A stretch of DNA of 64,000 nt, taken from the NCBI RefSeq assembly GCF_000744885.1, contig NZ_JQMV01000003.1, positions 1,550,001 to 1,614,000 of the forward strand, in the 5' to 3' direction. Every line of letters begins with the position of its first letter. Position 1 is the stretch's first letter. The notes under the pieces were generated by a model that saw only the letters and a program-made list of their open reading frames with translations, was not told the DNA's origin and did not search any database. Origin of the DNA: Thermus amyloliquefaciens (GTDB taxonomy: Bacteria > Deinococcota > Deinococci > Deinococcales > Thermaceae). The position numbers and the translations under genes are program-made. Positions 1 to 64,000 of this stretch are shown here, one piece after another.

Positions 1-79
1 CACCTTCCTCTGCGTAGGCGAACGAAAACCTCAGCCACTCTCTGGCATCATAGCACTTTACCCATGGGCAAGGGCTTTC

Positions 80-109
80 TTGACAGGGGTTTTCCCCGCG
101 TGTTACCAT
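80..109 (+). promoter_or_regulatory. Promoter of the tRNA-Cys/tRNA-Val unit
   Basis: A TTGACA -35 box (80-85) and a TACCAT -10 box (104-109) are separated by 18 nt and end 12 nt before the tRNA-Cys gene. Nothing else is recognisable in the first 79 bases. Confidence 0.7.
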
Positions 110-121
110 ACCTTACGGCTT

Positions 122-196
<75 letters not shown>

Positions 197-202
197 GAAC
201 GT

Positions 203-279
203 GGGCGCGTAGCTCAGGTGGCCAGAGCACTACCTTGACACGGTAGGGGTCGGTGGTTCAAGTCCACTCGCGCCCACCA
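203..279 (+). tRNA. tRNA-Val (anticodon GAC)
   Basis: The acceptor stem GGGCGCG pairs with CGCGCCC. The anticodon stem CTACC/GGTAG encloses loop TTGACAC (anticodon GAC). The T-arm is present and CCA is encoded. It is the second gene of the tRNA-Cys/Val pair. Confidence 0.97.
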
Positions 280-281
280 AG

Positions 282-308
282 AACCCCCGGGGCTGGCCCC
301 GGGGGTTT
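282..308. terminator. Terminator between tRNA-Val and ttuA
   Basis: A long G+C-rich inverted repeat (AACCCCCGGGG with CCCCGGGGGTTT) follows tRNA-Val. The ttuA stop codon on the other strand is only a few bases away, so the hairpin can serve both converging transcripts. Confidence 0.75.
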
Positions 309-310
309 CC

Positions 311-1276
311 TCATCCCTTGGAGGCCAGCGGCGCCTGGGGTGCAAACTGGGCCTCCTCGGGAAGTAGGCGTCTTTTCTTGGCCCGGCGGTAGACCGCATC
401 CCACATGCGGCAAAAGGAACACACCGCCCCCGTGGTGGGGTAGCCGCACCGCTCGCAGGCCCTTAGGGCCACTTCTTCGCCCGCCTGGAGTTTGGGCTGT
501 ATTCTTTCCAGAAAGCCCTCGAGGAACCGCAGCTTCGCCCCGGGCAGCTCCTGCTCCACCCGGTTTAGGGCCTCCTTGTAGAGGAGGCTCTTGGCCCCCA
601 GGGCGTTGGGGCACTCCTCGTGAAGGTAGCGGATCCCCCTCAGGAGGGTGTAGGAGAGCACCTCCCGCTCGCTAAAGCGGTAAAAGGGCTTGACCCGGGC
701 AGCCAGGCCCGGCTTCTCGGGAAGCACCGGCCCCTGGCGGACCAGGGCGTCCTCCTGGGGGTTCAGGAGGTTGCCGAAGAGGACCGCCGCCTCGTCGTCC
801 AGGTTATGGCCGGTGGCCACCACCCTAAAGCCCCCCTCCACCGCCACCTGGTTGATGATGTACCGCTTGGAAAGGCCGCAGGCGGAACAGGCCACCCGCC
901 CCGAAAGCTGGGCCAGCTCCGGAACCCCAAAGCCATAGGCCTGGCGGAGGTCCACCACCCAAAGCTGGAGGCCCCGGTCCTGGGCGAAGCGTTGCGTGAC
1001 CTCCAGGCTCCGCTCCGAGTAGCCCCCGATCCCCAGTTGCAGGTGAAGCCCCACCGCCTGGTAGCCCAGCCGCCAAAGCACATCCCAAAGGGCCAGGGAA
1101 TCCTTCCCCCCGGAAACCGCCACCAACACCCGCTCGCCGGGTTGGAGCATCCTGTGGCGGCGGATGGCCCGCTCGGTTTCCTTGACGAACCACTCCAGGT
1201 AGTGCTCCTTGCACAGGGCAAAGCCCCGGCCCCGGAGCTCCACCTGGGCCTTTTGGCCGCAGACCTTACACACCAT
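311..1276 (-). CDS. ttuA: tRNA-5-methyluridine(54) 2-sulfurtransferase TtuA
   Basis: This enzyme makes 2-thiouridine at position 54 of tRNA, a heat-stabilising modification in Thermus, using sulfur carried by TtuB. The 321-residue protein has an N-terminal zinc finger (C3, C6, C22, H25), the adenylating PP-loop SGGKDS (55-60), cluster-type cysteines C130, C133 and C222 as in the [4Fe-4S] TtuA/TtcA group, and a C-terminal CxxC/CxxC zinc finger. Its start overlaps the 3' end of ttuB by 11 bases, so the two are translationally coupled. Confidence 0.93.
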   Translation of the reverse strand: MVCKVCGQKAQVELRGRGFALCKEHYLEWFVKETERAIRRHRMLQPGERVLVAVSGGKDSLALWDVLWRLGYQAVGLHLQLGIGGYSERSLEVTQRFAQDRGLQLWVVDLRQAYGFGVPELAQLSGRVACSACGLSKRYIINQVAVEGGFRVVATGHNLDDEAAVLFGNLLNPQEDALVRQGPVLPEKPGLAARVKPFYRFSEREVLSYTLLRGIRYLHEECPNALGAKSLLYKEALNRVEQELPGAKLRFLEGFLERIQPKLQAGEEVALRACERCGYPTTGAVCSFCRMWDAVYRRAKKRRLLPEEAQFAPQAPLASKG

Positions 1277-1472
1277 GGCCCCCAGAAATGGCGGACAGGA
1301 CCTCGAGGGTATCCCCCTCCCCCACCCTCTCGTCCAGGGTGAGAAGCTCCTCCCCGCGGATCACCACCACCGTTTCGGGATTCAGGCCGAGCTCCAGGAG
1401 AACCTCCTTCAGGGGCCTATCCCCCTTCACCTCCACCTCCTGGCGCTCGGGCAGGCGCAACACCACCTTCAT
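1266..1472 (-). CDS. ttuB: Sulfur carrier protein TtuB (ubiquitin/ThiS fold)
   Basis: This small beta-grasp protein is activated as a C-terminal thiocarboxylate and delivers sulfur to TtuA. The 68-residue sequence is ThiS/MoaD-like and contains the conserved ISGG tail. Unusually, three residues (His-Gly-Val) follow the Gly-Gly, whereas the active form of this family ends at Gly-Gly. The reading frame leaves no other nearby stop. A -10 box TACACT lies 6 nt before the ATG, which suggests a leaderless mRNA. Confidence 0.9.
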   Translation of the reverse strand: MKVVLRLPERQEVEVKGDRPLKEVLLELGLNPETVVVIRGEELLTLDERVGEGDTLEVLSAISGGHGV

Positions 1473-1476
1473 CCTG

Positions 1477-2604
1477 CTAGTGTATCAGGTGGGTCCGCAA
1501 AAGCTCCATGAGCCTTTCCAGGGTGAGGCGGTTTCGCTTCTCAATCTCCCGCCTCCGGGGGATCTCCGGGTAAGGGGCCTCGGGATCGTGCAAGGTGGGG
1601 GTAAGGGGCTTCCCCAACCTGGCCTCCCATGCCCGAAGCCACCCCTCTGGCAGCGCCCCGGGAAGGGGCAGGCCATGAACGGTGTGGTAGAGGAGCGCCC
1701 AGACCCGCACGGCGGCGTCCAAGCTGTACCCACCCCCCAGGGTGATGAGCACCCGGCCCCCCGTGTAGGCATCCGCATACTCCAGGATCAGGCGGAAGAT
1801 CCTCTCATAAGCCCGGGTGGTGAGGAGAAGGTCCGCCAAGGGGTCCTGGTGGTGGGCGTCGGCCCCCGCCTGCACCACCAGCACGTCTGGGCGGAAGGCC
1901 CCTAGGGCCCAGGGCACCAGGGCCTCAAAGACCTCCAGGTAGCTTTCGTCCTCGGTGAAGGGCTCCAGGGGAAGGTTCAGCTTCCTCCCCAACCCCTCTC
2001 CCCGCCCGATCTCGTGCACGTGGCCCGTCCCCGGGAAGAGGTAGCGCCCCGACTCGTGGAGGCTCAGGGTCAGGACCTCCTTCTCCTCGTAGTGGATCCA
2101 CTGCACCCCGTCCCCATGGTGGACGTCAATGTCCAGGTACGCCACCCGCAAGCCCGCCCGGGTCAGATGGCGGATGGCCACGGAGAGGTCGTTGTACACG
2201 CAAAAACCCGAAGCGCGGTCGTACTGGGCGTGGTGTAGCCCCCCGCCCAGTTGCAGGACCCGCCTCTCCCCGGCCAGGATCCGCCGCGCCCCCTCCAGGG
2301 TGCCCCCCACCAGGATCCTGGCCGCCCGGTCCATGCCCGGGAAGACCGGGGTGTCCCCCGTGGCGAGGCCGTAGTGCTCCAGATCCGGCACCCGCTCCCC
2401 CCGGCTCGCCGCCTCCACCCGCTTCACCAAACGCTCGGAATGCACGGAAAGCACGTCCTCCCGGGTGGCCTCGCCTGGGGCTAAGGGCTCCCGCCACACC
2501 CCTAGGGCCTTAAGAAGCGAGACCAGCATCTCCAGGCGTACGGGGCTGAAGGGGTGGTGGGGCCCGAAGTCGTAGAGGCGGTACTCGTCCCGGTAGATCA
2601 CCAT
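1477..2604 (-). CDS. acuC: Histone deacetylase-like amidohydrolase AcuC
   Basis: This is a zinc-dependent deacetylase of the arginase/HDAC fold; AcuC-type enzymes deacetylate lysines on proteins such as acetyl-CoA synthetase. About 375 residues with the family motifs: HPFSPVR near the N-terminus, a GGGLHHA segment, the zinc site DIDVHHGDG, and QAGADAH and LGGGY in the C-terminal half. The ATG at 2604 is chosen; a TTG six codons earlier is possible. The start overlaps the end of acuB by 7 bases. Confidence 0.88.
   Translation of the reverse strand: MVIYRDEYRLYDFGPHHPFSPVRLEMLVSLLKALGVWREPLAPGEATREDVLSVHSERLVKRVEAASRGERVPDLEHYGLATGDTPVFPGMDRAARILVGGTLEGARRILAGERRVLQLGGGLHHAQYDRASGFCVYNDLSVAIRHLTRAGLRVAYLDIDVHHGDGVQWIHYEEKEVLTLSLHESGRYLFPGTGHVHEIGRGEGLGRKLNLPLEPFTEDESYLEVFEALVPWALGAFRPDVLVVQAGADAHHQDPLADLLLTTRAYERIFRLILEYADAYTGGRVLITLGGGYSLDAAVRVWALLYHTVHGLPLPGALPEGWLRAWEARLGKPLTPTLHDPEAPYPEIPRRREIEKRNRLTLERLMELLRTHLIH
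1479..1484 (-). promoter_or_regulatory. -10 box of the ttuB-ttuA operon
   Basis: On the minus strand TACACT is followed by six bases and the ttuB ATG, so the predicted transcript starts at or next to the A of the start codon. No convincing -35 box is visible. Confidence 0.5.
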
Positions 2605-3224
2605 GGCTTCTTGGGAGGCCAAAGCACCTCAAACCCCTCCTGGCGTAGCCCCTCCGCAAGAAGGTGGGTTTCCAAGGTGTTCACCCGCACCACCGCCCGC
2701 ACCCGGTCCCCATCCTCCGGATAGGAGAGCAGGGAATGGATGTTAATCCCCCGGCCCGCCAAGAACCCGGTAAGCCGGGCCAGCTCCCCCACCCGGTCGG
2801 GAAGGCGCACCTCGAGGCGCCCCGAGGGTTCGGTGACCCCGGTGAGCTTCAGGAGGGCATCCAAAAGGTCTATCCCCGTGACGATCCCCACCAAGGCACC
2901 ATCCTCCAGGACGGGTAGGGAGCCGATCTTCCTTTCCCGCATCACCCGGGCCGCCTCCTCCACCGGGTCCAGGGGATGGGCGGTGACCACCTCCTTGGTC
3001 ATCACCTCCGCCACCGGGGCGCACTCCGGGCAGGCGCCCTTGGGGTTGAGGCGGCTGGTGGCCAAACGGATATCCCGGTCGGTGATGATCCCCACCAGCC
3101 TGCCCTCCTCCACCACCGGCAGGTGGCGGATGCCCTTTTGCAGGAGGAGGCGGTAGGCCTCCTCGAGGGTCACCCCGGGCTCCACCGTGACCACGGGGAA
3201 GCGCATCACATCCTGAACCAGCAT
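2598..3224 (-). CDS. acuB: CBS-pair and ACT domain protein, AcuB-like
   Basis: This is probably a nucleotide- or ligand-sensing regulator of the acu pathway. The 208-residue protein has two CBS domains (about residues 1-135) and a C-terminal ACT-like domain (about 140-205, starting near LEVRLPDR). The chosen ATG begins MLVQDVMRF, matching the normal N-terminus of CBS proteins. The upstream 15 codons overlap the promoter and terminator and are rejected. It is co-transcribed with acuC; no acuA is nearby. Confidence 0.85.
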   Translation of the reverse strand: MLVQDVMRFPVVTVEPGVTLEEAYRLLLQKGIRHLPVVEEGRLVGIITDRDIRLATSRLNPKGACPECAPVAEVMTKEVVTAHPLDPVEEAARVMRERKIGSLPVLEDGALVGIVTGIDLLDALLKLTGVTEPSGRLEVRLPDRVGELARLTGFLAGRGINIHSLLSYPEDGDRVRAVVRVNTLETHLLAEGLRQEGFEVLWPPKKPW

Positions 3225-3230
3225 AAAAAA

Positions 3231-3236
3231 AGTATA
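3231..3236 (-). promoter_or_regulatory. -10 box of acuB
   Basis: TATACT on the minus strand is followed by six T residues and the ATG of acuB, indicating a leaderless start. The same T run serves as the U-tract of the terminator just upstream. Confidence 0.6.
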
Positions 3237-3257
3237 CCCCGGCGGGACCCGCCGGGG
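3237..3257 (-). terminator. Terminator of the peptide ABC transporter operon
   Basis: A 9-bp G+C stem (CCCCGGCGG with CCGCCGGGG) with a three-base loop follows the dppF stop. On the minus strand it is followed by TATAC and a run of seven T. Confidence 0.7.
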
Positions 3258-3272
3258 CCTTTCCCCCAAGAC

Positions 3273-4256
3273 CTACAGGATGTCGTCCCGGATGCAGGCT
3301 TTGAAGTGGCCGGGGGCCACCTCCTTAAGCTCCGGCACCACCTGGGCGCACTCGGGAAGGGCGTACCGGCACCGGGTACGGAAAACGCAGCCCGACGGGG
3401 GGTTGATGGGCGAGGGGATATCCCCTTGGAGGACGATGCGCTCCCGCTTCACCGTGGGGTCAGGGATGGGCACCGCGGAAAGCAGGGCCTCGGTGTAGGG
3501 GTGCTTGGGGTTGCGGTAAAGCTCCCGGGAGGAGGCGATCTCCATCACCTTGCCCAGGTACATCACCGCCACCCGGTCGGAGATGTACTCCACCACCGCC
3601 AGGTCGTGGGCGATGAAGAGGAGGGTGAGGCCCAGCTCCTCCTTCAGGTCCATGAGGAGGTTCACCACCTGGGCCTGAATGGACACGTCCAGGGCGGAAA
3701 CCGGCTCGTCGGCCACGATGAACTCCGGGGCCACCGCCAGGGCACGGGCGATGCCGATCCTTTGCCTTTGGCCACCCGAGAACTCGTGGGGATACCGGCG
3801 CATGTGGTCCGGGGAAAGCCCCACCAGCTTCAAAAGCTCCGCCACCCTCTCCGTGCGCTCCTGGGGCGTCTTGCCGATCCCGTGGATGATGAGGGGCTCG
3901 GCGATGATATCCCCCACGGTCATCCGGGGGTTCAAGGAGCTAAAGGGGTCCTGGAAGATGATCTGCATCCGGCGGCGGTACGGGCGGAGCTTGTCCTTGG
4001 GAAGGTCCGTGATGTCCTGCCCGTCAAAGAGGATGCGCCCCCCCGTGGGCTCGATGAGGCGCAGGAGGGTGCGGCCCACCGTGGTCTTGCCGCTACCCGA
4101 CTCCCCCACCAGGCCCAAAACCTCCCCCTTCTTGATGGCGAAGGAAACCCCATCCACCGCCTTGACGCTTCCCACCACGCGGGAGAGGATCCCGCCGCGG
4201 ATGGGGAAGTGCTTTTTTAGGTCCTGGATCTCCAGGAGGACATGGTTTTCCCTCAT
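3273..4256 (-). CDS. dppF: Oligopeptide/dipeptide ABC transporter ATPase (DppF/OppF type)
   Basis: One of two cytoplasmic ATPases of a peptide importer. About 327 residues with Walker [10 protein letters not shown], the signature [14 protein letters not shown], Walker [13 protein letters not shown], the H-loop IAHD, and the C-terminal oligopeptide-binding extension with a cysteine cluster (CVFRTRC...C). The ATG at 4256 overlaps the dppD stop by 4 bases (ATGA), which decides the start. It is the last gene of the operon. Confidence 0.93.
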
Positions 4257-5272
4257 GCCCGCACCTCCCGGATCTCCCGCCAGCGCACGCACCGCACCTG
4301 GCGGCCATCACCCGTCTCCTCCAAGGGGGGCACCTCCCGGTCGCAAAGGCCTTCCACGTGGTGCTTGCACCGGGGGTGGAAGGCGCAACCCGGGGGCAGG
4401 TACAAGGGGTTGGGTACGTTGCCCGGGATGGCCTCGAGGCGCTCCCGATGCTCCGCCGCCAGGTCCAGCCGGGGCACGGAGTGGAGAAGCCCCCGGGTGT
4501 AGGGGTGCAGGGGCTCCTTGAAGAGGGGCACCACGTCCGCCTGCTCCACCGCCCGGCCCGCGTACATCACCACCACCCGGTCCGCCATCTCCGCCACCAC
4601 CCCCAGGTTGTGGGTGATGAAAAGGATGCTCATGCCGATCTCCTCCTGGAGCTTCTTCATCAGCTCCAGGATCTGGGCCTGGATGGTCACGTCCAAGGCG
4701 GTGGTGGGCTCGTCGGCGATGAGCAAGGAAGGGTTGCAGGAAAGCGCCATGGCGATCATCACCCGCTGGCGCATCCCGCCGGACATCTGGTGGGGGTAGT
4801 TGGCAAGGCGCTTCTTGGGCTCAGGGATGCCCACCAGGTCCAGCATGTGGGCCGCCAGCTCCATGGCCTCCTTGCGGCTTTTCCCCTGGTGGAGCATGAT
4901 GGCCTCGGCGATCTGGTCCCCCACCGTGTACACGGGGTTCAAGGAGGTCATGGGTTCCTGGAAGATCATGGCGATGTCGTTGCCCCGGATGCGGCGCATC
5001 TCCGCCTCCGAAAGCTTTGCCAGGTCCCGCACCTGCCCGTCCTTGCCCCGGAAGCGGATCTCCCCGCCCACGATCCTGCCTGGAGGCGTGGGGATGAGCC
5101 GCATGATGGAGAGGGCGGTCACGCTCTTCCCCGAACCGGACTCCCCCACCACCGCCAGGGTTTCCCCTTTGTCCACATGGAAGGAAACCCCGTCCACCGC
5201 CTTCACCACCCCATCGTCGGTGAAGAAGTGGACTTTAAGGTCTCTCACCTCCAGTAACCGCTTTTCGTCCAT
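4253..5272 (-). CDS. dppD: Oligopeptide/dipeptide ABC transporter ATPase (DppD/OppD type)
   Basis: The partner ATPase of DppF. About 339 residues with Walker [11 protein letters not shown], signature [15 protein letters not shown], Walker [14 protein letters not shown]-loop ITHN, and the C-terminal cysteine motif (CAFHPRC...CD). The start [12 protein letters not shown] aligns with the family. It sits between dppC and dppF. Confidence 0.93.
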
Positions 5273-5344
5273 GCGCACTCCTTCGGGCTCTGCCCTCAAA
5301 ACACCTCACCCGTTATACGCCATACCGGGCCAAAAGAGAAGGGC

Positions 5345-6703
5345 CTACTGCCTCCGCCTGGGGTCCAAGGCATCCCGCAGGCCATCGCCCAAAAAGTTCC
5401 AAGACAGCACCGAAAGGAAGATGAAAAACCCGGGCCACAACACCCAAGGCCGGTCGGTAAAGGAGGCAAACCCCCCCTGCTGGGCCGCCTGGAGGAGGAG
5501 GCCCCAGCTGGTGTAGGGCTCCGTGACCCCAAGCCCGAGGAAGGAAAGCCCACTTTCCCCCAGGATAAAGCCGGGGATGGTGAGGGAAAGGCTCACGATC
5601 ACGTAGCTGGCGGTGGCGGGCAGGATGTGGCGGGCGATGATGCGGGAATCCGAGGCCCCTAGGGCCCTGGCCGCCTGCACGTAGTCCATCTCCCGCACGC
5701 TGAGGACGATCCCCCGCACCACCCGGGCCAGCCCTCCCCAGCCGATGAAGCCCAGCAGGCCCACCACCAGGTAGAAGGTGAGGAGGGGATCCACGTTGGT
5801 GGGGAAGACCGCCCGCAAGGAGATGAGGAGGAAAAGGCTGGGAATGGCGGCAATGATCTCCACCGTGCGCATGATGAGGTCGTCGGGGTCCAAGCGGAGG
5901 GGCTCCCGGAAGACCCGCCGGAGGATCGCCAGCGCCGCCCCCACCCCCAAGGCCAAAACCAAGCCGTCGATCCCGTAGGAGAACCACTCCTTGCCCGGGC
6001 TCAGCCGCACGAAGGACCAGGCCAGGTACAAGGCCCCCATGGCCACGGCCACCCACAGAAGGAGGCCCAAAGGCCCCAGCACCAACCCAAGGCCCCGCCA
6101 CGCCCTGGGGGGAAGGGAGAGGGCGAAGGGGCGCCCGGAGAAGTAGCCGGCGATCCCCCCTAAAAGGAGCCCCAAGGCGAAGGAGACCAAGGCCGAGAGG
6201 ATCCCGATGGTGAGCGAAACCTGCCCACCGTAGACGATGCGGCTGAAGAGGTCCCGGCCAAAGTTATCCGTACCCATAAGGAAGATGCGCCCCGGGGGAT
6301 CCACCCCAATGAGCCTTAGGTCGGAGCGGAACACCTTGAAGACGGTGTAGGGCTGGTCGGGGGTTCGCACGAAAAAGCGCAGGTAGAACTTGCCCTGGGA
6401 TGGATCCTCCTCGTAACGGGGCTGGAGGGTTACCGGATCAATGCTGGGTTTGGTGGCGTAGACAAAAGGCCGACTGAGCCTTCCCGTTTCGGGGTCCACA
6501 AAGTGGATTCGGGTGGGCGGGTGGTTCCCCTTGGGGGGATAGAGCTCATAGTAGTTGGGATCGTAGGGGCTGAAAAACCCGGCGAAGGCGGCCATCAGGT
6601 AAAGCACCAGAAGAATGCGCCCGCCCCAGACCGCCAGGCGGTGCTTGCGAAACTGGCGCAAAACCAGCTGGGTGCGGGCGGTAGAAGACGAAAGGCGTTC
6701 CAC
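5345..6703 (-). CDS. dppC: Peptide ABC transporter permease (DppC/OppC type), enlarged
   Basis: A membrane permease of the peptide importer. The 452-residue length is much greater than the roughly 300 usual for DppC. The N-terminus has one membrane segment, followed by a long hydrophilic region (about residues 55-165). After the first core helices an extra block (about 210-275) contains two or three additional hydrophobic segments before the conserved EAA-type loop ([18 protein letters not shown]). The permease core itself looks intact. Confidence 0.88.
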
Positions 6704-6712
6704 AGATCACCC

Positions 6713-7696
6713 CTATTCGTAGCGGATCCTGGGGTCCACCCAGGCCAGGAGGAGATCGGAGATGAGGTTGCCGATCATCAAGAGGACCAGGCTCACCGTG
6801 AGAAAACCGGCGATCACGTAAAGGTCCTGGTTGGCGATGGCGTCCAGGAAAAAGGGGGTAATACCCGGCCAGGCCATAACCACCTCCACGAACCCCGCTC
6901 CCGAGATCAGGCTGGGAAGAAGCCCGCCCAAGGTGGCCACAAAGGGAATCACCGCGTTGCGAAAGGCGTGCTTGTAGAGGACCACCCGCTCGGCCAAGCC
7001 CTTGGCCCGGGCGGTCCGGATGTAGTCCTGCCCCAAGACCTCTAGCATCTGCCCCCGCATGAGGCGGGAAAGCCCGGCGATATCGTTGGCGGTGGCCACC
7101 AGCACAGGCACCACCGCATGCCAGGCGATGTCCAGGATCTGGCGCAAGGGCGGCATCTGCTCAAAGCCGCTGCTGGTCATGCCGGAAACCGGAAAGATAA
7201 GGGTACCCGTGCGGAACTTGATCTGGAGAAGCACGTAGATGGCGATGAGCGCCAGGAAAAAGCTGGGCACGGAAAGCCCGATATACGCCAGAAAGGAAAG
7301 GATCCTGTCCCCCAAGGAGTACTGGCGCACCGCCCCATAGACGCCGATGGGAATGGCCACCAGGTACAGAAGAAGGGTGGAGGGGATGACGATTACCATG
7401 GAGTTCACCACCCGGGGCCAGATCACCTCCAGGACCGGCGCCTGGAAGGCGAAGGAGTAGCCCAGGTTGAGGTGGAGGAGGTTATTCATCCAGAGGAGGT
7501 ACTGCTCGTAGATGGGCCGGTCCAGGCCGAACTGGGCCCTAAGGCGGGCGATGGTCTCCGGGGTTACCTTGGGATCCAGCTCCCGCTGGGTCAGGTAGTC
7601 CCCCGGGGCCAGCTGGATGATGAGGAAGGCCAGGAAGGTAGCCCCGAAGAAGGTGGGGATCAGGTACAGGATTCGGCGAAGGATATATGCGGTCAT
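6713..7696 (-). CDS. dppB: Peptide ABC transporter permease (DppB/OppB type)
   Basis: The first permease of the importer, 327 residues with the typical N-terminus (MTAYILRRILYLIPTFFG), about six membrane segments and the EAA-type loop (RTARAKGLAERVVLYKHAFRNA). It is placed directly upstream of dppC and downstream of the binding-protein gene, the standard gene order. Confidence 0.93.
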   Translation of the reverse strand: MTAYILRRILYLIPTFFGATFLAFLIIQLAPGDYLTQRELDPKVTPETIARLRAQFGLDRPIYEQYLLWMNNLLHLNLGYSFAFQAPVLEVIWPRVVNSMVIVIPSTLLLYLVAIPIGVYGAVRQYSLGDRILSFLAYIGLSVPSFFLALIAIYVLLQIKFRTGTLIFPVSGMTSSGFEQMPPLRQILDIAWHAVVPVLVATANDIAGLSRLMRGQMLEVLGQDYIRTARAKGLAERVVLYKHAFRNAVIPFVATLGGLLPSLISGAGFVEVVMAWPGITPFFLDAIANQDLYVIAGFLTVSLVLLMIGNLISDLLLAWVDPRIRYE

Positions 7697-7751
7697 GGCT
7701 TCCCAAAGTATCCCCGGGGCCGATAGACCCCGGGGATACCCTACGGCTAGC

Positions 7752-9500
7752 TCACTTCTTGATGAAGGTCAGCTCCAGCTCCCGCTGGCCCCAGATGCTG
7801 CTGATGATGGCATCGGGGTGCTCCCCACCCAGGCGGTTGTTCCAGGCGGGGTGGTAGTTGGGCCCGGCGATGTAGATGACGGGCAGGAGCTGGGCCTCAA
7901 TCTCCTGCATGCGGTAGCCGATCTCCACCCGCTTCTTGAAGTCCAGCTCGGTGCGGCCACGGGAGTAAAGGGCATCCAGCTGGGTTTCCCTGGGATCCAG
8001 GCACTGGCCCGACTTGTTCCACATGTGCAGGTTACCCTTGCAGGGCACCACGTTGGGGCCAAAGGGCCAGTCGAGGCCGCCGCCGGTGAGGCCGATGATG
8101 ATGGCGTCAAAGGGCCGGTCGGGGCCCGAGGAGAGGAGCTGGCCCACCAGGGTGTTGAAGTCTATGGCCTGGAAGTTGACCTTGACCCCCACCTTCTTGG
8201 CCTCGTCCACGATCAGCTTGGCGATCTGCTCCCGCTGGGTGTTGCCGGCGTTGGTGGCGAGGTTAAACTCAATCCGCCGCCCCCGGGAGTCCACCAGGTA
8301 CCCCTCCCGGTCCTTCTTGATGAAGCCGAGCTCGGCAAGGAGCTTGGCCGCCTGCCGGAGGTCATACTCGTACTTGGGCACCTTGGGGTTGATCCACTGG
8401 GTAAGCACGGGGTAAACGCTCGTGTACATGGGGGTGCCCAGACCGCCGTAGACGATGTCCACCACCGCCTGACGGTTCACGATGTGGCTCATGGCCCGGC
8501 GGAACTTATCCGAGCGGAAAAGGCTTTGCTTGAAGGGATCCGAGGCCTTGTTCCAGTTGAAGACCATGAACTGGCTGCTGGCCACCGGGGAAGCGTTCAC
8601 CTTGAGGGTGGCGTCCAAGCGGCCTTGCTGGATGGCCTGGCGCACCTGGGAGATGTGGTCCACGGTGGAGGGGGCAAAGACGTCGATGTTCCCCGCCAGG
8701 AACTCGGCCAGCTGGGCGTTGGTGTCCTTGACGATCTTGATCTCGTAGCGGTCCAGGTAGGGCAGGGGGTTGCCCGCCGCGTCCTTGTTCCACTCCCCGA
8801 AGGCGGGGTTGCGCTTCAGCACCAGGCGCTCCCCCGGGCGGTAGCTCTCGATGAGCCAGGGACCCCCGGACACGATGTTCTCGGGCTTTTCGTTCAGGGT
8901 CCACATCTTCTTGATGCCCTCCGCCCCATCCTTCTGGTAAACGGGCCCGAAGATGTGGGCCGGCCAGGGCGCAAAGCTGGCCACCCTAAAGGCATCCGCA
9001 TCCGTCCTGGGGTAGATGAAGCGGATGGTGTAGTCGTCAATCTTGCGCAGGGTGATGGGCTTGCCGTCAATAAAGAAGTCATCGTACCTGTTGGACCCCA
9101 CCGCCTTATCCGTGTGGATGCGCCAGGTCATGATCCAGTCGTCGGCGGTGATGGGACGGCCGTCCGACCACTTCATGCCCTTGCGGATCTTGAAGGTGAT
9201 CTCCAGCTTGTTGGCGCTTACGCTGAAGGACTCCGCCATGTAGGGGATCCAGTCCCCAGTGGTGGGGTCGCGGATGACCAGGCCCCTGGCCCCCGAGATG
9301 GTGGCCGGCACGTTATCCGCCTCGGCGGTGATGAAGGGGTTGAAGGTGCGGTAGTCGGAGATCGTCGCTTGCCTCAGGGTACCTCCCCGCTTCACCTCAG
9401 AGGGCTTGGCCACGGTCCACTTCTGGGGCCAGACAAAGGTCTGGGCGCTGGCCACGCCGGCTAAAGCTAAAGCCGCCGCCAACCAGAAAGCTTTCCTCAT
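7752..9500 (-). CDS. Peptide ABC transporter substrate-binding protein (SBP_bac_5 family)
   Basis: This 582-residue secreted or membrane-attached protein captures the substrate for the DppBCDF importer. It starts with a signal peptide (about 19 residues, ending VASA) without an obvious lipobox cysteine. The body shows family features such as the YMAESFSVSANKLEITFKIR segment near residue 80 and long alpha/beta lobes. The substrate cannot be decided from sequence. First gene of the operon. Confidence 0.9.
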   Translation of the reverse strand: MRKAFWLAAALALAGVASAQTFVWPQKWTVAKPSEVKRGGTLRQATISDYRTFNPFITAEADNVPATISGARGLVIRDPTTGDWIPYMAESFSVSANKLEITFKIRKGMKWSDGRPITADDWIMTWRIHTDKAVGSNRYDDFFIDGKPITLRKIDDYTIRFIYPRTDADAFRVASFAPWPAHIFGPVYQKDGAEGIKKMWTLNEKPENIVSGGPWLIESYRPGERLVLKRNPAFGEWNKDAAGNPLPYLDRYEIKIVKDTNAQLAEFLAGNIDVFAPSTVDHISQVRQAIQQGRLDATLKVNASPVASSQFMVFNWNKASDPFKQSLFRSDKFRRAMSHIVNRQAVVDIVYGGLGTPMYTSVYPVLTQWINPKVPKYEYDLRQAAKLLAELGFIKKDREGYLVDSRGRRIEFNLATNAGNTQREQIAKLIVDEAKKVGVKVNFQAIDFNTLVGQLLSSGPDRPFDAIIIGLTGGGLDWPFGPNVVPCKGNLHMWNKSGQCLDPRETQLDALYSRGRTELDFKKRVEIGYRMQEIEAQLLPVIYIAGPNYHPAWNNRLGGEHPDAIISSIWGQRELELTFIKK

Positions 9501-9529
9501 AGGTCTCCTCCCGAAACCTTACGCTGGTC

Positions 9530-9559
9530 AAGGTACCCCCACTCCTTGGACCCTGTCAA
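9530..9559 (-). promoter_or_regulatory. Promoter of the peptide transporter operon
   Basis: On the minus strand a TTGACA -35 box (9559-9554) and a TACCTT -10 box (9535-9530) are 18 nt apart. A ribosome binding site GGAGGAG precedes the start at 9500, so this mRNA has a leader. Confidence 0.65.
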
Positions 9560-9624
9560 GGGTGAGGGGCCAACCTTGACCCCAGAAGGGGGCCATGGAA
9601 AAATCCCCTCTATAAGGAGGGGAC

Positions 9625-10656
9625 ATGCGGGCAATCCTGATGGAGGCTCGAGGCGGCCCGGAGGTGCTCAAGCCCGGGGAGGTCCCCGCCCCCGAGCCCG
9701 GTCCCAAAGAGGTGCGCCTCCGGGTAAAGGCTGCAGCCCTCAACCACCTGGACATCTGGGTACGCAAGGGGGTGGCCAGCCCCAAACTTCCCTTACCCCA
9801 CGTGCTAGGGGCTGACGCCAGCGGGGTAGTGGACGCGGTGGGCCCTGGGGTCACGGGGTTCGCTCCGGGAGACGAGGTGGTGGTGAACCCCGGCCTCTCC
9901 TGCGGGCACTGCGAGCGCTGCCTGGCGGGGGAGGATAACCTCTGTTCCCGGTACGAGATCCTGGGGGAGCATCGCTGGGGAGCCTACGCGGAGTACCTGG
10001 TGGTGCCCGAGGTCAATCTCGTGAGGAAACCGCAAAACCTCTCCTTCGTGGAGGCGGCCGCCATTCCCCTCACCTTCCTCACCGCCTGGCAGATGGTGGT
10101 GGACAAGCTCCAGGTGCGTCCTGGGGAAGAGGTATTGGTGATGGCTGCGGGCAGCGGGGTGAGCGTGGCCGCCATCCAGATCGCCAAGCTCTTCGGGGCC
10201 AGGGTTATCGCCACCGCAGGCTCGGAGGAAAAGCTCAGGAAGGCCAAGGAGCTGGGAGCCGATGAAACCGTGAACTACACCCACCCCGACTGGCCCAAGG
10301 AGGTGCGCCGCCTAACCGGCGGGAAGGGCGCCGACAAGGTGGTGGACCACACCGGGGCCCTTTACTTTGAGGGGGTGATCCGGGCCACGGCCAATGGGGG
10401 CAGGATTGCCATCGCCGGAGCTTCCTCGGGGTACGAGGGCACCCTTCCCTTCGCCCATGTGTTCTTCCGGCAACTTTCCATCCTAGGCTCCACCATGGGC
10501 TCCAAAAGCCGCCTCTTCCCCATCCTGCGCTTCGTGGAGCAAGGCAAGCTCAAGCCGGTGGTGGGGCAGGTACTCCCCCTGGAAGAGGCGGCCGAGGGGC
10601 ACCGCCTCCTGGAAGAGAGGCGGGTCTTCGGCAAGGTGGTCCTGCAGGTGGACTGA
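9625..10656 (+). CDS. Zinc-binding-type alcohol dehydrogenase/quinone oxidoreductase (MDR family)
   Basis: A medium-chain dehydrogenase/reductase of 343 residues. It has the four structural-zinc cysteines ([15 protein letters not shown], about 94-108) and a Rossmann domain. The catalytic-zinc cysteine position is replaced (NHLD), so it is more like an NADPH:quinone oxidoreductase than a true zinc alcohol dehydrogenase. An AGGAGG ribosome binding site precedes the ATG. It may be co-transcribed with the ferredoxin/NADP reductase-like gene 50 bases downstream. Confidence 0.87.
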
Positions 10657-10706
10657 GGACACGTTTCCCTAGCGGAGCGCGTAAAATGCCGGGGAGAGGT
10701 GAGGCC

Positions 10707-11714
10707 ATGGAGCACACAGACGTGATCATCATCGGCGCCGGGCCAGCGGGGCTTTTCGCGGGCTTTTACGTGGGCATGCGGGGGCTCACCTTCCGCTTCC
10801 TGGACCCTCTGCCGGAACCAGGGGGGCAGCTCGCCGCCCTTTACCCAGAGAAGTACATCTACGACGTGGCGGGCTTTCCCAAGGTGTATGCCAAGGACCT
10901 GGTGAAGGGGCTAGTGGAGCAGGTGGCCCCCTTCCACCCCATCTACAGCCTGGGGGAGCGGGCGGAAACCCTGGAAAAAGACGGGGAACTCTTCAAGGTG
11001 ACCACCTCCTCCGGCAACACCTACACCGCCAAGGCGGTGATCATCGCCGCCGGGGTGGGGGCCTTTGAACCCCGGCGCCTGGGGGCTCCAGGGGAAAAGG
11101 AGCTCGAGGGCAAGGGCGTCTACTATGCGGTCAAAACCAAGGCCGAGTTCCAGGGGAAACGGGTCCTGATCGTGGGGGGTGGGGATAGCGCCGTGGACTG
11201 GGCCTTGAACCTCCTGGGTACCGCCCGGGAGATCACCCTGATCCACAGGAGGCCCCAGTTCCGGGCCCACGAGGCCAGCGTGAAGGAGCTCCTCAAGGCG
11301 CACGAGGAAGGGCGGCTCACCGTGCTGACCCCCTACGAGGTGCGGCGGATTGAGGGGAAGGAGCGCGTGGAAAAGGCGGTGATCTTCCACAACGCCACCC
11401 AGGAGGAAAAGGAGCTGGAGGTGGACGCCGTCTTGATCCTGGCGGGCTACCTCACCAAGCTGGGGCCCTTGGCCAACTGGGGGCTGGAGCTGGAAAAGAA
11501 CAAGATCAAGGTGGACACCACCATGGCCACCAGCATCCCCGGGGTCTACGCCTGCGGGGATATCGTCACCTATCCGGGGAAACTCCCCCTCATCGTGTTG
11601 GGCTTCGGCGAGGCCGCCATCGCCGCCAACCACGCCGCCGCCTACGCCAACCCCGCCCTGAAGGTCAACCCCGGCCACTCCTCGGAAAAGGCCGAGGAGA
11701 AAGCCCCCGCTTAA
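10707..11714 (+). CDS. Ferredoxin/flavodoxin--NADP+ reductase, thioredoxin-reductase-like
   Basis: A 335-residue flavoprotein with an N-terminal FAD site ([17 protein letters not shown]), a central NADPH site ([15 protein letters not shown], followed by HRR) and a second FAD motif (GVYACGDIV). The redox CxxC of thioredoxin reductase is absent, which places it with the TrxR-like ferredoxin-NADP reductases. The ATG at 10707 (MEHTDVIII) follows a GAGGTGAGG ribosome binding site. Confidence 0.88.
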
Positions 11715-11765
11715 AGACCCCTCCTCCCTTCAGGCCCCGGGCTACCCCGGGGCCCCTCTTTGTCC

Positions 11766-11771
11766 TAAGAT
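11766..11771 (+). promoter_or_regulatory. -10 box of the NYN gene
   Basis: TAAGAT lies 7 nt before the ATG at 11779, consistent with a leaderless transcript. Confidence 0.4.
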
Positions 11772-11778
11772 GGGGCAT

Positions 11779-12327
11779 ATGCGGGTTGCCCTTTTCATTG
11801 ACGGGTCGTACATGTACCTGGCCGCCAAACGCCTGGGTTGGAATGTGGACCACCGCCGGGTTCTCACCCAGTTCGCCACCCCGGAGCAGCTTTACAACGC
11901 TTTCTACTACGTCCCCATCACCGACCCCGAGGACGAACGCCAGCAACGCTTCATCGACGCCCTGGTCTTCATGGGGTACACGGTGCGTAGCCGTCTGGTG
12001 CGGGGGGATGCCCGGTTTGAGGCCATGATGGCCACGGACCTCCTCACCACCGCCCCCCGCTGGGACCGGGCCATCGTGGCCAGCGGCTCGGGGGATCTGG
12101 CCCACACCTTTAGCGCCCTGCGGGCCATGGGCAAGGAGATCCACCTCCTGGGCGTGCACGAGCTTGCGGACCTCGAGCTCCGCAACCAGGCGGACCGCTT
12201 CCTAAACCTCCCCGAGTGGCGGGAGGTGCTGGAGAGAACCCTGGGGGGGCGCCGCACCTATGTGGGCTACCCCGTGGAGGCCACGGTGGAGGTGCTCCCT
12301 GCCCCGGTGGAGGACGCCCAGCCCTAA
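11779..12327 (+). CDS. NYN domain (LabA/DUF88) putative ribonuclease
   Basis: About 182 residues with the PIN-like NYN fold: FIDGSYMY near the N-terminus, GDARFEAMMATDLL in the middle and ASGSGDLAHTFSAL, each carrying conserved acidic residues expected to bind metal. Members are thought to be RNases; the target is unknown. The start is at CATATG. Confidence 0.85.
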   Translation: MRVALFIDGSYMYLAAKRLGWNVDHRRVLTQFATPEQLYNAFYYVPITDPEDERQQRFIDALVFMGYTVRSRLVRGDARFEAMMATDLLTTAPRWDRAIVASGSGDLAHTFSALRAMGKEIHLLGVHELADLELRNQADRFLNLPEWREVLERTLGGRRTYVGYPVEATVEVLPAPVEDAQP

Positions 12328-12330
12328 CCC

Positions 12331-13350
12331 ATGCCCCCAGGCCCCTGGCTGGTGCTGTTGGCAGCGGGCCTTTTGTACCTGGCCCTTCCCCTTCCCCCTA
12401 CCCTACCCCCCTCCCCCAGCCTCAGGGACCTCCTCCCCTACCCCAAGGCGCAACGGGAAGCCTGGGTCAGCCTCCACCTGGGCTTGAAGGCCAGCCTGCA
12501 CCTCCTTTTGGACGAGAAGGCCGCCCGGGCCTACGACCGCCTGCTCCGCCTCGAGCTCAGAAACCAGCGCTCCGGCAAGCGGTCCGCCTACCCGGAGCCC
12601 AAGGGCGCCCTCCTGGCCGCCAAGCGCTGGGTGGAGGCCATCGGCCAGGCCCGGCGGGGGCAGAAGGTGGACCTCGAGGGCCTGCCCACCGCCCCCCACC
12701 ACGTGCTCCCCCACGCCCAGGAGATCCGCGCCGCCGCCTACGCCCTCGGCATCCCTTACGGGGTGCTGGCCGCCATCGTGGACAACGAGCAGTACGGCGG
12801 GGACAAGGCCCTGGGGCTTTCCCGGGGGGTGCGCCAAGCGGCGGACGGCCTCGCCCAAGGGCTGGCGGAGGTCCAGGGCCACGCCCCCTTGAGCCGCACC
12901 CTGGGCCTGGCCCAGATGAGCTGGGAGGACGCCCTCAAGCAACAAGACCGCCTGCGCCTCTTCGGGGCCTGGGACCCGGCCCAACCCTTTCCCAGGACCG
13001 AAACCGAGGCCAGGAAGGCCCTGGAGAACCCCTACCTCAACCTCCTCTTCACCGCAAGCCGGCTCCGGGGGTACTTCAACGCCCTTCTCGGCCTTCCCCC
13101 ATGGGACACCCGCCCCCTGGAGGACCCCTGGCTTTACTACCTGGGCCCCGCCTGGCACAACTACCCCCTTAGGGCCCAGAACCTGGAAACCTGGGAGGAC
13201 AGCTTCCACGGCTTCTTCAAGGGCCTCTTTTACCAAGTGGCCCTGGAGGGGCGCTGGCACTTGGCAGGGCAGACCCTGATCCCCCTCAAGGCCTGGGGGC
13301 CGGGAGCCAAGGAGACGCCTCCCTCTTCCCTACCCGCCCTCACCCCCTAA
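12331..13350 (+). CDS. Membrane-anchored lysozyme-like (transglycosylase-type) protein
   Basis: 339 residues, beginning three bases after the NYN stop. An N-terminal hydrophobic segment (about 6-25) suggests a signal anchor. The central region (GIPYGVLAAIVDNEQYGGDKALG, then RTLGLAQMSW) resembles the catalytic Glu and GLxQ motif of lytic transglycosylases, so a peptidoglycan-cleaving role is possible. The resemblance is partial. Confidence 0.6.
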   Translation: MPPGPWLVLLAAGLLYLALPLPPTLPPSPSLRDLLPYPKAQREAWVSLHLGLKASLHLLLDEKAARAYDRLLRLELRNQRSGKRSAYPEPKGALLAAKRWVEAIGQARRGQKVDLEGLPTAPHHVLPHAQEIRAAAYALGIPYGVLAAIVDNEQYGGDKALGLSRGVRQAADGLAQGLAEVQGHAPLSRTLGLAQMSWEDALKQQDRLRLFGAWDPAQPFPRTETEARKALENPYLNLLFTASRLRGYFNALLGLPPWDTRPLEDPWLYYLGPAWHNYPLRAQNLETWEDSFHGFFKGLFYQVALEGRWHLAGQTLIPLKAWGPGAKETPPSSLPALTP

Positions 13351-13382
13351 GCCCTTCTGGGGCCCAAGCCAGGGCGGGGCGC

Positions 13383-13922
13383 TTAGATCCGCTCCATCCA
13401 GGGAAGGGGTTCCCCAGGGGGGAGCACCGGCCACCTCCCTTGCCGCATGTGGTGGAAGATGGCCTCCACGGCCTTTTCCGCTTCCTCCACCCAAGCCTTG
13501 GGGTAAAGGGGAAGCTTGGCCAAGAACTCCTCCCGGTCAAACACCTGGCAGACGTGGTCGGCGCGGCAACGCACGTCCAGCTCCAGGTCGTACTGGCGAA
13601 ACCCCCTTCCCGTCCACTCCGCGGGGGTCTGGACGTTCCAGTAGTACTCCAACACCCGGCCTTGGCGCACGTCCGGCCCCCCGGAGTACCAAGCCCCAGG
13701 GAAGAAGGCCACATAGGCATCGTGGTCCAGCACCGCCTTCTTGCCCTTGGCCACGTGGTGGAAAACGCCCCCCTGGGGCAAAAGGGTCAGGACGCCTTCG
13801 GGCCGCACCTCCACCACCTGGGCCTCCCAGAGGTAGTGAAGGCTATCCCCGGGGTACTTGTAAAACTCCACCCGTACCCAATCCCCGGGGGCAACCGGCC
13901 AGACCGCGGCCCCCATCCGCAA
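13383..13922 (-). CDS. DUF402 domain protein
   Basis: A 179-residue cytoplasmic protein with the DUF402 (FomD/Ntdp-like) pattern: YVAFFPGAWYSGG, RVLEYYWNVQTP and the DLELDVRC segment. Related proteins include nucleoside di/triphosphate phosphatases and phosphohydrolases; the specific reaction is not evident. It converges with the preceding gene. Confidence 0.75.
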   Translation of the reverse strand: MRMGAAVWPVAPGDWVRVEFYKYPGDSLHYLWEAQVVEVRPEGVLTLLPQGGVFHHVAKGKKAVLDHDAYVAFFPGAWYSGGPDVRQGRVLEYYWNVQTPAEWTGRGFRQYDLELDVRCRADHVCQVFDREEFLAKLPLYPKAWVEEAEKAVEAIFHHMRQGRWPVLPPGEPLPWMERI

Positions 13923-13942
13923 AACCTAAAGCACCCGGTGGC

Positions 13943-14134
13943 CTACTTCTTGGTGCTGATGCCCAGGACCCTGTAAAGGGCGCAGAAGCCGGTGACCGCC
14001 GTGAAGAGCAAAACCACGCCCACGATGCCCAGGATCCAGTTCCAGGGCGAGGCCGACTGGAAGGCGAAGTAGAAGAGGACCAAGGCCAAGACGAAACGGA
14101 TGACCCGGTCGGTGGTGCTCTCGTTCACCGTCAT
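13943..14134 (-). CDS. Small membrane protein, DUF2892 (YgaP-like)
   Basis: 63 residues with two closely spaced membrane helices (about 11-30 and 34-54) joined by SPWNWILG, ending in a GFCALYRVLGIST motif typical of DUF2892 inner-membrane proteins. It is upstream of the DUF402 gene on the same strand. Confidence 0.8.
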   Translation of the reverse strand: MTVNESTTDRVIRFVLALVLFYFAFQSASPWNWILGIVGVVLLFTAVTGFCALYRVLGISTKK

Positions 14135-14174
14135 GTTCCACCTCCGCTTTTAGCTTATACCCTAGACCCCCAGT

Positions 14175-14202
14175 TTGGCCTCAGGCCCCCTTGTGCTACA
14201 AT
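14175..14202 (+). promoter_or_regulatory. Promoter of tRNA-Met
   Basis: A weak -35 TTGGCC (14175-14180) and -10 TACAAT (14197-14202), 16 nt apart, end 13 bases before the tRNA. Confidence 0.55.
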
Positions 14203-14215
14203 AGGCCTTCGGCTA

Positions 14216-14292
14216 GGGCCGTTAGCTCAATCGGTCAGAGCGGCCGGCTCATAACCGGTTGGTTGCAGGTTCAAGTCCTGCACGGCCCACCA
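14216..14292 (+). tRNA. tRNA-Met (anticodon CAT)
   Basis: The acceptor stem GGGCCGT pairs with ACGGCCC, the anticodon loop is CTCATAA, and CCA is encoded. The paired first base rules out initiator tRNA. An elongator Met is most likely, but a tRNA-Ile whose CAT is modified to lysidine cannot be excluded by eye. Confidence 0.9.
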
Positions 14293-14298
14293 AGGACG

Positions 14299-14326
14299 GG
14301 ACCCGCCCTCGCCAGGGGGCGGGTCT
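14299..14326 (+). terminator. Hairpin after tRNA-Met
   Basis: GACCCGCCCT pairs with AGGGGGCGGGTC around a short loop, followed by a short TTG stretch. It is a probable terminator with a poor U-tract. Confidence 0.55.
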
Positions 14327-14365
14327 TGCGCCCAAGGGGCACGAACCCACCTTTAAACTCAGGGC

Positions 14366-14695
14366 GTGGACGCCCTGCAAGCCTTCCAAGTCCTGGACCT
14401 CCGCATCGGCCGCATCCTGAGGGCCGAACCCCACGAGAAAGCCCGCAAACCCAGCTACAAGCTTTGGATTGACCTGGGGCCCTTGGGGGTTAAGCAAAGC
14501 TCGGCTCAGATCACGGAACTCTACCGCCCCGAGGACCTGGTGGGCCGCCTGGTGGTCTGTGCCGTGAACCTGGGAAGCCGCTCCATTGCCGGCTTCCTTT
14601 CCGAGGTGCTGGTCCTGGGGGCTAAGGATGGGGAGGGCCGGGTGGTCCTCCTCACCGTGGAGCGGGAGGTGCCCCTGGGGGAGAAGGTCTTCTAA
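14366..14695 (+). CDS. csaA: tRNA-binding domain protein, CsaA-like
   Basis: 109 residues made almost entirely of an EMAP/Trbp111-type OB fold. Visible motifs are LDLRIGRILRAEPH and KQSSAQITELYRPEDLVGR, then VCAVNLGSRSIAGFLSEVLVLG. CsaA proteins bind tRNA or act as chaperone-like factors. The start is GTG. Its stop overlaps the end of the converging SIS gene by 4 bases. Confidence 0.88.
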   Translation: MDALQAFQVLDLRIGRILRAEPHEKARKPSYKLWIDLGPLGVKQSSAQITELYRPEDLVGRLVVCAVNLGSRSIAGFLSEVLVLGAKDGEGRVVLLTVEREVPLGEKVF

Positions 14696-15723
14696 AGGGT
14701 CCGGGTCACCTTGGTGAGGTGCCGGGGCCGGTCGGGGTCCAGGCCCCGGGCCCGGGCCAGGGCCTCCACCTTGGGGTAGAAGGCCTGGGCCAGAAGAAGA
14801 GGGGTGAGCTCGGGCTCGGAGGCCACGGGCAGGGCCAGGGGGGAGTCCGCCAGGGCCAGGGCATCGGGTTCCGGGGAGAGAAGGAGGAGGTGAGCCCCCT
14901 TCGCCTTTAGCCCCGCCAAGGTGGCCAGCAGGCCCTCCAGGGTCTCATCCCTTTGCGCCAAGACCAGCACGGGAAAGCCCGCCTCCAAAAGGGCTTGGGG
15001 ACCATGCAGGAACTCCGCCGCCGAAAACCCCTCCGCATGAAGCCCCGCCACCTCCTTGAGCTTCAAGGCCGCCTCGAGGGCCAGGGGATACGTGAACCCC
15101 CGCCCCAGGAGGAAAAGGTTTTCCGCATCCACCAGGTAATCCAGCTCCCCCACGGTGTCCAAGGCCCGGTGCAGGGCCTCGGGTAAGGCGGGCAGGGCCT
15201 GGCGCAGGTGGGAGGCCTCCACCAGGTGGGCCAGGAGGTGGACCGTGGCGGCCAGCATGGCAAGAAAGCTCTTGGTGGCCGCCACCGCCTTCTCCTCCCC
15301 GGCATGGAGGGGAAGGACCACCTCCGCCCCGCGGGCCAGGGGGCTATCCTCCCGGTTCACCAAGGCCACGGTGAGAACCCCCTGGGCCCGGTAGGCGGCC
15401 ACGGCCTCCAGGAGGTCCGGGCTCTCCCCGCTTTGGCTGTAGGCCAGGAGAAGCGAAGGAAAGGGCACCCGGGGCCTGGCCCGGTAAAGGGTGAGGACGG
15501 AAGGGGCCAAGGAGAGGACGGGCCATTCCAGGCGGGCCTCGAGGAGGTACTTGGCGAAAAGGGCCGCATGATCGGAACTCCCCCGGGCCACGGTAAGGGT
15601 GAGGGCCGGGGGGCGCCGCCTCAGGAAGCGGGCCAGGCTTCGCACCTCAGCCTCGTTTTCCCTAAGGAGATGCTCAATGACCTTAGGCGCCTCCTCCGCC
15701 TCGGCGCGCATCCAAGAGGCCAT
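14692..15723 (-). CDS. SIS domain sugar isomerase (GlmS isomerase-like, no glutaminase domain)
   Basis: About 343 residues with two SIS domains like the isomerase half of glucosamine-6-phosphate synthase (ARGSSDHAALF, SQSGESPDLLEA, TKSFLAMLAA, AEGFSAAEFLHGP). The N-terminal glutamine amidotransferase domain is missing, so it may be a sugar-phosphate isomerase or deaminase of the AgaS/FrlB group. The ATG at 15723 is preceded by TATAGT and six bases, suggesting a leaderless mRNA. Confidence 0.82.
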   Translation of the reverse strand: MASWMRAEAEEAPKVIEHLLRENEAEVRSLARFLRRRPPALTLTVARGSSDHAALFAKYLLEARLEWPVLSLAPSVLTLYRARPRVPFPSLLLAYSQSGESPDLLEAVAAYRAQGVLTVALVNREDSPLARGAEVVLPLHAGEEKAVAATKSFLAMLAATVHLLAHLVEASHLRQALPALPEALHRALDTVGELDYLVDAENLFLLGRGFTYPLALEAALKLKEVAGLHAEGFSAAEFLHGPQALLEAGFPVLVLAQRDETLEGLLATLAGLKAKGAHLLLLSPEPDALALADSPLALPVASEPELTPLLLAQAFYPKVEALARARGLDPDRPRHLTKVTRTL

Positions 15724-15729
15724 GAGTCC

Positions 15730-15735
15730 ACTATA
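15730..15735 (-). promoter_or_regulatory. -10 box of the SIS gene
   Basis: TATAGT on the minus strand lies 6 nt before the ATG. The uvrA promoter diverges from the same 76-base intergenic region. Confidence 0.5.
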
Positions 15736-15786
15736 GGCCATGGGGAAGTTCCCTCTTGCCACCTGGTCCTTGCCCGAAGGTGGTGG

Positions 15787-15792
15787 TATACT
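15787..15792 (+). promoter_or_regulatory. -10 box of uvrA
   Basis: TATACT lies 7 nt before the uvrA ATG at 15800. The upstream -35 region is weak. Confidence 0.5.
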
Positions 15793-15799
15793 TCCACGG

Positions 15800-18658
15800 A
15801 TGGACCGCATCGTCATCCGGGGGGCGCGGGAGCACAACCTCAAGAACATCAGCCTGGAGCTCCCACGGGGCAAGTTCATCGTCATCACCGGGGTTTCGGG
15901 CTCGGGCAAGAGCACCCTGGCCTTTGACACCATCTACGCGGAGGGGCAACGGCGCTACGTGGAAAGCCTCTCCAGCTACGCCCGCCAGTTCCTGGGGGTC
16001 ATGGACAAGCCCGAGGTGGAAAGCATCGAGGGCCTCTCCCCCGCCATCTCCATTGACCAGAAGACCACCAGCCACAACCCCCGCTCCACCGTGGGCACGG
16101 TGACGGAGATCCACGACTACCTCCGCCTCCTTTACGCCCGCATCGGCACCGCCTACTGCCCGGAGTGCGGCCGCCCCATTGAGAAGCAGTCCGCCAGCGA
16201 GATCACCGACCGCCTCCTGCAGAAGCCTCCGGGCACCCGGGCCATCCTCCTGGCCCCCCTGGTGCGGGGCAGGAAGGGGGAGTACCGCAAGCTTTTCCAG
16301 CAACTCCTGAAGGAAGGCTACGCCCGGGTGCGGGTGGACGGGGTCATCTACCTCCTGGAGGAGGCCCAGGGGCTGAACCTGGAAAAGTACGAGAAGCACG
16401 ACATTGACCTGGTGATCGACCGGGTGGTGCTCAAGGAGGAGGAGCGCCCCCGCATCGCCGAGGCGGTGGAGCTCTGCCTCCTCCGGGGGGAGGGGCTCAT
16501 GCGGGTCCTCTACCCGGACTCCGGCCAGGAGGAGCTTTTCTCCGAGAAGTTCGCCTGCCCCGAGCACGGAAGCGTCCTGGAGGAGCTGGAGCCCCGCATC
16601 TTCTCCTTCAACGCCCCCTACGGGGCCTGCCCCGCCTGCTCCGGCCTTGGGTACAAGCAGGAGTTTGACCCCGAGCTGATCGTAAACCCCGAGCTCTCCC
16701 TGGCCGAGGGGGCCATCCTGCCCTGGGCCCGGGGGCGGGACACGGGCCGTAGCTACCTTTGGGACCGGCTTAGGGCCCTGGCGGAGCACCTGGGCTTTGA
16801 CCTCAAGACCCCCTTCAAGGACCTGCCGGAGGAGGCCAAGCAGGCGGTGCTCCACGGGCTTCCCGAGCCCTTTGAGGTGGTCTTCCGCCGCGGGGGAAAG
16901 GAGACCTTCCGGGTGGAGGTCCACTACGAGGGGGTCATCCCCTGGCTCACCAAGCGGTACCAGGAGGCGGAGTCCGAGGGGGTGAAGGAGTTCCTGGAGG
17001 GCTTCATGTCCCTGAAGCCCTGCCCCGCGTGCGGGGGCACCCGCTACAAGAAGGAGGTGCTCTCGGTGCGGGTGGCGGGCAAGAACATCGCCGAGGTTTC
17101 CGCCCTGCCGGTGCGGGAGGCCCTGGCCTTCTTCCAGAACCTGGAGGAGGAGCTCAGCCCCTTCCAGGCCCAGATCGCCCGGCCCATCCTGCGGGAGATC
17201 GTGGAGCGCCTGGGGTTTTTGGTGGGGGTGGGCCTGGACTACCTCACCCTGGACCGGGCGGCCAACACCCTCTCCGGGGGCGAGGCCCAGCGCATCCGCC
17301 TGGCCACCCAGGTGGGGTCGGGGCTCACCGGGGTCTTGTACGTGCTGGACGAGCCCTCCATCGGCCTCCACCCCCGGGACAACCAGCGCCTCATCCAAAC
17401 CCTGAAGCGGCTCCAGGGGCTTGGCAACACCCTGATCGTGGTGGAGCACGACGAGGAGACCATGCGGGCCGCGGACTGGATCGTGGACATGGGGCCCGGG
17501 GCCGGGATCCACGGGGGGGAGGTGGTGGCCCAAGGCCCCCTGGAGGAGATCCTACGGAACCCCAAAAGCCTCACCGGGGCCTACCTGCGGGGGGAGAAGC
17601 GGATCCCCGTGCCCAGGGAGCGCAGGAAGGGAAACGGCAAGTGGCTGGTCCTAAGGGGGGCCCGGGAGCACAACCTGAAAAACGTCACCCTGCGCATCCC
17701 CCTGGGCCGCTTCGTGGCGGTGACGGGGCCTTCGGGCTCGGGAAAGAGCACCCTGATCCACGACATCCTCTACGCCGCCTTGGCGCAAAGGCTCATGCGG
17801 GCCAAGGCCACCCCCGGAGCCTTTGACGCCCTGGAGGGCCTCGAGCACCTGGACAAGGTGATCGAGATCGACCAGTCCCCCATCGGCCGCACCCCCCGCT
17901 CCAACCCCGCCACCTACACGGGGATCTTTGACGAGATCCGCGACCTCTTCGCCAAGACCCCGGAGGCCCGCAAGCGGGGCTACGGCCCAGGCCGCTTCTC
18001 CTTCAACGTGAAGGGGGGGCGGTGCGAGGCCTGTGGCGGGGACGGCACGGTGAAGATCGAGATGCTCTTCCTGCCCGACCTCTACGTGCCTTGCGAGGTG
18101 TGCAAGGGCAAGCGCTACAACAAGGAAACCCTTGAGGTCAAGCTCAGGGGCAAGAGCATCGCCGACGTGCTGGACATGACCGTCGAGGAAGCCCTGGAGT
18201 TTTTCCAAAATGTTCCCACCATCGCCCGCAAGCTCCAGCTCATGGTGGACGTGGGCCTGGGGTACATGCGCCTGGGCCAGCCCTCCCCCACCCTTTCCGG
18301 GGGCGAGGCCCAGCGGATCAAGCTGGCCACGGAGCTAGGCCGCAAGGCCACGGGCCGCACCCTCTACATCCTGGACGAACCCACCACCGGCCTCCACTTT
18401 GAGGACGTGGCCAAGCTCCTCTCCGTGCTCCACCGCCTGGTGGATGCGGGCAACACCGTGGTGGTCATCGAGCACAACCTGGACGTGGTGAAGACCGCTG
18501 ACTGGGTGATCGACCTGGGCCCAGAAGGGGGCGACCGGGGCGGGGAGATCGTGGCCGAGGGCACCCCGGAGGAGGTGGCCCTTTCGGGAAGCCCCACGGG
18601 GCTCTTCCTGGCCAAGATCCCCGAAATCGCCGAGAGGCTGAAGGTGGCGGCGGATTAA
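15800..18658 (+). CDS. uvrA: Excinuclease ABC subunit A (UvrA)
   Basis: The damage-sensing ATPase of nucleotide excision repair. 952 residues, the normal length, starting [14 protein letters not shown]. Both ABC modules are present: Walker [11 protein letters not shown] near the start and [10 protein letters not shown] in the second half, signature LSGGEAQRI in both, Walker [11 protein letters not shown] and [10 protein letters not shown]. Zinc cysteines are visible (CPEC, CPACSG, CPACGG, CEACGG, CEVC). Confidence 0.98.
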
Positions 18659-18682
18659 CTGCCCCTCTCCTGAGGGGGACCC

Positions 18683-19315
18683 TTAGGCCTTGGCGGATTT
18701 CCTGGAAGCCTGGGGAGGCTGGTGGCGGGCCAGGATCCCCTCCAGGGCCAAGGACATGGATTTTTCCAACTCCTCCCCGAAGTCCCGGTTAGGGGTGTAG
18801 GCCGCCCAGCGCAAGGCGGCGAGGAAGTAGAGATCGGCCAAGGTGCGGCCCATGCGTTCCAGGGAAAGGTCCTGCCGCACCACCCCCCTGTCCCGCAGGG
18901 GCTTGAGCACCTCGGCGATCAAATCCCCCAAGGGCAGGGCCATGAAGGCCGCCTTGGCCCGGATGGGGTCGGGGTTTAAAAGCTCATAGAGGAGGGGCAA
19001 GAGGAGGTCCTTCTCCCCTTGGGTAAAGGCGGCAAGCCTCTGGAAGAGGAGGCGCAACAGGGCCAGGGGTTCTTCCCCCTGGGCAAGCCCACGCCGCACC
19101 TCTTCCCGAAGGTCAGCCAACAGGAGGCTTCCGTACTCCAGGAGCACGGCCTCCTTGTAGGGGTAGTAGTTGAAGAAGGTGCCCCGGGACACGTGGGCGG
19201 CCTTGGCGATATCGGTGGCGGTGGTTTCCCGGAAGCCCCGCTGGCGGAAAAGGGCCATGGCCGCCTGAAAAATCCGCTCGCGGCGGCGCTTTTTTTGATA
19301 CTCCCTCACGGTCAT
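18683..19315 (-). CDS. TetR family transcriptional regulator
   Basis: 210 residues with a typical N-terminal helix-turn-helix (about 14-58, including TATDIAKAAHVSRGTFFNYYPYKEAVL) and a divergent ligand-binding C-terminal domain. A palindrome overlaps its own -10 box, so autorepression is likely. Upstream on the same strand lie genes for DJ-1, an FAD enzyme and an FMN dioxygenase-like enzyme, which are candidate targets. Confidence 0.9.
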   Translation of the reverse strand: MTVREYQKKRRRERIFQAAMALFRQRGFRETTATDIAKAAHVSRGTFFNYYPYKEAVLLEYGSLLLADLREEVRRGLAQGEEPLALLRLLFQRLAAFTQGEKDLLLPLLYELLNPDPIRAKAAFMALPLGDLIAEVLKPLRDRGVVRQDLSLERMGRTLADLYFLAALRWAAYTPNRDFGEELEKSMSLALEGILARHQPPQASRKSAKA

Positions 19316-19318
19316 GGG

Positions 19319-19351
19319 GGTAGTGTACTACCGTATAAACTCATAGTTCAA
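19319..19351 (-). promoter_or_regulatory. Promoter and operator of the TetR gene
   Basis: On the minus strand -35 TTGAAC (19351-19346) and -10 TACACT (19327-19322) are 18 nt apart, and the ATG follows the -10 by 6 nt. GGTAGT and ACTACC (19319-19332) form a 6-bp inverted repeat with a 2-base centre that covers the -10 box, a plausible self-repression operator. Confidence 0.6.
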
Positions 19352-19853
19352 TCGCTTTTTGTGCCCAATCCTCCAAGGCCTTCCACAGGGACAACCCCCC
19401 GAGGGTGGAATAGACCTTGGCCTCCCGGTGGAAGGGAGCCTCCACCACCTGGTAGCCTTGCCTGGCCAAGACCTGGGCCACCTCGCCCCTGGCCGCCACC
19501 CGGGGAGGCAGCCGGCCCACCTCCGCCAGGAAGAGGTGGGCGTTGAACCCCAAAAACACCGCCCGCAAACCCTCCCACACCTCCTCCACGAAGGCCACGT
19601 AGGTGGGGTCCCGGGCCATCCGGGCCGGCCTTTGGGCCCCCGGGATGAGGAGGGCTTCCGGGGGTGGGGCCGCAGGGAAGGCGTAGGTGGGGGTCCAAAC
19701 GGAGCCCGCCAGGGCCGGGGTTCCCTTGCGTCCCTTGGCCACGGTGTAGGCGGGAAGCCCCAAGCGCCGGCTCGCTTCCAGGGCGATGGCCGCTTCCAGC
19801 TCGGCAAACTCGGGAAGGAGCAAAACGGCCAGCACTTTGGACCATCCTAGCAC
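19341..19853 (-). CDS. DJ-1/PfpI family-like protein
   Basis: 170 residues with a DJ-1/PfpI-like layout: N-terminal VLAVLLLPEFAELE, a central LLIPGAQRP segment and a C-terminal YSTLGGLSLWKALEDW. The usual nucleophile-elbow cysteine is not evident (the elbow region reads FLGFNAHLFLAEVG), so it may lack hydrolase activity. It is ten bases downstream of the FAD oxidoreductase gene, in one operon. Confidence 0.65.
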   Translation of the reverse strand: MLGWSKVLAVLLLPEFAELEAAIALEASRRLGLPAYTVAKGRKGTPALAGSVWTPTYAFPAAPPPEALLIPGAQRPARMARDPTYVAFVEEVWEGLRAVFLGFNAHLFLAEVGRLPPRVAARGEVAQVLARQGYQVVEAPFHREAKVYSTLGGLSLWKALEDWAQKAIEL

Positions 19854-19862
19854 CGCAGGCCG

Positions 19863-21575
19863 TCACCGCAGAAGCTGGTAGAGGAGAAGGGCGGCCTCCC
19901 CCCGGGTCACGGGATCGCCACCGGAAAACCTGCCCTCCCCCAAGGCCTGCAGGATCTGGTTCAGCAGGGACCTCCCCATGGGCCTCTGCAACTCCTCCTG
20001 GAAAAGCTCCCGGGCCTTCAACACCACCCTAAGGCGCTCCTCAGACCCCTTGGCCCGGTGGTAGTGCTCCAGGTTGGCCAGGAAATCCCCCAAAAGGATG
20101 GGCTGGGAGAGGCCCAAGGACCCCTTGAGGTAGTAGGGCCCAGCGAAGAGGCCCCGCCGCAGGAGGGCCACCGCCTCCCGGTAGCCCGGCCGGTCCGCCT
20201 CCACCCGCCCCTTCTCCGGGGAGTCAAGGCGTGCCCCCCGCTCCAGAAGCCGCCTGCGCAAGGCCTCCAGGCCCCCTGGGCTTTGGGCCAGCTCGTGGAA
20301 GCTGGCCAGGGGCACCTTTAGAAGCCCCGCCTGGGGCGCCTTGCGCAAGAGGGCCGCCGCCACCCCTGCCGCCTCCCCCAGGGCCATCTGTAAGGGGACC
20401 ACCCGGGCGGAGAAGGCGGCCACGCTGTCAAACCCCGCCGCCTGGGAAACCACCAGCAGGTTCCTCAACTCCTGGGGCACCAGGCTGCGGAAGGGCACCC
20501 CGTAGGGCGCCGGGGTACCCAGGAGGTAAGGGGTTTCCCCGGGGAAGTAAGCCTGGCCGTCCAAGGGGTACCCCCCCAAGGCCACGGCGTCGGGAAAGGT
20601 CCGGCCCAGGAGAACCTCCTCCGCCCTTAGGCGGTAAAGGGCCTTGAGGTGGCGGCTTTCCCGGAGGTAAAGGTCCGGGGCCACCCCGCTCATGCGGGCG
20701 GTGCCAAAGAGCAGGGGATCCTTTTCCCTTAGGTAGGCCACCACCCGTTCGGCCTCGAGGGCCGCCTCCTGCCGCACCCGCTCCAGGCTCAGGGGATCCG
20801 CCCCCTCCAACCCAAAGAGGAGGAGGGCGTTCACCAGGAGGCTGCCGTCGTCCTGGCGGGCCAGGTTCAGGCCCCGGAGGGCATAGCGGTTGGGGTCGGA
20901 GGGAAGGTAACCCCGCACCAGACCCGCAAAGCCCCAGCCGCTCCTCCCCCAGGCCCCGGCCCCCGTGCGCCGCACCTGGCCCTCGTAGTTCAGGGCCAGA
21001 AAGACCGCCCCCCAGGGAACCCCCTCCAGCCGGAAGACCAAGGTGGCCGCCATGCGCCTCGAGTCCAGGCCGGTGTCCTCCCTGCCCTGGGTGAAGCTGG
21101 CCCCGGCGCGGAAGGCCAGCTCGGCGGTATCGCTGGCGTCCACGAAGTAAGGAGCGGAAACGGGACCCTCCGGGGTCGCCACCAGGGCCAGGCGGCCCGC
21201 CTCCACCTCCACCCGGTCCAAGAAGGCCTGGAGCCTAACCTCCACTCCTGCCTCCCGGAGCATGGCCCAGAAAGCTTCTTCCGCCCGCTTCACATCAAAG
21301 GAGGCCTCTTGCCCAATGCGGCGGTAAAACTCGCGAAACAGCCCTCCCTGGAGAAGGCCCTCCTGGTCCTTGGCCAGGTCCAGGGTGGCCAACCACCCTT
21401 GGGTGAGCACCCCCCCTACCCCCCGGCCGGGTTCCAGCAGCAAAACCCTAAGGCCCTCCTGGGCGGCGGCCACCGCCGCCATAACCCCTTGGGGGGTGGC
21501 CCCGTAGACCACCAGGTCGTACTGGGCCCAGGCCAGACCCCACCCCAAAACAAAGGCTAGGAGAAGAAAACGCAT
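19863..21575 (-). CDS. Secreted FAD-dependent oxidoreductase with SLH-like C-terminus
   Basis: About 570 residues. A signal peptide (MRFLLLAFVLGWGLAWA) is followed directly by a dinucleotide-binding motif (YDLVVYGATPQGVMAAVAAA) and VGGVLTQGW, typical of the FAD-dependent oxidoreductase family near xanthan-lyase-like flavoproteins. The last 25 residues (GDPVTRGEAALLLYQLLR) resemble half an S-layer homology motif. Export is likely because the signal peptide precedes the FAD motif. Substrate unknown. Confidence 0.75.
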   Translation of the reverse strand: MRFLLLAFVLGWGLAWAQYDLVVYGATPQGVMAAVAAAQEGLRVLLLEPGRGVGGVLTQGWLATLDLAKDQEGLLQGGLFREFYRRIGQEASFDVKRAEEAFWAMLREAGVEVRLQAFLDRVEVEAGRLALVATPEGPVSAPYFVDASDTAELAFRAGASFTQGREDTGLDSRRMAATLVFRLEGVPWGAVFLALNYEGQVRRTGAGAWGRSGWGFAGLVRGYLPSDPNRYALRGLNLARQDDGSLLVNALLLFGLEGADPLSLERVRQEAALEAERVVAYLREKDPLLFGTARMSGVAPDLYLRESRHLKALYRLRAEEVLLGRTFPDAVALGGYPLDGQAYFPGETPYLLGTPAPYGVPFRSLVPQELRNLLVVSQAAGFDSVAAFSARVVPLQMALGEAAGVAAALLRKAPQAGLLKVPLASFHELAQSPGGLEALRRRLLERGARLDSPEKGRVEADRPGYREAVALLRRGLFAGPYYLKGSLGLSQPILLGDFLANLEHYHRAKGSEERLRVVLKARELFQEELQRPMGRSLLNQILQALGEGRFSGGDPVTRGEAALLLYQLLR

Positions 21576-21612
21576 GGGCCGATGCGCTTGGCCAGCGGTC
21601 CCGGATCCCACC

Positions 21613-22467
21613 TCAAGGGAGGTGGGCCTTCGCCTCCTGGTACTCCGCCACCAGCCGCTCCACCACCTCCCTGGCGGAGGGGAGGTCCCGGATGAAGGCC
21701 ACCCCGTGCCCGGCGGAGTAGACCTCCTTCCAGGCCTTGCCCCCACCCTGGCGGAAGCGCTCCAAGGACTCCCTTAGGAAGTTGGCGGGCACCCCGGTCA
21801 CCTCGGGGGTGTACTGGATGTCCTCGGGGGTGGCCCTGAGCAGGGCTTCCTTGTACTCCAAGGGGGCTTCGGACTCCAAGGTGGCGATGAAGCGGGTGCC
21901 CACGTAGGCCCCGTCCCCCAGGGCCAGGGCCGCCAAAAGCTGCCTTCCCGTGGCGATGCCTCCGGCGATGAGCACGGGCACCCCCAGCTCTTCCCGCAAC
22001 CAGGGCCCCAACACAAAGGGGCTTACCGTCCCCGCGTGCCCCCCGGCCCCGCTGGCCACCGCCACCAGGGCGTCGGCCCCGGCCTCCACCGCCTTCTTGC
22101 CGTGCCTTAGGCCCACCACGTCGCACCAGACCACCCCGCCATAGGCCTTGACCCGCTCCACCACCCGGGTGGGATCCCCCAAGGAGGTGACCACCAAGGG
22201 GACCCGGCGCTCGGCCACCGCTTCCAGGTCCTCCTCGAGGCGGGGGTTGTCCTTGAGGATCAGGTTCACCCCGAAGGGAAGCCCTGGGGGAAAGGTCTCC
22301 AAAAACTCCCGAAAGCCCGCATGGGTGCGGAAGTTCAGGCTGGGGATGACCCCGATGGCCCCGGCCTCGGCCACCGCCTGGAGCAACCTGGCCCCAGACA
22401 CCAAAAACATGGGAGCGGCCACGATGGGATAACGGATGCCCAGCATGCGGGTGATGGCGGTCTCCAT
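21613..22467 (-). CDS. Nitronate monooxygenase/2-nitropropane dioxygenase-like FMN enzyme
   Basis: 284 residues of the NPD/YrpB/FabK TIM-barrel family: N-terminal YPIVAAPMFLVSGARLL, the FMN-phosphate motif ALALGDGAYVGTRFIAT, and GGHAGTVSPFVLGPW with the conserved His. It may oxidise nitronates or act as an enoyl-ACP reductase-like flavoenzyme. It is the first gene of the minus-strand group that leads into the FAD, DJ-1 and TetR genes. Confidence 0.85.
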   Translation of the reverse strand: METAITRMLGIRYPIVAAPMFLVSGARLLQAVAEAGAIGVIPSLNFRTHAGFREFLETFPPGLPFGVNLILKDNPRLEEDLEAVAERRVPLVVTSLGDPTRVVERVKAYGGVVWCDVVGLRHGKKAVEAGADALVAVASGAGGHAGTVSPFVLGPWLREELGVPVLIAGGIATGRQLLAALALGDGAYVGTRFIATLESEAPLEYKEALLRATPEDIQYTPEVTGVPANFLRESLERFRQGGGKAWKEVYSAGHGVAFIRDLPSAREVVERLVAEYQEAKAHLP

Positions 22468-22491
22468 GGGGAGGATTTTACCGGGTTCAAG

Positions 22492-22497
22492 GATAAT
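22492..22497 (+). promoter_or_regulatory. -10 box of the MFS gene at 22504
   Basis: GATAAT lies 6 nt before a GTG start. This supports GTG 22504 as the start rather than any upstream codon. Confidence 0.45.
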
Positions 22498-22503
22498 CGT
22501 GGG

Positions 22504-23676
22504 GTGGAACCGGAGCGCTCCCTCAGGCTCTCCATCTGGGAAGGCGTCTTGGCAATCCTCTTCCTCAACTGGAGCACCGGGGTGATGGTCACCGGGTACG
22601 CCCTGGCCCTGGGGGCTTCCCCCAAGGCCCTGGCCCTCTTGGGGGCCCTTCCCTTTCTGGCCCAGCTCCTAACCCCCCTGGCCCTTTTCCTCAGGGGAAA
22701 CCGCAAAGCCTTGGCGGGGCGCCTCAACCTCCTCTCCCGGGTGCTTTTCCTGCCCGCGGCCTTGGCCGGTTTCTTGCCGGAAGGCTGGAGGGTCCCGACC
22801 CTGCTTTTCTTTGCGGGTCTTTCCCAGCTTCTGGCGGCCCCGGTGGGGGTGCTTTGGCTCTCCTGGATGGCGGACCTGGTGCCCGAGGAACGGCGGGGCC
22901 GGTATTTCGGCTTCAGGAACGCCCTCTTGGGCCTGGTGGGCACCCTGGGGAACCTCGGGGGAGGCCTGGTGGCCGACCGCCTCCCCCTGCCCCTGGGCTA
23001 CCAGGCCATCCTCCTCCTGGGGGTGGGGGCCGGGCTCCTTTCCGTCTTGCTGCTACGCCTGCAAAGCGAACCCTCGGAATCCCCCTCCCCGCCCGCCAAG
23101 AAGGCGTTAACCATCGCCTGGCAGGACCTGGCCTACCGACGTTACCTGGGGCTCGTCTTCCTCTGGTACGGGGCGGTCATGGTGGGAGGGCCCTACGTCA
23201 TCCCCTACTTCGTAAGGGTGGGTGGCCTCTCCATGACCGAGGTGGGCCTTTGGACGGTGATATCCGCCACCAGCGGCCTCCTCTTTGGCCCCATCTGGGG
23301 CCGCCTGGCGGACCGAAGGGGGCACGGGGTGGTCCTCCGGTGGACCAGCCTGGTGGCCGCCCTCATGCCGGGGCTCTGGCTCATGGGCTCGAGGGAGTTC
23401 CCCTGGCCCATATGGCTTTCCGCCCTGGCCGATGCCCTGGCCTGGAGCGGTCTGGGCACCGCCCTGGCCAACGCCGCCCTGGCCCATGCCCCCAAGGAAG
23501 TAAGAAACAGCTACCTGGTCCTCTTTTGGCTGGCCTTGGGCCTGGGAGGCCTCTTGGGAAGCTTGCTGGCGGGGAGCGTGGCCAGCCTCGGTTGGGGACC
23601 GAGCCCTTACCACCTTCCCATCCTGCTTTCCCTAGGCCTGCGGCTTGGGGTGGCCCTCCGCCTACGGAGGCCCTAA
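22504..23676 (+). CDS. MFS transporter
   Basis: About 390 residues with twelve predicted membrane segments and a typical MFS loop 2-3 (GNRKALAGRLNLLSR) and central (LVPEERRGRYFGFRN) pattern. The GTG start follows GATAAT by 6 nt. Substrate not predictable. Its 3' end overlaps the converging glycosyltransferase by 15 bases. Confidence 0.85.
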   Translation: MEPERSLRLSIWEGVLAILFLNWSTGVMVTGYALALGASPKALALLGALPFLAQLLTPLALFLRGNRKALAGRLNLLSRVLFLPAALAGFLPEGWRVPTLLFFAGLSQLLAAPVGVLWLSWMADLVPEERRGRYFGFRNALLGLVGTLGNLGGGLVADRLPLPLGYQAILLLGVGAGLLSVLLLRLQSEPSESPSPPAKKALTIAWQDLAYRRYLGLVFLWYGAVMVGGPYVIPYFVRVGGLSMTEVGLWTVISATSGLLFGPIWGRLADRRGHGVVLRWTSLVAALMPGLWLMGSREFPWPIWLSALADALAWSGLGTALANAALAHAPKEVRNSYLVLFWLALGLGGLLGSLLAGSVASLGWGPSPYHLPILLSLGLRLGVALRLRRP

Positions 23677-25068
23677 GCCCTTGCGCCGCATCTCCCCCCA
23701 GACGCCCCGCTTACGCCAGACCTGGAAGGTGGCAAGAAAACGCTCCCAGGCCAGGATCTGCCGGTAGCCCAGGCCCTCGAGGATGGCCAAAAGCAAAAGC
23801 GCCAAGCGGTCCCTGAGCCGGGGATAGCGCTGGAGGAGCAAGGTCTCCATGCCCACCGCCAGCTGGGAAAGAAGCACCCCGTAGGCCAGGGCGAGGAGAA
23901 GGAAGAGGAAGGCAAACTCCGCGTTGAAAAGGCCCAGAAGGTAGAAAACGGGCAAAAGCACATACCCCAAGACCTCCACCACAGGGGCCAAGGCCTCAAA
24001 GAGAAGGAAGTAGGGCATGGCCAGAAGGCCCAGCCGGCCATACCGGGGGTTAAAGAGCATGACCCGGTGGGTCCAAAGCACCTCCCAAAGCCCCCGGTGC
24101 CAGCGGTTCCGTTGCCTTCTTAGGGTGGCCCAGTCCGTGGGCACCTCGGTGTAGCAGATGGGGTCCGGGGTGTAGAGAATGCGGTACTCCCTTCCCTCCT
24201 CCCGGGCCCGGCGGTGAAGGCGCACCACCAGCTCCATGTCCTCCCCCACGGTGTCCGTGCGGTACCCCCCGACCCTTAGGACCTCCTCCCGGCGGAAGAG
24301 GCCAAAGGCCCCCGAGATGATGAGCAAAGCCCCCATGGCGCTCCAGCCCGCCCGGCCCATGAAAAAGGCCCGGGCGTACTCTATGATTTGCATTATTTCT
24401 AGAAAACCCCGGGGAAGGTGCAGGGCTTCCACCACACCTCCCCGCACCACCGCCCCGTTTAAGGGCCTGATGGTTCCCCCCACCGCCAGAACCCGGTCCT
24501 CCTCCAGGAAAAGACGGCTCGCCCGGAGGAGGGCCTGGGCATCCAGGAGGCTGTCCGCATCCACGGCGCAGAAAAGGGGGTAGCGGGCCAGGTTGAGCCC
24601 GGCGTTCAAAGCGTCGGCCTTACCCCCATTTTCCTTGTCCAACACGATGAGGTTGGGATGGGACAGGGAACGGTACACGGCCCGAACGGGCTTGGTGGGA
24701 AGAACCCGGCGGTAAACCCAGTCCACCTCCACCAGGTGGAAGGCCTCCTTGAGCACCTCCAAGGTGCGGTCCTTGGGCCCATCCGCCACCACCACCACCT
24801 CAAACTCCGGATACTGCAAGGCCAAAAAGGAACGCACCGAGGGGACAATGGTCTTCTCCTCGTTGTAGGTGGGCACCAGGATGGACACCGGGAGGTACGC
24901 CTCCCGCTCCAGAAGATCCTTTAGGGAAAGCTCGGAAAGCTCCCGGGCATAGCGGGCCACCATTCCCAGGCCGAAGAAGGCGAAGAGGGCATAAAAGAAG
25001 TTCAAAAAGGCGAAATACCAAAGGATAACCACCTGGTAAAAAAACAAGAAATCCAAAAGGAGGTTCAC
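23662..25068 (-). CDS. Family 2 processive glycosyltransferase, membrane-bound
   Basis: About 468 residues. N-terminal membrane segments are followed by a GT-A domain with the catalytic set of processive synthases: SILVPTYNEEKTI, VVVADGPKD, FCAVDADSLLD, GEDMELVVRLH and the QRNRW motif. Further membrane helices follow. It resembles poly-N-acetylglucosamine or cellulose-type synthases, so it probably makes and exports a polysaccharide. GTG start overlaps the upstream stop (GTGA). Last gene of a two-component/HEAT operon. Confidence 0.88.
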   Translation of the reverse strand: MNLLLDFLFFYQVVILWYFAFLNFFYALFAFFGLGMVARYARELSELSLKDLLEREAYLPVSILVPTYNEEKTIVPSVRSFLALQYPEFEVVVVADGPKDRTLEVLKEAFHLVEVDWVYRRVLPTKPVRAVYRSLSHPNLIVLDKENGGKADALNAGLNLARYPLFCAVDADSLLDAQALLRASRLFLEEDRVLAVGGTIRPLNGAVVRGGVVEALHLPRGFLEIMQIIEYARAFFMGRAGWSAMGALLIISGAFGLFRREEVLRVGGYRTDTVGEDMELVVRLHRRAREEGREYRILYTPDPICYTEVPTDWATLRRQRNRWHRGLWEVLWTHRVMLFNPRYGRLGLLAMPYFLLFEALAPVVEVLGYVLLPVFYLLGLFNAEFAFLFLLLALAYGVLLSQLAVGMETLLLQRYPRLRDRLALLLLAILEGLGYRQILAWERFLATFQVWRKRGVWGEMRRKGLGPP

Positions 25069-26204
25069 GCCCCCTCCCGTAGCACCTGCCCTGCCATGGC
25101 CCGGCCAAAGGGGTCGGGGTGGCTTTCCGCAGCCCGGGCCAAAAGGCCCTGGTCCATGAGCCAAAGCCCCTCCGCCGCCGCCCGGCGCACGTAAAAGGAA
25201 GGGTCGGAAAGGGCCCTCCACAAGGCCTTCTGGGCCAGGGGGTTCCCCAAAAGGCCCATGAGCCTGGCGGCATGGGCCCGCAGGAACTCCCGCTCGTCCT
25301 TCAAGGCCGCCAGCAAAGACCCCTCGTAACCCTGGGGTGGGTAGCGCAGGCGGTAAAGGGCACGCATGGCCGCCGCCTTCAGCTCTGGATCCGCATGGTC
25401 CAGGAAGGCAAGAACCCTTTCCACCAAGGGCAAAAGCTTCAGCCGGCCCACGGCCTCCAGGGCTGCCCACACCTCCTCCCTTCCCCCTCGGGCGAGGAAA
25501 GCCTCCACCACGGGGGTTGCCCGCTCCTCCAGGAGGAGGAGGACCTCCAAAAGGGCCCCGCGGGGTAGACCCGCCTGAAGGAGGGCCTCCGCCAAGGGTA
25601 CGAGCCCCTCCTCCTGGGCCACCCGGGCCCCGGCCCGGGCCGCCGCCAGGCGCAGGACCGGATCCGGGTGGGCGAGGTAGGGGAGGATGACCTCCAGGGT
25701 CTCCGGCAAGCGGGCTTGGGCCAGGGCGTCTAGGGCCTCAAGCCGCAGGGGCCGGGAGGCGTAGCGGGCCCTCAGGACCCGGGGCCAGGGAGGTCTGGCC
25801 TGGCGAAGCCAAGCCGCAATCCGGTCGGAAAACTCCCCCTTGAGCATCTCCCGCAGGTTCAAAAGGGCCTCGAGGGCCGCCCGGGGCCAAGGGGGCGGCG
25901 GGGGCGGCTCCCCGCCGAAGAGGGCTTGGGTGAACCGCGTCAGCCACTCCTCATACGCCCTTCGCTCCAGAAGCTCCTTGCGGGCGGTGTAGGCGTGGTA
26001 GAGAAGGATGTAGGCGGAGAGGCCACTTAAGGCCAGCCCGGTCAGGACCAGGGCCTGGAAAACGGCCCGGTAGACCACCGGGTAGGCAAAGAGGTTAAAG
26101 AGCCGCCCCGAAAAGGCCACCGCCAGACCCCCCAGGGCCAAGGCCTCCAGCAGGACCACCAAGGCCACCAAAAGGGCGTAAAGCCGCTCACCCCGCCGCC
26201 ACAT
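25065..26204 (-). CDS. HEAT-repeat membrane protein
   Basis: About 379 residues. Two N-terminal membrane helices (about 8-33 and 47-70) precede a long alpha-helical region with HEAT-like repeats (e.g. LPYLAHPDPVLRLAAARAG, FLDHADPELKAAAMRALY, ALSDPSFYVRRAAAEGL). It probably scaffolds the neighbouring glycosyltransferase at the membrane. Its start overlaps the response regulator by 17 bases and its stop overlaps the GT2 start by four. Confidence 0.75.
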   Translation of the reverse strand: MWRRGERLYALLVALVVLLEALALGGLAVAFSGRLFNLFAYPVVYRAVFQALVLTGLALSGLSAYILLYHAYTARKELLERRAYEEWLTRFTQALFGGEPPPPPPWPRAALEALLNLREMLKGEFSDRIAAWLRQARPPWPRVLRARYASRPLRLEALDALAQARLPETLEVILPYLAHPDPVLRLAAARAGARVAQEEGLVPLAEALLQAGLPRGALLEVLLLLEERATPVVEAFLARGGREEVWAALEAVGRLKLLPLVERVLAFLDHADPELKAAAMRALYRLRYPPQGYEGSLLAALKDEREFLRAHAARLMGLLGNPLAQKALWRALSDPSFYVRRAAAEGLWLMDQGLLARAAESHPDPFGRAMAGQVLREGA

Positions 26205-26559
26205 ACCGCTCCAGCCTGAGGACCAGCTCCTGGGGGCTGAAGGGCTTGGTGAGGTAGTCCTGGGCCCCAAGCCGCAGGGCCTCCACCACGGTGCGCTCCT
26301 GCTTGAGACCCGAAAGCACCAGGACCGGGGTGGGCTTCCCTAGCTCCTGGCGCAGGTGGCGAAGGAGGTCCAGACCGAACCCTCCGGGCAGGTTCAGGTC
26401 CAGCACGATGGCGTCCCAGTCCTGGCCCAGGGCCTCGAGGGCCTCAAGGAAATCCCGGGCAAGCCCCACCCCGTGGCCCGCCCGCTTCAGGGCCACCTCC
26501 AGCACCCGGGCCACCGTGGGATCGTCCTCCACCAACAGAACCTTTGCCATCCCGCTCAT
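26188..26559 (-). CDS. Single-domain response regulator (CheY-like)
   Basis: 123 residues, receiver domain only. Acidic pocket residues (VEDD) lie near the N-terminus, the phospho-acceptor is in DAIVLDLNLPGG, a Ser in VLVLSG, and Lys in YLTKPFSP. There is no output domain, so it must act by protein contact. An AAGGAGG site precedes ATG 26559. It lies directly after the kinase/TPR gene. Confidence 0.9.
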   Translation of the reverse strand: MSGMAKVLLVEDDPTVARVLEVALKRAGHGVGLARDFLEALEALGQDWDAIVLDLNLPGGFGLDLLRHLRQELGKPTPVLVLSGLKQERTVVEALRLGAQDYLTKPFSPQELVLRLERYVAAG

Positions 26560-26569
26560 CTTATCCTCC

Positions 26570-27310
26570 TTAGGGAAGCCGGCTCAACAGCGCCGCCACC
26601 TCCTCGTCGGGCCTAAGGCGAAGCTCTGCCTGCAAAAGCTCCTTGGCCTCCTCCACCCGGCCTTGCTCCAGGAGGGCTTTGGCCAGGGTGAAGCGCCCCA
26701 AGGGGTAGTCCGGAGCCACCGCCAAGACCTGCCGCGCCAAAAGCTCCGCCTCCTTGGCCCGCCCCAGGGCCAACGCCACCTCCGCCAGGCCCCAGCGGGC
26801 ATCCAGGTTCCCCGGGTCTTCCCCAAGGACCCTGCGGTAGTTCTCCTCCGCCTCCCCATAGCGCCCCATGTGGTAGAGGAGCCGGGCGTAGCGCACCCGC
26901 ACGTCGGGGCTGTCCAGGAGGGCCAAGGAGCGCTCAAACAGGGGTTTAGCCTCGGCGTGGCGGCCTTGGAGGTAAAGGGCGAAGGCCAGCTCCCCGATGG
27001 CCTCGGCGTCGTCGGGGAAAGCGGCCACCGCCTTCCGCAAGTAGGCCTCCGCCCCCCTAGGGTCCTGGGGAAGCCGCCTTTTGCCCTCGTGGAAGCTCCT
27101 CCGCTCCCGGAAGGGCACGGGGTCCGAGGGGTAGCCCTCCAGGCCCACCTCGTCCAAGGCCATGACCCGCACCTGGCTCAGGCGATCCCCCTGGGGCAGG
27201 TAGCGGAAGACGCTCCCCTCCCCCTTGGCGGCGAGGACCACCCGGTCCCCGCTTTGCACCTCCACCCGGAACCCCTTGGCCCCCTCGGGCAGGAGGAGGC
27301 GGAAGACCAC
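26570..27310 (-). CDS. TPR-repeat protein, probably the 3' part of the histidine kinase gene
   Basis: 246 residues from a GTG. The first 70 continue the FecR-like domain of the kinase frame (VVFRLLLPEGAKGFRVEVQSGDRV); the rest is TPR repeats (DDAEAIGELAFALYLQGRHAEA, ARLLYHMGRYGEAEENYRRVLGEDPGN, YPLGRFTLAKALLEQGRVEEAKELL). It is separated from the kinase frame only by a run of ten G/C (27313-27322). One added G, or two fewer, would join them. Confidence 0.75.
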   Translation of the reverse strand: MVFRLLLPEGAKGFRVEVQSGDRVVLAAKGEGSVFRYLPQGDRLSQVRVMALDEVGLEGYPSDPVPFRERRSFHEGKRRLPQDPRGAEAYLRKAVAAFPDDAEAIGELAFALYLQGRHAEAKPLFERSLALLDSPDVRVRYARLLYHMGRYGEAEENYRRVLGEDPGNLDARWGLAEVALALGRAKEAELLARQVLAVAPDYPLGRFTLAKALLEQGRVEEAKELLQAELRLRPDEEVAALLSRLP

Positions 27311-28734
27311 CTCCCCCCCCCCGCCCCCGGCACCGGGCGCACCAGGGGCGCGGGGAGGAGCTTGCGCCGCACCCCCTTGCCCAACACCGCCCCCTCCCCG
27401 GCGGACAGGGCCTCCCGGCCCAAGGCCACCCGCCCCCGGTAGAGGGAAACCCGGGCCGTTTCCTCGCGGAAAAGGCGCAGGTGGGTGCCCGTGGGCCGCA
27501 CCTCCCCTTCCGGGGTGATGAGGGCCAGGGGCACCGGGGCCTCCCGCACCGCCTCCACCCCACCCGCCTCCAAGGCCACCTGGAGGCGCTCCCCACCCCC
27601 AAAGAGGCTTCGCCAGCGCTTCACCTCCCCTTGCGCCTCCGGGCTAAAGGCCAGGGTCAACCCCCGGAGCCGGACCACCTCCCCCGCGGGCACCTCCCCG
27701 AAGCCCCGGGAGCCCAAAGGGGCGGGGAAGATGGGCATGCGGGCCAGGGCGATGAGGGCCACCATCAGGAGGAGGAGCCTGCCCACGGGAGCCCGCTGGC
27801 CGGGCTTAGGCCTGGGCAGGAGGAGGAGAAAGGTGCTCCCCCGGCCCAGGCGGCTTTTTAGGCGCACCTCCCCCCCGTGGGCCTCGAGGACCCGCTTCAC
27901 CAAGGCCAGGCCCAAACCCGTCCCCTCCACCTCCCCACGGGTGGAGGCCCGGTAAAAGGGCTCAAAGACCTTGGCCTGCTCCTCCTCGGGGATGCCGGGG
28001 CCGGTGTCGGACACCGCCACCCCGTAGCGGTCCTGCCCCACCAGAAGGCGCAGGCTCACCCGCCCCCCCTCGGGCGTGTACTTCACCGCGTTGTTGACCA
28101 CGTTGAGGACCGCCTGGTACAGCCACTCCCGGTCCCCATAGACCCAGGCCTCCCGCCGGGGCAGGACCAGGCGCAGGGCGATCCGCTTCCGCCGGGCCAC
28201 GGGCCGCATCTCCTCCGCCACCTGGCGCAGAAGCTCCCTCAGGTCCACCCGCTCGCTTTTGAGCCGCACCCCCTGCCCCAGGCGCAGGTACTCCCGTGCC
28301 TTCTGCAAAAGCTCCTGGATCCGCCGGGCGCTTTTCTCGGCGATCCCCAGGAGCTCCCTGGCCTCCTCCGGTAGCCCCTCGGTCTCCAGGGCCAGCTCCA
28401 GGGCCCCCAGCACGCTCATCAGGGGGTTCTTGATCTCGTGGAGCAGGAGGCCCAGGAGCCGGGCGCTCTCCTCCTGGCTCTTCAAAAGGGCGAGCTCCCG
28501 CTCCCTGAGCTCCAGGACCTCCCGAAAGGCCCGCAGGAGGAGGGACAAGGTCTCCCGGACCTCCCGGGAAGGGGCGGGGCCCTCCCAGTAGAGGACCAGG
28601 TCCCCCTCCTCCAGGAGCTTCTCCCCACGCACCGGGCCCTGGGGGAGCACCTCCCCCCGGAAGACCAAGCGCACGGGATAGCGCTGGAGAAGCTGCGTGA
28701 GAAAACCCAGGTCAGCGGGAGGGGCCTTGAGCAT
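27178..28734 (-). CDS. Sensor histidine kinase with TM and FecR-like domain, frame-interrupted
   Basis: N-terminal kinase: H-box LLHEIKNPLMSV (H99), N-box VVNNAVKYTPEGG, DTGPGIPEEE, FEPFY and GTGLGLALV. A single membrane helix (about 307-330) and a FecR-like beta domain (about 330-440) follow. After the C10/G10 run at 27313-27322 the frame continues into about 45 low-complexity codons ending at 27178, while the homologous frame continues into the TPR gene. The intact product would be roughly 720 residues. A kinase N-terminal to an external sensor is unusual. Confidence 0.8.
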   Translation of the reverse strand: MLKAPPADLGFLTQLLQRYPVRLVFRGEVLPQGPVRGEKLLEEGDLVLYWEGPAPSREVRETLSLLLRAFREVLELRERELALLKSQEESARLLGLLLHEIKNPLMSVLGALELALETEGLPEEARELLGIAEKSARRIQELLQKAREYLRLGQGVRLKSERVDLRELLRQVAEEMRPVARRKRIALRLVLPRREAWVYGDREWLYQAVLNVVNNAVKYTPEGGRVSLRLLVGQDRYGVAVSDTGPGIPEEEQAKVFEPFYRASTRGEVEGTGLGLALVKRVLEAHGGEVRLKSRLGRGSTFLLLLPRPKPGQRAPVGRLLLLMVALIALARMPIFPAPLGSRGFGEVPAGEVVRLRGLTLAFSPEAQGEVKRWRSLFGGGERLQVALEAGGVEAVREAPVPLALITPEGEVRPTGTHLRLFREETARVSLYRGRVALGREALSAGEGAVLGKGVRRKLLPAPLVRPVPGAGGGRWSSASSCPRGPRGSGWRCKAGTGWSSPPRGRGASSATCPRGIA

Positions 28735-28838
28735 CTGTCCTCAGGCTACCCCGGGCCTGTGAAGGCCCTGTGAAACCTAAGGTGGAGGTTGCCGCAATAG
28801 ACCGGGAAGAAGGGCGATGCCCAAAGTCTTTCTGGGGT

Positions 28839-28866
28839 CCCCGTCGTGGCTTGCGCCACGACGGGG
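28839..28866 (-). terminator. Terminator of the cupin gene
   Basis: A perfect 12-bp stem (CCCCGTCGTGGC with GCCACGACGGGG) and 4-base loop immediately downstream of the cupin stop. The 28735-28838 stretch otherwise shows no gene. Confidence 0.65.
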
Positions 28867-28869
28867 TAC

Positions 28870-29187
28870 TTAGGGCCTCGGGGCCATCACCACCAGGAGA
28901 AGGGCCGGGTTGGCGGACTCGTTGCGCACCCCATGGGCCTCCCCGGAGCGGGCCAGGGCCGCCATCCCGGGAACCAGAAGCGCCTCCTCCTCCCCAATCC
29001 TCACCACCACCTCCCCTTCCAGGACGTAATAGGCCTTGTCCGAGCCCTCGTGCACGTGCACCTTCTGCGCCTGCCCGGGAAGGAGGGCGTAGAGGTCAAA
29101 GAACATGTGCTCGGACTCAAACACCGGGATCTTGGCCATCTTCTCCGGGCTGAAGCGGGCGAGGCTTTTCAGGTCCTTGATCTCCAT
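28870..29187 (-). CDS. Cupin domain protein
   Basis: 105 residues forming a small single cupin barrel. Motif 1 is PGQAQKVHVHEGSDKAYYVLEGE and motif 2 around PGMAALARSGEAHGVRN, with His residues expected to bind metal. Small cupins have very diverse roles, so no function is assigned. It stands alone between a terminator and tRNA-Pro. Confidence 0.85.
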   Translation of the reverse strand: MEIKDLKSLARFSPEKMAKIPVFESEHMFFDLYALLPGQAQKVHVHEGSDKAYYVLEGEVVVRIGEEEALLVPGMAALARSGEAHGVRNESANPALLLVVMAPRP

Positions 29188-29201
29188 GTTTCCGAGTCTA
29201 C

Positions 29202-29230
29202 TTGACGGAGGCCTCAGAGGGCACTAGACT
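29202..29230 (+). promoter_or_regulatory. Promoter of tRNA-Pro
   Basis: -35 TTGACG (29202-29207) and -10 TAGACT (29225-29230) with a 17-nt spacer, 13 bases before the tRNA. Confidence 0.7.
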
Positions 29231-29243
29231 AACCTTTGCGCGC

Positions 29244-29320
29244 CGGGGAGTAGCGCAGCCTGGTAGCGCACACGCTTGGGGTGCGTGTGGTCGTCGGTTC
29301 AAATCCGGCCTCCCCGACCA
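29244..29320 (+). tRNA. tRNA-Pro (anticodon GGG)
   Basis: Acceptor CGGGGAG pairs with CTCCCCG. A stable anticodon stem ACGC/GCGT encloses loop TTGGGGT (anticodon GGG). The T-arm and encoded CCA are present. Confidence 0.96.
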
Positions 29321-29324
29321 AAAG

Positions 29325-29346
29325 GCCCCGCCCAAACGGGCGGGGC
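29325..29346 (+). terminator. Terminator of tRNA-Pro
   Basis: GCCCCGCCC and GGGCGGGGC form a stem with a 4-base loop directly after the tRNA. Confidence 0.65.
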
Positions 29347-29365
29347 TTGGTCATTGGGCTTGGGT

Positions 29366-29392
29366 CCCCACCCTGGCATGGCCAGGGTGGGG
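29366..29392 (-). terminator. Terminator of the Calvin cycle operon
   Basis: A perfect 12-bp stem (CCCCACCCTGGC with GCCAGGGTGGGG) and 3-base loop four bases beyond the fba stop codon on the minus strand. Confidence 0.65.
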
Positions 29393-29396
29393 GGGT

Positions 29397-30320
29397 CTAT
29401 GCCCGGCCCACCGTGCCCATCAATTCAAACTTCTCCCGGATCACCTGCTTCAGGTAGTCCCTGCCCTTCCCGAGGATCTTCCTGGGGTCAAACTCCTTGG
29501 GGTTCCCCAGCACCACCTCGCGGATGCCCAGGGTCATGGCCAGGCGCAGGTCGGTGTCGATGTTGATCTTGGCGATCCCCTTGGGGATGGCCTTACGGAT
29601 GTCCTCGTCGTGGATGCCCGTGGCCTCCTTGAGCTCAGCCCCCGTGGCCAGGAGCTTCTCCTTGAGCCAGGCGGGGACCCCGCTGGCCCCGTGGAGCACC
29701 AGGGGGATGGAAACCCGCTTGCTGATCTCCTCGAGGCGCTTGTGGTCAATGTAGGGCCGCCCCTTCCCCTTGTAGGCCCCGTGGCTGGTGCCGATGGCGA
29801 TGGCCAGGTAGTCAATCCCCGTCTCCGCCACGAAGCGCTCCGCCTCCTCGGGGTCGGTGAGGAAGGCCTCGGCCTCGGACACCTGGATGTTGTCCTCAAT
29901 GCCCTGAAGCCGCCCAAGCTCCGCCTCCACGCTCACCCCCACCGCATGGGCCGCCTCCACCACCTTCTTGGTCTCGGCCACGTTTTCCTCAAAGGGGTGG
30001 TGGCTGGCGTCAATCATCACGCTGGTGAAGCCCGCCCGCAGAGCCTGCATCACCATCTTGAAGTCGGCCCCGTGGTCCAGGTGAAGGACCACGGGCACCT
30101 TGGTGCGGCTGGCCATGTCCTTCACCAGGTTGGCCAGGTTCTCCATCCCGGCGTACTTCCGGGCCCCGTCGGAAATCTGGATGAAGACGGGGGCCCGGAG
30201 CTCGTCGGCCACCTCGAGGATGGCCTGGGTGATCTCCAGGTTGTTGGTGTTGAAACTGGGAACCGCATAGCCTTCCCGCCGCGCCTTGTCCAGAACCTCC
30301 TTACCTATCACCAAGGGCAT
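29397..30320 (-). CDS. fba: Fructose-1,6-bisphosphate aldolase, class II
   Basis: Condenses GAP with DHAP (and probably E4P with DHAP) in the regeneration phase of the Calvin cycle, and serves glycolysis in reverse. 307 residues. Zinc and substrate motifs: FNTNNLE, VVLHLDHGAD, DASHHPFEENV, LAIAIGTSHGAYKG, LVLHGASGVP and KINIDTDLRLA. Its start overlaps rpe by 20 bases. Last gene of the cbb operon. A second, broken aldolase lies near 39000. Confidence 0.95.
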   Translation of the reverse strand: MPLVIGKEVLDKARREGYAVPSFNTNNLEITQAILEVADELRAPVFIQISDGARKYAGMENLANLVKDMASRTKVPVVLHLDHGADFKMVMQALRAGFTSVMIDASHHPFEENVAETKKVVEAAHAVGVSVEAELGRLQGIEDNIQVSEAEAFLTDPEEAERFVAETGIDYLAIAIGTSHGAYKGKGRPYIDHKRLEEISKRVSIPLVLHGASGVPAWLKEKLLATGAELKEATGIHDEDIRKAIPKGIAKINIDTDLRLAMTLGIREVVLGNPKEFDPRKILGKGRDYLKQVIREKFELMGTVGRA

Positions 30321-30969
30321 ACAGCACCTCCTTTAGCTCCCTAAGGTTATCAGCCACGGGCCGCTGGTTGAAAAGGGCGCTCCCCGCCACGGCCACGTCC
30401 GCCCCCGCCCGGTACACCTCGGCCACGGTCTCCCGGTTCACCCCCCCGTCCACCTGGATGAGGCAGGAAGGGTTAAGCCTGTCCCGCATCTCCTTGAGGC
30501 GGCGAAGCCTCCCCGTGGCGCTGGGGATGTACCTCTGCCCCCCAAACCCCGGGTTCACGCTCATGAGGAGGGCCAGGTCCAGCTCGGGCAAAAGGGGTTC
30601 AAAGGCCTCCAGGGGGGTGGCGGGGTTAAGGGCCAGCCCCGCCTTCTTCCCCAGCTCCTTCACCTTCTGCACCGCCCGGTGGGCGTGGGGCGTGGCCTCG
30701 TAGTGGACGGTGATGAGGTCGGCCCCGGCGCGGGCGAAGTCCTCCAGGTAGCGCTCCGGTTGCACGATCATCAGGTGCACGTCCAAGGGCAGGGAGGTTA
30801 CCCGCCGCACCGCCTCCACCAAAAGGGGGCCGAAGGTGAGGTTGGGGACGAAGACCCCGTCCATCACGTCCAGGTGGATCCAGTCCACCCCGGCCGCCTC
30901 CGCCTCCTGGATCTGGTCCTTAAGCCTCGCCAGGTCCGCCGTCAGGATGGAGGGCGCAAACTTGAGCAT
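30301..30969 (-). CDS. rpe: Ribulose-phosphate 3-epimerase
   Basis: Interconverts xylulose-5-P and ribulose-5-P, feeding phosphoribulokinase. About 222 residues of the TIM-barrel family: FAPSILTADLARL, WIHLDVMDGVFVPNLTFGP, LDVHLMI, MSVNPGFGGQRYI and IQVDGGVNRET. The ATG at 30969 (MLKFAPSIL) fits the family better than the ATG two codons earlier. Lies 10 bases after prk. Confidence 0.95.
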   Translation of the reverse strand: MLKFAPSILTADLARLKDQIQEAEAAGVDWIHLDVMDGVFVPNLTFGPLLVEAVRRVTSLPLDVHLMIVQPERYLEDFARAGADLITVHYEATPHAHRAVQKVKELGKKAGLALNPATPLEAFEPLLPELDLALLMSVNPGFGGQRYIPSATGRLRRLKEMRDRLNPSCLIQVDGGVNRETVAEVYRAGADVAVAGSALFNQRPVADNLRELKEVLYALGDR

Positions 30970-30979
30970 TCCCATCCCC

Positions 30980-31945
30980 CTAGGCCACCCGCAGGTGTCC
31001 CCGCTCGATGGCCAGCTCCCGCATCTTAACCAGATAGTAGGCGATGATGAGCTGGGTCAGGGCCAGGGGGTAGCTCTGCCCCGCCTTGTCCCAGAAGGTG
31101 CCCACCAGGCTGGGGTCAAAGTGCTCGGCGTGAGCCCCCAGGTGTTCCCAGATGATCCGCTCAAAGGCCTGGGCCCGTTCGGGGGTCACGTTGCCGGTGA
31201 TGTCCAGGATGTCCGCCTCCTTCCGGGTTTCCAGGCGGATAAGGGCCTCGTCCTCGTAGGCGGAGTGGAGCACCTCGGAAAGGTCCAGACGGGGCAGGGT
31301 GTGCTTGAGGGCGATGCGCACGTTCAGGGTGCTGGGGTTCTCGGGGTCGTAGCCCGCGGGGCGGTAGAAGCGCACGATGATGTCCGCGTGCTCCTTCTGG
31401 GGCCAGATGAAGGCCCGGGAATCGGGCATGCGCCTTTCGATGTCGGCGATGACCTCCTCCGGGGTGTAGCCCCGCTTGGCCACGTCGCGCTTCACCTTCC
31501 ACTCGCGCCTCAGCTCCTCCTCGGGGTCCAAGTAGACGGTGAGGTGGTAACGGCTCCTAAGGGCAGGGGAGAACAGGGTGAGGAGCCCCTCGAGGATCAC
31601 CACCCGGGGAACAAGCCTCCCCTCCTCCTCCACCGCCCGGGGAGCGGGGACGTAGACGGGCGGGTCAAAGGTGCCCGTGGAGTGGTTGTACACGGGCTTC
31701 AGGATGGGCTCCCCCTCGGACAAGAGGCGCACGTGCTGCTCCATGATGTCCATGTAGTTGCACTCGGGGTTCAGGGGGGTGATGCCCAGCTCCTTGCGCT
31801 GCTTGCGGTCGTACTTGTGGTAGTCGTCCACGCAGATGTTGGTGGTCCGCTCCACCCCAAGAAGCCGGGCGATCCCCCCGGAGATGGTGGTCTTCCCCGC
31901 CCCCGAGTCGCCGGCAATGCCTAACATAAAGGGCCTATGGGGCAT
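30980..31945 (-). CDS. prk: Phosphoribulokinase
   Basis: Phosphorylates ribulose-5-P to RuBP, the RuBisCO substrate. 321 residues with P-loop GDSGAGKTT (12-20), [23 protein letters not shown] and VVILEGLL. The sequence pattern ([28 protein letters not shown]) looks like the plant/cyanobacterial/archaeal class rather than the proteobacterial class. The paired regulatory cysteines of plants are not apparent. Overlaps cbbX by 11 bases. Confidence 0.93.
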
Positions 31946-32831
31946 CTTCCTCCTCCCTTCCCTCCTCCTTAAATACCGAGCTGGCGTAGATGTCCTCCGC
32001 GGTAATGGTCATGAGGTCCTCTGGGGTCACGGGGCCTGCCTTCTGGTAAAGCCGGTAGGCCTGCCTAAGCTTGAAGCGGTCCAGGGCGTTGCGCACGCTT
32101 CGGGCGTAAGCGAAGTTGGGAAGCCGCATGCGCCTTTCCAAGTACTCCAGGAAGGCCTTTTCCGCCTCCTCGGTGAAGCGGTAGCCCTGCCTCTCCAGCA
32201 TGAGCTTGCCGATCTGGAAGAGCTCCTCGGCGCTGTAGGGGGGAAACTCTATGTGGTGGGCGATGCGGGAGCGCATCCCCGGGTTTAGGGCGAAGAACTC
32301 CTCCATGCGGTCCTTGTAACCGGCCAGGATCACCACCAGGTCCTCCCGCTGGTTTTCCATGACCTGCAGGAGGATCTCTATGGTCTCCTGGCCGTAGTCC
32401 CGCTCGTTCTCCGCCCGGTAGAGGCTGTAGGCCTCGTCGATGAAGAGGACACCCCCCATGGCCCGCTTCAAGACCTCCTTGGTCTTGGGAGCGGTGTGGC
32501 CGATGTACTGCCCCACCAGGTCATCGCGGCTGGCCACCACCAGGTGGTCGCGGCGGATGTAGCCCAGCTTGTGCAGGATGGTGGCCATGCGCATGGCCAC
32601 GGTGGTCTTCCCCGTGCCCGGGGGGCCCACGAAGGCCATGTGCAGGGTGGGGCGGTCGGCGGTAAGCCCCAGCTCCCGGCGGAGCCGGTCCACGGAGAGG
32701 TAGGCGGCGATCTCCCGGATCCGGCGCTTCACCGGATGAAGGCCCACCAGCTCCCGATCCAAGGTGTCCAGCACCGCCTCGATCTCGGGGTTCTTCACCA
32801 CCGCCAGGTTTTGGCCTTGGGTTTCCTGCAT
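31935..32831 (-). CDS. cbbX: Red-type RuBisCO activase CbbX
   Basis: An AAA+ motor that remodels inhibited red-type RuBisCO by pulling on the large-subunit C-terminus. 298 residues: Walker [10 protein letters not shown] (about 69-77), Walker [13 protein letters not shown], and the pore-loop/sensor regions typical of CbbX ([33 protein letters not shown]). A 10-bp hairpin separates it from cbbS. An AAGGAGG site precedes the ATG. Confidence 0.95.
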
Positions 32832-32855
32832 GGCCCTCCTTAGGGTTTTGGGAAT

Positions 32856-32879
32856 GGGCCCCGGCCGGGGCCGGGGCCC
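32856..32879 (-). promoter_or_regulatory. Hairpin between cbbS and cbbX
   Basis: A perfect 10-bp G+C stem (GGGCCCCGGC with GCCGGGGCCC, 4-base loop) in the 62-base gap of an otherwise tightly packed operon. There is no U-tract, so it is more likely an mRNA-stability element or leaky terminator that raises cbbLS over the downstream genes. Confidence 0.55.
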
Positions 32880-32893
32880 CTAGATCCCGGGGA

Positions 32894-33325
32894 TTACTCC
32901 TGGTAGCGCTCGCCCTCCGGCCTCATGGTGGCGTAGGGTTCCAAGGTGTATTTCAGCCTGCGCCCATCGCTCCAAAGCTGCCGGTGGAGGCGGAAGCCAG
33001 GCTCCTTCTTGGGCCGGTGAGCGATGAAGGAAACCCTCTGCGCCTGCCACATGGGGGAGGAATCGTAGCCGTTGATCTTGATGTAGGAGTTGGGGAAGGC
33101 CTCGCGGCACTTCTGGAACTCGTACATGGCCGCCGCGGCATCCTCCAGGTCAAACATGGGCAGGCCCCACATGTTCCAGTAGACGTTGTAGGGGCTGGGG
33201 TCGTCGGTGTACTCAATGGAAACCGCCCAGCCGTTTCGGATGATGTACTCAATCTGGGCGCGGATCTCCTCGTCCGTGAGGTCGGGCAGGTAGGAGAAGG
33301 TACCTTGGGTAATGCGCATCTTCAC
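32894..33325 (-). CDS. cbbS: RuBisCO small subunit
   Basis: 143 residues, the longer red-type (form IC/ID) small subunit. N-terminal MRITQGTFSYLPDLTDEEI, then WAVSIEYTDDPSPYNVYWNMWGLPMFD and a C-terminal beta extension (HRPKKEPGFRLHRQ and beyond). It assembles with CbbL into L8S8. It follows cbbL by 12 bases. Confidence 0.96.
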   Translation of the reverse strand: MKMRITQGTFSYLPDLTDEEIRAQIEYIIRNGWAVSIEYTDDPSPYNVYWNMWGLPMFDLEDAAAAMYEFQKCREAFPNSYIKINGYDSSPMWQAQRVSFIAHRPKKEPGFRLHRQLWSDGRRLKYTLEPYATMRPEGERYQE

Positions 33326-33337
33326 ACCCTCCTTCCC

Positions 33338-34786
<1,449 letters not shown>

Positions 34787-35767
34787 CTAATAGGCCACGG
34801 GGCTGATGCCCCGAAGCTTTTCAAGCCGGTGCCAGGCTTCCACCTTCCTGAGGGTGCGGGTGGCCCCGCGGATCACCAGGCTCTCGGTCCAGGCCCGGTT
34901 TTCCCCGTAGCGCACCCCCCGGAGGAAGGGCCCGTCGGTGATGCCGGTGGCGGCGAAGTGGGTGTCCTCCGCCGAGCAGAGTTCCTCCAAGGTGTACACC
35001 CGATCCAGGTCATAGCCGGCATGGATCACGTTCCAGCGCTCCTCCTCGCTTTGCGGGTCCAGGCGCATCTGCATCCCGCCCCCTAAGGCCCGCACCGCCA
35101 CGGCGGCGATCACCCCCTCGGGGGTACCCCCCGTGCCCATGAGCACGTCAATGCCCGTGTCGGGCAGCACCGCGGCCAGGGCCCCGCCCACATCCCCATC
35201 GGTCTGCAGGCTGATGCGGGCCCCCGCCAGGCGGATCTCCTCAATGAGCCTCTGGTGACGGGGCTTATCCAGGACGAAAACCGTAAGCTCCCGCACCTCT
35301 TTTTTCAGGGCGCGGGCGATCTCCTTGAGGTTGTCGGCCACCGAGGCCCTTAGGTCAATGGCCTCCTTGGCCTCAGGCCCCACCACCAGCTTGGCCGCAT
35401 AAAAGGCTGGCCCAGGGTTGAAGAGGGTGCCCTCCGGCGCGGCGGCGATCACGCTGATGGCCCCCGGGCGGCCCAGGGCCAAAAGCCTTGTGCCCTCCAC
35501 GGGATCCACCGCCAGGTCCCAAAGGAGCCCTCCCCCCTGGCCCAGCACCTCCCCGTTGTAGAGCATGGGGGCCTGGTCCTTCTCCCCTTCCCCGATCACC
35601 ACCCGGCCGCGGAAGTCCAGGCTATTCAGGAGAAGGCGCATGGCCTCCACCGCCGCCCGGTCCCCCCCTTCCTTATCCCCCCGGCCCACATACCGGGCCG
35701 AGGCCAAGGCGGCGGCCTCGGTGGCCCGCATCAGGTCCAGGCCCAGGTTGCGCGTGGGCATAGCCAT
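34787..35767 (-). CDS. glpX: Class II fructose-1,6-bisphosphatase (GlpX type)
   Basis: Hydrolyses fructose-1,6-bisphosphate and, in many CBB organisms, sedoheptulose-1,7-bisphosphate. 326 residues: GEGEKDQAPMLYNGE, DPVEGTRLLA (metal site), GTGGTPEGVIAAVA and the FAATGITDG segment. First gene of the cbb operon, starting 6 nt after a -10 box, so apparently leaderless. Confidence 0.94.
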   Translation of the reverse strand: MAMPTRNLGLDLMRATEAAALASARYVGRGDKEGGDRAAVEAMRLLLNSLDFRGRVVIGEGEKDQAPMLYNGEVLGQGGGLLWDLAVDPVEGTRLLALGRPGAISVIAAAPEGTLFNPGPAFYAAKLVVGPEAKEAIDLRASVADNLKEIARALKKEVRELTVFVLDKPRHQRLIEEIRLAGARISLQTDGDVGGALAAVLPDTGIDVLMGTGGTPEGVIAAVAVRALGGGMQMRLDPQSEEERWNVIHAGYDLDRVYTLEELCSAEDTHFAATGITDGPFLRGVRYGENRAWTESLVIRGATRTLRKVEAWHRLEKLRGISPVAY

Positions 35768-35773
35768 GCGCTT

Positions 35774-35825
35774 ACCTTAGAAGGGGGGTTTTATTATTGC
35801 AATCATATGTTTCTCGGCCTAACAT
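35774..35825. promoter_or_regulatory. Divergent cbb/cbbR promoter pair sharing one palindromic -35 box
   Basis: The palindrome TTGCAA (35797-35802, inside ATTGCAAT) reads as a -35 box on both strands. Rightward, a 17-nt spacer leads to TAACAT (35820-35825), then 6 nt to the cbbR ATG. Leftward, a 17-nt spacer leads to TAAGGT (35779-35774), then 6 nt to the glpX ATG. CbbR is expected to bind in this 64-bp region. Confidence 0.7.
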
Positions 35826-35831
35826 AAGCTC

Positions 35832-36737
35832 ATGCTCATATCTAAAAACGCTAAACTGCCGAACCCTGCCGCATTACGGGTTTTTGTCACCGTGGTGGAG
35901 GAAGGCGGCGTGGGCCGGGCCGCCTTGGCCCTGGGCATCACCCAGCCCGCGGTGAGCCAGTACCTGAGGGCCCTGGAGGAACAGGTGGGCCACCCCCTTT
36001 TTGAGCGCCAGGGGCGCCACCTGGTTCTCTCCCGGGTGGGGGAAGCCCTCCTGCCCGAGGCCAGGCGGGTGGTGCAGGCCCTGGAGGAGTTCCAGCGGGT
36101 TTCCCAGGCCATGGGCCGGCTGGAGTTGGGGGAGGTGACCCTGGGCGCCGCCACCACCATGGCCACCTACGTGCTTCCCGCGTTCCTTAAGGATTTCCAC
36201 GAGGCCCACCCGGGGGTTCGGGTGCATGTGGAAAGCGGCTCCTCTGAGCGCCTGGCGGAAAGGTTGCGCATGGGGGAGGTGGAGTTCGCCATCTTGGAAG
36301 GGGTGGAGCACTGGGAAGGCTACGAGCGCCACCTCTTCTACGAGGACGAGCTGGTCCTCATCGTGCCCCCCGACCACCCCTGGGCGGGGCGGGAAGCCGT
36401 ACCCCCGGGGTGGCTAAAGGAGGAAACCCTCATCGTGCGCAAGCCGGGCTCCATGACCTGGCGAGCCTTGGAAAGGGCCTTTGAGCAGGTGGGCCTCGAG
36501 CTGAACCCGATTTTTTACACCGACAACAACGAGGTCACCAAGCGCCTGGTGCTGGCAGGGGCCGGGGTGGGGATCGTGAGCCGGGTGGTGGTCCAGCCCA
36601 ACCTGAAGGTGGGGAACCTCCGCGCCCTGCGGCTTTCCGAGCCCGTGGGGGAGATCAGGCGTTACTTCTGGCTGGTCCACCCCAAGAGCGTGGCCAACCC
36701 CGCGGCCCAAGCCCTCATCGCCCTGTTGCGTTCTTAG
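35832..36737 (+). CDS. cbbR: LysR family regulator of the Calvin operon (CbbR-like)
   Basis: 301 residues. N-terminal winged helix-turn-helix (LRVFVTVVEEGGVGRAALALGITQPAVSQYLRALEE, about 15-50) and a periplasmic-binding-like effector domain (about 95-295). It is divergent from the cbb operon as CbbR normally is, and should activate it in response to a metabolite. Its 3' end overlaps the converging psiE-like gene by 23 bases. Confidence 0.9.
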   Translation: MLISKNAKLPNPAALRVFVTVVEEGGVGRAALALGITQPAVSQYLRALEEQVGHPLFERQGRHLVLSRVGEALLPEARRVVQALEEFQRVSQAMGRLELGEVTLGAATTMATYVLPAFLKDFHEAHPGVRVHVESGSSERLAERLRMGEVEFAILEGVEHWEGYERHLFYEDELVLIVPPDHPWAGREAVPPGWLKEETLIVRKPGSMTWRALERAFEQVGLELNPIFYTDNNEVTKRLVLAGAGVGIVSRVVVQPNLKVGNLRALRLSEPVGEIRRYFWLVHPKSVANPAAQALIALLRS

Positions 36738-37155
36738 TGAGGCGCATGGCCAAGGCCAGGGCCACCACCATGAGGGAAAGGAGCGCCAGCTCGGCCAGGA
36801 CCGCCATAAAGGCGGGGTCTGCCAGGTCAAACTTTTCCACCGCCTCCGCGGTCAGGACCAGGATGCGGCGGATGGCGGCGATGAGGCCGATGACCAGAAA
36901 GGGGGTAGCCTCGAGGCTCCCTTCCCGGGCGAAACGCAAAAGGGTGTAGAGGATCTCCGCCAGCATCAAGGCCAGGAGTACCCGATCCAGGAGGCCGAGG
37001 GCCACTTCCCCGTAATCCCCCGCCATCAGGTGGTGCACCCCTTCCACCAGGGTGGTAAGGAGGAGAACCGCCGCCCCCCCGGCGATGAGGAAGCCGGCAA
37101 AAAGGTAGATGACCGTCTCCGTGGTCTGCAGGATCTGGTAGGCGTCCCGCTTCAC
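36715..37155 (-). CDS. PsiE-like membrane protein
   Basis: 146 residues with four membrane helices (about 15-38, 57-78, 85-102 and 118-140), and a PsiE-type TLLRFAREGSLEATPFLVIGLIAAIRRILV segment. PsiE proteins are linked to phosphate starvation in E. coli; the molecular role is unknown. Last gene of the operon that begins with transketolase. Confidence 0.75.
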   Translation of the reverse strand: MKRDAYQILQTTETVIYLFAGFLIAGGAAVLLLTTLVEGVHHLMAGDYGEVALGLLDRVLLALMLAEILYTLLRFAREGSLEATPFLVIGLIAAIRRILVLTAEAVEKFDLADPAFMAVLAELALLSLMVVALALAMRLTKNATGR

Positions 37156-37159
37156 CGTT

Positions 37160-37435
37160 TTAGTCTACGTCGTTGAGATAGGTGAAATCCCCTTGTTCCT
37201 CCAAAAACTTCTGCATCTCGTAGGGAGAACGGATCCCCTCCTCCCCTGGGAAAGGCCCTTCCATCCAGTGGGGCGGGGCCTCTGGGGGCGGGGTCTGAAA
37301 ACCGTAAAGGTAGTAGAGGACCCAGTAGCCATGCTCATCCTTGAGAACCACCGCATCCCCGTAGCCATCCTCCAGCACCTTCACCGCCTGCTTTTTGGCC
37401 TCTTGGTAGGGCATCTCCGAGTAGTCCATACCCAC
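37160..37435 (-). CDS. Small unknown protein, paralog of its neighbour
   Basis: 91 residues, acidic, rich in Tyr and Trp. It aligns along its length with the next gene upstream: QEAKKQAVKVLEDGYG, HGYWVLYYLYGF, a WMEGPFPGEEG segment and a C-terminal YLND. I do not recognise a family. Gene spacing of 2-4 bases implies co-expression with the transketolase operon. Confidence 0.75.
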   Translation of the reverse strand: MGMDYSEMPYQEAKKQAVKVLEDGYGDAVVLKDEHGYWVLYYLYGFQTPPPEAPPHWMEGPFPGEEGIRSPYEMQKFLEEQGDFTYLNDVD

Positions 37436-37437
37436 CT

Positions 37438-37710
37438 CTACTTGGACTCGTTGATGAAGAGGGTGTACCCATTGTCCTCCAGCCAGCGGGCTTGATCGTA
37501 AGGTTCGCGAAAGCCCTCCGGGGAAGGCCTGGGCCCCTCCACCCAGTCCGGGGTCTCCTCGGGATCGGGGGCTTTGCGCCCGTACCAGCTGTAGAAGTAG
37601 TAGAGGGCATAGTACCCCCCCTCCCCCTCGAGGACCAGCCCCTCCCCTACCCCATCCACCAGGACCTTCACGGCCCTGGCCTCCGCCTCCCGGTGGGCTA
37701 GTTGCCGCAT
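37438..37710 (-). CDS. Small unknown protein, paralog of its neighbour
   Basis: 90 residues. Shared with the downstream paralog: REAEARAVKVLVDGVG, GGYYALYYFYSW, WVEGPRPSPEG and a C-terminal FINES. It looks like a compact alpha+beta domain, possibly binding a partner through the aromatic strand. Function unknown. Overlaps the Dabb gene by 13 bases. Confidence 0.75.
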   Translation of the reverse strand: MRQLAHREAEARAVKVLVDGVGEGLVLEGEGGYYALYYFYSWYGRKAPDPEETPDWVEGPRPSPEGFREPYDQARWLEDNGYTLFINESK

Positions 37711-38006
37711 GGCACCTCCGTCAGCACCAGGTAGTCGGTGGTGATCCGGTCGGGGGCCAGGGGCCGGAACACCCGGTTGGCGAACTCCACGTGCAGGGGA
37801 TGGTCCCGGTAGAAGGCCACCACCTCCGGCCCCTCAAAGAGGATGGAAAGCCAGTAACGGTAACGGGCCCCTGGGGAAAGGGCCTCCCCGTAGCGGAGCC
37901 CGCAGACCCCCGGGATCTGGAGCAACACCTCCCGGGCCTTCCGCACCATCTCCCTCACCTCCTCCGGGCTGGCCTCGGCGTTGAACACGATCAGGTGCTC
38001 CACCAC
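37698..38006 (-). CDS. Dabb (stress-responsive A/B barrel) domain protein
   Basis: 102 residues starting MVEHLIVFNAEAS, with the family-typical charged helix and central HPLHVEFANRVF. Dabb domains form ferredoxin-like dimers in varied enzymes and stress proteins. Some occur beside class II aldolases in CBB gene clusters; here a broken aldolase and a HAD gene are immediately upstream. Overlaps the HAD gene by 16 bases. Confidence 0.8.
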   Translation of the reverse strand: MVEHLIVFNAEASPEEVREMVRKAREVLLQIPGVCGLRYGEALSPGARYRYWLSILFEGPEVVAFYRDHPLHVEFANRVFRPLAPDRITTDYLVLTEVPCGN

Positions 38007-38455
38007 CTTCTCACCTCTTCCAGGTAGGCCAGGTCCACCACCACCCTTTCCCCCGCCCTTGGCCCTTGGAGCACAGGGGCCGGGTTCCCTGGCTCCCCAA
38101 GATGGGGGAGGAGGGCAGCCACCTCCCGGGCTTCGGCAAGCACCCGGCGGACCCCTGGGCGCAACGCCACCCCTTCCTCCCGCAAAAGCCTCAGGTAGAG
38201 GTCCGTCTTGTACCGGTGGACCTCGGCGATGGCCTCCCAGGAAAGCCGGGGGGCCTCAGGGGTCTCCTCTAGGGCCCGTTGCAGGCGCTCCTTGCCCCCC
38301 GTGGTCCAAAGGAGGCGGGCGTAGGTTTCCTGGTCCCAGAATAGGGGAAGGCCAAAGTGGGCAAAGGCCCGGTTGAAGGCCTCCCGGTGGAGCTCCTCCG
38401 TCTCCGCCAGGGTGCCGTCCAGGTCCCAAAGCAGGGCCTTCAGCTCCCCCACCAT
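37991..38455 (-). CDS. CbbY-like HAD phosphatase, internally deleted
   Basis: 154 residues where CbbY proteins have about 230-250. The N-terminus (LKALLWDLDGTLAETEELHREAFNRAF, motif I with its nucleophile Asp) and cap helices are present to ALRPGVRRVLAEARE. The next residues already resemble the C-terminal end (LLPHLGEPGNPAPVLQG, VVDLAYLEEV). The motif II Ser/Thr, motif III Lys and motif IV acidic pair are absent, so phosphatase activity is unlikely. CbbY normally removes the RuBisCO inhibitor xylulose-1,5-bisphosphate. Confidence 0.75.
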   Translation of the reverse strand: MVGELKALLWDLDGTLAETEELHREAFNRAFAHFGLPLFWDQETYARLLWTTGGKERLQRALEETPEAPRLSWEAIAEVHRYKTDLYLRLLREEGVALRPGVRRVLAEAREVAALLPHLGEPGNPAPVLQGPRAGERVVVDLAYLEEVRRWWST

Positions 38456-39246
38456 AGGCGCATCCGGGCCATGGCCAGATCCTTTAGGCCCTCCTTCACG
38501 GCCGCCATCAGGCCCAAATAGTCCTCCGCCTCCACCTTCCGGAGGACCGAGGCCGCCTCGAGGGCCAGGTCGGCGTAGAGGTTGATCTTGCGGATCCCCC
38601 GGGCCACCACGGCCCGGTAGTCCTCCGGGCTCAGGCCCGAGGCCCCGTGGAGGACCAGGGGAACAGGAAGCCGGCTGAGCTCCTCCAAAAGGGGCAGGTT
38701 CAGGCGCACCGGACCCTTGTGCAGGCCGTGGCGGGTGCCGATGGACACCGCCAGGGCGTCCACCCCGGTTTCCTCCAGGTAGCGCCTGGCCTCCGCTGGA
38801 TCGGTGTAGGCCACGGGCTCCTGAGAAACCGGCCCGTGGTACCCTCCCGGCACCGCCCCCACCTCCCCCTCCACCGTGGCCCCATAGGCCCGGGCCACCT
38901 CCACCGCCAGGCGGGTGAGGCGGAGGTTCTCCTCCAGGGGCAGGTGGCTTCCATCCAGCATCACGCTGGTGAAGCCCTGTTTCAGGGCCCGTACCACCTC
39001 CTGGAGGCTTTCCCCATGGTCCAGGTGCAAGGCCACGGGTACCTTAGCCTCCCCCGCCAGATGGCGAAGCCCAGGGGCCAGGGCCTCCAGGGGGGCCCTC
39101 CCAGGTGGGGGCCACGCTGAGGATCACCGGAAGGCCCAGGGTTTCCGCACCCTCCAGGATGGCCTCAGCCCACTCCAGGCCCACCACATCAAAGGCCCCA
39201 CCGCCCGGCCCTTTTCCGGAATAACCTCCCGTAAGGTGGCCAGCAT
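38440..39246 (-). pseudogene. Second class II aldolase, two frame breaks
   Basis: From an ATG at 39246 the product starts MLATLREVIPEKGRAVG, then loses frame at a C4/G4 run (39196-39199, one base short). Frame two reads FDVVGLEWAEAILEGAETLGLP and onward, then shifts again at a G6/C6 run (39090-39095, one base long). After that an intact 198-codon stretch has ALHLDHGE, TSVMLDGSHLPLEEN, VSIGTRHGLHKG and LVLHGASGLS. The shifts cancel, giving about 268 residues if corrected. Either a decayed duplicate or two sequencing errors. Confidence 0.75.
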
Positions 39247-39255
39247 CCTTCCCCC

Positions 39256-39945
39256 CTATACCCCGAAGACCATGCCCTCACCCCGCAGGCCCAAAAAGCG
39301 GGGGACAACCCCGTGAGCGTCCACCCGGGCGCACTCGGCCACATCCTCCCCAAGACCCACCCCCACCAGGGCGCGGGCGGCCTCGCTGGCGGCAAGGACG
39401 GGAAAGGGGGGGTTTTCCGCCAGGAAAAGGGCCAGTTGGGCCATCTCCCCTTCCGGGGAAAACCCCAGGGCCTTAAGGCGCTTCCCAATGACCCCGGCGG
39501 TGTAGAGGTCGTCCAAGGCCAGGTGGCCTTCCTTCCCCGCACACACCAGGTGGATCTCCTCCCCGGTTTGCCTGGCCGCCTCCGCCACCGCCCGGGCGTT
39601 TTGCAGGGAACCGAGAAGGATGTGCCTGGCCCCCAAGGCGGCGTGGGCCGCCCGGGTACCGTTGGTGGTGGCCATGACCACGACCTTCCCCACCACCCCA
39701 TCCACCTCCCGGGGGGAGTTGCCCAGGTCAAACCCCTCTGGGGGAAGCCCCCCCACCTCCCCGGCCAGAACCTCCCCATCCTGGCGTAAAGCCCGGGCGG
39801 CCTCCACCCCCCTGGCCAGGATCAAGGCCTGGGCTCCAGCCCGGAGGTAAGCGGAAGCGGTGGTGGTGGCCCGGATCACGTCCACCACGATGGCCGTGCC
39901 CCCATAGGCACCGGGACGGGGAAGGGGGTCCACCCAAAACCTCAT
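39256..39945 (-). CDS. 2-phosphosulfolactate phosphatase family protein (ComB-like)
   Basis: 229 residues with ComB-family motifs: [41 protein letters not shown] and [18 protein letters not shown]. ComB acts in coenzyme M synthesis in archaea, but bacterial homologs often lack that pathway, so the substrate here is uncertain. The start overlaps the transketolase stop by 4 bases. Confidence 0.82.
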
Positions 39946-41897
39946 AGGAGTTCTTCCAAGGCCTCCGCCACCCGCTCCGGGGTGAAGCCCAGCTTCTCGT
40001 AGACCTCGGGGTAAGGGGCGCTGGCCCCAAAGCGGTCCAGGCCCACCACCTTCTGGGCGTAGCGCTCCCAGCCCAAGCTGGCCCCCGCCTCCACCGCCAC
40101 GGTGGGGAGGCCGGGGGGGAGCACCTCCTTCCGGTACGCCTCGGGCTGCGCCTCAAAGAGCTCAAAGGAGGGCAGGCTCACCACCCGCACCCGGCGCCCC
40201 TTCTCCGCCAAAAGGGCCCGGGCCTTCAGGGCCAGGTGCACCTCGCTCCCCGTGGCCACGATCACCCCTTCGGGCCTTTCCGCATCCTCCAGCACGTAGC
40301 CGCCCCAAAGGAGCCCCTTGGCCTTCTCCGGGGAAAGGAGGGGCACCGCCTGCCGGGTGAGGACCAGGGCCGTGGGGCCCTCCTTACGCCTTAGGGCCAC
40401 CTGCCAGGCGTAGAAGGTCTCGTAGGCATCGGCGGGGCGGATCACCCAAAGGCCCGGCATGGCCCTCAGGCTCATGAGGTGCTCCACCGGCTGGTGGGTG
40501 GGGCCATCCTCCCCCAGGGCGATGGTGTCGTGGGTGAAGACGAAGACCGTGGGGGTGCCCATGAGGGCCGCCAGGCGGATGGCGGGGCGCATGTAGTCGG
40601 AGAAAACCAGGAAGGTGCCCCCGTAGGCCCGGTAGCCCCCGTGGAGGTTCAGCCCGTTCAGGATGGCCCCCATCCCGTGCTCCCGCACCCCAAAGTGCAG
40701 GTAGCGGCCCGTGGGGTTTTGCGGGGAAAAGTCCGCCATGCCCTGGGCCTGGGTGTTGTTGGAGGGGGTGAGGTCGGCGCTTCCCCCCAGAAGCTCCGGC
40801 ATCCGGGGGGCGATGGCGTCCAGGGCCTTGCCGCTCGCCGCCCGGGTGGCCACGGGCTTGTCAAAGGCCGGGGGCTCCTCGGGAAGGGAGGGAAGCTCCC
40901 CCCGCAGGCGGCGGGAAAGCTCCTGGTGGAGATCGGGATAGGCCCGGGCATAGGCCTCCATGAGCGCTTCCCAGGCTTGCTGCCAAGCCCTCCCCTTCTC
41001 CCGCATGTCCATGTGCCGGTAGACCTCCTCCGGCACCTCAAAGGGCGGGTAGGGCCAGCCCAGGTTCCTGCGGGTGGCCTCCACCGCCTCGAGGCCCAGG
41101 GGCTCCCCGTGGGCCTTGTGGGAGTCCTGCTTGGGGGAGCCGAAGCCGATGTGGCTCCGCACGGCGATGAGGGAGGGCCTTTCGTCCATCTGGGCCAGGC
41201 GGAGGGCGTGGCGGAGGGCTTGGAGGTCGTTCGCGTCCTCCACGGCAAGGGTGTGCCATCCATAAGCCCGGTACCGCGCCAAAACGTCCTCGGTGAAGGC
41301 CAAGTCGGTGGGGCCGTCAATGGAGATATGGTTGTTGTCCCAAAAGACGATGAGCTTGGAAAGCTTCCAGTGCCCCGCCAAGGAGCTGGCCTCCCCGGAA
41401 ACCCCCTCCATCAGGTCCCCATCCGAGGCCAGCACATAGGTGTAGTGGTCCACCACCTCATAGCCGGGGCGGTTGAACTCCGCGGCCAGCTTCCTCTCGG
41501 CCAAGGCGAGGCCCACGGCGGTGGAAATCCCTTGGCCCAAGGGGCCGGTGGTCACCTCTACCCCTGGGGTGTGGCCGTACTCGGGATGGCCCGGGGTCTT
41601 GGAGCCCCACTGGCGGAAGCGCTTGATCTCCTCCAGGGAAAGGTCATAACCCGTGAGGTGAAGGACGGCATACAGGAGCATGGAGCCATGCCCGGCGGAG
41701 AGCACGAAGCGGTCCCGGTTGGGCCAGGAAGGGTCCAGGGGGTTGTGGCGCATCGCCTCCCGGAAGAGGAGGTAAGCCAAGGGGGCCATGGCCATGGGCA
41801 TGCCAGGGTGGCCGCTTTTGGCCTTCTCCACGGCGTCTATGGCCAGGAAGCGGATGGCGTTCACCGAAAGGGCGGTGAGGTCCTTGGTCTCGGTCAT
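39942..41897 (-). CDS. tkt: Transketolase
   Basis: Thiamine-diphosphate enzyme that moves two-carbon units in the Calvin and pentose phosphate pathways. 651 residues. Motifs: [40 protein letters not shown]-like ThDP/Mg site ([23 protein letters not shown] in context), [18 protein letters not shown] and the C-terminal domain. The ATG at 41897 ([12 protein letters not shown]) is preferred over an upstream in-frame ATG near the IS. First gene of an eight-gene minus-strand operon. Confidence 0.95.
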
Positions 41898-42000
41898 AGT
41901 TCCCTCCAGCGTAAGGGTCCGTGAAGCCAGGCACAAGCGGTGCCCAGGAACCCTGGGATAAAAGGACACTTATGGAGTGCCCCATTACCCCCTGGAAAAC

Positions 42001-42010
42001 TATATGCCCC
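42001..42010 (+). repeat. Target site duplication, left copy
   Basis: TATATGCCCC directly abuts the left end of the IS and is identical to 43162-43171. Confidence 0.85.
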
Positions 42011-43161
42011 CAGACTTGACCGTTATACCCCTTTTGGGGTAGACGGTTCTCCATGACCCTGCGCGAAGCCCTATCCCAGGTTCCCGACCCCCGGGCCCAC
42101 AACCGCCGCTACCCCCTCTGGGGCCTGCTGGCACTGGTTCTTTTGGCCTTCCTCTCCCGCGTGGACTCCCTGCGCGGCGTCTCCCGCTTCGCCCGCGCCA
42201 ACCCCCACCTCCTCCCCCACCTGGGCCTGCGCAAGGCCCCGGGCCACACCGCCCTCACCCAACTCCTTCACCGCCTGGACCCAAAGGCCCTGGCGGAGGC
42301 CCTGGCCAAGGTCTTCCCGGGAAGAGAGGTGGAAGGGGAAAAGGTCCTGGTGGCCGACGGCAAGGTGCTGCGAGGGAGCGGGAAGGGGAAGAGCCCCCAG
42401 GTCCGCCTGGTGGAGGCCTGGGCCCTTTCCCTGGGGCGCACCCTGGCCCAGGCCAGGGCGGAGGGAAGGGAGGACAAGGCGCTTCTGGAGCTTTTGGAGC
42501 GCCTGGGGGCGGAGGGGCTTGCGGGGAAGGTGGTGGTGGGGGATGCGGGGTTTTTGTACCCCGAGGTGGCCCGCCAGGTGCGGGCAAAGGGGGGGAGTAC
42601 CTCCTGGTGCTGAAGGGGAACCAGGGGGGGCTTTTGGGGTGGGTGCGGGAGGTGTTTGCGGGGATGGCACGAGGGGCCCTGCCTGGGGAGACGCGGGCGG
42701 AGTGGGTGCGGGAGGTGGACGGAGAGGTGAGGCGGTACGAGGTGTGGGCTTCTGCGGTGTTGCCGCCGGAGGTGGCGGCCTTTCCTGGGGCCAGGCAGGC
42801 GGTGCGGCTGGTGCGGGAGGTGGTGGTGAAGGGGACGGGGGAGGTGAGGCGGAGGGAGGGGTACGCGCTCACGAGCCTGGGGCCGGAGGAGGCGGACGCC
42901 CGGGTGCTGGGGGAGATTTGGGTGGGGCGATGGGGGGTGGAGAATGGTTCCTTCTGGGTGCGGGATGTGCTTTTGCGGGAGGACGCCTTTCAGGTGCGGG
43001 GGCGAGGGGGTGAGGTGCTGGCGGTGTTGCGGGCGCACTTGGTCTCGTGGTTGAACTGGAAGGGGGTGCGCCGGAAGAAGGCGGCCTTGGAGGTTTTCTC
43101 CTTCAACCCCCTGGCTGCCCTGCGGTTCCTGGGGCTCTATGCAGAATAGCGGTCAAGTCTG
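42011..43161 (+). mobile_element. ISAs1-family insertion sequence (1151 bp)
   Basis: Bounded by the inverted repeat CAGACTTGACCG (42011-42022) and its complement (43150-43161), and by a perfect 10-bp direct repeat outside. It contains one transposase gene split by a one-base frame break. The insertion lies about 110 bases upstream of tkt, between it and tRNA-Arg. Confidence 0.9.
42053..43149 (+). pseudogene. ISAs1-family DDE transposase, frame-interrupted
   Basis: Part one (42053-42613) has the N-terminal zinc/helix region and PDPRAHNRRYPLWGLLALVLLAFL, a DGKVLRGS motif, and VGDAGFLYP; part two (42607-43149) continues with LLVLKGNQGG, LGEIWVGRWGVENGSFWVRDV and LNWKG. The break is in a run of seven G (42589-42595); eight G would give one frame of about 364 codons. 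This may be decay or miscounting of the run. Confidence 0.85.
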
Positions 43162-43171
43162 TATATGCCCC
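43162..43171 (+). repeat. Target site duplication, right copy
   Basis: TATATGCCCC directly follows the right inverted repeat of the IS, identical to 42001-42010. Confidence 0.85.
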
Positions 43172-43179
43172 AAGGCCGC

Positions 43180-43208
43180 TTGCCTGGGCCTTCCCTGGGT
43201 GCTAAAAT
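43180..43208 (+). promoter_or_regulatory. Promoter of tRNA-Arg
   Basis: -35 TTGCCT (43180-43185) and -10 TAAAAT (43203-43208) with a 17-nt spacer, 13 bases upstream of the tRNA. Confidence 0.7.
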
Positions 43209-43221
43209 CCCAGAGGCGTGG

Positions 43222-43298
43222 GCGCCCGTAGCTCAGCAGGATAGAGCGGGGGCTTCCTAAGCCCTAGGTCGGGGGTTCGAATCCCTCCGGGCGCACCA
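43222..43298 (+). tRNA. tRNA-Arg (anticodon CCT)
   Basis: Acceptor GCGCCCG pairs with CGGGCGC. Anticodon loop TTCCTAA gives CCT. The T-arm GGGGGTTCGAATCCCTC and encoded CCA are present. It is the left border of the CRISPR region. Confidence 0.95.
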
Positions 43299-43308
43299 AG
43301 GTCAGAAG

Positions 43309-43342
43309 GCACCCCCCTCGAGGACGAGGGGGGTGCTTTTTT
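43309..43342 (+). terminator. Terminator of tRNA-Arg
   Basis: A 12-bp stem (GCACCCCCCTCG with CGAGGGGGGTGC) with a 4-base loop, followed by six T: a classical intrinsic terminator. It separates the tRNA transcript from CRISPR array 1. Confidence 0.9.
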
Positions 43343-43355
43343 CCATGGTCTGGTT

Positions 43356-43753
43356 AGACCATCCCCACGTGCGTGGGGGCTACGCCGTGGGCTAGGCCTA
43401 GGAAAGCCCGGACCGACGGTCCATCCCCACGCGTGTGGGGACTACTTAGCGGCGGTCCGGGCCCCATCCGCCCAGCCCGGTCCATCCCCACGCGTGTGGG
43501 GACTACGGGCCACCTGCTCCAGGATGAACCGGGACACCTCCCGGTCCATCCCCACGCGTGTGGGGACTACGTTCCCTCCTACTTGGGGGCCGTCGCCAAG
43601 GTCGGTCCATCCCCACGCGTGTGGGGACTACCTCCCCCCAGAGTCTGCATCTCCCGCCCAGCTCGGTCCATCCCCACGCGTGTGGGGACTACAATGCGAC
43701 GGGGAGGAGATTTTTTGGATTGAACGGTCCATCCCCACGCGTGTGGGGACTAC
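43356..43753 (-). CRISPR. CRISPR array 1, 7 repeats and 6 spacers, transcribed leftward
   Basis: 28-nt repeats begin at 43356 (degenerate), 43418, 43479, 43543, 43604, 43665 and 43726. In transcript orientation the hairpin is CCCCACACGCGTGGGG. Spacers are 33-34 nt with one of 36 (43507-43542). The leader is on the right (43754 onward), so the degenerate leftmost repeat is the oldest end. That last repeat contains CCCCACGCACGTGGGG, which is the array 2 version. Confidence 0.97.
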
Positions 43754-43806
43754 ACATGACCCAGACGGCAAAAACCCTCGCTCACCCCCCGCTAAGGGTC
43801 TGTAAA
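43754..43806 (-). promoter_or_regulatory. Leader of CRISPR array 1
   Basis: The roughly 50 bases next to the newest repeat match the leader of array 2 in inverted orientation (shared blocks GGGTTTTTGCCGTC, GGTCATGT and ACCCTTAG). It lies between the array and the cas2 stop codon and should hold the array promoter and the integration anchor. Confidence 0.8.
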
Positions 43807-43811
43807 GGGAG

Positions 43812-44168
43812 TTATTCCGAGGTTTGGTTTTCAAAATCCCCGTGCGCCACCTTGGTCATGCGCTTTAGCTTTTCAGCCTTGCGCAAAGCTTCAGCGGTGC
43901 GCACCGACACCAACACTATACCATCAAAGTCCCGCAAGGACCTGTCCTGGTAGCCGTGAAGCCTGAGGGCAAAGCCCTGTTCGTTGTTGGTGCGCCAGGC
44001 CATGGCGCAACGACCATCCCCAGCCTTTTCCACCACCTTCTCCCAAAGAAGCTCCCGCACCACAGCGCTCACCCGGCCCACGAAGACGCCCGTGTCCAGC
44101 TCCAAAAGCCAGCGGGTGAGCTCACCCCTCAGGCTCCTCGGTACCTTCTCCAGGACCATCACCACCAT
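43812..44168 (-). CDS. cas2: CRISPR-associated endoribonuclease/adaptation protein Cas2, type I-E
   Basis: 118 residues starting MVVMVLEKVPRSLRGELTRWL, a ferredoxin-like fold, with the I-E-type EKVVEKAGDGRCAMAWRTNNEQGF and C-terminal extension. It bridges two Cas1 dimers in the spacer integrase. The start lies inside cas1 (47-base overlap, different frame); the longer in-frame extension upstream is just cas1 shadow. Confidence 0.92.
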   Translation of the reverse strand: MVVMVLEKVPRSLRGELTRWLLELDTGVFVGRVSAVVRELLWEKVVEKAGDGRCAMAWRTNNEQGFALRLHGYQDRSLRDFDGIVLVSVRTAEALRKAEKLKRMTKVAHGDFENQTSE

Positions 44169-45099
44169 AGGCCACGCCCCCCTCCACCTCCCCTTCCGGG
44201 TCCCAAAGCCCCCCGGGGCGGGTGGGGTCTTCTTCTTCCTCCTTGGCCTCCTCGGGCAGACCAAGGCCTTGGAAAAGGTCCAGGAGGTCCTCCACCATCC
44301 TCTCCAGGAGCCTGGCCTCCAGGATGCGCTCCCGAAGCCTCTGACGCACCCGGCGCTCCACCTCGAGGTCCCCCTCCGCCGCCGCCAAGAAGGCGGCGGG
44401 CACCAGGACCTCGGTCTTGTAGAGGTCGGCCACATCGTAAACGAAGGAGAGGAGCTTCCCCGTGTGGATGAAGCCCAGGGCAGGGCTGAAGCCCGCGCTC
44501 ACGATGGCCGCATGGGCCAGGCCGTACAGGTAGGCCGCCCCCGAGGAAAGCGCCCGGTTCACCGGGTCGGAAGCCGCCCAGTCCCGGCGGTCGTAGCTCC
44601 GGCCCTTCCACGGCACCCCCGTTTCCTGGCTCCAACGGGCGTAGGCGGCCCGCACCCGTACCCCCTCGAGGCCCCGCACCTGCTCCAAGCTGAGGTCCCG
44701 GGGCAAGGGTTCCTGGAAGCGTTTTTCATACAGGCGGTACACCACCTCCAGGTGAAGCTTGGGATCGGCCCAGGCCCGGGCTTGACGCTGGAGGCGGAGG
44801 GCGCTGCGGGTGTCCCCCAGACCCTGGGCGTAGAAGCGGGCGTACCCCTCCCCTACCCAGCACACCGTGCAGCCGTTGCCGGCAAGGGCCCGGATGGCGG
44901 CATGGGTGATGCGGGTGCCGGGCCCCAGGAAAAGCACCCCCAGGGCGGCCACCGGCACCAAGGTGAGGCCCTCCCGGTCGTAGACGCCAATGCCTTGGGC
45001 CTCCTGCTCCAGGAAGGCGTGCTCCACGTACAGGTACGAAAGGCCATCCCGGAACTTGGGAAGCTCCTTCAGGTTGCGGGCCGGGGGAACGGGGGGCAT
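44122..45099 (-). CDS. cas1: CRISPR-associated integrase Cas1, type I-E
   Basis: 325 residues. Beta N-terminal domain (YLYVEHAFLEQEAQGIGVYD) and helical catalytic domain with VNRALSSGAAYLYGLAHAAIVSAGFSPALGFIHTGKLLSFVYDVADLYK, holding the metal-binding His and Asp. The acidic, low-complexity C-terminal tail (EEAKEEEED and beyond) is longer than the E. coli version and encoded where cas2 starts. Metal-dependent spacer integration with Cas2. Confidence 0.94.
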   Translation of the reverse strand: MPPVPPARNLKELPKFRDGLSYLYVEHAFLEQEAQGIGVYDREGLTLVPVAALGVLFLGPGTRITHAAIRALAGNGCTVCWVGEGYARFYAQGLGDTRSALRLQRQARAWADPKLHLEVVYRLYEKRFQEPLPRDLSLEQVRGLEGVRVRAAYARWSQETGVPWKGRSYDRRDWAASDPVNRALSSGAAYLYGLAHAAIVSAGFSPALGFIHTGKLLSFVYDVADLYKTEVLVPAAFLAAAEGDLEVERRVRQRLRERILEARLLERMVEDLLDLFQGLGLPEEAKEEEEDPTRPGGLWDPEGEVEGGVAYGGDGPGEGTEEPEG

Positions 45100-45102
45100 G
45101 GC

Positions 45103-45723
45103 CTAAGGACGCAGGGAGAGGAGGCCGAGGCCCAGCGCCTTCCCGGGGCCAATACCCCGCTCCAGGGTTATCAGGGCCGCCTCGGGGTCCACCACCTCCA
45201 GCACCCCCTCAAAGAGCACCGCCTGGACCTGGATCAGGTGGCCGTCCTTGTGGCGCATTTCCAGGAAGGTGTCCTGACGGATGTCCGCCAGGAGGCGCCC
45301 GTCCTCTTCCAAAAGGCGAAAACCCCCCTCCCGCAGCTTTCGCTCCAGCCAGAAGAGCTTTTCCTCGCGGGTCTTGAGGGCCACCCGTTCCCCGGTTTCC
45401 CGCGCCCGCTTGCTGGGGTTGGCCTTCAGGCGGAAGCGGAGGACCTGCCCGGGCCTGAGGGCAGGGCGGAAGGGCTTGGGGGGGAAAACCCGGGCGTACC
45501 CCTCCTCCAGCACGCTCCAGTCTGGCTCGGTGAGGGTCTGCACCAGGACCACGGGGTCCTCGAGGCCCCGGGTGGGCTCGAGGCGCCAAAGGAGCCGCTC
45601 TTTCTTCTCTTCTAGAGCCCGGGACACCGCCCGGGAGAGGGTACGGTGCATCTCGTAAGGGCTCGCCAGGTCCTTGCGGGCGGCTTTGGAACGCCGGTCA
45701 AGCACCAGCTTGCTGATCCACAT
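45103..45723 (-). CDS. cas6e: crRNA-processing endonuclease Cas6e (Cse3/CasE)
   Basis: 206 residues. Start MWISKLVLDRR, catalytic His likely H26 in YEMHRTLSRA, and the Gly-rich end GIGPGKALGLGLLSL expected for repeat-hairpin binding. It cleaves repeat RNA at the CCCCAC..GTGGGG hairpin. Overlaps cas5 by 26 bases. Confidence 0.92.
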   Translation of the reverse strand: MWISKLVLDRRSKAARKDLASPYEMHRTLSRAVSRALEEKKERLLWRLEPTRGLEDPVVLVQTLTEPDWSVLEEGYARVFPPKPFRPALRPGQVLRFRLKANPSKRARETGERVALKTREEKLFWLERKLREGGFRLLEEDGRLLADIRQDTFLEMRHKDGHLIQVQAVLFEGVLEVVDPEAALITLERGIGPGKALGLGLLSLRP

Positions 45724-46372
45724 GGGGTACCTCCCTCAACCTGACCCGGTCTTTCGGAAGGAGCTCCTCCCGAACGTACCGGGCACCAAACCGGCGCGCG
45801 GCGAACGGGGCGATGGGCTGGTCGTACACCAGCCGCCCCTCTGCCGCTTCCAGGACAAGGAGGAGATCCTCCCGGGGCCCATTCGGAAACAGGAAGGGGT
45901 AGTTCTGCAAAGCCTCCTCCAGGGGTTCTTCCCGCAAGCCGTCTTCCAGGTAAGGCGGGGGGCTTGGCACGTACCCTTTCCGGCCCAGGTAAAGGACGAA
46001 GCGGGGGTTCAGGAGGGCCCGGTGGGCCTCCTCCAGGAGGGGCCTAGGCCCCTCGAGGCCCACCAGGAAGGCGGCATCGGAGAGGTAGTAACGCCAGCTC
46101 TGGACGTTGCCCTTCCCCGTGAGGTCCGCCCGCAGCACCTCCTGGGCCGTCTGGTAGTCCACCCGCAGGACCCCCTTCCGGTCCACCCGCACCCCCATGC
46201 GCAGGGCGGCCAGGTCGGAGACGTCCTCCCCCCGGTCCCGGCCCAAGGCGGCGGCCAGGAGGCCCAGAACGCCGCTTTTGGTGGGGTAGGGCCAGGTGTC
46301 CCGGTGGTCAAAGCGGCTCCGGGTGCCCCAGGACTGCATGGGACCTTGGAGCCGAAGCAGGAGCGTGGGCAT
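45698..46372 (-). CDS. cas5: Cascade subunit Cas5e (CasD)
   Basis: About 224 residues from MPTLLLRLQGPMQSWGTRSRFD, the characteristic Cas5e N-terminus, with TKSGVLGLLAAALG following. It caps the 5' handle of crRNA in Cascade. The ATG at 46372 is selected because it immediately follows the cas7 stop. Confidence 0.92.
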   Translation of the reverse strand: MPTLLLRLQGPMQSWGTRSRFDHRDTWPYPTKSGVLGLLAAALGRDRGEDVSDLAALRMGVRVDRKGVLRVDYQTAQEVLRADLTGKGNVQSWRYYLSDAAFLVGLEGPRPLLEEAHRALLNPRFVLYLGRKGYVPSPPPYLEDGLREEPLEEALQNYPFLFPNGPREDLLLVLEAAEGRLVYDQPIAPFAARRFGARYVREELLPKDRVRLREVPHVDQQAGA

Positions 46373-46373
46373 G

Positions 46374-47498
46374 CTAACCTCCCGGGGCAAGCAACGCCTT
46401 CAGGGCCTCCTCCGCCCTCTTTCTCAGCCCGCCTAGCCCATCCACCAGGTCAATGCCCTGGACCTCTGCCTCGGTGAGGTTTAAAGCACCCTTCCACTCG
46501 GGCTCTAAAGCGCCGTAAGCCCGGTCAAACTTGGCCCACTCCCGGACCAGGGCCTCCACGGAAAGGGCGGAAAGGGCTTTGCCCTCCTTGGGCCAGATGG
46601 GCCTTTCAAAGGCGGTGGCCAGGTTGCGGGGCAACCCCACCCCGGCACGGAAAGCCAGGAAGAGGGGCGGGTTGTGGGCGGCAAAACTGTTCTGCTTGCC
46701 CGAGGGCAGGGTGAGGGCGAACGCCTCCAGGAAGGCCAAGGCCCCCTTCTGGGCCAGTTCCCGGTCCCCTTGCAGGTTCTCCAGGAGCTTGTCCAGGTTC
46801 ACCACCGCATAGCGGTACATGGTGGCGGAGTAAAACTCCACGTCCCCCATCATCCCCGCCCCCGTCTCCTCCTTGGGGTTCAGATCGTCCACGGCGGTGT
46901 AGAAGTCAAACTCCCGGTCCACCTTGTGGGTGGAAAGGGCATGGGCCACCTGGCAGGCGGCGTCCACGCCAAACTCGGGGCGGTCCGCCAGCATCCGGCC
47001 GAAGAGGGCCAGGTCCACCGCTTTACCCCCGTCCAGCACCTTTTCCAAGGCCTTCTTGAGCTCCCCGTCCACCTCGGCTTTCTTCTTGCCTTTGGCCTCC
47101 TGAGCGGAGAGGGCCTCGAGGTTCTCCCGGATGAGCCCGGCCAACCGGTCCAGCTCCCCCGCCCCCAGGAAGAGGAGGTACTCCGTCCTCCCTTCCTTTA
47201 CCCCAAGGCCCAGGGCGTTCAGGGCGTTTTCCACCGCCCGCTGGGCCTTGTCCTCGGGCACGCCCTCCAGCCGCTTCAGAAGGGCCTCCAAGAGGCGCTT
47301 GGTGCGCACCGCCCGCTCAGCCTCAGAAAGGAGGGGCCACTCCCTAAAGGCCACCCGCACCGCCCGCTTCTGGGCCTGGCTGGAGATGCGGGCCCGGCGG
47401 AAGCCGCCGAAGAGGGCGTCCTTGGGGCTTCCCGTGTCGTCCCGGTTCAGGTTGCTGGGGGCCACCGTCTGGATCACGTGCACTTCCAGAAGCTTCAT
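46374..47498 (-). CDS. cas7: Cascade backbone subunit Cas7e (Cse4/CasC)
   Basis: 374 residues starting MKLLEVHVIQTVAPSNLNRDDTGSPKDALFGGFRRARISSQAQKRAVR, classic Cas7e. Six copies form the crRNA-binding filament of Cascade. Central DREFDFYTAVDDL and GAGMMGDVEFYSATMYRYAVVNLDKL also match. Overlaps cse2 by 4 bases. Confidence 0.95.
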   Translation of the reverse strand: MKLLEVHVIQTVAPSNLNRDDTGSPKDALFGGFRRARISSQAQKRAVRVAFREWPLLSEAERAVRTKRLLEALLKRLEGVPEDKAQRAVENALNALGLGVKEGRTEYLLFLGAGELDRLAGLIRENLEALSAQEAKGKKKAEVDGELKKALEKVLDGGKAVDLALFGRMLADRPEFGVDAACQVAHALSTHKVDREFDFYTAVDDLNPKEETGAGMMGDVEFYSATMYRYAVVNLDKLLENLQGDRELAQKGALAFLEAFALTLPSGKQNSFAAHNPPLFLAFRAGVGLPRNLATAFERPIWPKEGKALSALSVEALVREWAKFDRAYGALEPEWKGALNLTEAEVQGIDLVDGLGGLRKRAEEALKALLAPGG

Positions 47499-47998
47499 GC
47501 CTTCACCTCCTCTATCTCCTCTTGCGTCTCCTCTTCCCGCACGCCGTAGTACTCCCGGGCCCAGCGGACCTGGACCCGCCTCCTCCCGTCAAACCAGAGG
47601 AGGAGGTCCTCAAGCAACTTGGCGAAGTCTAAACCACCTTCCACCAGGCCCACCGCCTGGCGCAGGCGAAAAGGGAGCTGGTCCCGGTCCGCATCCAAAA
47701 GGGCCTGGAAACGCTTTCCCACGCTCTTGGAATCCCGGGCCTGCCCGGCTTGCCTAAGGGCCTGGGCCAGGGTGCGCCCCTCCTGATGGGCCCCGTCCTT
47801 CAGGGCGTAGAGGGCAGCCACCAGGTAGTGGGCCTCCCGCTCCCACCCCTCCCCGTCCACAAAGGCCTCCACATAGGGGAGTACAGGCGGGTATTCCCCG
47901 GGCGGGAAGGCCAAGCTCCTCCGCAGGGCTGCCCGGGCCGCGGTCCAGGTCCGGCTTCCCTTAAGCCTCTCCAAGTAATCCACAAAGGCCTTGCTCAT
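47495..47998 (-). CDS. cse2: Cascade small subunit Cse2 (CasB)
   Basis: 167 residues, all-helical, starting MSKAFVDYLERLKGS with a basic segment (RTWTAARAALRRSLA) and SVGKRFQALLDADRDQLPFRLRQAVGL. The start overlaps the cse1 stop by 4 bases (ATGA), which fixes it. Cse2 dimers stabilise the displaced strand in the R-loop. Confidence 0.93.
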   Translation of the reverse strand: MSKAFVDYLERLKGSRTWTAARAALRRSLAFPPGEYPPVLPYVEAFVDGEGWEREAHYLVAALYALKDGAHQEGRTLAQALRQAGQARDSKSVGKRFQALLDADRDQLPFRLRQAVGLVEGGLDFAKLLEDLLLWFDGRRRVQVRWAREYYGVREEETQEEIEEVKA

Positions 47999-49458
47999 GG
48001 TGTCTTCCCCTCCTTTCCCCACGTGGGGGCCAGGGCGGAGCCCATGACCCTTTCCCCCTCCGCCAAAGCCTTGAGGTGCCTCCCTTCTGTGCCCAAAAAG
48101 GCGCGGGTTTCCTCCCAGGCCCGAAGGGCCGCCCGCCGCACCTCCTCCCGCCAGAAGTCCATGGCCCCCGGCCCGGCGAGCTTTTCCAGGAACTGGGGGA
48201 AACGTCCATCCAGTTCCGCCCAATAAAGCCTCAGGAGGGGAAGGGAGTCCTGGAAGCGGCGAAGCTCCTCCGGGTCCTTGTCCCCCAGGAGCCCTTGGGC
48301 TACCCGCCGGGCTACCCCGGACAGTGCCCTACCCACCTCCTCGGCCAGCTCGAGGCCCTTCTGCAAAAGCTCCTCCGCCACCGGGGAGAGGAAACCCTGG
48401 GGCAGGGGGTAGACCTCCCGGCGCACATCCAGCACCTTGGCCTGGTCGGACACCTGGCCCGGCACCCGAAGCTCCCGCCTTAGGCCTAGCTCCTCTGCCA
48501 GCCGGAGCGCGTGGGCCAGGGTGGCGGGAAAGCTCCCCCCAGCGGCGGGAAGCATGGCGGAGAAGTCGCGCCAGAAGCTCTTCTCCACGCTAAGGCGCAG
48601 GGGCGACACCTGGCCCTTGGCATCCAGGCGGTGGGCCACCATGGGGTCGCGGAAACCCACCTCCAAAGGTTCCACCCCGGGGCCGTAGGCTATTGCCCGC
48701 ACGCCGCTTCCCTCGTCCAAAAGGAGCACCCCCCGGCTGGGCCAGGCGTAGACCCGGGCAGCGCCCTGAAGGGGCCACTTGGTGGCGTGCCCCGCCACGT
48801 CCTGGGTACGGAGGGGAGGGAGTTCCCACACCGGCACCCCGGGGTCCTTCTGGGGCACCAGGTTCAGGACCAAGGTCTGGAAAAGGTTCTCCCCCACCAC
48901 CAAGAAGGCGGCGGGCCGGGCCAGGGGGGCGTCCTTGGCCGAGGTGACCCCAAGCCGCTTAAGAAGCCCGCCTGGAGCGTAAGCCTGGTGCACCAAGAGG
49001 GCCCTAGCCGCCTGGGCGTAGGCGGCCAAGGGCACGTTCGCTTCCGTGGTGTGGTCAAAGAGGGTGGGGTTGTTGCCGCTTGCCATCTCCGGCAAGAGCT
49101 TGGCCCAGGGGAGGGGGTCTTTGGTGGGCAGGTCGGGGATTTGCAGGAAGGGAGCCTCTTCGTGGAAAAGATAGAAGCGGTCGTGGAAACGGCTTAGGTA
49201 GCCCTCCAGGGCCTTTGAGTCAAACTCTCCCCGCTCCAGCAAGTCCAGGGCATCCCAAAAGCCCCCGACCGGGGGCAGGGCCCGGTAGAGCACCGCCAGG
49301 AGGAGGCGGTGGAGGGCGGCCTCCTCGAGGGGGGAGGGGGTCTCAATGCGCTCTATGGCCGGGGCCCTGACCAGGGCCTCCCATAGGCTTACTTCCCGCA
49401 CCCGTCCGCCCTCACGCACGGGAATCCAGGGTTCTTCCAGCAGGTTGAACTTGGCCAA
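47995..49458 (-). CDS. cse1: Cascade large subunit Cse1 (CasA/Cas8e)
   Basis: 487 residues starting MAKFNLLEEPWIPVREGGRVREVSLWEAL, the standard Cse1 opening. It recognises the PAM and recruits Cas3. The later LSRFHDRFYLFHEEAPFLQIPDL segment and C-terminal four-helix bundle region fit the family. A ribosome binding site (AGGTGTCC-type complement near 49460) is weak. Confidence 0.93.
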   Translation of the reverse strand: MAKFNLLEEPWIPVREGGRVREVSLWEALVRAPAIERIETPSPLEEAALHRLLLAVLYRALPPVGGFWDALDLLERGEFDSKALEGYLSRFHDRFYLFHEEAPFLQIPDLPTKDPLPWAKLLPEMASGNNPTLFDHTTEANVPLAAYAQAARALLVHQAYAPGGLLKRLGVTSAKDAPLARPAAFLVVGENLFQTLVLNLVPQKDPGVPVWELPPLRTQDVAGHATKWPLQGAARVYAWPSRGVLLLDEGSGVRAIAYGPGVEPLEVGFRDPMVAHRLDAKGQVSPLRLSVEKSFWRDFSAMLPAAGGSFPATLAHALRLAEELGLRRELRVPGQVSDQAKVLDVRREVYPLPQGFLSPVAEELLQKGLELAEEVGRALSGVARRVAQGLLGDKDPEELRRFQDSLPLLRLYWAELDGRFPQFLEKLAGPGAMDFWREEVRRAALRAWEETRAFLGTEGRHLKALAEGERVMGSALAPTWGKEGKTP

Positions 49459-49511
49459 GGGACACCTCCTAACTGCAGGCTACGGGGCCAACCCGTCATC
49501 CGCTGTCGGAT

Positions 49512-52319
49512 TTAACCTGAACCGTACACCACCCCCAGCTCCGGGTCCAGCTCCACCCGCACGCCCCCGCCCTCATGAGCGAAGACCCGACCCACCTCCA
49601 GGAGCCTCAAACCCCGCAGGAGGCCGCTTCGCCGCCAAGCGGCCGGGGGGTCCTCCCTAAGGAGCACCTGGGGAATGGGGTAACGGGAAAGGCGCACCGC
49701 CCGGGACCAGAGGGCCACCGCCTCCTCCTTGGAAAGCTCCCCCTTGAGGCGCACGGGGCGCTTGCCCTCCGGGTCCAGGGCCCAGCTTTCCCCCACCCGG
49801 TAGAGGGGCACCACAGGCACGCTGGGCTCCCCAAGGCGGGTGAGAAAGCGCTGGGTCCTTTTGTCCTCCGCGTCGTCGTCCAGCTTGAAGTCGGCGGCCA
49901 GGGCGCTGGCCTCGGTGTCGGAGAGGAGGGCCTTAAGGTCCATGAGGGACAAGTTTTCCGCCGTCTTGGCCTCCCCTTCCCAACGCTGCTGTAAGCGCCT
50001 GTAGCTTTCTTGCGCCCGCTCCCTCAGATCCTCCGGAAAGCCCACCGGGGTGCGGCCGTAGACCTCCTCCAGGAGGGCCTCGAGGTCCCCCGGCATCCCA
50101 AGGGCCTTCCGGCCCTGCAGGGAAAGCCAGGTGGAAAGGAGGAGGTAGTCCTCGTAAACCTTATCCCAGCGAAGCTCCCCGCCAAACTCGGGCTTGCCCT
50201 GGAGGCCCCCCACCAGGAGGAGGGGCTCCCCATGCCCCTCAGGCCTTACCCGCACGTGGCGGTGGAGCCGCCCCAGGCGCTGGAAGAGGAGGTCAATGGG
50301 GGCAAGGTCGCTATAGAGGAGGTCAAAGTCCAGGTCCAGGCTCTGCTCCGCCACTTGGGTGGCCACCAAGACGGCCCGCTCGGGCCGGGGGCCTCCTTTA
50401 CCGAAGAGGCTAAGGGCCACCATCTCCCGCAGGGCCCTCTCCTCGGCGGGAAAGCGGGCGTGGAGGAGGAAGACCAGGGTGCCGTTCTTAAGGCGCTTCC
50501 CCACCACGAAGTCCCCTTTCCCTCCCCGCGCCTTCCAGAGTTCGCCCCAGGGGCCCTCCGAGGCAGGATGGCCCAGGGCCTCCAGAAGCCCCTCCAGGGT
50601 GAGCCTCTCCCCTTCCCCCAAGGCCTGGTAGAGGGTCTGGGCCCGGTCCACGGTGTTCACGACGGCCCCTAGGGCCCCAGGTAGCCGCTCCAAAAGGGTC
50701 TTGGCAAGGGAGTCCGGCTCCACGGGGGCGGCCTGAAGGCGCACCTGCCTGGACTTCTGGGGCACGTGCTTGGCCTCCAAAAGCTTCCCCCCGGCAAAGG
50801 CCGCCACCCGGGGGTAAGACGGTAGCCGCTCCACTTGAGCCCCCCAGGCCCTAAGGAGCTCCTCCCGCTTGGCGCTGGGCAGGGTGGCGGTCATGAGCAC
50901 CACGCTGGAGCCCAAGGCCTTCAGCCAGCGGAGGAGGGCCACAAGAAGCCCCGAGGTGTAGGTATCGTAGGCGTGCACCTCGTCCAGGACCACCACCCGG
51001 TTCATGAGCCCCCAGAGGCGGATGAAGTGGTGCTTCACCCTCAGTACCCCCAAAAGGGCCTGGTCCAGGGTGCCCACCCCGTGGCCTGCCAGCATGGCCC
51101 GTTTCCTGGCGGAGAACCAGGCGGAGGCCCCCACCCCACCCTCCTCCGCGTCCTGGGCCGTGGCCAGGCCCTTTTCGGAATAACGGGCATCGTAAACCTG
51201 GGCGGGCTTGGACTGCTCCAGGAGCTTCTCGTACTCCGGATTTAGCAGCGCCGCCCCGTGCTGGAGCTGAAGCTCCAGGAACTCCCCCGCCGCCAGGCGC
51301 TCCAGGAAAGCCCTTACCCGGGGGAAAAGCCCGTTGGCCGTGGCCTGGGTAGGAAGGGCCACGTAAAGCCCCCGGTGCCCCAAGCGTTCCTGGAGGCGGT
51401 GGTAGGCGTACAGGGCAGCCTCGGTCTTCCCCAGGCCCATGGGGGCCTCCACCAGGAGAAGGGTAGGCTCCCGGATTTCCTGGACCCTATCCAGAAGGGA
51501 AGACACCCCCTCCTGCAAGGGGTTGGGTGCAAAGGGGAAGAGGTCCCGAAAGGTCCTTTCCCCCTTGGAAAGGGGCTTGGGCCAGGGGAGGCTCTTTAGG
51601 GCCTCCCGGGCCTTCTCAAGCGCCTCTTCCCAGTAGCCCAAGGCTTCGGGGTCCCGGCCGTAGGGGAAGAAGGTGGGGTCGGAAGCGATCCAGTCGGCAA
51701 AGGAGGCCAGGGCCATGACCCGGAGGAGGGCCTCCGGGCTGGGGTCGGGAAGAGGAGAGAGGGGCTCGAGGCCCAAGGCCTTCGCCAGGGCTTCCACCAA
51801 ATAGGTCCTGGCTTCCCGCCAGCCTTGGGGCTCGCTCCGCACGTGCCGCCTTCCCGAGGCACGCTCCCCCTCCGCCGCCGGGAAGCCGTGGTGGGCCCCC
51901 AGGGCCTGGGCCAGGAGGCAAGCCGCCTCTTTGGAAAAGCCCCATTCCCGGAGGACCTCCCTAAGGTAGAGGTCGGTGAAGACCCCGTGGGCCACCCAGG
52001 ACTCCCGGATCAGCTCCTCGTTCCAGGTTAGCCCGGCCTGACGCACCCGCTCGGCCCCCTCGGGCCAGGCCGCCTGAAAGACGGGGCTTGCCTTGCCCAG
52101 GTCGTGAAGCCCCGCCAGAAAGGCGGTGAGGCGTAGGGCCTTTTCCTCCTCCAGCTCCCAGTCCTCGGCGTAGAACCTGCGGGTACGGGCAGGCTCCTCC
52201 TCTAGGACCGCAAGGGCCACCGCCGCCGTGTCCAGCATGTGGGCCAGGAGGGGGTGGAAGGGGTGGAAGGGGTCCCCGCTTTTGGCCCAGAGGGCTAAGG
52301 CCGCACGCTTGGGGTCCAT
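49512..52319 (-). CDS. cas3: CRISPR-associated helicase-nuclease Cas3
   Basis: 935 residues. N-terminal HD nuclease (HPLLAHMLD, then LHDLGKASP at about 71-79; AHHGFP), SF2 helicase with Walker A APMGLGKTEAAL, DEVH box VVLDEVHAYDTYTSG, MTATLPS, and ATQVAEQSLDLDFD/QRLGRLHRH in the second RecA lobe. It unwinds and degrades DNA licensed by Cascade. It lies 53 bases upstream of cse1; the short gap holds no gene. Confidence 0.95.
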   Translation of the reverse strand: MDPKRAALALWAKSGDPFHPFHPLLAHMLDTAAVALAVLEEEPARTRRFYAEDWELEEEKALRLTAFLAGLHDLGKASPVFQAAWPEGAERVRQAGLTWNEELIRESWVAHGVFTDLYLREVLREWGFSKEAACLLAQALGAHHGFPAAEGERASGRRHVRSEPQGWREARTYLVEALAKALGLEPLSPLPDPSPEALLRVMALASFADWIASDPTFFPYGRDPEALGYWEEALEKAREALKSLPWPKPLSKGERTFRDLFPFAPNPLQEGVSSLLDRVQEIREPTLLLVEAPMGLGKTEAALYAYHRLQERLGHRGLYVALPTQATANGLFPRVRAFLERLAAGEFLELQLQHGAALLNPEYEKLLEQSKPAQVYDARYSEKGLATAQDAEEGGVGASAWFSARKRAMLAGHGVGTLDQALLGVLRVKHHFIRLWGLMNRVVVLDEVHAYDTYTSGLLVALLRWLKALGSSVVLMTATLPSAKREELLRAWGAQVERLPSYPRVAAFAGGKLLEAKHVPQKSRQVRLQAAPVEPDSLAKTLLERLPGALGAVVNTVDRAQTLYQALGEGERLTLEGLLEALGHPASEGPWGELWKARGGKGDFVVGKRLKNGTLVFLLHARFPAEERALREMVALSLFGKGGPRPERAVLVATQVAEQSLDLDFDLLYSDLAPIDLLFQRLGRLHRHVRVRPEGHGEPLLLVGGLQGKPEFGGELRWDKVYEDYLLLSTWLSLQGRKALGMPGDLEALLEEVYGRTPVGFPEDLRERAQESYRRLQQRWEGEAKTAENLSLMDLKALLSDTEASALAADFKLDDDAEDKRTQRFLTRLGEPSVPVVPLYRVGESWALDPEGKRPVRLKGELSKEEAVALWSRAVRLSRYPIPQVLLREDPPAAWRRSGLLRGLRLLEVGRVFAHEGGGVRVELDPELGVVYGSG

Positions 52320-52328
52320 GGGCCCACC

Positions 52329-53297
52329 CTACCCGCCCAAGGCGACAGGGGCTGTCGCCTTTTCCAGGACCTGCCTGGCCTCCGCCAGCCAGAGCTCCCG
52401 GAGCTCCGGGGGAGAAAGGACCTCCACCCGGGGCCCGAAGCTCTGGACCCAGGCCAGCACCTCCCAGGGCACCCCGCCCTTGAAAGGGGCGGCCCAAAGC
52501 CGGGCCAGGAGGCTCCCGTCGGATAGCTCCCGCTCCACCTGGAGGCCGGGGTAGTCCCCCTCCAGCACCCGCCAGGCGGCCTCGGGGGCAAAGCGGAGGC
52601 GCACCTCCACCCCCCCTTCCCGCACCCCCACCACCCCCCAGGCCTGGCGGAAGTAGGCGTTCGGATCAAAGTCCTGAGGGAGGTGATAGGTTTCTTCCAG
52701 AAGGCGGGCGTGGCGCATACGGGAGAGCTTGAGGGTGAGGACTGCCCGGTGGTAGGTGCGCTCATAACCCACCGCGTAGAGGCCCAGGTTGGTGCGGTTG
52801 GCCTCGAGGAAGTACACCAAAAGCTCCTTCGGCCGCCAGTTCTTGGAACCCCCGGAGCGGTACTCAAAGGCCAGGACGCGCCTCTCCAGAAGGGCCCGGG
52901 CCACCATCTCCAGGGTGCGGGAATCCCCCTGGCGCCCCTTCAGGCCCTCGGTGCTCTTTAGGAGGAGGCCGCGCAGGGGCTCAGGGAGCATCCGGGCCAG
53001 CTTTTCCAGGGCGTTCCCATACTGCCGGGTTGGGGCCTGGTGGTAAAGAAGCCTCCCCGCCGCGAAGAGGGCCAAGGCCTCCACAGGGTGGAGGACAGGC
53101 GGGGCGTCCCTCAGGCGGTAGCGCCCCCAGGCCACCCGCTCCACGGGGTAGCCCTGGAGGGCGAGGGCCTCGAGGTCCCGCTCCACCGTGCGGGGGCTCA
53201 CGCCGTAGCGCCGGGCCAACTCGGCCACGCTATAAGGCCTGAGTTTCAGCTCTTCCACGAGGTCCAAAAGGCGCTCGGCTTTGGGTTTTCCCGCCAT
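52329..53297 (-). CDS. WYL-domain transcriptional regulator of the CRISPR locus
   Basis: 322 residues: N-terminal winged helix (LDLVEELKLRPYSVAELARRYGVSPRTVERDLEAL, about 10-45), a WYL domain (about 135-215, including RVLAFEYRSGG and LGLYAVGYERTYHRAVLTLKLSRM) and a C-terminal WCX region. The domain normally senses ligands or nucleic acid. It is ten bases upstream of cas3 and same strand, so it likely controls the cas operon. Confidence 0.88.
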   Translation of the reverse strand: MAGKPKAERLLDLVEELKLRPYSVAELARRYGVSPRTVERDLEALALQGYPVERVAWGRYRLRDAPPVLHPVEALALFAAGRLLYHQAPTRQYGNALEKLARMLPEPLRGLLLKSTEGLKGRQGDSRTLEMVARALLERRVLAFEYRSGGSKNWRPKELLVYFLEANRTNLGLYAVGYERTYHRAVLTLKLSRMRHARLLEETYHLPQDFDPNAYFRQAWGVVGVREGGVEVRLRFAPEAAWRVLEGDYPGLQVERELSDGSLLARLWAAPFKGGVPWEVLAWVQSFGPRVEVLSPPELRELWLAEARQVLEKATAPVALGG

Positions 53298-53306
53298 CTT
53301 GGGTGC

Positions 53307-53312
53307 ATTATA
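53307..53312 (-). promoter_or_regulatory. -10 box of the WYL-cas operon
   Basis: TATAAT on the minus strand lies 9 nt before the ATG, so the mRNA has at most a few untranslated bases. No good -35 box was found. Confidence 0.5.
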
Positions 53313-53371
53313 ACTTGTGGCGTGGTATCCTTGAAGGCGAGGGCCTACCCCCTTCTTCTCCCCAGCCCTGC

Positions 53372-53416
53372 TGGCCGAGTTGCCAGAGCGGATCTTGACA
53401 ATCCGGCCTCGAGTCG
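53372..53416 (+). other. Degenerate tRNA-Ser-like fragment
   Basis: TTGCCAGAGCGG resembles the 5' part of a tRNA-Ser. It is followed by CGGAT-CTTGACA-ATCCG, a 5-bp stem with a 7-base loop like an anticodon arm (TGA). The D-loop is shortened, and the variable and T-arms are not recognisable. It is probably a relic or a chance resemblance. Confidence 0.25.
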
Positions 53417-53439
53417 CCAGCTTACTTGGAGCCGATCTT

Positions 53440-53492
53440 TTTAAATACCCTTAGAGGGGGGTAACCGGGGGTTTTTGCCGTCCTGGTCATGT
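53440..53492 (+). promoter_or_regulatory. Leader of CRISPR array 2
   Basis: Matches the array 1 leader over about 50 bases (ACCCTTAGAGGGGGGT, GGGGGTTTTTGCCGTC, GGTCATGT) and abuts the first repeat. A TTTTTAAATA stretch at its left may contribute a -10 region. Confidence 0.8.
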
Positions 53493-54619
53493 GTAGTCCC
53501 CACGCACGTGGGGATGGACCGTTAGCATATACCCGTTTCCCTTTAGCTAGGGCGTAGTCCCCACGCACGTGGGGATGGACCGGCATGGCAAGGCTCCTCG
53601 GGTACGGGATTGATGTAGTCCCCACGCACGTGGGGATGGACCGTCGGCGGGGGGCCCTTGAGTAACACGCCCCCCGTAGTCCCCACGCACGTGGGGATGG
53701 ACCGGTGCGCATCGGCAAAACCCCATTCGTGGGCATGTAGTCCCCACGCACGTGGGGATGGACCGATGGGTTCCATGGCCGCCCAGCCTCACACAACGTA
53801 GTCCCCACGCACGTGGGGATGGACCGGTCAGGGGACGCCGGGACGTTCCCCGTGCTGTGTAGTCCCCACGCACGTGGGGATGGACCGCGATGAGGCATCC
53901 CACAGACGGGACACCTAGCGTAGTCCCCACGCACGTGGGGATGGACCGGGGGCCAGCGAACGGGGAACCACCCAGACCCCCGTAGTCCCCACGCACGTGG
54001 GGATGGACCGTGATTCCGGCTCCCTGGGCCCGGGAGGGGGCCGTAGTCCCCACGCACGTGGGGATGGACCGTCGATATATGCAGCACGCCGATCTGGCAG
54101 GCCGTAGTCCCCACGCACGTGGGGATGGACCGGTACCATGAGGCACCTCCACGTCCGCGAAAAGTAGTCCCCACGCACGTGGGGATGGACCGATATGGAC
54201 CCCAGACAACTTTGGCAGGGTAATGTAGTCCCCACGCACGTGGGGATGGACCCTCCTGCAGGTACGGGATGCCCCCGAGGTCCACGTAGTCCCCACGCAC
54301 GTGGGGATGGACCGCCCAGGTAACCCCCTATCTCCTCCTCGGCCTTTGTAGTCCCCACGCACGTGGGGATGGACCGAGTACCTCCTGGCCGCTTAGGGCC
54401 ATGATGCGGTAGTCCCCACGCACGTGGGGATGGACCGGGCCACCTGATACCCGCTCCTGGGCCCTGCGGGTAGTCCCCACGCACGTGGGGATGGACCTAG
54501 CGGGGGGCGTGTTACTCATGGGTCCCCCGCGTAGTCCCCACGCACGTGGGGATGGACCGAGCCTCGGTTCCATGTCTTTATGTGTAAGACCGTAGTCCCC
54601 ACACGCGTGGGGATGGCCT
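53493..54619 (+). CRISPR. CRISPR array 2, 19 repeats and 18 spacers, transcribed rightward
   Basis: 28-nt repeats with hairpin CCCCACGCACGTGGGG recur every 60-62 bases from 53493 to 54592. Spacers are 32-34 nt. The leader is on the left. The terminal repeat (54592-54619) is degenerate at its end and contains CCCCACACGCGTGGGG, the array 1 version. Spacer 3 (53643-53675) and spacer 17 (54498-54530) are near-complements. Confidence 0.98.
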
Positions 54620-54673
54620 GCGTCTACCTGGCCTTCTGCTGGCCCCGGTGGGCCCCCCAACGGGGCCGGCGGT

Positions 54674-56214
54674 TCAGCGGACCCGGCCAGAACGAGGGGT
54701 GCGGGGCGAGGCTTCAGGCAAAGCCTCCACCCGCTTGGCCCGTTCCAGCTTCACCCCCTGCACCTCGGCCAGACGGGGGAGGTCCTGCGGGCGCAGGTCC
54801 ACGTAAAAGGCCTCCTCCCCCTGGGCAATCTTGCCCACCTCGAGGCCCCTTTCCTTCAACAAGGCCACCAGCCGGGGCAGGGTGAGCCTCTGCCCCGTGG
54901 CCTTGAAGGTGAGCCAGCCCTCCTCCCCGGTGAGGAGGCTCTTTTCCTTGGGGGCCCCGCCCAGGAGAAGGGCCATGAGGGCGGCCACCACCTCCACCCT
55001 CCCCTCGGCGAAGAGCTTCCCGGCGAAGTCCAGGTAGAGCTTGTAGTCCCTCTCCGGCACCCGGGCCAGCCGGGCCAGGAGGTGGTGCCATTTGGCCTCC
55101 AGGACCTCCTCCGGGGTGGGCGGGTTCACCCGGCGGAAGGTGCGGCCCACCGCCCGCTCCAGCTCGGAAAGCTCCCTTCTTTCCCGAGGCCCGTAAAGGA
55201 TGACCACCTCGCCCCCCTCCCCGCGCGGCCCGTGCGCCCGGAGCGGTGCTGGTAGGTCTCCGGCTTGTCGGGGAGGCGGTAGTGCACCACCAGGTCCACC
55301 TCGGGGATATCCAGGCCGCGGGCGGCCACGTCCGTGGCCACCAAGACCTTGACCTCCCCCTCCCGGAAGGCCCTCATCACCCTTTCCCGGTCGCTTTGCG
55401 AAAGGTCCCCGTGGATGGCCCGGGCGGGGTGGCCCAGGCGCAGGAGGCCCGTGGCCACCTCCTCCGTCTCGGCCTTGGTGCGGGTGAAGACGATGGCCCG
55501 CTTAGGGGCCTTGACAAAAAGGAGATCGGAGAGGAGGGCAAGGCGGTCCCCAGGGGCGGGGATAGCCTCCTCCTGGTAGGTGACCCCCTCCTCCCGCACC
55601 ACGTTGATGACCACGGGGCTTTTCATGTACCGCTCCGCCAGCTTCCGGGCCCAGGAGGGCAGGGTGGCGGAGAAGAGGAGGGTTTGCCGCTCTTTAGGGG
55701 TGGCGGCCAGGATGGCCTCCACCTCCTCCTCAAAGCCCATGGAGAGCATCTCGTCCGCCTCGTCCAAAACGGCGATTTGCACTTGGGAGAGGTTAAGGAC
55801 CCCCTGCTTCAGGTAGTCCAGGGCCCTCCCGGGGGTGGCCACCACCACGTCCGCCCCCCGGAGGAGCTCCTCCTTCTGCTTGCCGTAGCCGGTGCCCCCG
55901 TACACGGTGACCACCTTGAGGTGGGGGGCCACGGCCTGGAGCTCCCCGGAAACCTGCAGGGCCAGCTCCCGGGTGGGGGTGAGGACCAAGGCCCTGGGGG
56001 GGCGGCCCCGCTCGGAGGAGGCCTCGAGGGCCTGGGCGATGGGCAGGGCGAAGGCCAGGGTCTTGCCGGTGCCCGTGCGGGCCTGGCCGATGAGGTCCTT
56101 GCCCTCGAGGGCCAGGGGCAAGGCCGCCGCCTGGATGGGGGTGGGGGAAGTGATGCCGCGGCGCAAAAGGGCTTCCTTGATCTCGTCCTTCAGGGGAAAG
56201 TCTTTGTACTCCAT
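54674..56214 (-). pseudogene. DEAD-box RNA helicase Hera-like, frame-interrupted
   Basis: The first part (to 55218) has a full DEAD-box core: TSPTPIQAAALP, ARTGTGKTLAF, PTRELALQV, TPGRALDYL, LDEADEMLS, SATLP, ARGLDIPEVDLVVHY and HRSGRTGRAGRG. At a run of six G (55212-55217 on the other strand C6) the frame shifts; the second part (55207-54674, GTG or continuation) reads VVILYGPRERRELSELERAVGR, then the dimerisation and RNA-binding region of Hera. Seven G would give a single product of about 512 codons, the expected size. Confidence 0.85.
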
Positions 56215-56288
56215 GCTCTCTCGCTTCCCGGGCCCACCCGCGCCCGAAAAGGAGGGGTAAAGCCCGTAAACCTTTCAAGTTTAGTGAA

Positions 56289-57503
56289 CTAGAGCACAAA
56301 AGTCAAGGGGATGACCTCCACCACCTCCCCCTCCGCCACGTTCTGGTCCGGAGGCACCACCACCAAGGCGTTGCCCTGGGCCATGGAGCGGAGCACCCCG
56401 CTGCTTTGGTTGCCCGTGGAGCGCACCACCAGTTCCCCCTCAAAGGAGAGCACGCCCCGGCGGAAGACCCGCTTGCCCGGGGCCCCGCGGAAGGGGGTGA
56501 GGGCCCTGGCCTTGAGGGCGCGGTAAGGGGGCTCGGTGCGCTGGAGAAGCCGGAAGAGGAAGGCCCTGCCGTAGAGGAAGAAGGTCACCATGCTGGAAAC
56601 CGGGTTTCCGGGCAGGCCCAGCACGGGAAGCTCCCCCAGGCGCGCAAGGAGGAGGGGCCCCCCGGGCTGCTGCCTCACCTTCCAGAAGAGGACCTCCCCC
56701 CTCTCCTCCAGCACCTTGCGCACCACGTCGTACTCCCCCATGGACACCCCCCCGGAGGTGAGGAGGAGGTCCAAAGGCCCGGCCTCCTCCAGCCTTTTCA
56801 GGACCGCATCGGATCGGTCCTCCACCTTGCCCAAAAGGACCGGCTCCCCCCCCGCCTCCAAGACCAGGCCAAGCAGGCTATAGGCGTTGGAGTTGTAGAC
56901 CCCGCCGTAGGGCAAAGGCTCCCCGGGCTCCACCACCTCATCCCCCGTGGAGAGGATCCCCACCCGGGGGCGCCGGAAGACCTTGAGGCGCGGATGGCCC
57001 ATGGCCGCCGCCAGGCCCAGCCGCCCCGGGGTGAGGAGGTCCCCCCGCCGCAGGTAGACCTCCCCCTTCCGCAGGTCATCCCCCTGGGGCCGGATGTCCT
57101 TGGCGCTGGCCGGGGCCAGGAGGAGGACGTACTCCCCTTCCCGCCGGGTGTCCTCCACCCGGATGAGGGCATCCGCCCCCTCGGGGATGGGGGCGCCCGT
57201 GTACACCGCCACCGCCTCCCCTCGGCCAACCCTTCCGGCAAAGGGCCTCCCCGCCGGGGATTCCCCGATCACCCTCAGGCGCACCGGGTTTTGCGGGCTC
57301 GCCCCCAAGGTGTCCTCCTCCCGGCAGGCATAGCCATCCACAGCGGTGTCGTCCTGGTCGGGATGGTTCACCAGGGAAACCAGGTCCTCCGCCAGGACGC
57401 GGCCATAGGCCTCCTTCAGGGGTACCTCCTCCACGGGAAGCTCCCCCTTGGCCTCCTCCAAGACCAGGGCTAAGGCTTCATCCACGCTGATGCCCGTGCG
57501 CAT
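56289..57503 (-). CDS. moeA: Molybdopterin molybdotransferase MoeA
   Basis: Inserts molybdate into adenylylated molybdopterin. 404 residues in four domains: VNHPDQDDTAVDGYA, YTGAPIPEGADALI, the central MoCF-binding domain with STGDEVVEPGEPL, SNAYSL, TSGGVSMGEYD and GLPGNPVSSMV, and the C-terminal beta domain. ATG at 57503 follows TAGACT by 6 nt (57515-57510), so it looks leaderless. Confidence 0.95.
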   Translation of the reverse strand: MRTGISVDEALALVLEEAKGELPVEEVPLKEAYGRVLAEDLVSLVNHPDQDDTAVDGYACREEDTLGASPQNPVRLRVIGESPAGRPFAGRVGRGEAVAVYTGAPIPEGADALIRVEDTRREGEYVLLLAPASAKDIRPQGDDLRKGEVYLRRGDLLTPGRLGLAAAMGHPRLKVFRRPRVGILSTGDEVVEPGEPLPYGGVYNSNAYSLLGLVLEAGGEPVLLGKVEDRSDAVLKRLEEAGPLDLLLTSGGVSMGEYDVVRKVLEERGEVLFWKVRQQPGGPLLLARLGELPVLGLPGNPVSSMVTFFLYGRAFLFRLLQRTEPPYRALKARALTPFRGAPGKRVFRRGVLSFEGELVVRSTGNQSSGVLRSMAQGNALVVVPPDQNVAEGEVVEVIPLTFVL

Positions 57504-57509
57504 AGGCCC

Positions 57510-57515
57510 AGTCTA
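57510..57515 (-). promoter_or_regulatory. -10 box of moeA
   Basis: TAGACT on the minus strand, 6 nt before the ATG. Confidence 0.45.
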
Positions 57516-57532
57516 GGGCAAAGCGCAAGGCC

Positions 57533-58687
57533 TCAGGAAGAACGCTCCTCATAAGCCCTCCGGAGTCCGCCAAAGGCCCAGGGCCAAAGGGCGATCCCCA
57601 GGGCGTAGAGGACCAGGGTAACGGCGAAGAGGTAGTGGAAGGCCAAAAGGCCCAACGCCTCCTGAACCACGCCAGAAAGGGCGCTCCCCAGGGCAAAAAG
57701 AAGGCTCCAAAGGGCCCCCTCCACCAGGAAGAAGCCCGGACGCTCCCCTTCCTCCAGGTAGTCCATCACCAAGGCCGCATAGACCGGCCCTGCGGCGTTC
57801 ATCAGGGCCCCGCGGACGAGGAGGGCGAAGGTGACCAAGGGGAGCCAGGGGACCCAGGCCAGAATGGCCAAAAAGGGCAGGGAGAGGGCCTGGACCAGGA
57901 CGATGGCCCCCAGCTTCCCCATCCGCTCCACCAGAAGGGGCTGGAGGAGCATGGCCACCCCGGTGGCCAGGGCGGAGAGGGCAAAAATAAAGCCGGTGAC
58001 GCTGTAGCTGAGGCCAAACTTCTCCCGCAAGTACAGGTTCAAAAAGGGGATCACCAACCCCGCACCGAAGCCGATGATGGCCTGGGGCACGAAGAGGCGC
58101 AGCCAGAGGCCAAACCGTCCCGCAAGCCTCGGGGGCGTACCCTGGCCCTCGGGAAGCCCCAGGAGAAAGGGCAAGGCCAGGAGAAAAAAGGGAAGCCCGA
58201 AAAGGAGAACCCACCGGGCCCCCACCCATTCGGAAAGGGCACCCGCCAAAAGGGTGGAGAAAAACCCCGAGGCGGTGGTAAGGGCCGCCTGGAGGCTGAA
58301 TAGGGAAACCCGCCTCTCCGCCGGCACCAGCCGGGCCAAAAGGGGGGCTCCCGCCCCTTGCACCAAGGCCCCGGCCAGGCCATACCCCGTGAGGGAAGGG
58401 AAAACCAAGAGGCCAAGCCCCAAGAACAACCCGCTCCCCACCGCCAAGGCGAGGGCCAGAAGCAGGCTTCTCCGGTAACCCAGGCGGGGGATGAGGTGGG
58501 CCAGGGGCAGGGCGAAGACCACCCCCACCAGGAGGAGAAGGGCCTGGGCCAACCCTATGGCCTGGCGCCTGAAGCCTAGGGCCTCGAGGTGGAAGTTCAG
58601 GAAGAAATAGACCAGATTGGCCCCAAAGGACCAGAGAAAGCTCCCCAAAACCAACCGGTAAGCAGGCGAAGCCAGGATGTTCCGCAC
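57533..58687 (-). CDS. MFS transporter
   Basis: 384 residues with about twelve membrane helices, and the MFS pattern between helices 2 and 3 (LAHLIPRLGYRRSLLLAL). N-terminal NILASPAYRLVLGSFLWSFGANLVYFFLN resembles drug or sugar efflux-type MFS proteins. Substrate unknown. Lies between nth and moeA on the same strand. Confidence 0.85.
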   Translation of the reverse strand: MRNILASPAYRLVLGSFLWSFGANLVYFFLNFHLEALGFRRQAIGLAQALLLLVGVVFALPLAHLIPRLGYRRSLLLALALAVGSGLFLGLGLLVFPSLTGYGLAGALVQGAGAPLLARLVPAERRVSLFSLQAALTTASGFFSTLLAGALSEWVGARWVLLFGLPFFLLALPFLLGLPEGQGTPPRLAGRFGLWLRLFVPQAIIGFGAGLVIPFLNLYLREKFGLSYSVTGFIFALSALATGVAMLLQPLLVERMGKLGAIVLVQALSLPFLAILAWVPWLPLVTFALLVRGALMNAAGPVYAALVMDYLEEGERPGFFLVEGALWSLLFALGSALSGVVQEALGLLAFHYLFAVTLVLYALGIALWPWAFGGLRRAYEERSS

Positions 58688-58740
58688 CCCACTCCTTTCT
58701 CAAGGCCTGGCAAGAGGCCCCATGGCGCAAGCAAAAGAGG

Positions 58741-59397
58741 CTATGCCCCTTGCCGGCTTGGGCAGTGGGGGGCAAGGGCGCAGTCCCCGCACCGGGGCTT
58801 CCGGGCCAGGCACACGTACCTGCCGTGAAGGACCAGGGCGTGGTGAACAAAGACCCAGTCCTCCTTGGGGAAGAGCCTCTCCAAATCGGCCCCGATCTTC
58901 TCTGGGCTCACGGCCTGGGAGAGGCAGAGCCTCTTGGCCAGGCGGGCCACATGGGTGTCCACGGCGATCCCCGGCACCCCAAAAGCCGCCCCCAGCACCA
59001 CGGTGGCCGTCTTCCACCCCACCCCGGGAAGGGCCATGAGGGCCCGCTTGTCCTTAGGCACCTCCCCCCCGTGGGCCTCCACGAGCCTCTGGGCCAGGGC
59101 CACCAGGTTCCTGGCCTTGGTTCTGTAAAGCCCGATGCGCCGGATGAAGGGCTCCACCTCCTCTGGGGTGGCCGCGGCCAGGGCCTTGGCGTCGGGGAAG
59201 CGGGCGAAGAGGGCGGGGGTGGCCTCGTTCACGCTTTTGTCCGTGGCCTGGGCGGAAAGCACCGTGGCCACCAGGAGCTGAAAGGGGTTTTGGTGCTTTA
59301 GCTCCGTTTTGGCCCCGGGATAGGCCGCCTTCAGGGCCTCGAGGATGGCCAAGGCCCGCGCCTTCTTCTCCTTTGGCCCTTCCTTAGGGCAACCCAC
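58741..59397 (-). CDS. nth: Endonuclease III (DNA glycosylase/AP lyase)
   Basis: 218 residues. Removes oxidised pyrimidines. Helix-hairpin-helix LPGVGWKTATVVLG with catalytic Lys, catalytic Asp in VDTHVARLAKRL, and [4Fe-4S] cysteines in the C-terminal CLARKPRCGDCALAPHC. The start is GTG, preceded by TAGAGT and 7 nt. It diverges from the ASCH gene. Confidence 0.95.
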   Translation of the reverse strand: MGCPKEGPKEKKARALAILEALKAAYPGAKTELKHQNPFQLLVATVLSAQATDKSVNEATPALFARFPDAKALAAATPEEVEPFIRRIGLYRTKARNLVALAQRLVEAHGGEVPKDKRALMALPGVGWKTATVVLGAAFGVPGIAVDTHVARLAKRLCLSQAVSPEKIGADLERLFPKEDWVFVHHALVLHGRYVCLARKPRCGDCALAPHCPSRQGA

Positions 59398-59404
59398 GGG
59401 GTCT

Positions 59405-59414
59405 ACTCTACAAT
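59405..59414. promoter_or_regulatory. Overlapping divergent -10 boxes of nth and the ASCH gene
   Basis: TAGAGT on the minus strand (59410-59405) precedes the nth GTG by 7 nt; TACAAT on the plus strand (59409-59414) precedes the ASCH GTG by 6 nt. The hexamers share two bases, so polymerase cannot open both at once. Confidence 0.5.
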
Positions 59415-59420
59415 GAGGGC

Positions 59421-59786
59421 GTGGAAAAGCCCAAGCTGGGCCTCATCGTGCGGGAGCCCTATGCCAGCCTCATCGTGGACGGAAGAAAGACCTGGGAGAT
59501 CCGCAAACGCTATACCCGGCACCGGGGTCCCCTGGGGATCGTCACCGGCGGGTATCTCATCGGCCAGGCGGACCTCCTAGACGTGGAGGGCCCCTTCACC
59601 GTGGAGGAACTCCTGGCCCATCCGGAAAAGCATCTGGCGGAGGAGGCCTTTCTGCGGGCCTATGCCGGGGAAGAGCCCCTTTACGCCTGGGTTTTGCGCA
59701 ACGCCTTCCGTTACGAAAAACCCCTCTTCGTACCCAAAAAGCCCGGCAGGGTCATGTTTGTGGATCTCTCCGAGGTATGGCCATAA
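59421..59786 (+). CDS. ASCH domain protein
   Basis: 121 residues. The ASCH (PUA-like) signature is clear: LIVREPYASLIVDGRKTWEIRKRYT near the N-terminus. These domains bind or process RNA or modified nucleosides. The GTG start follows TACAAT by 6 nt. The last 35 bases overlap the converging GNAT-ABC gene. Confidence 0.85.
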   Translation: MEKPKLGLIVREPYASLIVDGRKTWEIRKRYTRHRGPLGIVTGGYLIGQADLLDVEGPFTVEELLAHPEKHLAEEAFLRAYAGEEPLYAWVLRNAFRYEKPLFVPKKPGRVMFVDLSEVWP

Positions 59787-61218
59787 GCCCCCCGTACCCC
59801 ACGAAGACCAGGAGGTCGGGATCCAAGGAGGCGATCACCTCTTGGCGATGGGTGGCCACCACCAGGGTGACGCCCGCCTGACGCACCAGTTTCCCAAGCC
59901 CCAGGGCCACCCGCCTGGCGGTGGGCACCTCCACCTCTCCCCCATCCGGGGGCTCCCCCAGGAGGAGGCGAAGGAGGGTGGTCTTTCCCGCCCCGCTGGC
60001 CCCAGCCAAGGCGACCACGCTGCCAGGAGGGACCTCGAGGTCCGCCTCCCTAAGAATCGCCCGCTCCAACACCCGGGCCCTAACCCCGAAGGCCGCAAGG
60101 GTCTCCTGCACCTCGGGGGAAAGATCGGAAAGCTCCAGGTGGCTCCGGTAACTCTTGCGCACCCTCACCAGGCGGATGGGCCCTGAAAGCCCCTGGACCC
60201 TCCCAAACCGGGAAACGAAAAGCCTCCCCCCATGGGCCCTGGCGTAAGGATCCTCCTTCAAAAACCGCTCCAGGTAATACTCCGCCTCCTCCGTAAGGGG
60301 ATAGGCCAGCACCGGCCTTCCCGAGGCGGTGTCAAAGAGGTAGCGGAAACCCGCCTTCTCAAAGAAGGGATGGTACCGGGCCATCTGGGCCACGGTGTAC
60401 ACCAGGTGTTTCTCCCGCCTTCCCTCGGGAACAGCCCGTTCCTTCACCCAGGCCAAGGCCAGCTCCACCAAAAGAGCCCCCAGGCCCTCCGAGCGGTAGT
60501 CGGGGTGCACCACCACCCGGGCGATGCGGCTGGCAGCGGTGCGCACCCGGTCCAAGGCGCTCTCCCATTCCCTGCCCCCCTCAAAGGTGGGATGGAACCA
60601 GTCCTCAGGAAAGATGCGCTCCCGGATGTTCCGCTCCACGCCCCCGGGAATCCTGCGGTGCATCCGGGGAATGGGGGGATCCAAACGCAAATAACCCAGG
60701 ATCCTGGGCTCAAAGGGAAGCCGCTCCACAAGCTCCAAAACCAGAAAGCGGCTTGCCGGAGTGGACCCTCGGATCTCCTTAAGCCTCGCCTCCCCGCCGC
60801 AGTCGCAAAGAGGCTTGGCGTTGGCCAACAGCGTCTTGTGGCACTGGGTGCACACCCAAAGGGCCACCACCTCCTTCTCCGAGGCGTAGTGGAACTGCTC
60901 CAGCTCGGCGATGGCCTCAAAATCCCCCTCGTAGGTGGCCTCCCGCACCCTCAGGCGGTAGCGGTAGGCCTCGCCCCCCAGGGGGCTTTCCCGCACGTGC
61001 TCCAGGGTCTTGGCGAAGGGGGGCCAGAGGGGGAAGGCGCCCTCGAGGGCGTACTCGTCAAAGCCGAGGACGGGCTTCTTGAACTCGGTGCGAAGCCTCA
61101 CCCTATCCCCGGGCCTCAGCCACTTGGCCACGTCCCCGGTCATGCGCAAGGTCACGCCCCCCTCCAGGAGGACCTCCCCGTACCAGCGCCAGTAGACCCT
61201 CCGCCCCAAGACGCGCAT
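59752..61218 (-). CDS. GNAT acetyltransferase joined to a compact ABC-type ATPase
   Basis: About 488 residues. An N-terminal beta-rich region is followed by a zinc ribbon (CTQCHKTLLANAKPLCDCGG, near 120-140), a GNAT domain with acetyl-CoA motif RVVVHPDYRSEGLGALLV, and a C-terminal P-loop GASGAGKTTLLRLL with LVVATHRQEV as possible H-loop. The ABC part is short, with no LSGGQ signature or clear Walker B. The start at 61218 is chosen for MRVLGRRVY. The IS to its right ends 27 bases before its start codon. Confidence 0.75.
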   Translation of the reverse strand: MRVLGRRVYWRWYGEVLLEGGVTLRMTGDVAKWLRPGDRVRLRTEFKKPVLGFDEYALEGAFPLWPPFAKTLEHVRESPLGGEAYRYRLRVREATYEGDFEAIAELEQFHYASEKEVVALWVCTQCHKTLLANAKPLCDCGGEARLKEIRGSTPASRFLVLELVERLPFEPRILGYLRLDPPIPRMHRRIPGGVERNIRERIFPEDWFHPTFEGGREWESALDRVRTAASRIARVVVHPDYRSEGLGALLVELALAWVKERAVPEGRREKHLVYTVAQMARYHPFFEKAGFRYLFDTASGRPVLAYPLTEEAEYYLERFLKEDPYARAHGGRLFVSRFGRVQGLSGPIRLVRVRKSYRSHLELSDLSPEVQETLAAFGVRARVLERAILREADLEVPPGSVVALAGASGAGKTTLLRLLLGEPPDGGEVEVPTARRVALGLGKLVRQAGVTLVVATHRQEVIASLDPDLLVFVGYGGLMAIPRRDPQT

Positions 61219-61245
61219 CGTGCCCCCATGGTACCCCACTTAATG

Positions 61246-62206
61246 CCTTCGTGTGCTACTTGACCTAGACCCTCGGGGTGTGAAAAAAGAGGGGGTGCCA
61301 TGCGGCAAGATCGTGAGCACCCCCAGAACGTAGCCTTTGGCTGACCTACTATCTTGACGCAGAGACCCTTCTGGTGGCTACCTACATCTGGGTAGATGAC
61401 GAACTGAAGGCCCTGCAGGCCCAAGGCTTCAAGCTCCCCCCAAAGCAAAAGCACCAGAAAGCCACCCTGGCCGAGCTCCTGACCCTCGCCATCTTTTTGC
61501 TCCTCCAGGGCCAGGACCTCGCCAAAGGCTACCTGGCCGCCAAGACCACCCTCAAGGCCTACTTCCCCTCCCTCCCCCACCCCAAGATGTTCTCCTTCGG
61601 GGAAGCAGCTCTCGCTTCTACCGGGTCCTTCAGAAGGCCCAGGGGCTGTTGGCTCACCTGGCCATGAGGCTCTCCGGGGGAAAAGGCCTCCTGCAGGTGG
61701 TGGACCTTAAACCCATCCCCCTGGCTCACGGCCACCGGATTCACGGCCTCTCTCTTCCTGAGGCCGCCGTGGGGGTGGGACCCCTGGGGGCTTTCGCGGG
61801 CTACGTTCTCATGCCGGTGATGAACGAGCGGGGCCTCTTTTTTCGTTGGGCCATTCTCCCCGGCAACGCCCGGGAGACCTGGGGGAGGGACCTGCTGGAC
61901 GGTCTGCCCGCGGTCTTGGGGGACCGGGGCTTCCGCTGGGTCCAGGGGGTCAAGACCCCGCCCTATCGGGTCAGGGGAGGGAAGGTGGTGGAGACGGGGT
62001 GGAGAGAGTGGATGGGGAGGGTCAGGAACTGGATAGAGACCCGCTTCAGCGTGATGGTCCGGTCTTTGGGGCTTCATCGGATAGAAGCGCGGTCCTACTG
62101 GGGTCTGGTGGCCCGGGTGAACCTCATCCTGCTCGTTCACAACCTCATCCGTAGCCGGGTGCTCCTGAAGATGGCCGGGGTGGAGCTATGAGGTAGCACA
62201 CGAAGG
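61246..62206 (+). mobile_element. IS982-like insertion sequence (about 961 bp)
   Basis: Ends are the 14-bp inverted repeats CCTTCGTGTGCTAC (61246-61259) and its complement (62193-62206). AATG flanks both ends (61242-61245, 62207-62210), a possible short target duplication. It separates the GNAT-ABC gene start from the next gene on the right. Confidence 0.85.
61374..62191 (+). pseudogene. IS982-family-like transposase, frame-interrupted
   Basis: Part one (from GTG 61374, possibly earlier) has YIWVDDELKAL and LAIFLLLQGQDLAKGYL; part two (61649-62191) has LQVVDLKPIPLAHGHRI, MPVMNERGLFFRWAILPGNARET and RFSVMVRSLGLHRIEARSYWGLVARVNLILLVHNLIR. The switch is at a run of four G (61599-61602); five would restore a single frame (GGSSRFYRVLQKAQGLLA). 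Family assignment is by recall. Confidence 0.75.
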
Positions 62207-62223
62207 AATGTTAAGCTCATACC

Positions 62224-62967
62224 ATGAAACGATCCCTTGCCCTGATTCTGGCCTTGTTCAGCCCGTTGGCCCTCACCCAGTCCCCCAAGGAAGCGGTGGA
62301 ATCCGCCCTCAAGGCCGCCTTCGGCGACTGGAGGGGCAAGACCTACCAGGGCCTGGACCGGGTAGTCTACTTCACCCCCGAGGGCCAGGAAACGCAGGTC
62401 TTGCGGATCCGGACCTACCTTGACCTCGGCGGTTGCCGCCTTCGCCTGGAGATCGCCCCCGAGGGCGAGAAGGCGCCCGCCACCCTGGTCTACACCCGGG
62501 AGCGCCAGTTCCTCCGCCTCCCGGACGGCAGGGAAACCCCCCTGGACGACCGCCTCTTCCTGGAGCTCATCTTCGCCTGGCAGACAGGCTTCACCGGGGC
62601 CGCCTTCGGTTATGACGAGGTGGCTTCCCTGGGGAAAGTGACCCTCCCCGATGGCAGCGAGGCGGAGGCCTACCGGGTGGCGCGCCGGTCCCACGCCTGT
62701 CTCCCCAAGGGAGTGCTGGAGGCTAAACCCTACGAGGGAGAGGTCTACGTACAGGAAGGGAAGGTGGTGGGGGAGGGGCACTTCTCCCCCGTGCTCGGGA
62801 TGGAGACCCTGACCCTCTACCGGGACCTTCGGAAGGAGGGGAGCGCGGGCTATCCCGTGAGGTCGGAGGGCTACCTCCGGACGGGGGACCGGTGGGTCCT
62901 CTTCTCCCGGGGAGAAACCCTGGAAGCCCAGGTGAGCCTCCCCCTGGAGGAAGCCCTATTCCGCTGA
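62224..62967 (+). CDS. Secreted protein of unknown function
   Basis: 247 residues. A signal peptide (MKRSLALILALFSPLALT) is followed by a beta-rich body, resembling lipoprotein- or outer-membrane-sorting-type carrier proteins (KTYQGLDRVVYFTPEGQETQVLRIRTYLDLGG). Family not identified. The 5' side is the IS right end; its own promoter could now be partly supplied by the IS. Confidence 0.7.
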   Translation: MKRSLALILALFSPLALTQSPKEAVESALKAAFGDWRGKTYQGLDRVVYFTPEGQETQVLRIRTYLDLGGCRLRLEIAPEGEKAPATLVYTRERQFLRLPDGRETPLDDRLFLELIFAWQTGFTGAAFGYDEVASLGKVTLPDGSEAEAYRVARRSHACLPKGVLEAKPYEGEVYVQEGKVVGEGHFSPVLGMETLTLYRDLRKEGSAGYPVRSEGYLRTGDRWVLFSRGETLEAQVSLPLEEALFR

Positions 62968-62969
62968 GG

Positions 62970-63701
62970 CTAGAGGGGGCCCGTGAGTTCCAGGCCTAGG
63001 GCAAAGCCCCCGTCGCCGTACCTTACCCGCACCCCCACCTCTCCCTTCCCTTCGGGGTCCAGGGCGTACCCCGCCCGCAGGAGGAGGGCTCCCCCGGGGG
63101 GCTCCAGCCCCAGAGGCAGGGAGAGGGAGGTCCCAAGCCCTAGGCTCCACACCTCGTTGGCCACCAGGGATAAGCCCAAGCCCAGCCCCAGGAGAGGCAC
63201 ACCGCCCCGGGGGTAGGAGACCCCCAGGGCCCAGGTGGCCACCACCGGATCCCTGAGGAGGCTCCCACTGGCCTCCCCTTCCAGGGCCCAGGGGTACCCC
63301 AGCCCCAGGCGCACCCGGGGGCGGCCCCAGAGGTCGGGAAACCGGTAGGCCAGCCCCACCCCAAGGGAAGGCCTGCCCTCCCCTCGCCAGAGGACTTCCC
63401 CTGCCTCCCCGTAGTCCCGCCTCTCCCCAAAGAGGGTGTAGCCGCCCCCCAGCCTGCCCTCCAGGAAGAGGTCTGGAGCCACCCGGTAGCTGAGACCCAA
63501 GGACAGGCTCAATCCGTGCCCCACCCGCAGGAAAGCGTAGGGACCCCGTTCGTCCGCCCCCACCCCTTGGAGGGCAGAGGGGGCGTAGGAGAGGGTGAGG
63601 CGGTAGCCCAGGGGGGGCTCCTCCGCCGGGCGCAAGGGGTCCACCTGGGCCAGGGCCCAGGCGGCGAAGGCCAGGAAGAGGGGCAGAAGCCTCAAGGCCA
63701 C
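62970..63701 (-). CDS. Predicted outer-membrane-type beta protein
   Basis: 243 residues with a signal peptide (VALRLLPLFLAFAAWALAQ) from a GTG at 63701, then repeated amphipathic strands (LSLSLGLSYRVAPDLFLEGRLGGGY, LGVGLAYRF, LLGLGLGLSL). The composition (Gly, Leu, Tyr alternation) suggests a beta-barrel or outer-membrane protein. Function unknown. It overlaps the end of the upstream peptidase-like gene by 10 bases and converges with the secreted protein gene. Confidence 0.65.
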   Translation of the reverse strand: MALRLLPLFLAFAAWALAQVDPLRPAEEPPLGYRLTLSYAPSALQGVGADERGPYAFLRVGHGLSLSLGLSYRVAPDLFLEGRLGGGYTLFGERRDYGEAGEVLWRGEGRPSLGVGLAYRFPDLWGRPRVRLGLGYPWALEGEASGSLLRDPVVATWALGVSYPRGGVPLLGLGLGLSLVANEVWSLGLGTSLSLPLGLEPPGGALLLRAGYALDPEGKGEVGVRVRYGDGGFALGLELTGPL

Positions 63702-64000
63702 CTCCCCCCGAGGGCCTCCAGCCGGCGAAGCCGGGAAAGCGCCCAGGAGAGCTCCGCCTCCTGGTTGGCCCTTACCCGCCCCATCTGGGCCGCCGACCGG
63801 GGAAGGGCCAGCAGGATGACCCCGGAGAAGCCCTTCTCCGTCACTAGGGCCTCTATGGGTACGATGCGCCGGCCCCACGAGGAGTCGGCGAGGAGCACCT
63901 GGGCAGGGCCGCCCCCGGGCGGGTCCACGAGACCCGCGATCACCAGGAAGTGGAGCTGGGGCTTGGTGACGTGACCGATGACCGGAAGCCCGCCCCAGCG
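63692..64000 (-). CDS. C39-like peptidase, 5' part outside the window
   Basis: Only the C-terminal 102 residues are present. PVIGHVTKPQLHFLVIAGLVD contains the conserved His of papain-like C39 peptidases, followed by QVLLADSSWG and GFSGVILLALP. The catalytic Cys would lie upstream of the window. The gene precedes the beta protein and overlaps it. Confidence 0.6.
   Translation of the reverse strand, partial: RWGGLPVIGHVTKPQLHFLVIAGLVDPPGGGPAQVLLADSSWGRRIVPIEALVTEKGFSGVILLALPRSAAQMGRVRANQEAELSWALSRLRRLEALGGRWP

Follow-up and report, generated by a model that had tools for sequence, protein, structure and literature searches.

Predicted leaderless promoters of cbbR and the cbb operon of Thermus that appear to share one palindromic −35 box

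In the 64,000-nucleotide window of Thermus amyloliquefaciens that we analysed, 64 bases separate the start codons of two divergent genes, glpX on the minus strand and a gene for a LysR-type regulator on the plus strand. The exact middle of this gap is the palindrome TTGCAA (35797-35802), and the locus raises the question of whether these six bases act as the −35 element of two opposed promoters, and what this would mean for the expression of regulator and operon. On direct reading, the same order of elements extends from TTGCAA in each direction, a 17-nt spacer, a TANNNT hexamer, a gap of 6 nt, and an ATG: on the plus strand 35803-35819, TAACAT (35820-35825), and the ATG at 35832; on the minus strand 35796-35780, TAAGGT (35779-35774), and the ATG at 35767. 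The palindrome and the spacings named in the original prediction were exact on rereading. Its "TAA-type" −10 boxes are present on both sides, but the motif is properly TANNNT, as position 3 varies between species. The core elements of the opposed promoters thus overlap in one −35 hexamer, read from both strands and lying 17 nt from each −10, and the predicted starts of cbbR and of the glpX operon are 65 bp apart. The operon has seven genes in the order glpX-rbcL-rbcS-cbbX-prk-rpe-fba. The features are as follows:

29397-33325, minus strand: remainder of the operon (RuBisCO small subunit, CbbX, phosphoribulokinase, ribulose-phosphate epimerase, class II aldolase)
33338-34777, minus strand: RuBisCO large subunit
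34787-35767, minus strand: glpX, class II fructose-bisphosphatase (TIGR00330), first gene of the cbb operon
35774-35779, minus strand: predicted −10 of the glpX operon, TAAGGT, 6 nt 5' of the ATG (TAGGGT in genome G008, TACCCT in G049)
35780-35796, minus strand: glpX promoter spacer, 17 nt (from comparison)
35792-35807: imperfect dyad TAT.ATTGCAAT.ATA, within and around the 17-bp block
35793-35809, plus strand: invariant 17-bp block ATTATTGCAATCATATG, probable operator (perhaps for CbbR) overlapping the shared −35 (from conservation)
35797-35802, no strand assigned: palindromic −35 TTGCAA, apparently common to both promoters (direct reading and conservation)
35803-35819, plus strand: cbbR promoter spacer, 17 nt, the last 10 nt free to vary and the length fixed
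35820-35825, plus strand: predicted −10 of cbbR, TAACAT (TANNAT in relatives), 6 nt 5' of the ATG (reading and comparison)
35832-36737, plus strand: gene for a cbbR-like LysR-type regulator, 301 aa
35838-35876, plus strand: candidate second element, rare AT-ending codons within cbbR codons 3-15 (suggestive only; absent in G049)

An Rfam search of the window returned tRNAs only, and a plasmid collection searched with the glpX/cbbR intergenic region gave no match. Downstream of cbbR, two adjoining small genes (37160-37435 and 37438-37710) encode similar proteins, by eye tandem paralogues of ca. 90 aa with no function assigned.

Measured against the E. coli consensus the hexamers are weak, with 4 of 6 matches for the −35 on both strands and 4 and 3 of 6 for the −10 boxes, and a generic sigma-70 consensus scan of the gap found no promoter. 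The case for promoters therefore rests on comparison. Across Deinococcus-Thermus a TANNNT −10 drives leaderless transcription, in most cases with no −35 present, and transcription is stronger when a −35 lies 17 bp upstream (PMC12340547). Over 800 kb of the strain's own genome, a TANNNT that ends 6 nt short of the start codon precedes 14.4% of the genes versus about 0.7% at unrelated offsets; enriched about 20 times, it is the dominant leaderless signal, and most leaderless promoters of this genome likewise have no −35. Among 272 leaderless candidates drawn from 864 kb of the genome, window included, TTG boxes peak at exactly 17 nt (10, two of them from the cbb locus, versus about 3 for each other spacing), so that the −35 spacing at the cbb locus appears to be the functional one. 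This background was sampled stretch by stretch, genes being called by a finder of our own that places start codons only approximately. In 27 genomes, a 12-base pattern for divergent leaderless pairs gave 88 forward matches versus a single one for the reversed control. No Shine-Dalgarno sequence precedes cbbR; before glpX there is a weak AAGG in Thermus, absent in G049, a genome of the sister genus. By the TANNNT close to the start codon, both sides fit the Deinococcus-Thermus leaderless class, the start sites being predicted. The two leaderless promoters originally proposed are thus supported by the enrichment and by the conservation of the geometry in 11 genomes (see below).

The geometry of a shared −35, with 40 nt between the −10 boxes, was sought throughout the genus, and the cbb pair was its only instance among the matches listed; the other divergent leaderless pairs among these have different lengths and cores. 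Gaps of 63-64 bp occur in 4 of the 27 leaderless pairs of the own genome, the other three having no TTG boxes. As a separate observation, in 12 of 27 divergent pairs with leaderless signals on both sides (864 kb) the distance between start codons is a mere 17-34 bp and the −10 motifs overlap or adjoin (G000:C3 near 394453, 795258, and 267364; e.g. CATGCTATACACTTTAGGCCATG); these pairs resemble leaderless bidirectional promoters. A further divergent leaderless pair of 63-64 bp (G000:C3:702532-702594) carries a conserved core of its own, TGAGAAGAARTTTTCATC, and has counterparts in most Thermus genomes among the matches listed; the core is apparently another operator between two leaderless genes.

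RuBisCO is present in 14 of the 27 Thermus genomes, and all 14 carry the 17-bp block upstream of glpX. The block occurs once per genome, only beside glpX, and only in RuBisCO-bearing Thermus and G049; further copies that might form a regulon were sought across the genome and none was found. The complete arrangement (17 and 6 nt on both sides) is intact in 11 genomes of two genera, ten of Thermus and G049. All 11 have ATTATTGCAATCATATG without a single change, whereas the ten bases leading up to the cbbR −10 are free to differ. This invariant unit of 17 bp, extending beyond TTGCAA, is a point that the original prediction lacked. Substitutions in the −10 boxes spare T1, A2, and T6 on both sides, the variants being TAAGGT, TAGGGT, and TACCCT for glpX and TAACAT, TACCAT, TACTAT, and TAGCAT (TA[ACG][CT]AT) for cbbR. 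Geometry, conservation, the identity of the −10 and −35 elements, and the uniqueness of the block are established, as far as sequence and comparison can do so.

In the four other RuBisCO-bearing Thermus genomes the two promoters have been separated. Insertion elements part cbbR from the block in G003 and G012, where the spacing before insertion can be read as 17/6, the block beside glpX is untouched, and the operon side is intact. The two insertions into the cbbR promoter (L041/L009 in G003, L047/L010 in G012) are independent, with target duplications of 8 and 11 bp. In G001 and G002, about 80 extra bases lie between the block and a duplicated cbbR −10 and start; here only one or two block bases were altered, and in G001 the relocated promoter carries TTGTCA with a 17-nt spacing. 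TTGCAA is kept in 13 of the 15 Thermus/g5 genomes and reads CTGCAA in these two. Evidently the operon side can persist unchanged after cbbR has been deprived of the shared box.

Whether the hexamer truly serves both promoters can be judged from the genomes that depart from the arrangement. No hexamer but TTGCAA gives TTG from both strands, and its 4/6 + 4/6 is the best two-strand score, attained by six hexamers in all. The glpX of ten outgroup genomes, from two further genera, retains TTGNNC-17-TAC..T despite having a leader and a Shine-Dalgarno sequence, from which we conclude that this promoter occurs widely across the family. Their cbbR is leaderless; 21-22 nt lie between its −10 and the corresponding box, where the plus strand reads G..CAA, not TTG. 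Wherever cbbR has the 17-nt spacing, now or before insertion, the palindrome-completing base is there; the 12 genomes without that spacing have C (10) or G (2) in its place, as seen on the glpX strand. An extended −10 (TGA) precedes cbbR in 11 of 12 non-sharing genomes (nine of the ten outgroups, plus the new −10 of G001 and G002) versus none of 11 sharing genomes. Geometry, substitution pattern, and the switch of promoter type in relatives thus agree with the shared −35 as first proposed. Since the association of palindrome and spacing comprises only two independent evolutionary contrasts, the use of one −35 by both the cbbR and glpX promoters is supported rather than proven.

The regulator has the domains HTH_1 (PF00126) and LysR substrate (PF03466), both above cutoffs. 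Its score against the CbbR equivalog NF045990 (136.6 bits, cutoff 450) is below threshold, the model representing, by its name, a narrow group; its second-best structure match, 5y2v, is a solved Rubisco operon regulator. As the LysR-type gene is divergent from the RuBisCO operon, an arrangement kept in all outgroups examined, we regard the protein as CbbR in the broad sense, with putative control of the operon. Thermus and G049, with the same block, have one identical recognition-helix segment; it changes at two positions (PAVSQY to PGVSQH) in the outgroups, whose block is a different one. Because the invariant unit is longer than a −35 and imperfectly dyad-symmetric, the palindrome is probably also an operator, and most likely the 17-bp block is a regulator site as well, probably for CbbR. 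The CbbR consensus is TNA-N7/8-TNA; the block holds TTA-N6-TCA, and the consensus is unmatched within it. A classical LysR-type primary site lies near −65 of the target (PMC4834489). The classical divergent layout has a conserved T-N11-A dyad at that distance. At this locus −65 of glpX coincides with the cbbR ATG, and a T-N11-A (35795-35807) lies within the block near −33, not near −65; the classical arrangement is not evident. Within cbbR, the rare AT-ending codons ATA, TCT, GCT, AAA, GCA, and TTA among codons 3-15 persist in as many as 13 of 13 Thermus species, and by GC3 of codons 2-15 cbbR ranks among the lowest 1.5% of leaderless genes. Synonymous conservation over the 5' end of cbbR as a whole is not raised (0.83 versus 0.80), only the rare AT-ending codons standing out. 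The segment, at about −71 to −109 of glpX, is possibly an upstream site, or could instead serve translation.

The block might then be solely a CbbR operator, with TTGCAA palindromic to suit a dimeric regulator and the cbbR promoter running on its −10 alone. This would agree with an invariance wider than the hexamer, with the phylum's leaderless promoters usually needing no −35 (PMC12340547, and the own genome), with the joint change of recognition helix and block, and with the two genomes in which insertion elements remove the box from a cbbR that is still open. It does not account for the exact 17 nt to both −10 boxes, nor for the 17 nt that the outgroups keep to the glpX −10 though their block is otherwise different. 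It also leaves aside the loss of T1 on the plus strand and the gain of an extended −10 in genomes where cbbR has departed from the 17-nt distance, as well as the TTGTCA at 17 nt in the new G001 promoter. We consider it unlikely, if the most serious of the alternatives.

We rather favour, with a fair degree of confidence, back-to-back leaderless sigma-A promoters that share TTGCAA inside a probable operator, compete through the orientation of the polymerase, and are so regulated that cbbR is lowered on induction. Each promoter would use a TANNNT −10 of its own, with transcription beginning on the A of the respective ATG. The original prediction that RNA polymerase engages the box in one orientation at a time is soundly argued: with the same −35 and predicted starts 65 bp apart, two polymerases could not bind together. 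At low activity, cbbR and the operon would be served alternately. When the operon is induced, as in autotrophic growth, operon-directed polymerase and the regulator on the block would lower cbbR transcription; RuBisCO is much higher in autotrophic than in heterotrophic T. brevis (PMC13019369). We infer that the outcome is mild coupling, strong operon transcription reducing cbbR with the regulator on or off the block. Such behaviour has a parallel in E. coli bidirectional promoters, where basal competition was negligible at all five tested and strong activation of one direction represses the other (PMC12825309).

A symmetric orientation switch, in which the −35 is itself the operator, the regulator sets the direction of the polymerase, and operon induction automatically cuts regulator synthesis, requires neither leaders nor separate sites; we hold it to be a doubtful reading. 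Slightly more doubtful still is the intrinsic exclusivity of expression first proposed, by which polymerase orientation alone makes regulator and operon mutually exclusive and CbbR biases the choice. The shared −35 and the predicted starts, which would prevent joint binding of two polymerases, speak for it, and overlapping divergent promoters can indeed switch, given unequal strengths and a differential regulator (PMC4207663). But the negligible basal competition in E. coli (PMC12825309) and the weakness of both hexamer sets argue against it, and insertion or duplication has separated the promoters in 4 of the 14 genomes, so that coupling is dispensable. "Intrinsically exclusive" is therefore too strong: the comparative case is good for a shared −35 and weaker for an exclusive switch.

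Quite improbable is a glpX that is not leaderless, with the AAGG in TAAGGT as a Shine-Dalgarno sequence and the start further upstream, so that only cbbR would be leaderless. CTAAGGTAAGCGCATG does hold AAGG at a plausible distance, and outgroup glpX leaders carry AGGAGGT. G049, however, has TACCCTTAAGCCATG, which retains TACCCT without AAGG in unchanged geometry and so favours a −10 over a ribosome site; with TAGGGT in G008 and substitutions that spare TANNNT, this reading was rejected. That weak hexamers in an AT-rich gap should have lined up by chance, as single matches of 3-4 of 6 and the empty consensus scan might suggest, is scarcely credible; this reading was rejected in view of base-exact conservation in 11 genomes amid freely varying spacers.

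Thermus autotrophic growth was reported only in 2026 (PMC13019369), and the block would be the first regulatory site that we could trace for carbon fixation in this genus, one spot for which cbbR and operon probably compete and at which they are jointly controlled. A search of open-access papers for a shared −35 found no identical case. The locus offers a clean natural case, with related genomes where sharing has been undone, and through these variants it lends itself to testing directly whether regulator and operon compete for polymerase.

Among known systems, the Deinococcus-Thermus leaderless promoters (PMC12340547) are alike in having TANNNT a few bp before the ORF and in being strengthened by a −35 at 17 bp; the cbb locus differs in joining two of them through one −35, where most have none. 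LysR-type systems (CbbR; ThnR, PMC4834489) share the regulator gene divergent from its target operon and the short intergenic region; their primary site is near −65, whereas the sole invariant block here is centred near −33 to both predicted starts. In pLS20, Pc and Pr with Rco (PMC4207663) are likewise overlapping divergent promoters of operon and regulator, where polymerase competition acts together with the regulator, but there, in the assignment that the authors favour, each −35 coincides with the opposite −10, and DNA looping also plays a part. The bidirectional promoters of Warman, Grainger et al. (PMC12825309) have in common with the cbb locus a pseudo-symmetric element read two ways, binding in one direction blocking the other. 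They share a −10, with starts 10, 18, or 23 bp apart; the cbb locus has separate −10 boxes and predicted starts 65 bp apart, and so falls outside that definition. We regard the cbb pair as real, conserved, and compact overlapping divergent promoters, which appear to share a −35 instead of the known −10.

What the first reader, a model, noticed from the sequence alone, without database searches (positions are those of the whole stretch)
53643..54530. Two spacers of array 2 target nearly the same sequence in opposite orientation
Spacer 17 (54498-54530), reverse-complemented, matches spacer 3 (53643-53675) over 29 bases with two mismatches (shared TGAGTAACACGCCCCCC). The two were acquired far apart in time and on opposite strands, suggesting a repeatedly encountered, slightly variable element. 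The mismatches may reflect escape or related phages.
Basis: seen in the sequence. Interest (0 to 1): 0.6.

Follow-up and report, generated by a model that had tools for sequence, protein, structure and literature searches.

The report
Two spacers against one phage origin
A hot-spring bacterium's CRISPR array stored nearly the same short piece of filamentous-phage DNA twice, and that piece is very probably the hairpin where the phage starts copying its genome, a stretch these phages hardly change.

Summary
Spacer 3 and the reverse complement of spacer 17 agree at 27 of 29 bases; 30 shuffled spacer sets came nowhere near. The array belongs to a complete type I-E locus. Both spacers match one 31-nt element inside gene II (replication endonuclease) of Thermus filamentous phages, with 2-5 (spacer 17) and 4-8 (spacer 3) mismatches over 33 nt in 12 phages or proviruses. 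In 27 genomes of the genus the 23-base core occurs only in gene II and in these two spacers. The element looks like a rolling-circle nick-site hairpin: 9-bp stem with compensatory changes in distant relatives, conserved 13-nt loop, strongest synonymous constraint in gene II. Gene II carries most Rep_trans motifs. So a repeatedly met, slightly variable element is right; the predicted PAMs on both strands were not found. Array 2 is enriched for inovirus spacers (6 of 18: four firm, two probable). An acquisition hotspot around the origin was hinted at by one spacer set and not reproduced in a second. Most likely: ordinary I-E immunity that twice hit a highly constrained origin.

The parts
53643..53675 (+). 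Spacer 3 of array 2: 4 nt plus 29 of the 31 nt of the inovirus gene II hairpin
54498..54530 (+). Spacer 17 of array 2: the whole 31-nt hairpin plus 2 nt (TA), in opposite orientation to spacer 3; first base T instead of the usual G
53493..54619 (+). CRISPR array 2, type I-E repeats (18 regular repeats and one degenerate terminal repeat at 54592), 18 spacers; leader on the left, so spacer 1 is the newest
53372..53492 (+). Leader region of array 2; its end is found, with up to 3 mismatches, before I-E repeats in 18 of 27 genomes of the genus
53582..53614 (+). Spacer 2: matches inovirus proviruses at the start of gene II (E about 1e-5; the base triplet before the protospacer is ATG, not an AA PAM)
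53826..53858 (+). Spacer 6: probable match to the 3' part of inovirus gene IV (E 2.6e-4; TAA directly before the protospacer in phiOH3 and phiOH16)
53887..53919 (+). Spacer 7: matches inovirus sequence at the end of gene IV (E about 1e-5; AA before the protospacer in 4 of 5 listed phages)
54132..54163 (+). Spacer 11: probable match inside inovirus gene II, about 130 nt upstream of the hairpin (E 7e-4; AA before the protospacer)
49512..52319 (-). cas3
   Evidence: ORF limits of all cas genes are the mechanical ones; true starts may differ
47995..49458 (-). cse1/cas8e
47495..48223 (-). cse2/cas11
46374..47498 (-). cas7e
45698..46390 (-). cas5e
45103..45723 (-). cas6e
44122..45099 (-). cas1
43812..44435 (-). 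cas2 (domain at residues 90-175 of the mechanical ORF, so the real start is probably downstream)
52329..53297 (-). WYL-domain transcriptional regulator next to the leader
43359..43753 (-). CRISPR array 1 (same system, 6 spacers, none matching an inovirus at E 0.003)

Best explanation
Spacers 3 and 17 are two separately acquired type I-E spacers against one and the same 31-nt DNA element of Thermus filamentous phages (Paulinoviridae, Thomixvirus and relatives). The element lies inside gene II and is the putative double-strand origin: a hairpin whose 13-nt loop presents the site nicked by the gene II replication endonuclease (a Rep_trans-like enzyme) to start rolling-circle replication. The strain met related filamentous phages repeatedly (6 of 18 spacers of this array match them), took up origin DNA from two phage variants at different times, and kept both spacers. 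They overlap recognisably because the origin is the most constrained DNA in gene II. Because the element is a near-palindrome its two ends read alike, so a spacer from it can face either way; as the array reads, the two guides face opposite strands of the replicative form. Shown: the pair, the locus type, the identity of the target, conservation and covariation of the hairpin. Inferred: nicking at the loop, exposure history, any protection by the spacers.
For: Targets: spacer 17 matches gene II of phiOH3, phiOH16, Zuza8, Zuza27 with E 8e-6 to 1e-4 in a 2.3-Gb phage collection, spacer 3 with E 4e-4; 12 of 12 phages/proviruses compared carry the element. The 23-base core is confined to inovirus gene II and the two spacers in 27 genomes. 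Origin: the same 9-bp stem and 13-nt loop in G043 and G045, about 32% amino-acid identity to phiOH3 gene II, where G-C pairs have become C-G pairs; 87.7% of cells paired, 5 of 9 pairs with a change on both sides, 0 of 500 shuffles as high on any of five measures; DNA fold of the full-stem variant -12.2 kcal/mol, z -3.4. The three 10-codon windows over the hairpin rank 1-3 of 419 for third-position identity at codons with the same amino acid (0.94-0.96; gene mean 0.51). Gene II protein: invariant RxD (R150, D152), YxKxxE (Y248, K250, E253) and RxE (R280, E282) in 11 homologs, as in the Rep_trans motif list of PMC5714925 (passages); Rep_trans enzymes of pT181-type plasmids nick in the loop of an origin hairpin (PMC4797284, passages). 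Exposure: 6 of 18 array-2 spacers against 11 of 677 other unique I-E spacers match inoviruses at E<=1e-3 (Fisher P 1.3e-6); at E<=1e-4, 4 of 18 against 6 of 677 (P 6e-5).
Against: No exact match to either spacer was found, and the AAG PAM is not at the required place in any of the 12 sequences. Pfam Rep_trans is reached only weakly (2 of 11 members, best E 0.021), the second motif is not exact, and the structure model failed (pLDDT 31). No nicking test. The hairpin of phiOH3 and five others has only 7 paired positions, and phiOH3's fold is weaker (-8.0 kcal/mol, z -1.8, 12 of 200 shuffles as good); spacer 3 alone has z -1.0. Four of the 5 double changes come from one lineage (G043/G045), the fifth is a single G-U in IMG2728, so they are few events. 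At E<=1e-3 reversed spacers give 4 hits against 17 real ones, so spacers 6 and 11 are less certain; at E<=1e-4 it is 0 against 10. AA directly before the protospacer is seen for 7 of 15 other firm inovirus spacers, not for all.
Confidence: 0.82

Rival explanations
1. The origin is a true acquisition hotspot: Rep nicking, cruciform extrusion or fork collapse at the hairpin feeds prespacers to Cas1-Cas2, so spacers gather at and around the nick site.
For: In the first set (695 unique I-E spacers, 17 genomes) 5 of 10 firm inovirus spacers (E<=1e-4) lie within 200 nt of the hairpin, 9.3% expected from a leave-one-out detectability model (P 0.001; without the pair 3 of 8, P 0.03). Two of 6 inovirus spacers of array 2 fall on a site that makes up 0.19% of detectable positions (0.34% of those with AAG), nominal P 6e-5 (1.7e-4) if the site had been named beforehand. 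Clusters at oriT and oriV are described for I-F adaptation (PMC5059440, passages). AAG stands at the base of the hairpin in 6 of 12 sequences, so the site can be sampled.
Against: Not reproduced: of 277 unique T. thermophilus plasmid-borne I-E spacers, 1 of 7 firm inovirus spacers lies within 200 nt (P 0.50) and 0 on the hairpin; with the looser E<=1e-3, 2 of 9 within 100 nt (P 0.05) and within 200 nt (P 0.18). In the first set, without the pair, nothing stands out within 50 or 100 nt (P 0.23 to 1) or at E<=1e-5 (1 of 5 within 200 nt, P 0.41); several windows and limits were tried. No further copy of the 23-base core outside gene II in 27 genomes (a spacer covering only part of it would be missed) and no Thermus hit for spacer 17 among plasmids. 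Some overlapping pair among 6 randomly placed spacers arises in 2-4% of trials, among 17 in 20-32%.
Confidence: 0.12
2. Primed adaptation: mismatched spacer 17 (or 11, 7) primed further uptake from the same phages, and spacer 3 arose nearby.
For: Array 2 is enriched for inovirus spacers; the matched strands, oldest to newest, are -, -, - (17, 11, 7) then +, +, + (6, 3, 2), a run order with 10% chance given three of each (my arithmetic). Priming by mismatched targets is standard for type I-E (PMC6568314, PMC5904413: search listing with start of abstract only).
Against: The order statistic is weak, two of the six are only probable, and the strand of spacer 17 is uncertain. Priming explains several inovirus spacers, not two on one 31-nt site; spacers 3 and 17 derive from different variants. 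Compatible with, and not separable from, the main explanation.
Confidence: 0.3
3. Spacer 17 is a flipped insertion, so both prespacers came from the same strand.
For: Its first base is T (625 of 706 begin with G) and its reverse complement begins with G; flipped spacers are described (PMC5059440, passages).
Against: No enrichment of a terminal C among non-G spacers: 39 of 79 against 257 of 616, P 0.23. In G007a/b the as-read protospacer has AA before it, the flipped one CA. That I-F study estimates flips at less than 0.5%.
Confidence: 0.25
4. The shared core is a coincidence of GC-rich low-complexity sequence in unrelated targets.
For: The arms are G and C runs.
Against: Shuffled sets never approach the match; both spacers find the same gene in the same phages.
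Confidence: 0.01

Closest known systems
Type I-E CRISPR-Cas of Thermus (PMC6452258; T. thermophilus HB8 and others)
   Same: Repeat consensus, 33-nt spacers, gene order and arrays around the cas operon
   Different: Nothing in the machinery; only the double hit on one phage element is unusual. That paper (section 17 read) finds I-E spacers evenly spread over the phages it maps (IN93, phiKo, phiFa; phiMa in a supplement) and mentions no map for the inoviruses
Thermus filamentous phages phiOH3, phiOH16, Zuza8, Zuza27 (Thomixvirus)
   Same: Carry the element inside gene II
   Different: These four differ by 3-4 bases from spacer 17 and 4-6 from spacer 3 over 33 nt; no exact match
Double-strand origin of pT181-family plasmids (ICRII hairpin, Rep_trans initiator; PMC4797284, passages)
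   Same: Initiator with RxD, YxKxxE, RxE motifs; hairpin with a conserved loop as putative nick site
   Different: Here the hairpin is inside the initiator gene; nicking not tested; a second (binding) repeat was not looked for systematically
Spacer hotspots at oriT/oriV in type I-F adaptation (PMC5059440, passages)
   Same: Spacers at replication or transfer origins
   Different: Those are experimental profiles; here two natural spacers and no reproducible excess

Membership tests
Type I-E CRISPR-Cas | cas3, cse1, cse2, cas7, cas5, cas6e, cas1, cas2 together | tested here: met
   All eight found by Pfam between arrays 1 and 2
Type I-E CRISPR-Cas | I-E repeat and about 33-nt spacers | tested here: met
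   Repeat fits the Thermus I-E consensus of PMC6452258; 541 of 706 spacers are 33 nt including the PAM-derived base, 625 of 706 begin with G
Type I-E CRISPR-Cas | AAG PAM at the targets | tested here: inconclusive
   AA directly before 7 of 15 firm inovirus protospacers other than the pair; not seen for spacer 3 (0 of 12) and only as AAT for spacer 17 (2 of 12)
Thermus inovirus gene II element as target | Same element and position in known members | tested here: met
   12 of 12 phages/proviruses examined, plus G043, G045 and G050 more distantly
Rep_trans (PF02486) initiators | Pfam family match | tested here: inconclusive
   2 of 11 members, best E 0.021; none for phiOH3
Rep_trans (PF02486) initiators | Motifs N' (D), RxD, T/SxY/ExG, YxKxxE, W/LxRxE (list from PMC5714925, passages) | tested here: inconclusive
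   RxD and YxKxxE invariant in 11 of 11, D9 nearly invariant, RxE of the last motif invariant but its first position is V, I or W; second motif not exact (SGFTFG in phiOH3)
Rep_trans (PF02486) initiators | Fold of the catalytic domain | tested here: inconclusive
   Model with pLDDT 31, unusable
Rolling-circle double-strand origin | Conserved hairpin with a conserved loop | tested here: met
   Stem with compensatory changes, conserved loop, top synonymous constraint
Rolling-circle double-strand origin | Nicking by the cognate Rep in the loop | not testable with these tools
   Needs purified protein or mapping of 5' ends

The most novel reading that the evidence does not exclude
The nicked or extruded origin hairpin of a rolling-circle phage is itself a preferred prespacer: Cas1-Cas2 of type I-E captures the near-palindromic 31-nt hairpin in either orientation, giving paired guides against both strands of a site the phage can alter only by compensatory changes that must also suit the coding sequence of its own replication gene.
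Probability: 0.1. Interest if true: 0.65.

Novelty: new member of a known kind. Interest (0 to 1): 0.42.

Why it matters
It gives a concrete, testable origin of replication for Thermus filamentous phages (a term search of the phiOH3 paper, and the section on Zuza phages that I read, show none) and natural spacers aimed at it twice. It makes a question directly testable: do spacers against an origin hairpin, constrained both as DNA structure and as coding sequence, last longer against escape than spacers elsewhere, and is such a site sampled more often during adaptation.

Tried and rejected
Exact target search: the 15-base core was scanned through IMG/VR (12 stretches, 3 of them inoviruses, none an exact protospacer) and through genome contigs (79 stretches, none titled Thermus, all at least 9 mismatches from both spacers; these tools warn that records near the window's genome may be left out). 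Plasmids, queried with spacer 17 only, gave one 24-base match in Pararhizobium.

Flip test: negative. Origin hotspot: positive in the first spacer set at some settings, not reproduced in T. thermophilus plasmid arrays; windows and limits were not fixed beforehand. Reversed-spacer controls: 4 at E<=0.003 and 4 at 1e-3, 0 at 1e-4 in the first set; 4 at E<=0.003, all above 1e-4, in the second. Rows dropped: hits of spacers to chromosomal flanks of the provirus loci (present) were removed by trimming the loci; G071p was but not in the trimmed set; G050 was left out of the pair count because of an 11-nt duplication.

Resemblance of the phiOH3 gene II N-terminus to Cas5e: not found when the profile of 11 gene II proteins was run against the PDB (no hits), so taken as probable chance. 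Structure prediction of gene II: useless, hence no fold search. Pattern for more distant hairpins in IMG/VR: only the two known contigs; gene II profile in IMG/VR: the same three contigs as before. Phage IN93 was fetched for a PAM survey that I did not carry out. Paper searches, judged by titles and starts of abstracts plus passages of the papers cited, showed no paper on spacers against an inovirus origin; the library lacks most subscription papers, so this is weak.

Full report
Observation. Array 2 has 18 regular repeats of GTAGTCCCCACGCACGTGGGGATGGACC plus a degenerate last repeat, with the leader on the left. Spacer 3 (53643-53675) and the reverse complement of spacer 17 (54498-54530) match at 27 of 29 bases, offset 4. 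In the 39 I-E spacers of this genome the best pair scores 23, where 30 shuffled sets reach at most 5. Among 706 I-E spacers of 17 genomes it is the only overlapping pair in opposite orientation.

Locus. Between arrays 1 and 2 lie cas3, cse1, cse2, cas7, cas5, cas6e, cas1, cas2 and a WYL regulator, a complete type I-E system.

Target. Both spacers match gene II (replication endonuclease) of the filamentous phages phiOH3, phiOH16, Zuza8 and Zuza27. Further carriers are two IMG/VR contigs, proviruses in G001, G007 (two), G021 and G024 and, in another genus of the family, G071. Full-length mismatches are 2-5 for spacer 17 and 4-8 for spacer 3 over these 12. With up to 3 mismatches the 23-base core occurs in 5 of 27 genomes, only in gene II and in the two spacers. 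The host genome has no gene II of its own: 0 matches with the PHROG family, and the one weak protein match lies in cas5e.

The element. In G024p it reads GCGGGGGGC-CCATGAGTATCAC-GCCCCCCGC-TA: a 9-bp stem and a 13-nt loop. Spacer 17 is this 31-nt hairpin (with one stem and one loop difference) plus TA; spacer 3 is 4 nt plus 29 of the 31. In phiOH3 and five others 7 of the 9 positions pair. In G043 and G045, with about 32% amino-acid identity to phiOH3 gene II, the stem is GCGGCCCCC/GGGGGCCGC with the loop CCATGAGTAGCAC; G050 has a third stem sequence and a duplicated loop segment. On 9 distinct sequences 87.7% of cells pair, 5 of 9 pairs show a change on both sides, and 0 of 500 shuffles reach any of the five measures; slid structures score lower, except that one slide ties on the two counts of double changes. 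Four of those five changes come from the G043/G045 lineage. As single-stranded DNA the full-stem variants fold at -12.2 kcal/mol (z -3.4), the phiOH3 variant at -8.0 (z -1.8). In a codon alignment of 9 family members, the three 10-codon windows over the hairpin rank 1 to 3 of 419 for third-position identity at codons with the same amino acid (0.94-0.96 against a mean of 0.51). The DNA structure is kept while the protein changes: the peptide GGPMSNTPPA becomes GPPMSSTGAA in G043.

The enzyme. phiOH3 gene II protein has no Pfam match; 2 of 11 homologs reach Rep_trans, best E 0.021. Of the Rep_trans motifs listed in PMC5714925 (passages), RxD and YxKxxE are invariant, RxE of the last motif is invariant, the N-terminal D is nearly invariant, and the second motif is not exact. 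Rep_trans initiators of pT181-type plasmids nick in the loop of an origin hairpin (PMC4797284, passages), and the family includes the initiator of CTXphi (PMC5714925, passages). I therefore take the hairpin as the nick site of the double-strand origin. Nicking itself is untested.

Exposure. Of 695 unique I-E spacers, 17 match inoviruses at E<=1e-3 (reversed control 4, shuffled control 1.2) and 10 at E<=1e-4 (reversed 0, shuffled 0.2). Array 2 holds 6 of its 18 at the looser limit (2, 3, 6, 7, 11, 17) and 4 at the stricter one (2, 3, 7, 17), against 11 and 6 of 677 elsewhere (P 1.3e-6 and 6e-5). Spacers 6, 7 and 11 have AA directly before the protospacer in at least one phage, spacer 2 does not; the putative Thermus I-E PAM is AAG (PMC6452258, section 17 read). 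Over both spacer sets 7 of 15 firm inovirus spacers other than the pair have AA there. Oldest to newest, the matched strands in array 2 are -, -, -, +, +, +, which may reflect priming but is weak.

PAM and orientation. Spacer 17 starts with T; a flipped insertion is possible, but non-G spacers as a class show no sign of flipping (39 of 79 against 257 of 616 end in C, P 0.23).

Hotspot question. A leave-one-out model of detectability puts 0.19% of detectable 33-mers on the hairpin (29 nt or more; 0.34% of those with AAG). Two of 6 there is unlikely if the site is named beforehand (6e-5; 1.7e-4), but some overlapping pair among 6 arises in 2-4% of random placements, among 17 in 20-32%. In the first set 5 of 10 firm spacers lie within 200 nt (9.3% expected, P 0.001), 3 of 8 without the pair (P 0.03); without the pair there is no excess within 50 or 100 nt, nor at E<=1e-5. 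The second test did not reproduce it: of 371 T. thermophilus plasmid-borne I-E spacers from 10 of the 11 regions examined (277 unique, none shared with the first set; the SG0.5JP17-16 region holds a type I-C locus and gave none), 7 match inoviruses firmly and 1 of these lies within 200 nt (P 0.50). I used 11 of the 29 plasmid records listed, some of them near-relatives. So the double hit is best seen as repeated exposure plus an unusually conserved target.

Consequences worth testing. The spacer-17 guide is the 8th and the spacer-3 guide the 49th most strongly self-folding of 706, and the two are complementary to each other (duplex -64.8 kcal/mol). A guide that folds on itself may work poorly; a target constrained as DNA and as protein may be hard to escape. 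Both are open.

Novelty. Machinery and principle are known; the putative origin hairpin of these phages and its double targeting are new details as far as the papers seen and searched here show.

Noticed in passing
L099 (phiOH3 NC_045425.1) 4028-4276; L185 (NZ_AP025605.1) 56138-56175; L186 (NZ_AP025611.1) 44682-44716; L187 (HB8 pTT27) 189597-189619: The phage intergenic region between genes III and VI is a large inverted repeat. Spacers in arrays with the I-U repeat of PMC6452258 on two T. thermophilus plasmids match it (38 of 38 and 33 of 35 bases) and a HB8 I-E spacer partly does. It resembles about 170-180 nt of the small T. scotoductus plasmid pHIG22 (73-80%), so it may be a single-strand origin or packaging signal.
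   Followed up: partly
L187, I-E array of T. thermophilus HB8 pTT27, spacers 13, 20, 22: HB8 carries three I-E spacers matching filamentous phages with 5 mismatches each over full length, yet phiOH3 infects HB8 (PMC11437467, section 12 read): a ready-made case for escape or priming.
   Followed up: no
L187 spacer 20 (HB8) and L153 spacer 8 of 9 (G017): The protospacers of these two I-E spacers from different species lie on opposite strands of the same gene II stretch of phiOH3, centred 84 and 90 nt upstream of the hairpin: another opposite-strand overlap, between hosts.
   Followed up: no
window 45698-46390 (cas5e) against phiOH3 gene II residues 15-97: 33% identity over 86 positions between the phage replication endonuclease and Cas5e (pairwise E 4e-8; the only PDB sequence hit up to E 10 is 4n77 at E 0.015). 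Not found with the family profile, so probably chance; a viral Cas mimic would be the exciting alternative.
   Followed up: partly
G007 (L107, L114, L115): Genome G007 carries two inovirus proviruses with the hairpin; in the second, the gene II match breaks off at query residue 354 and resumes at residue 331 about 1.15 kb further on.
   Followed up: no
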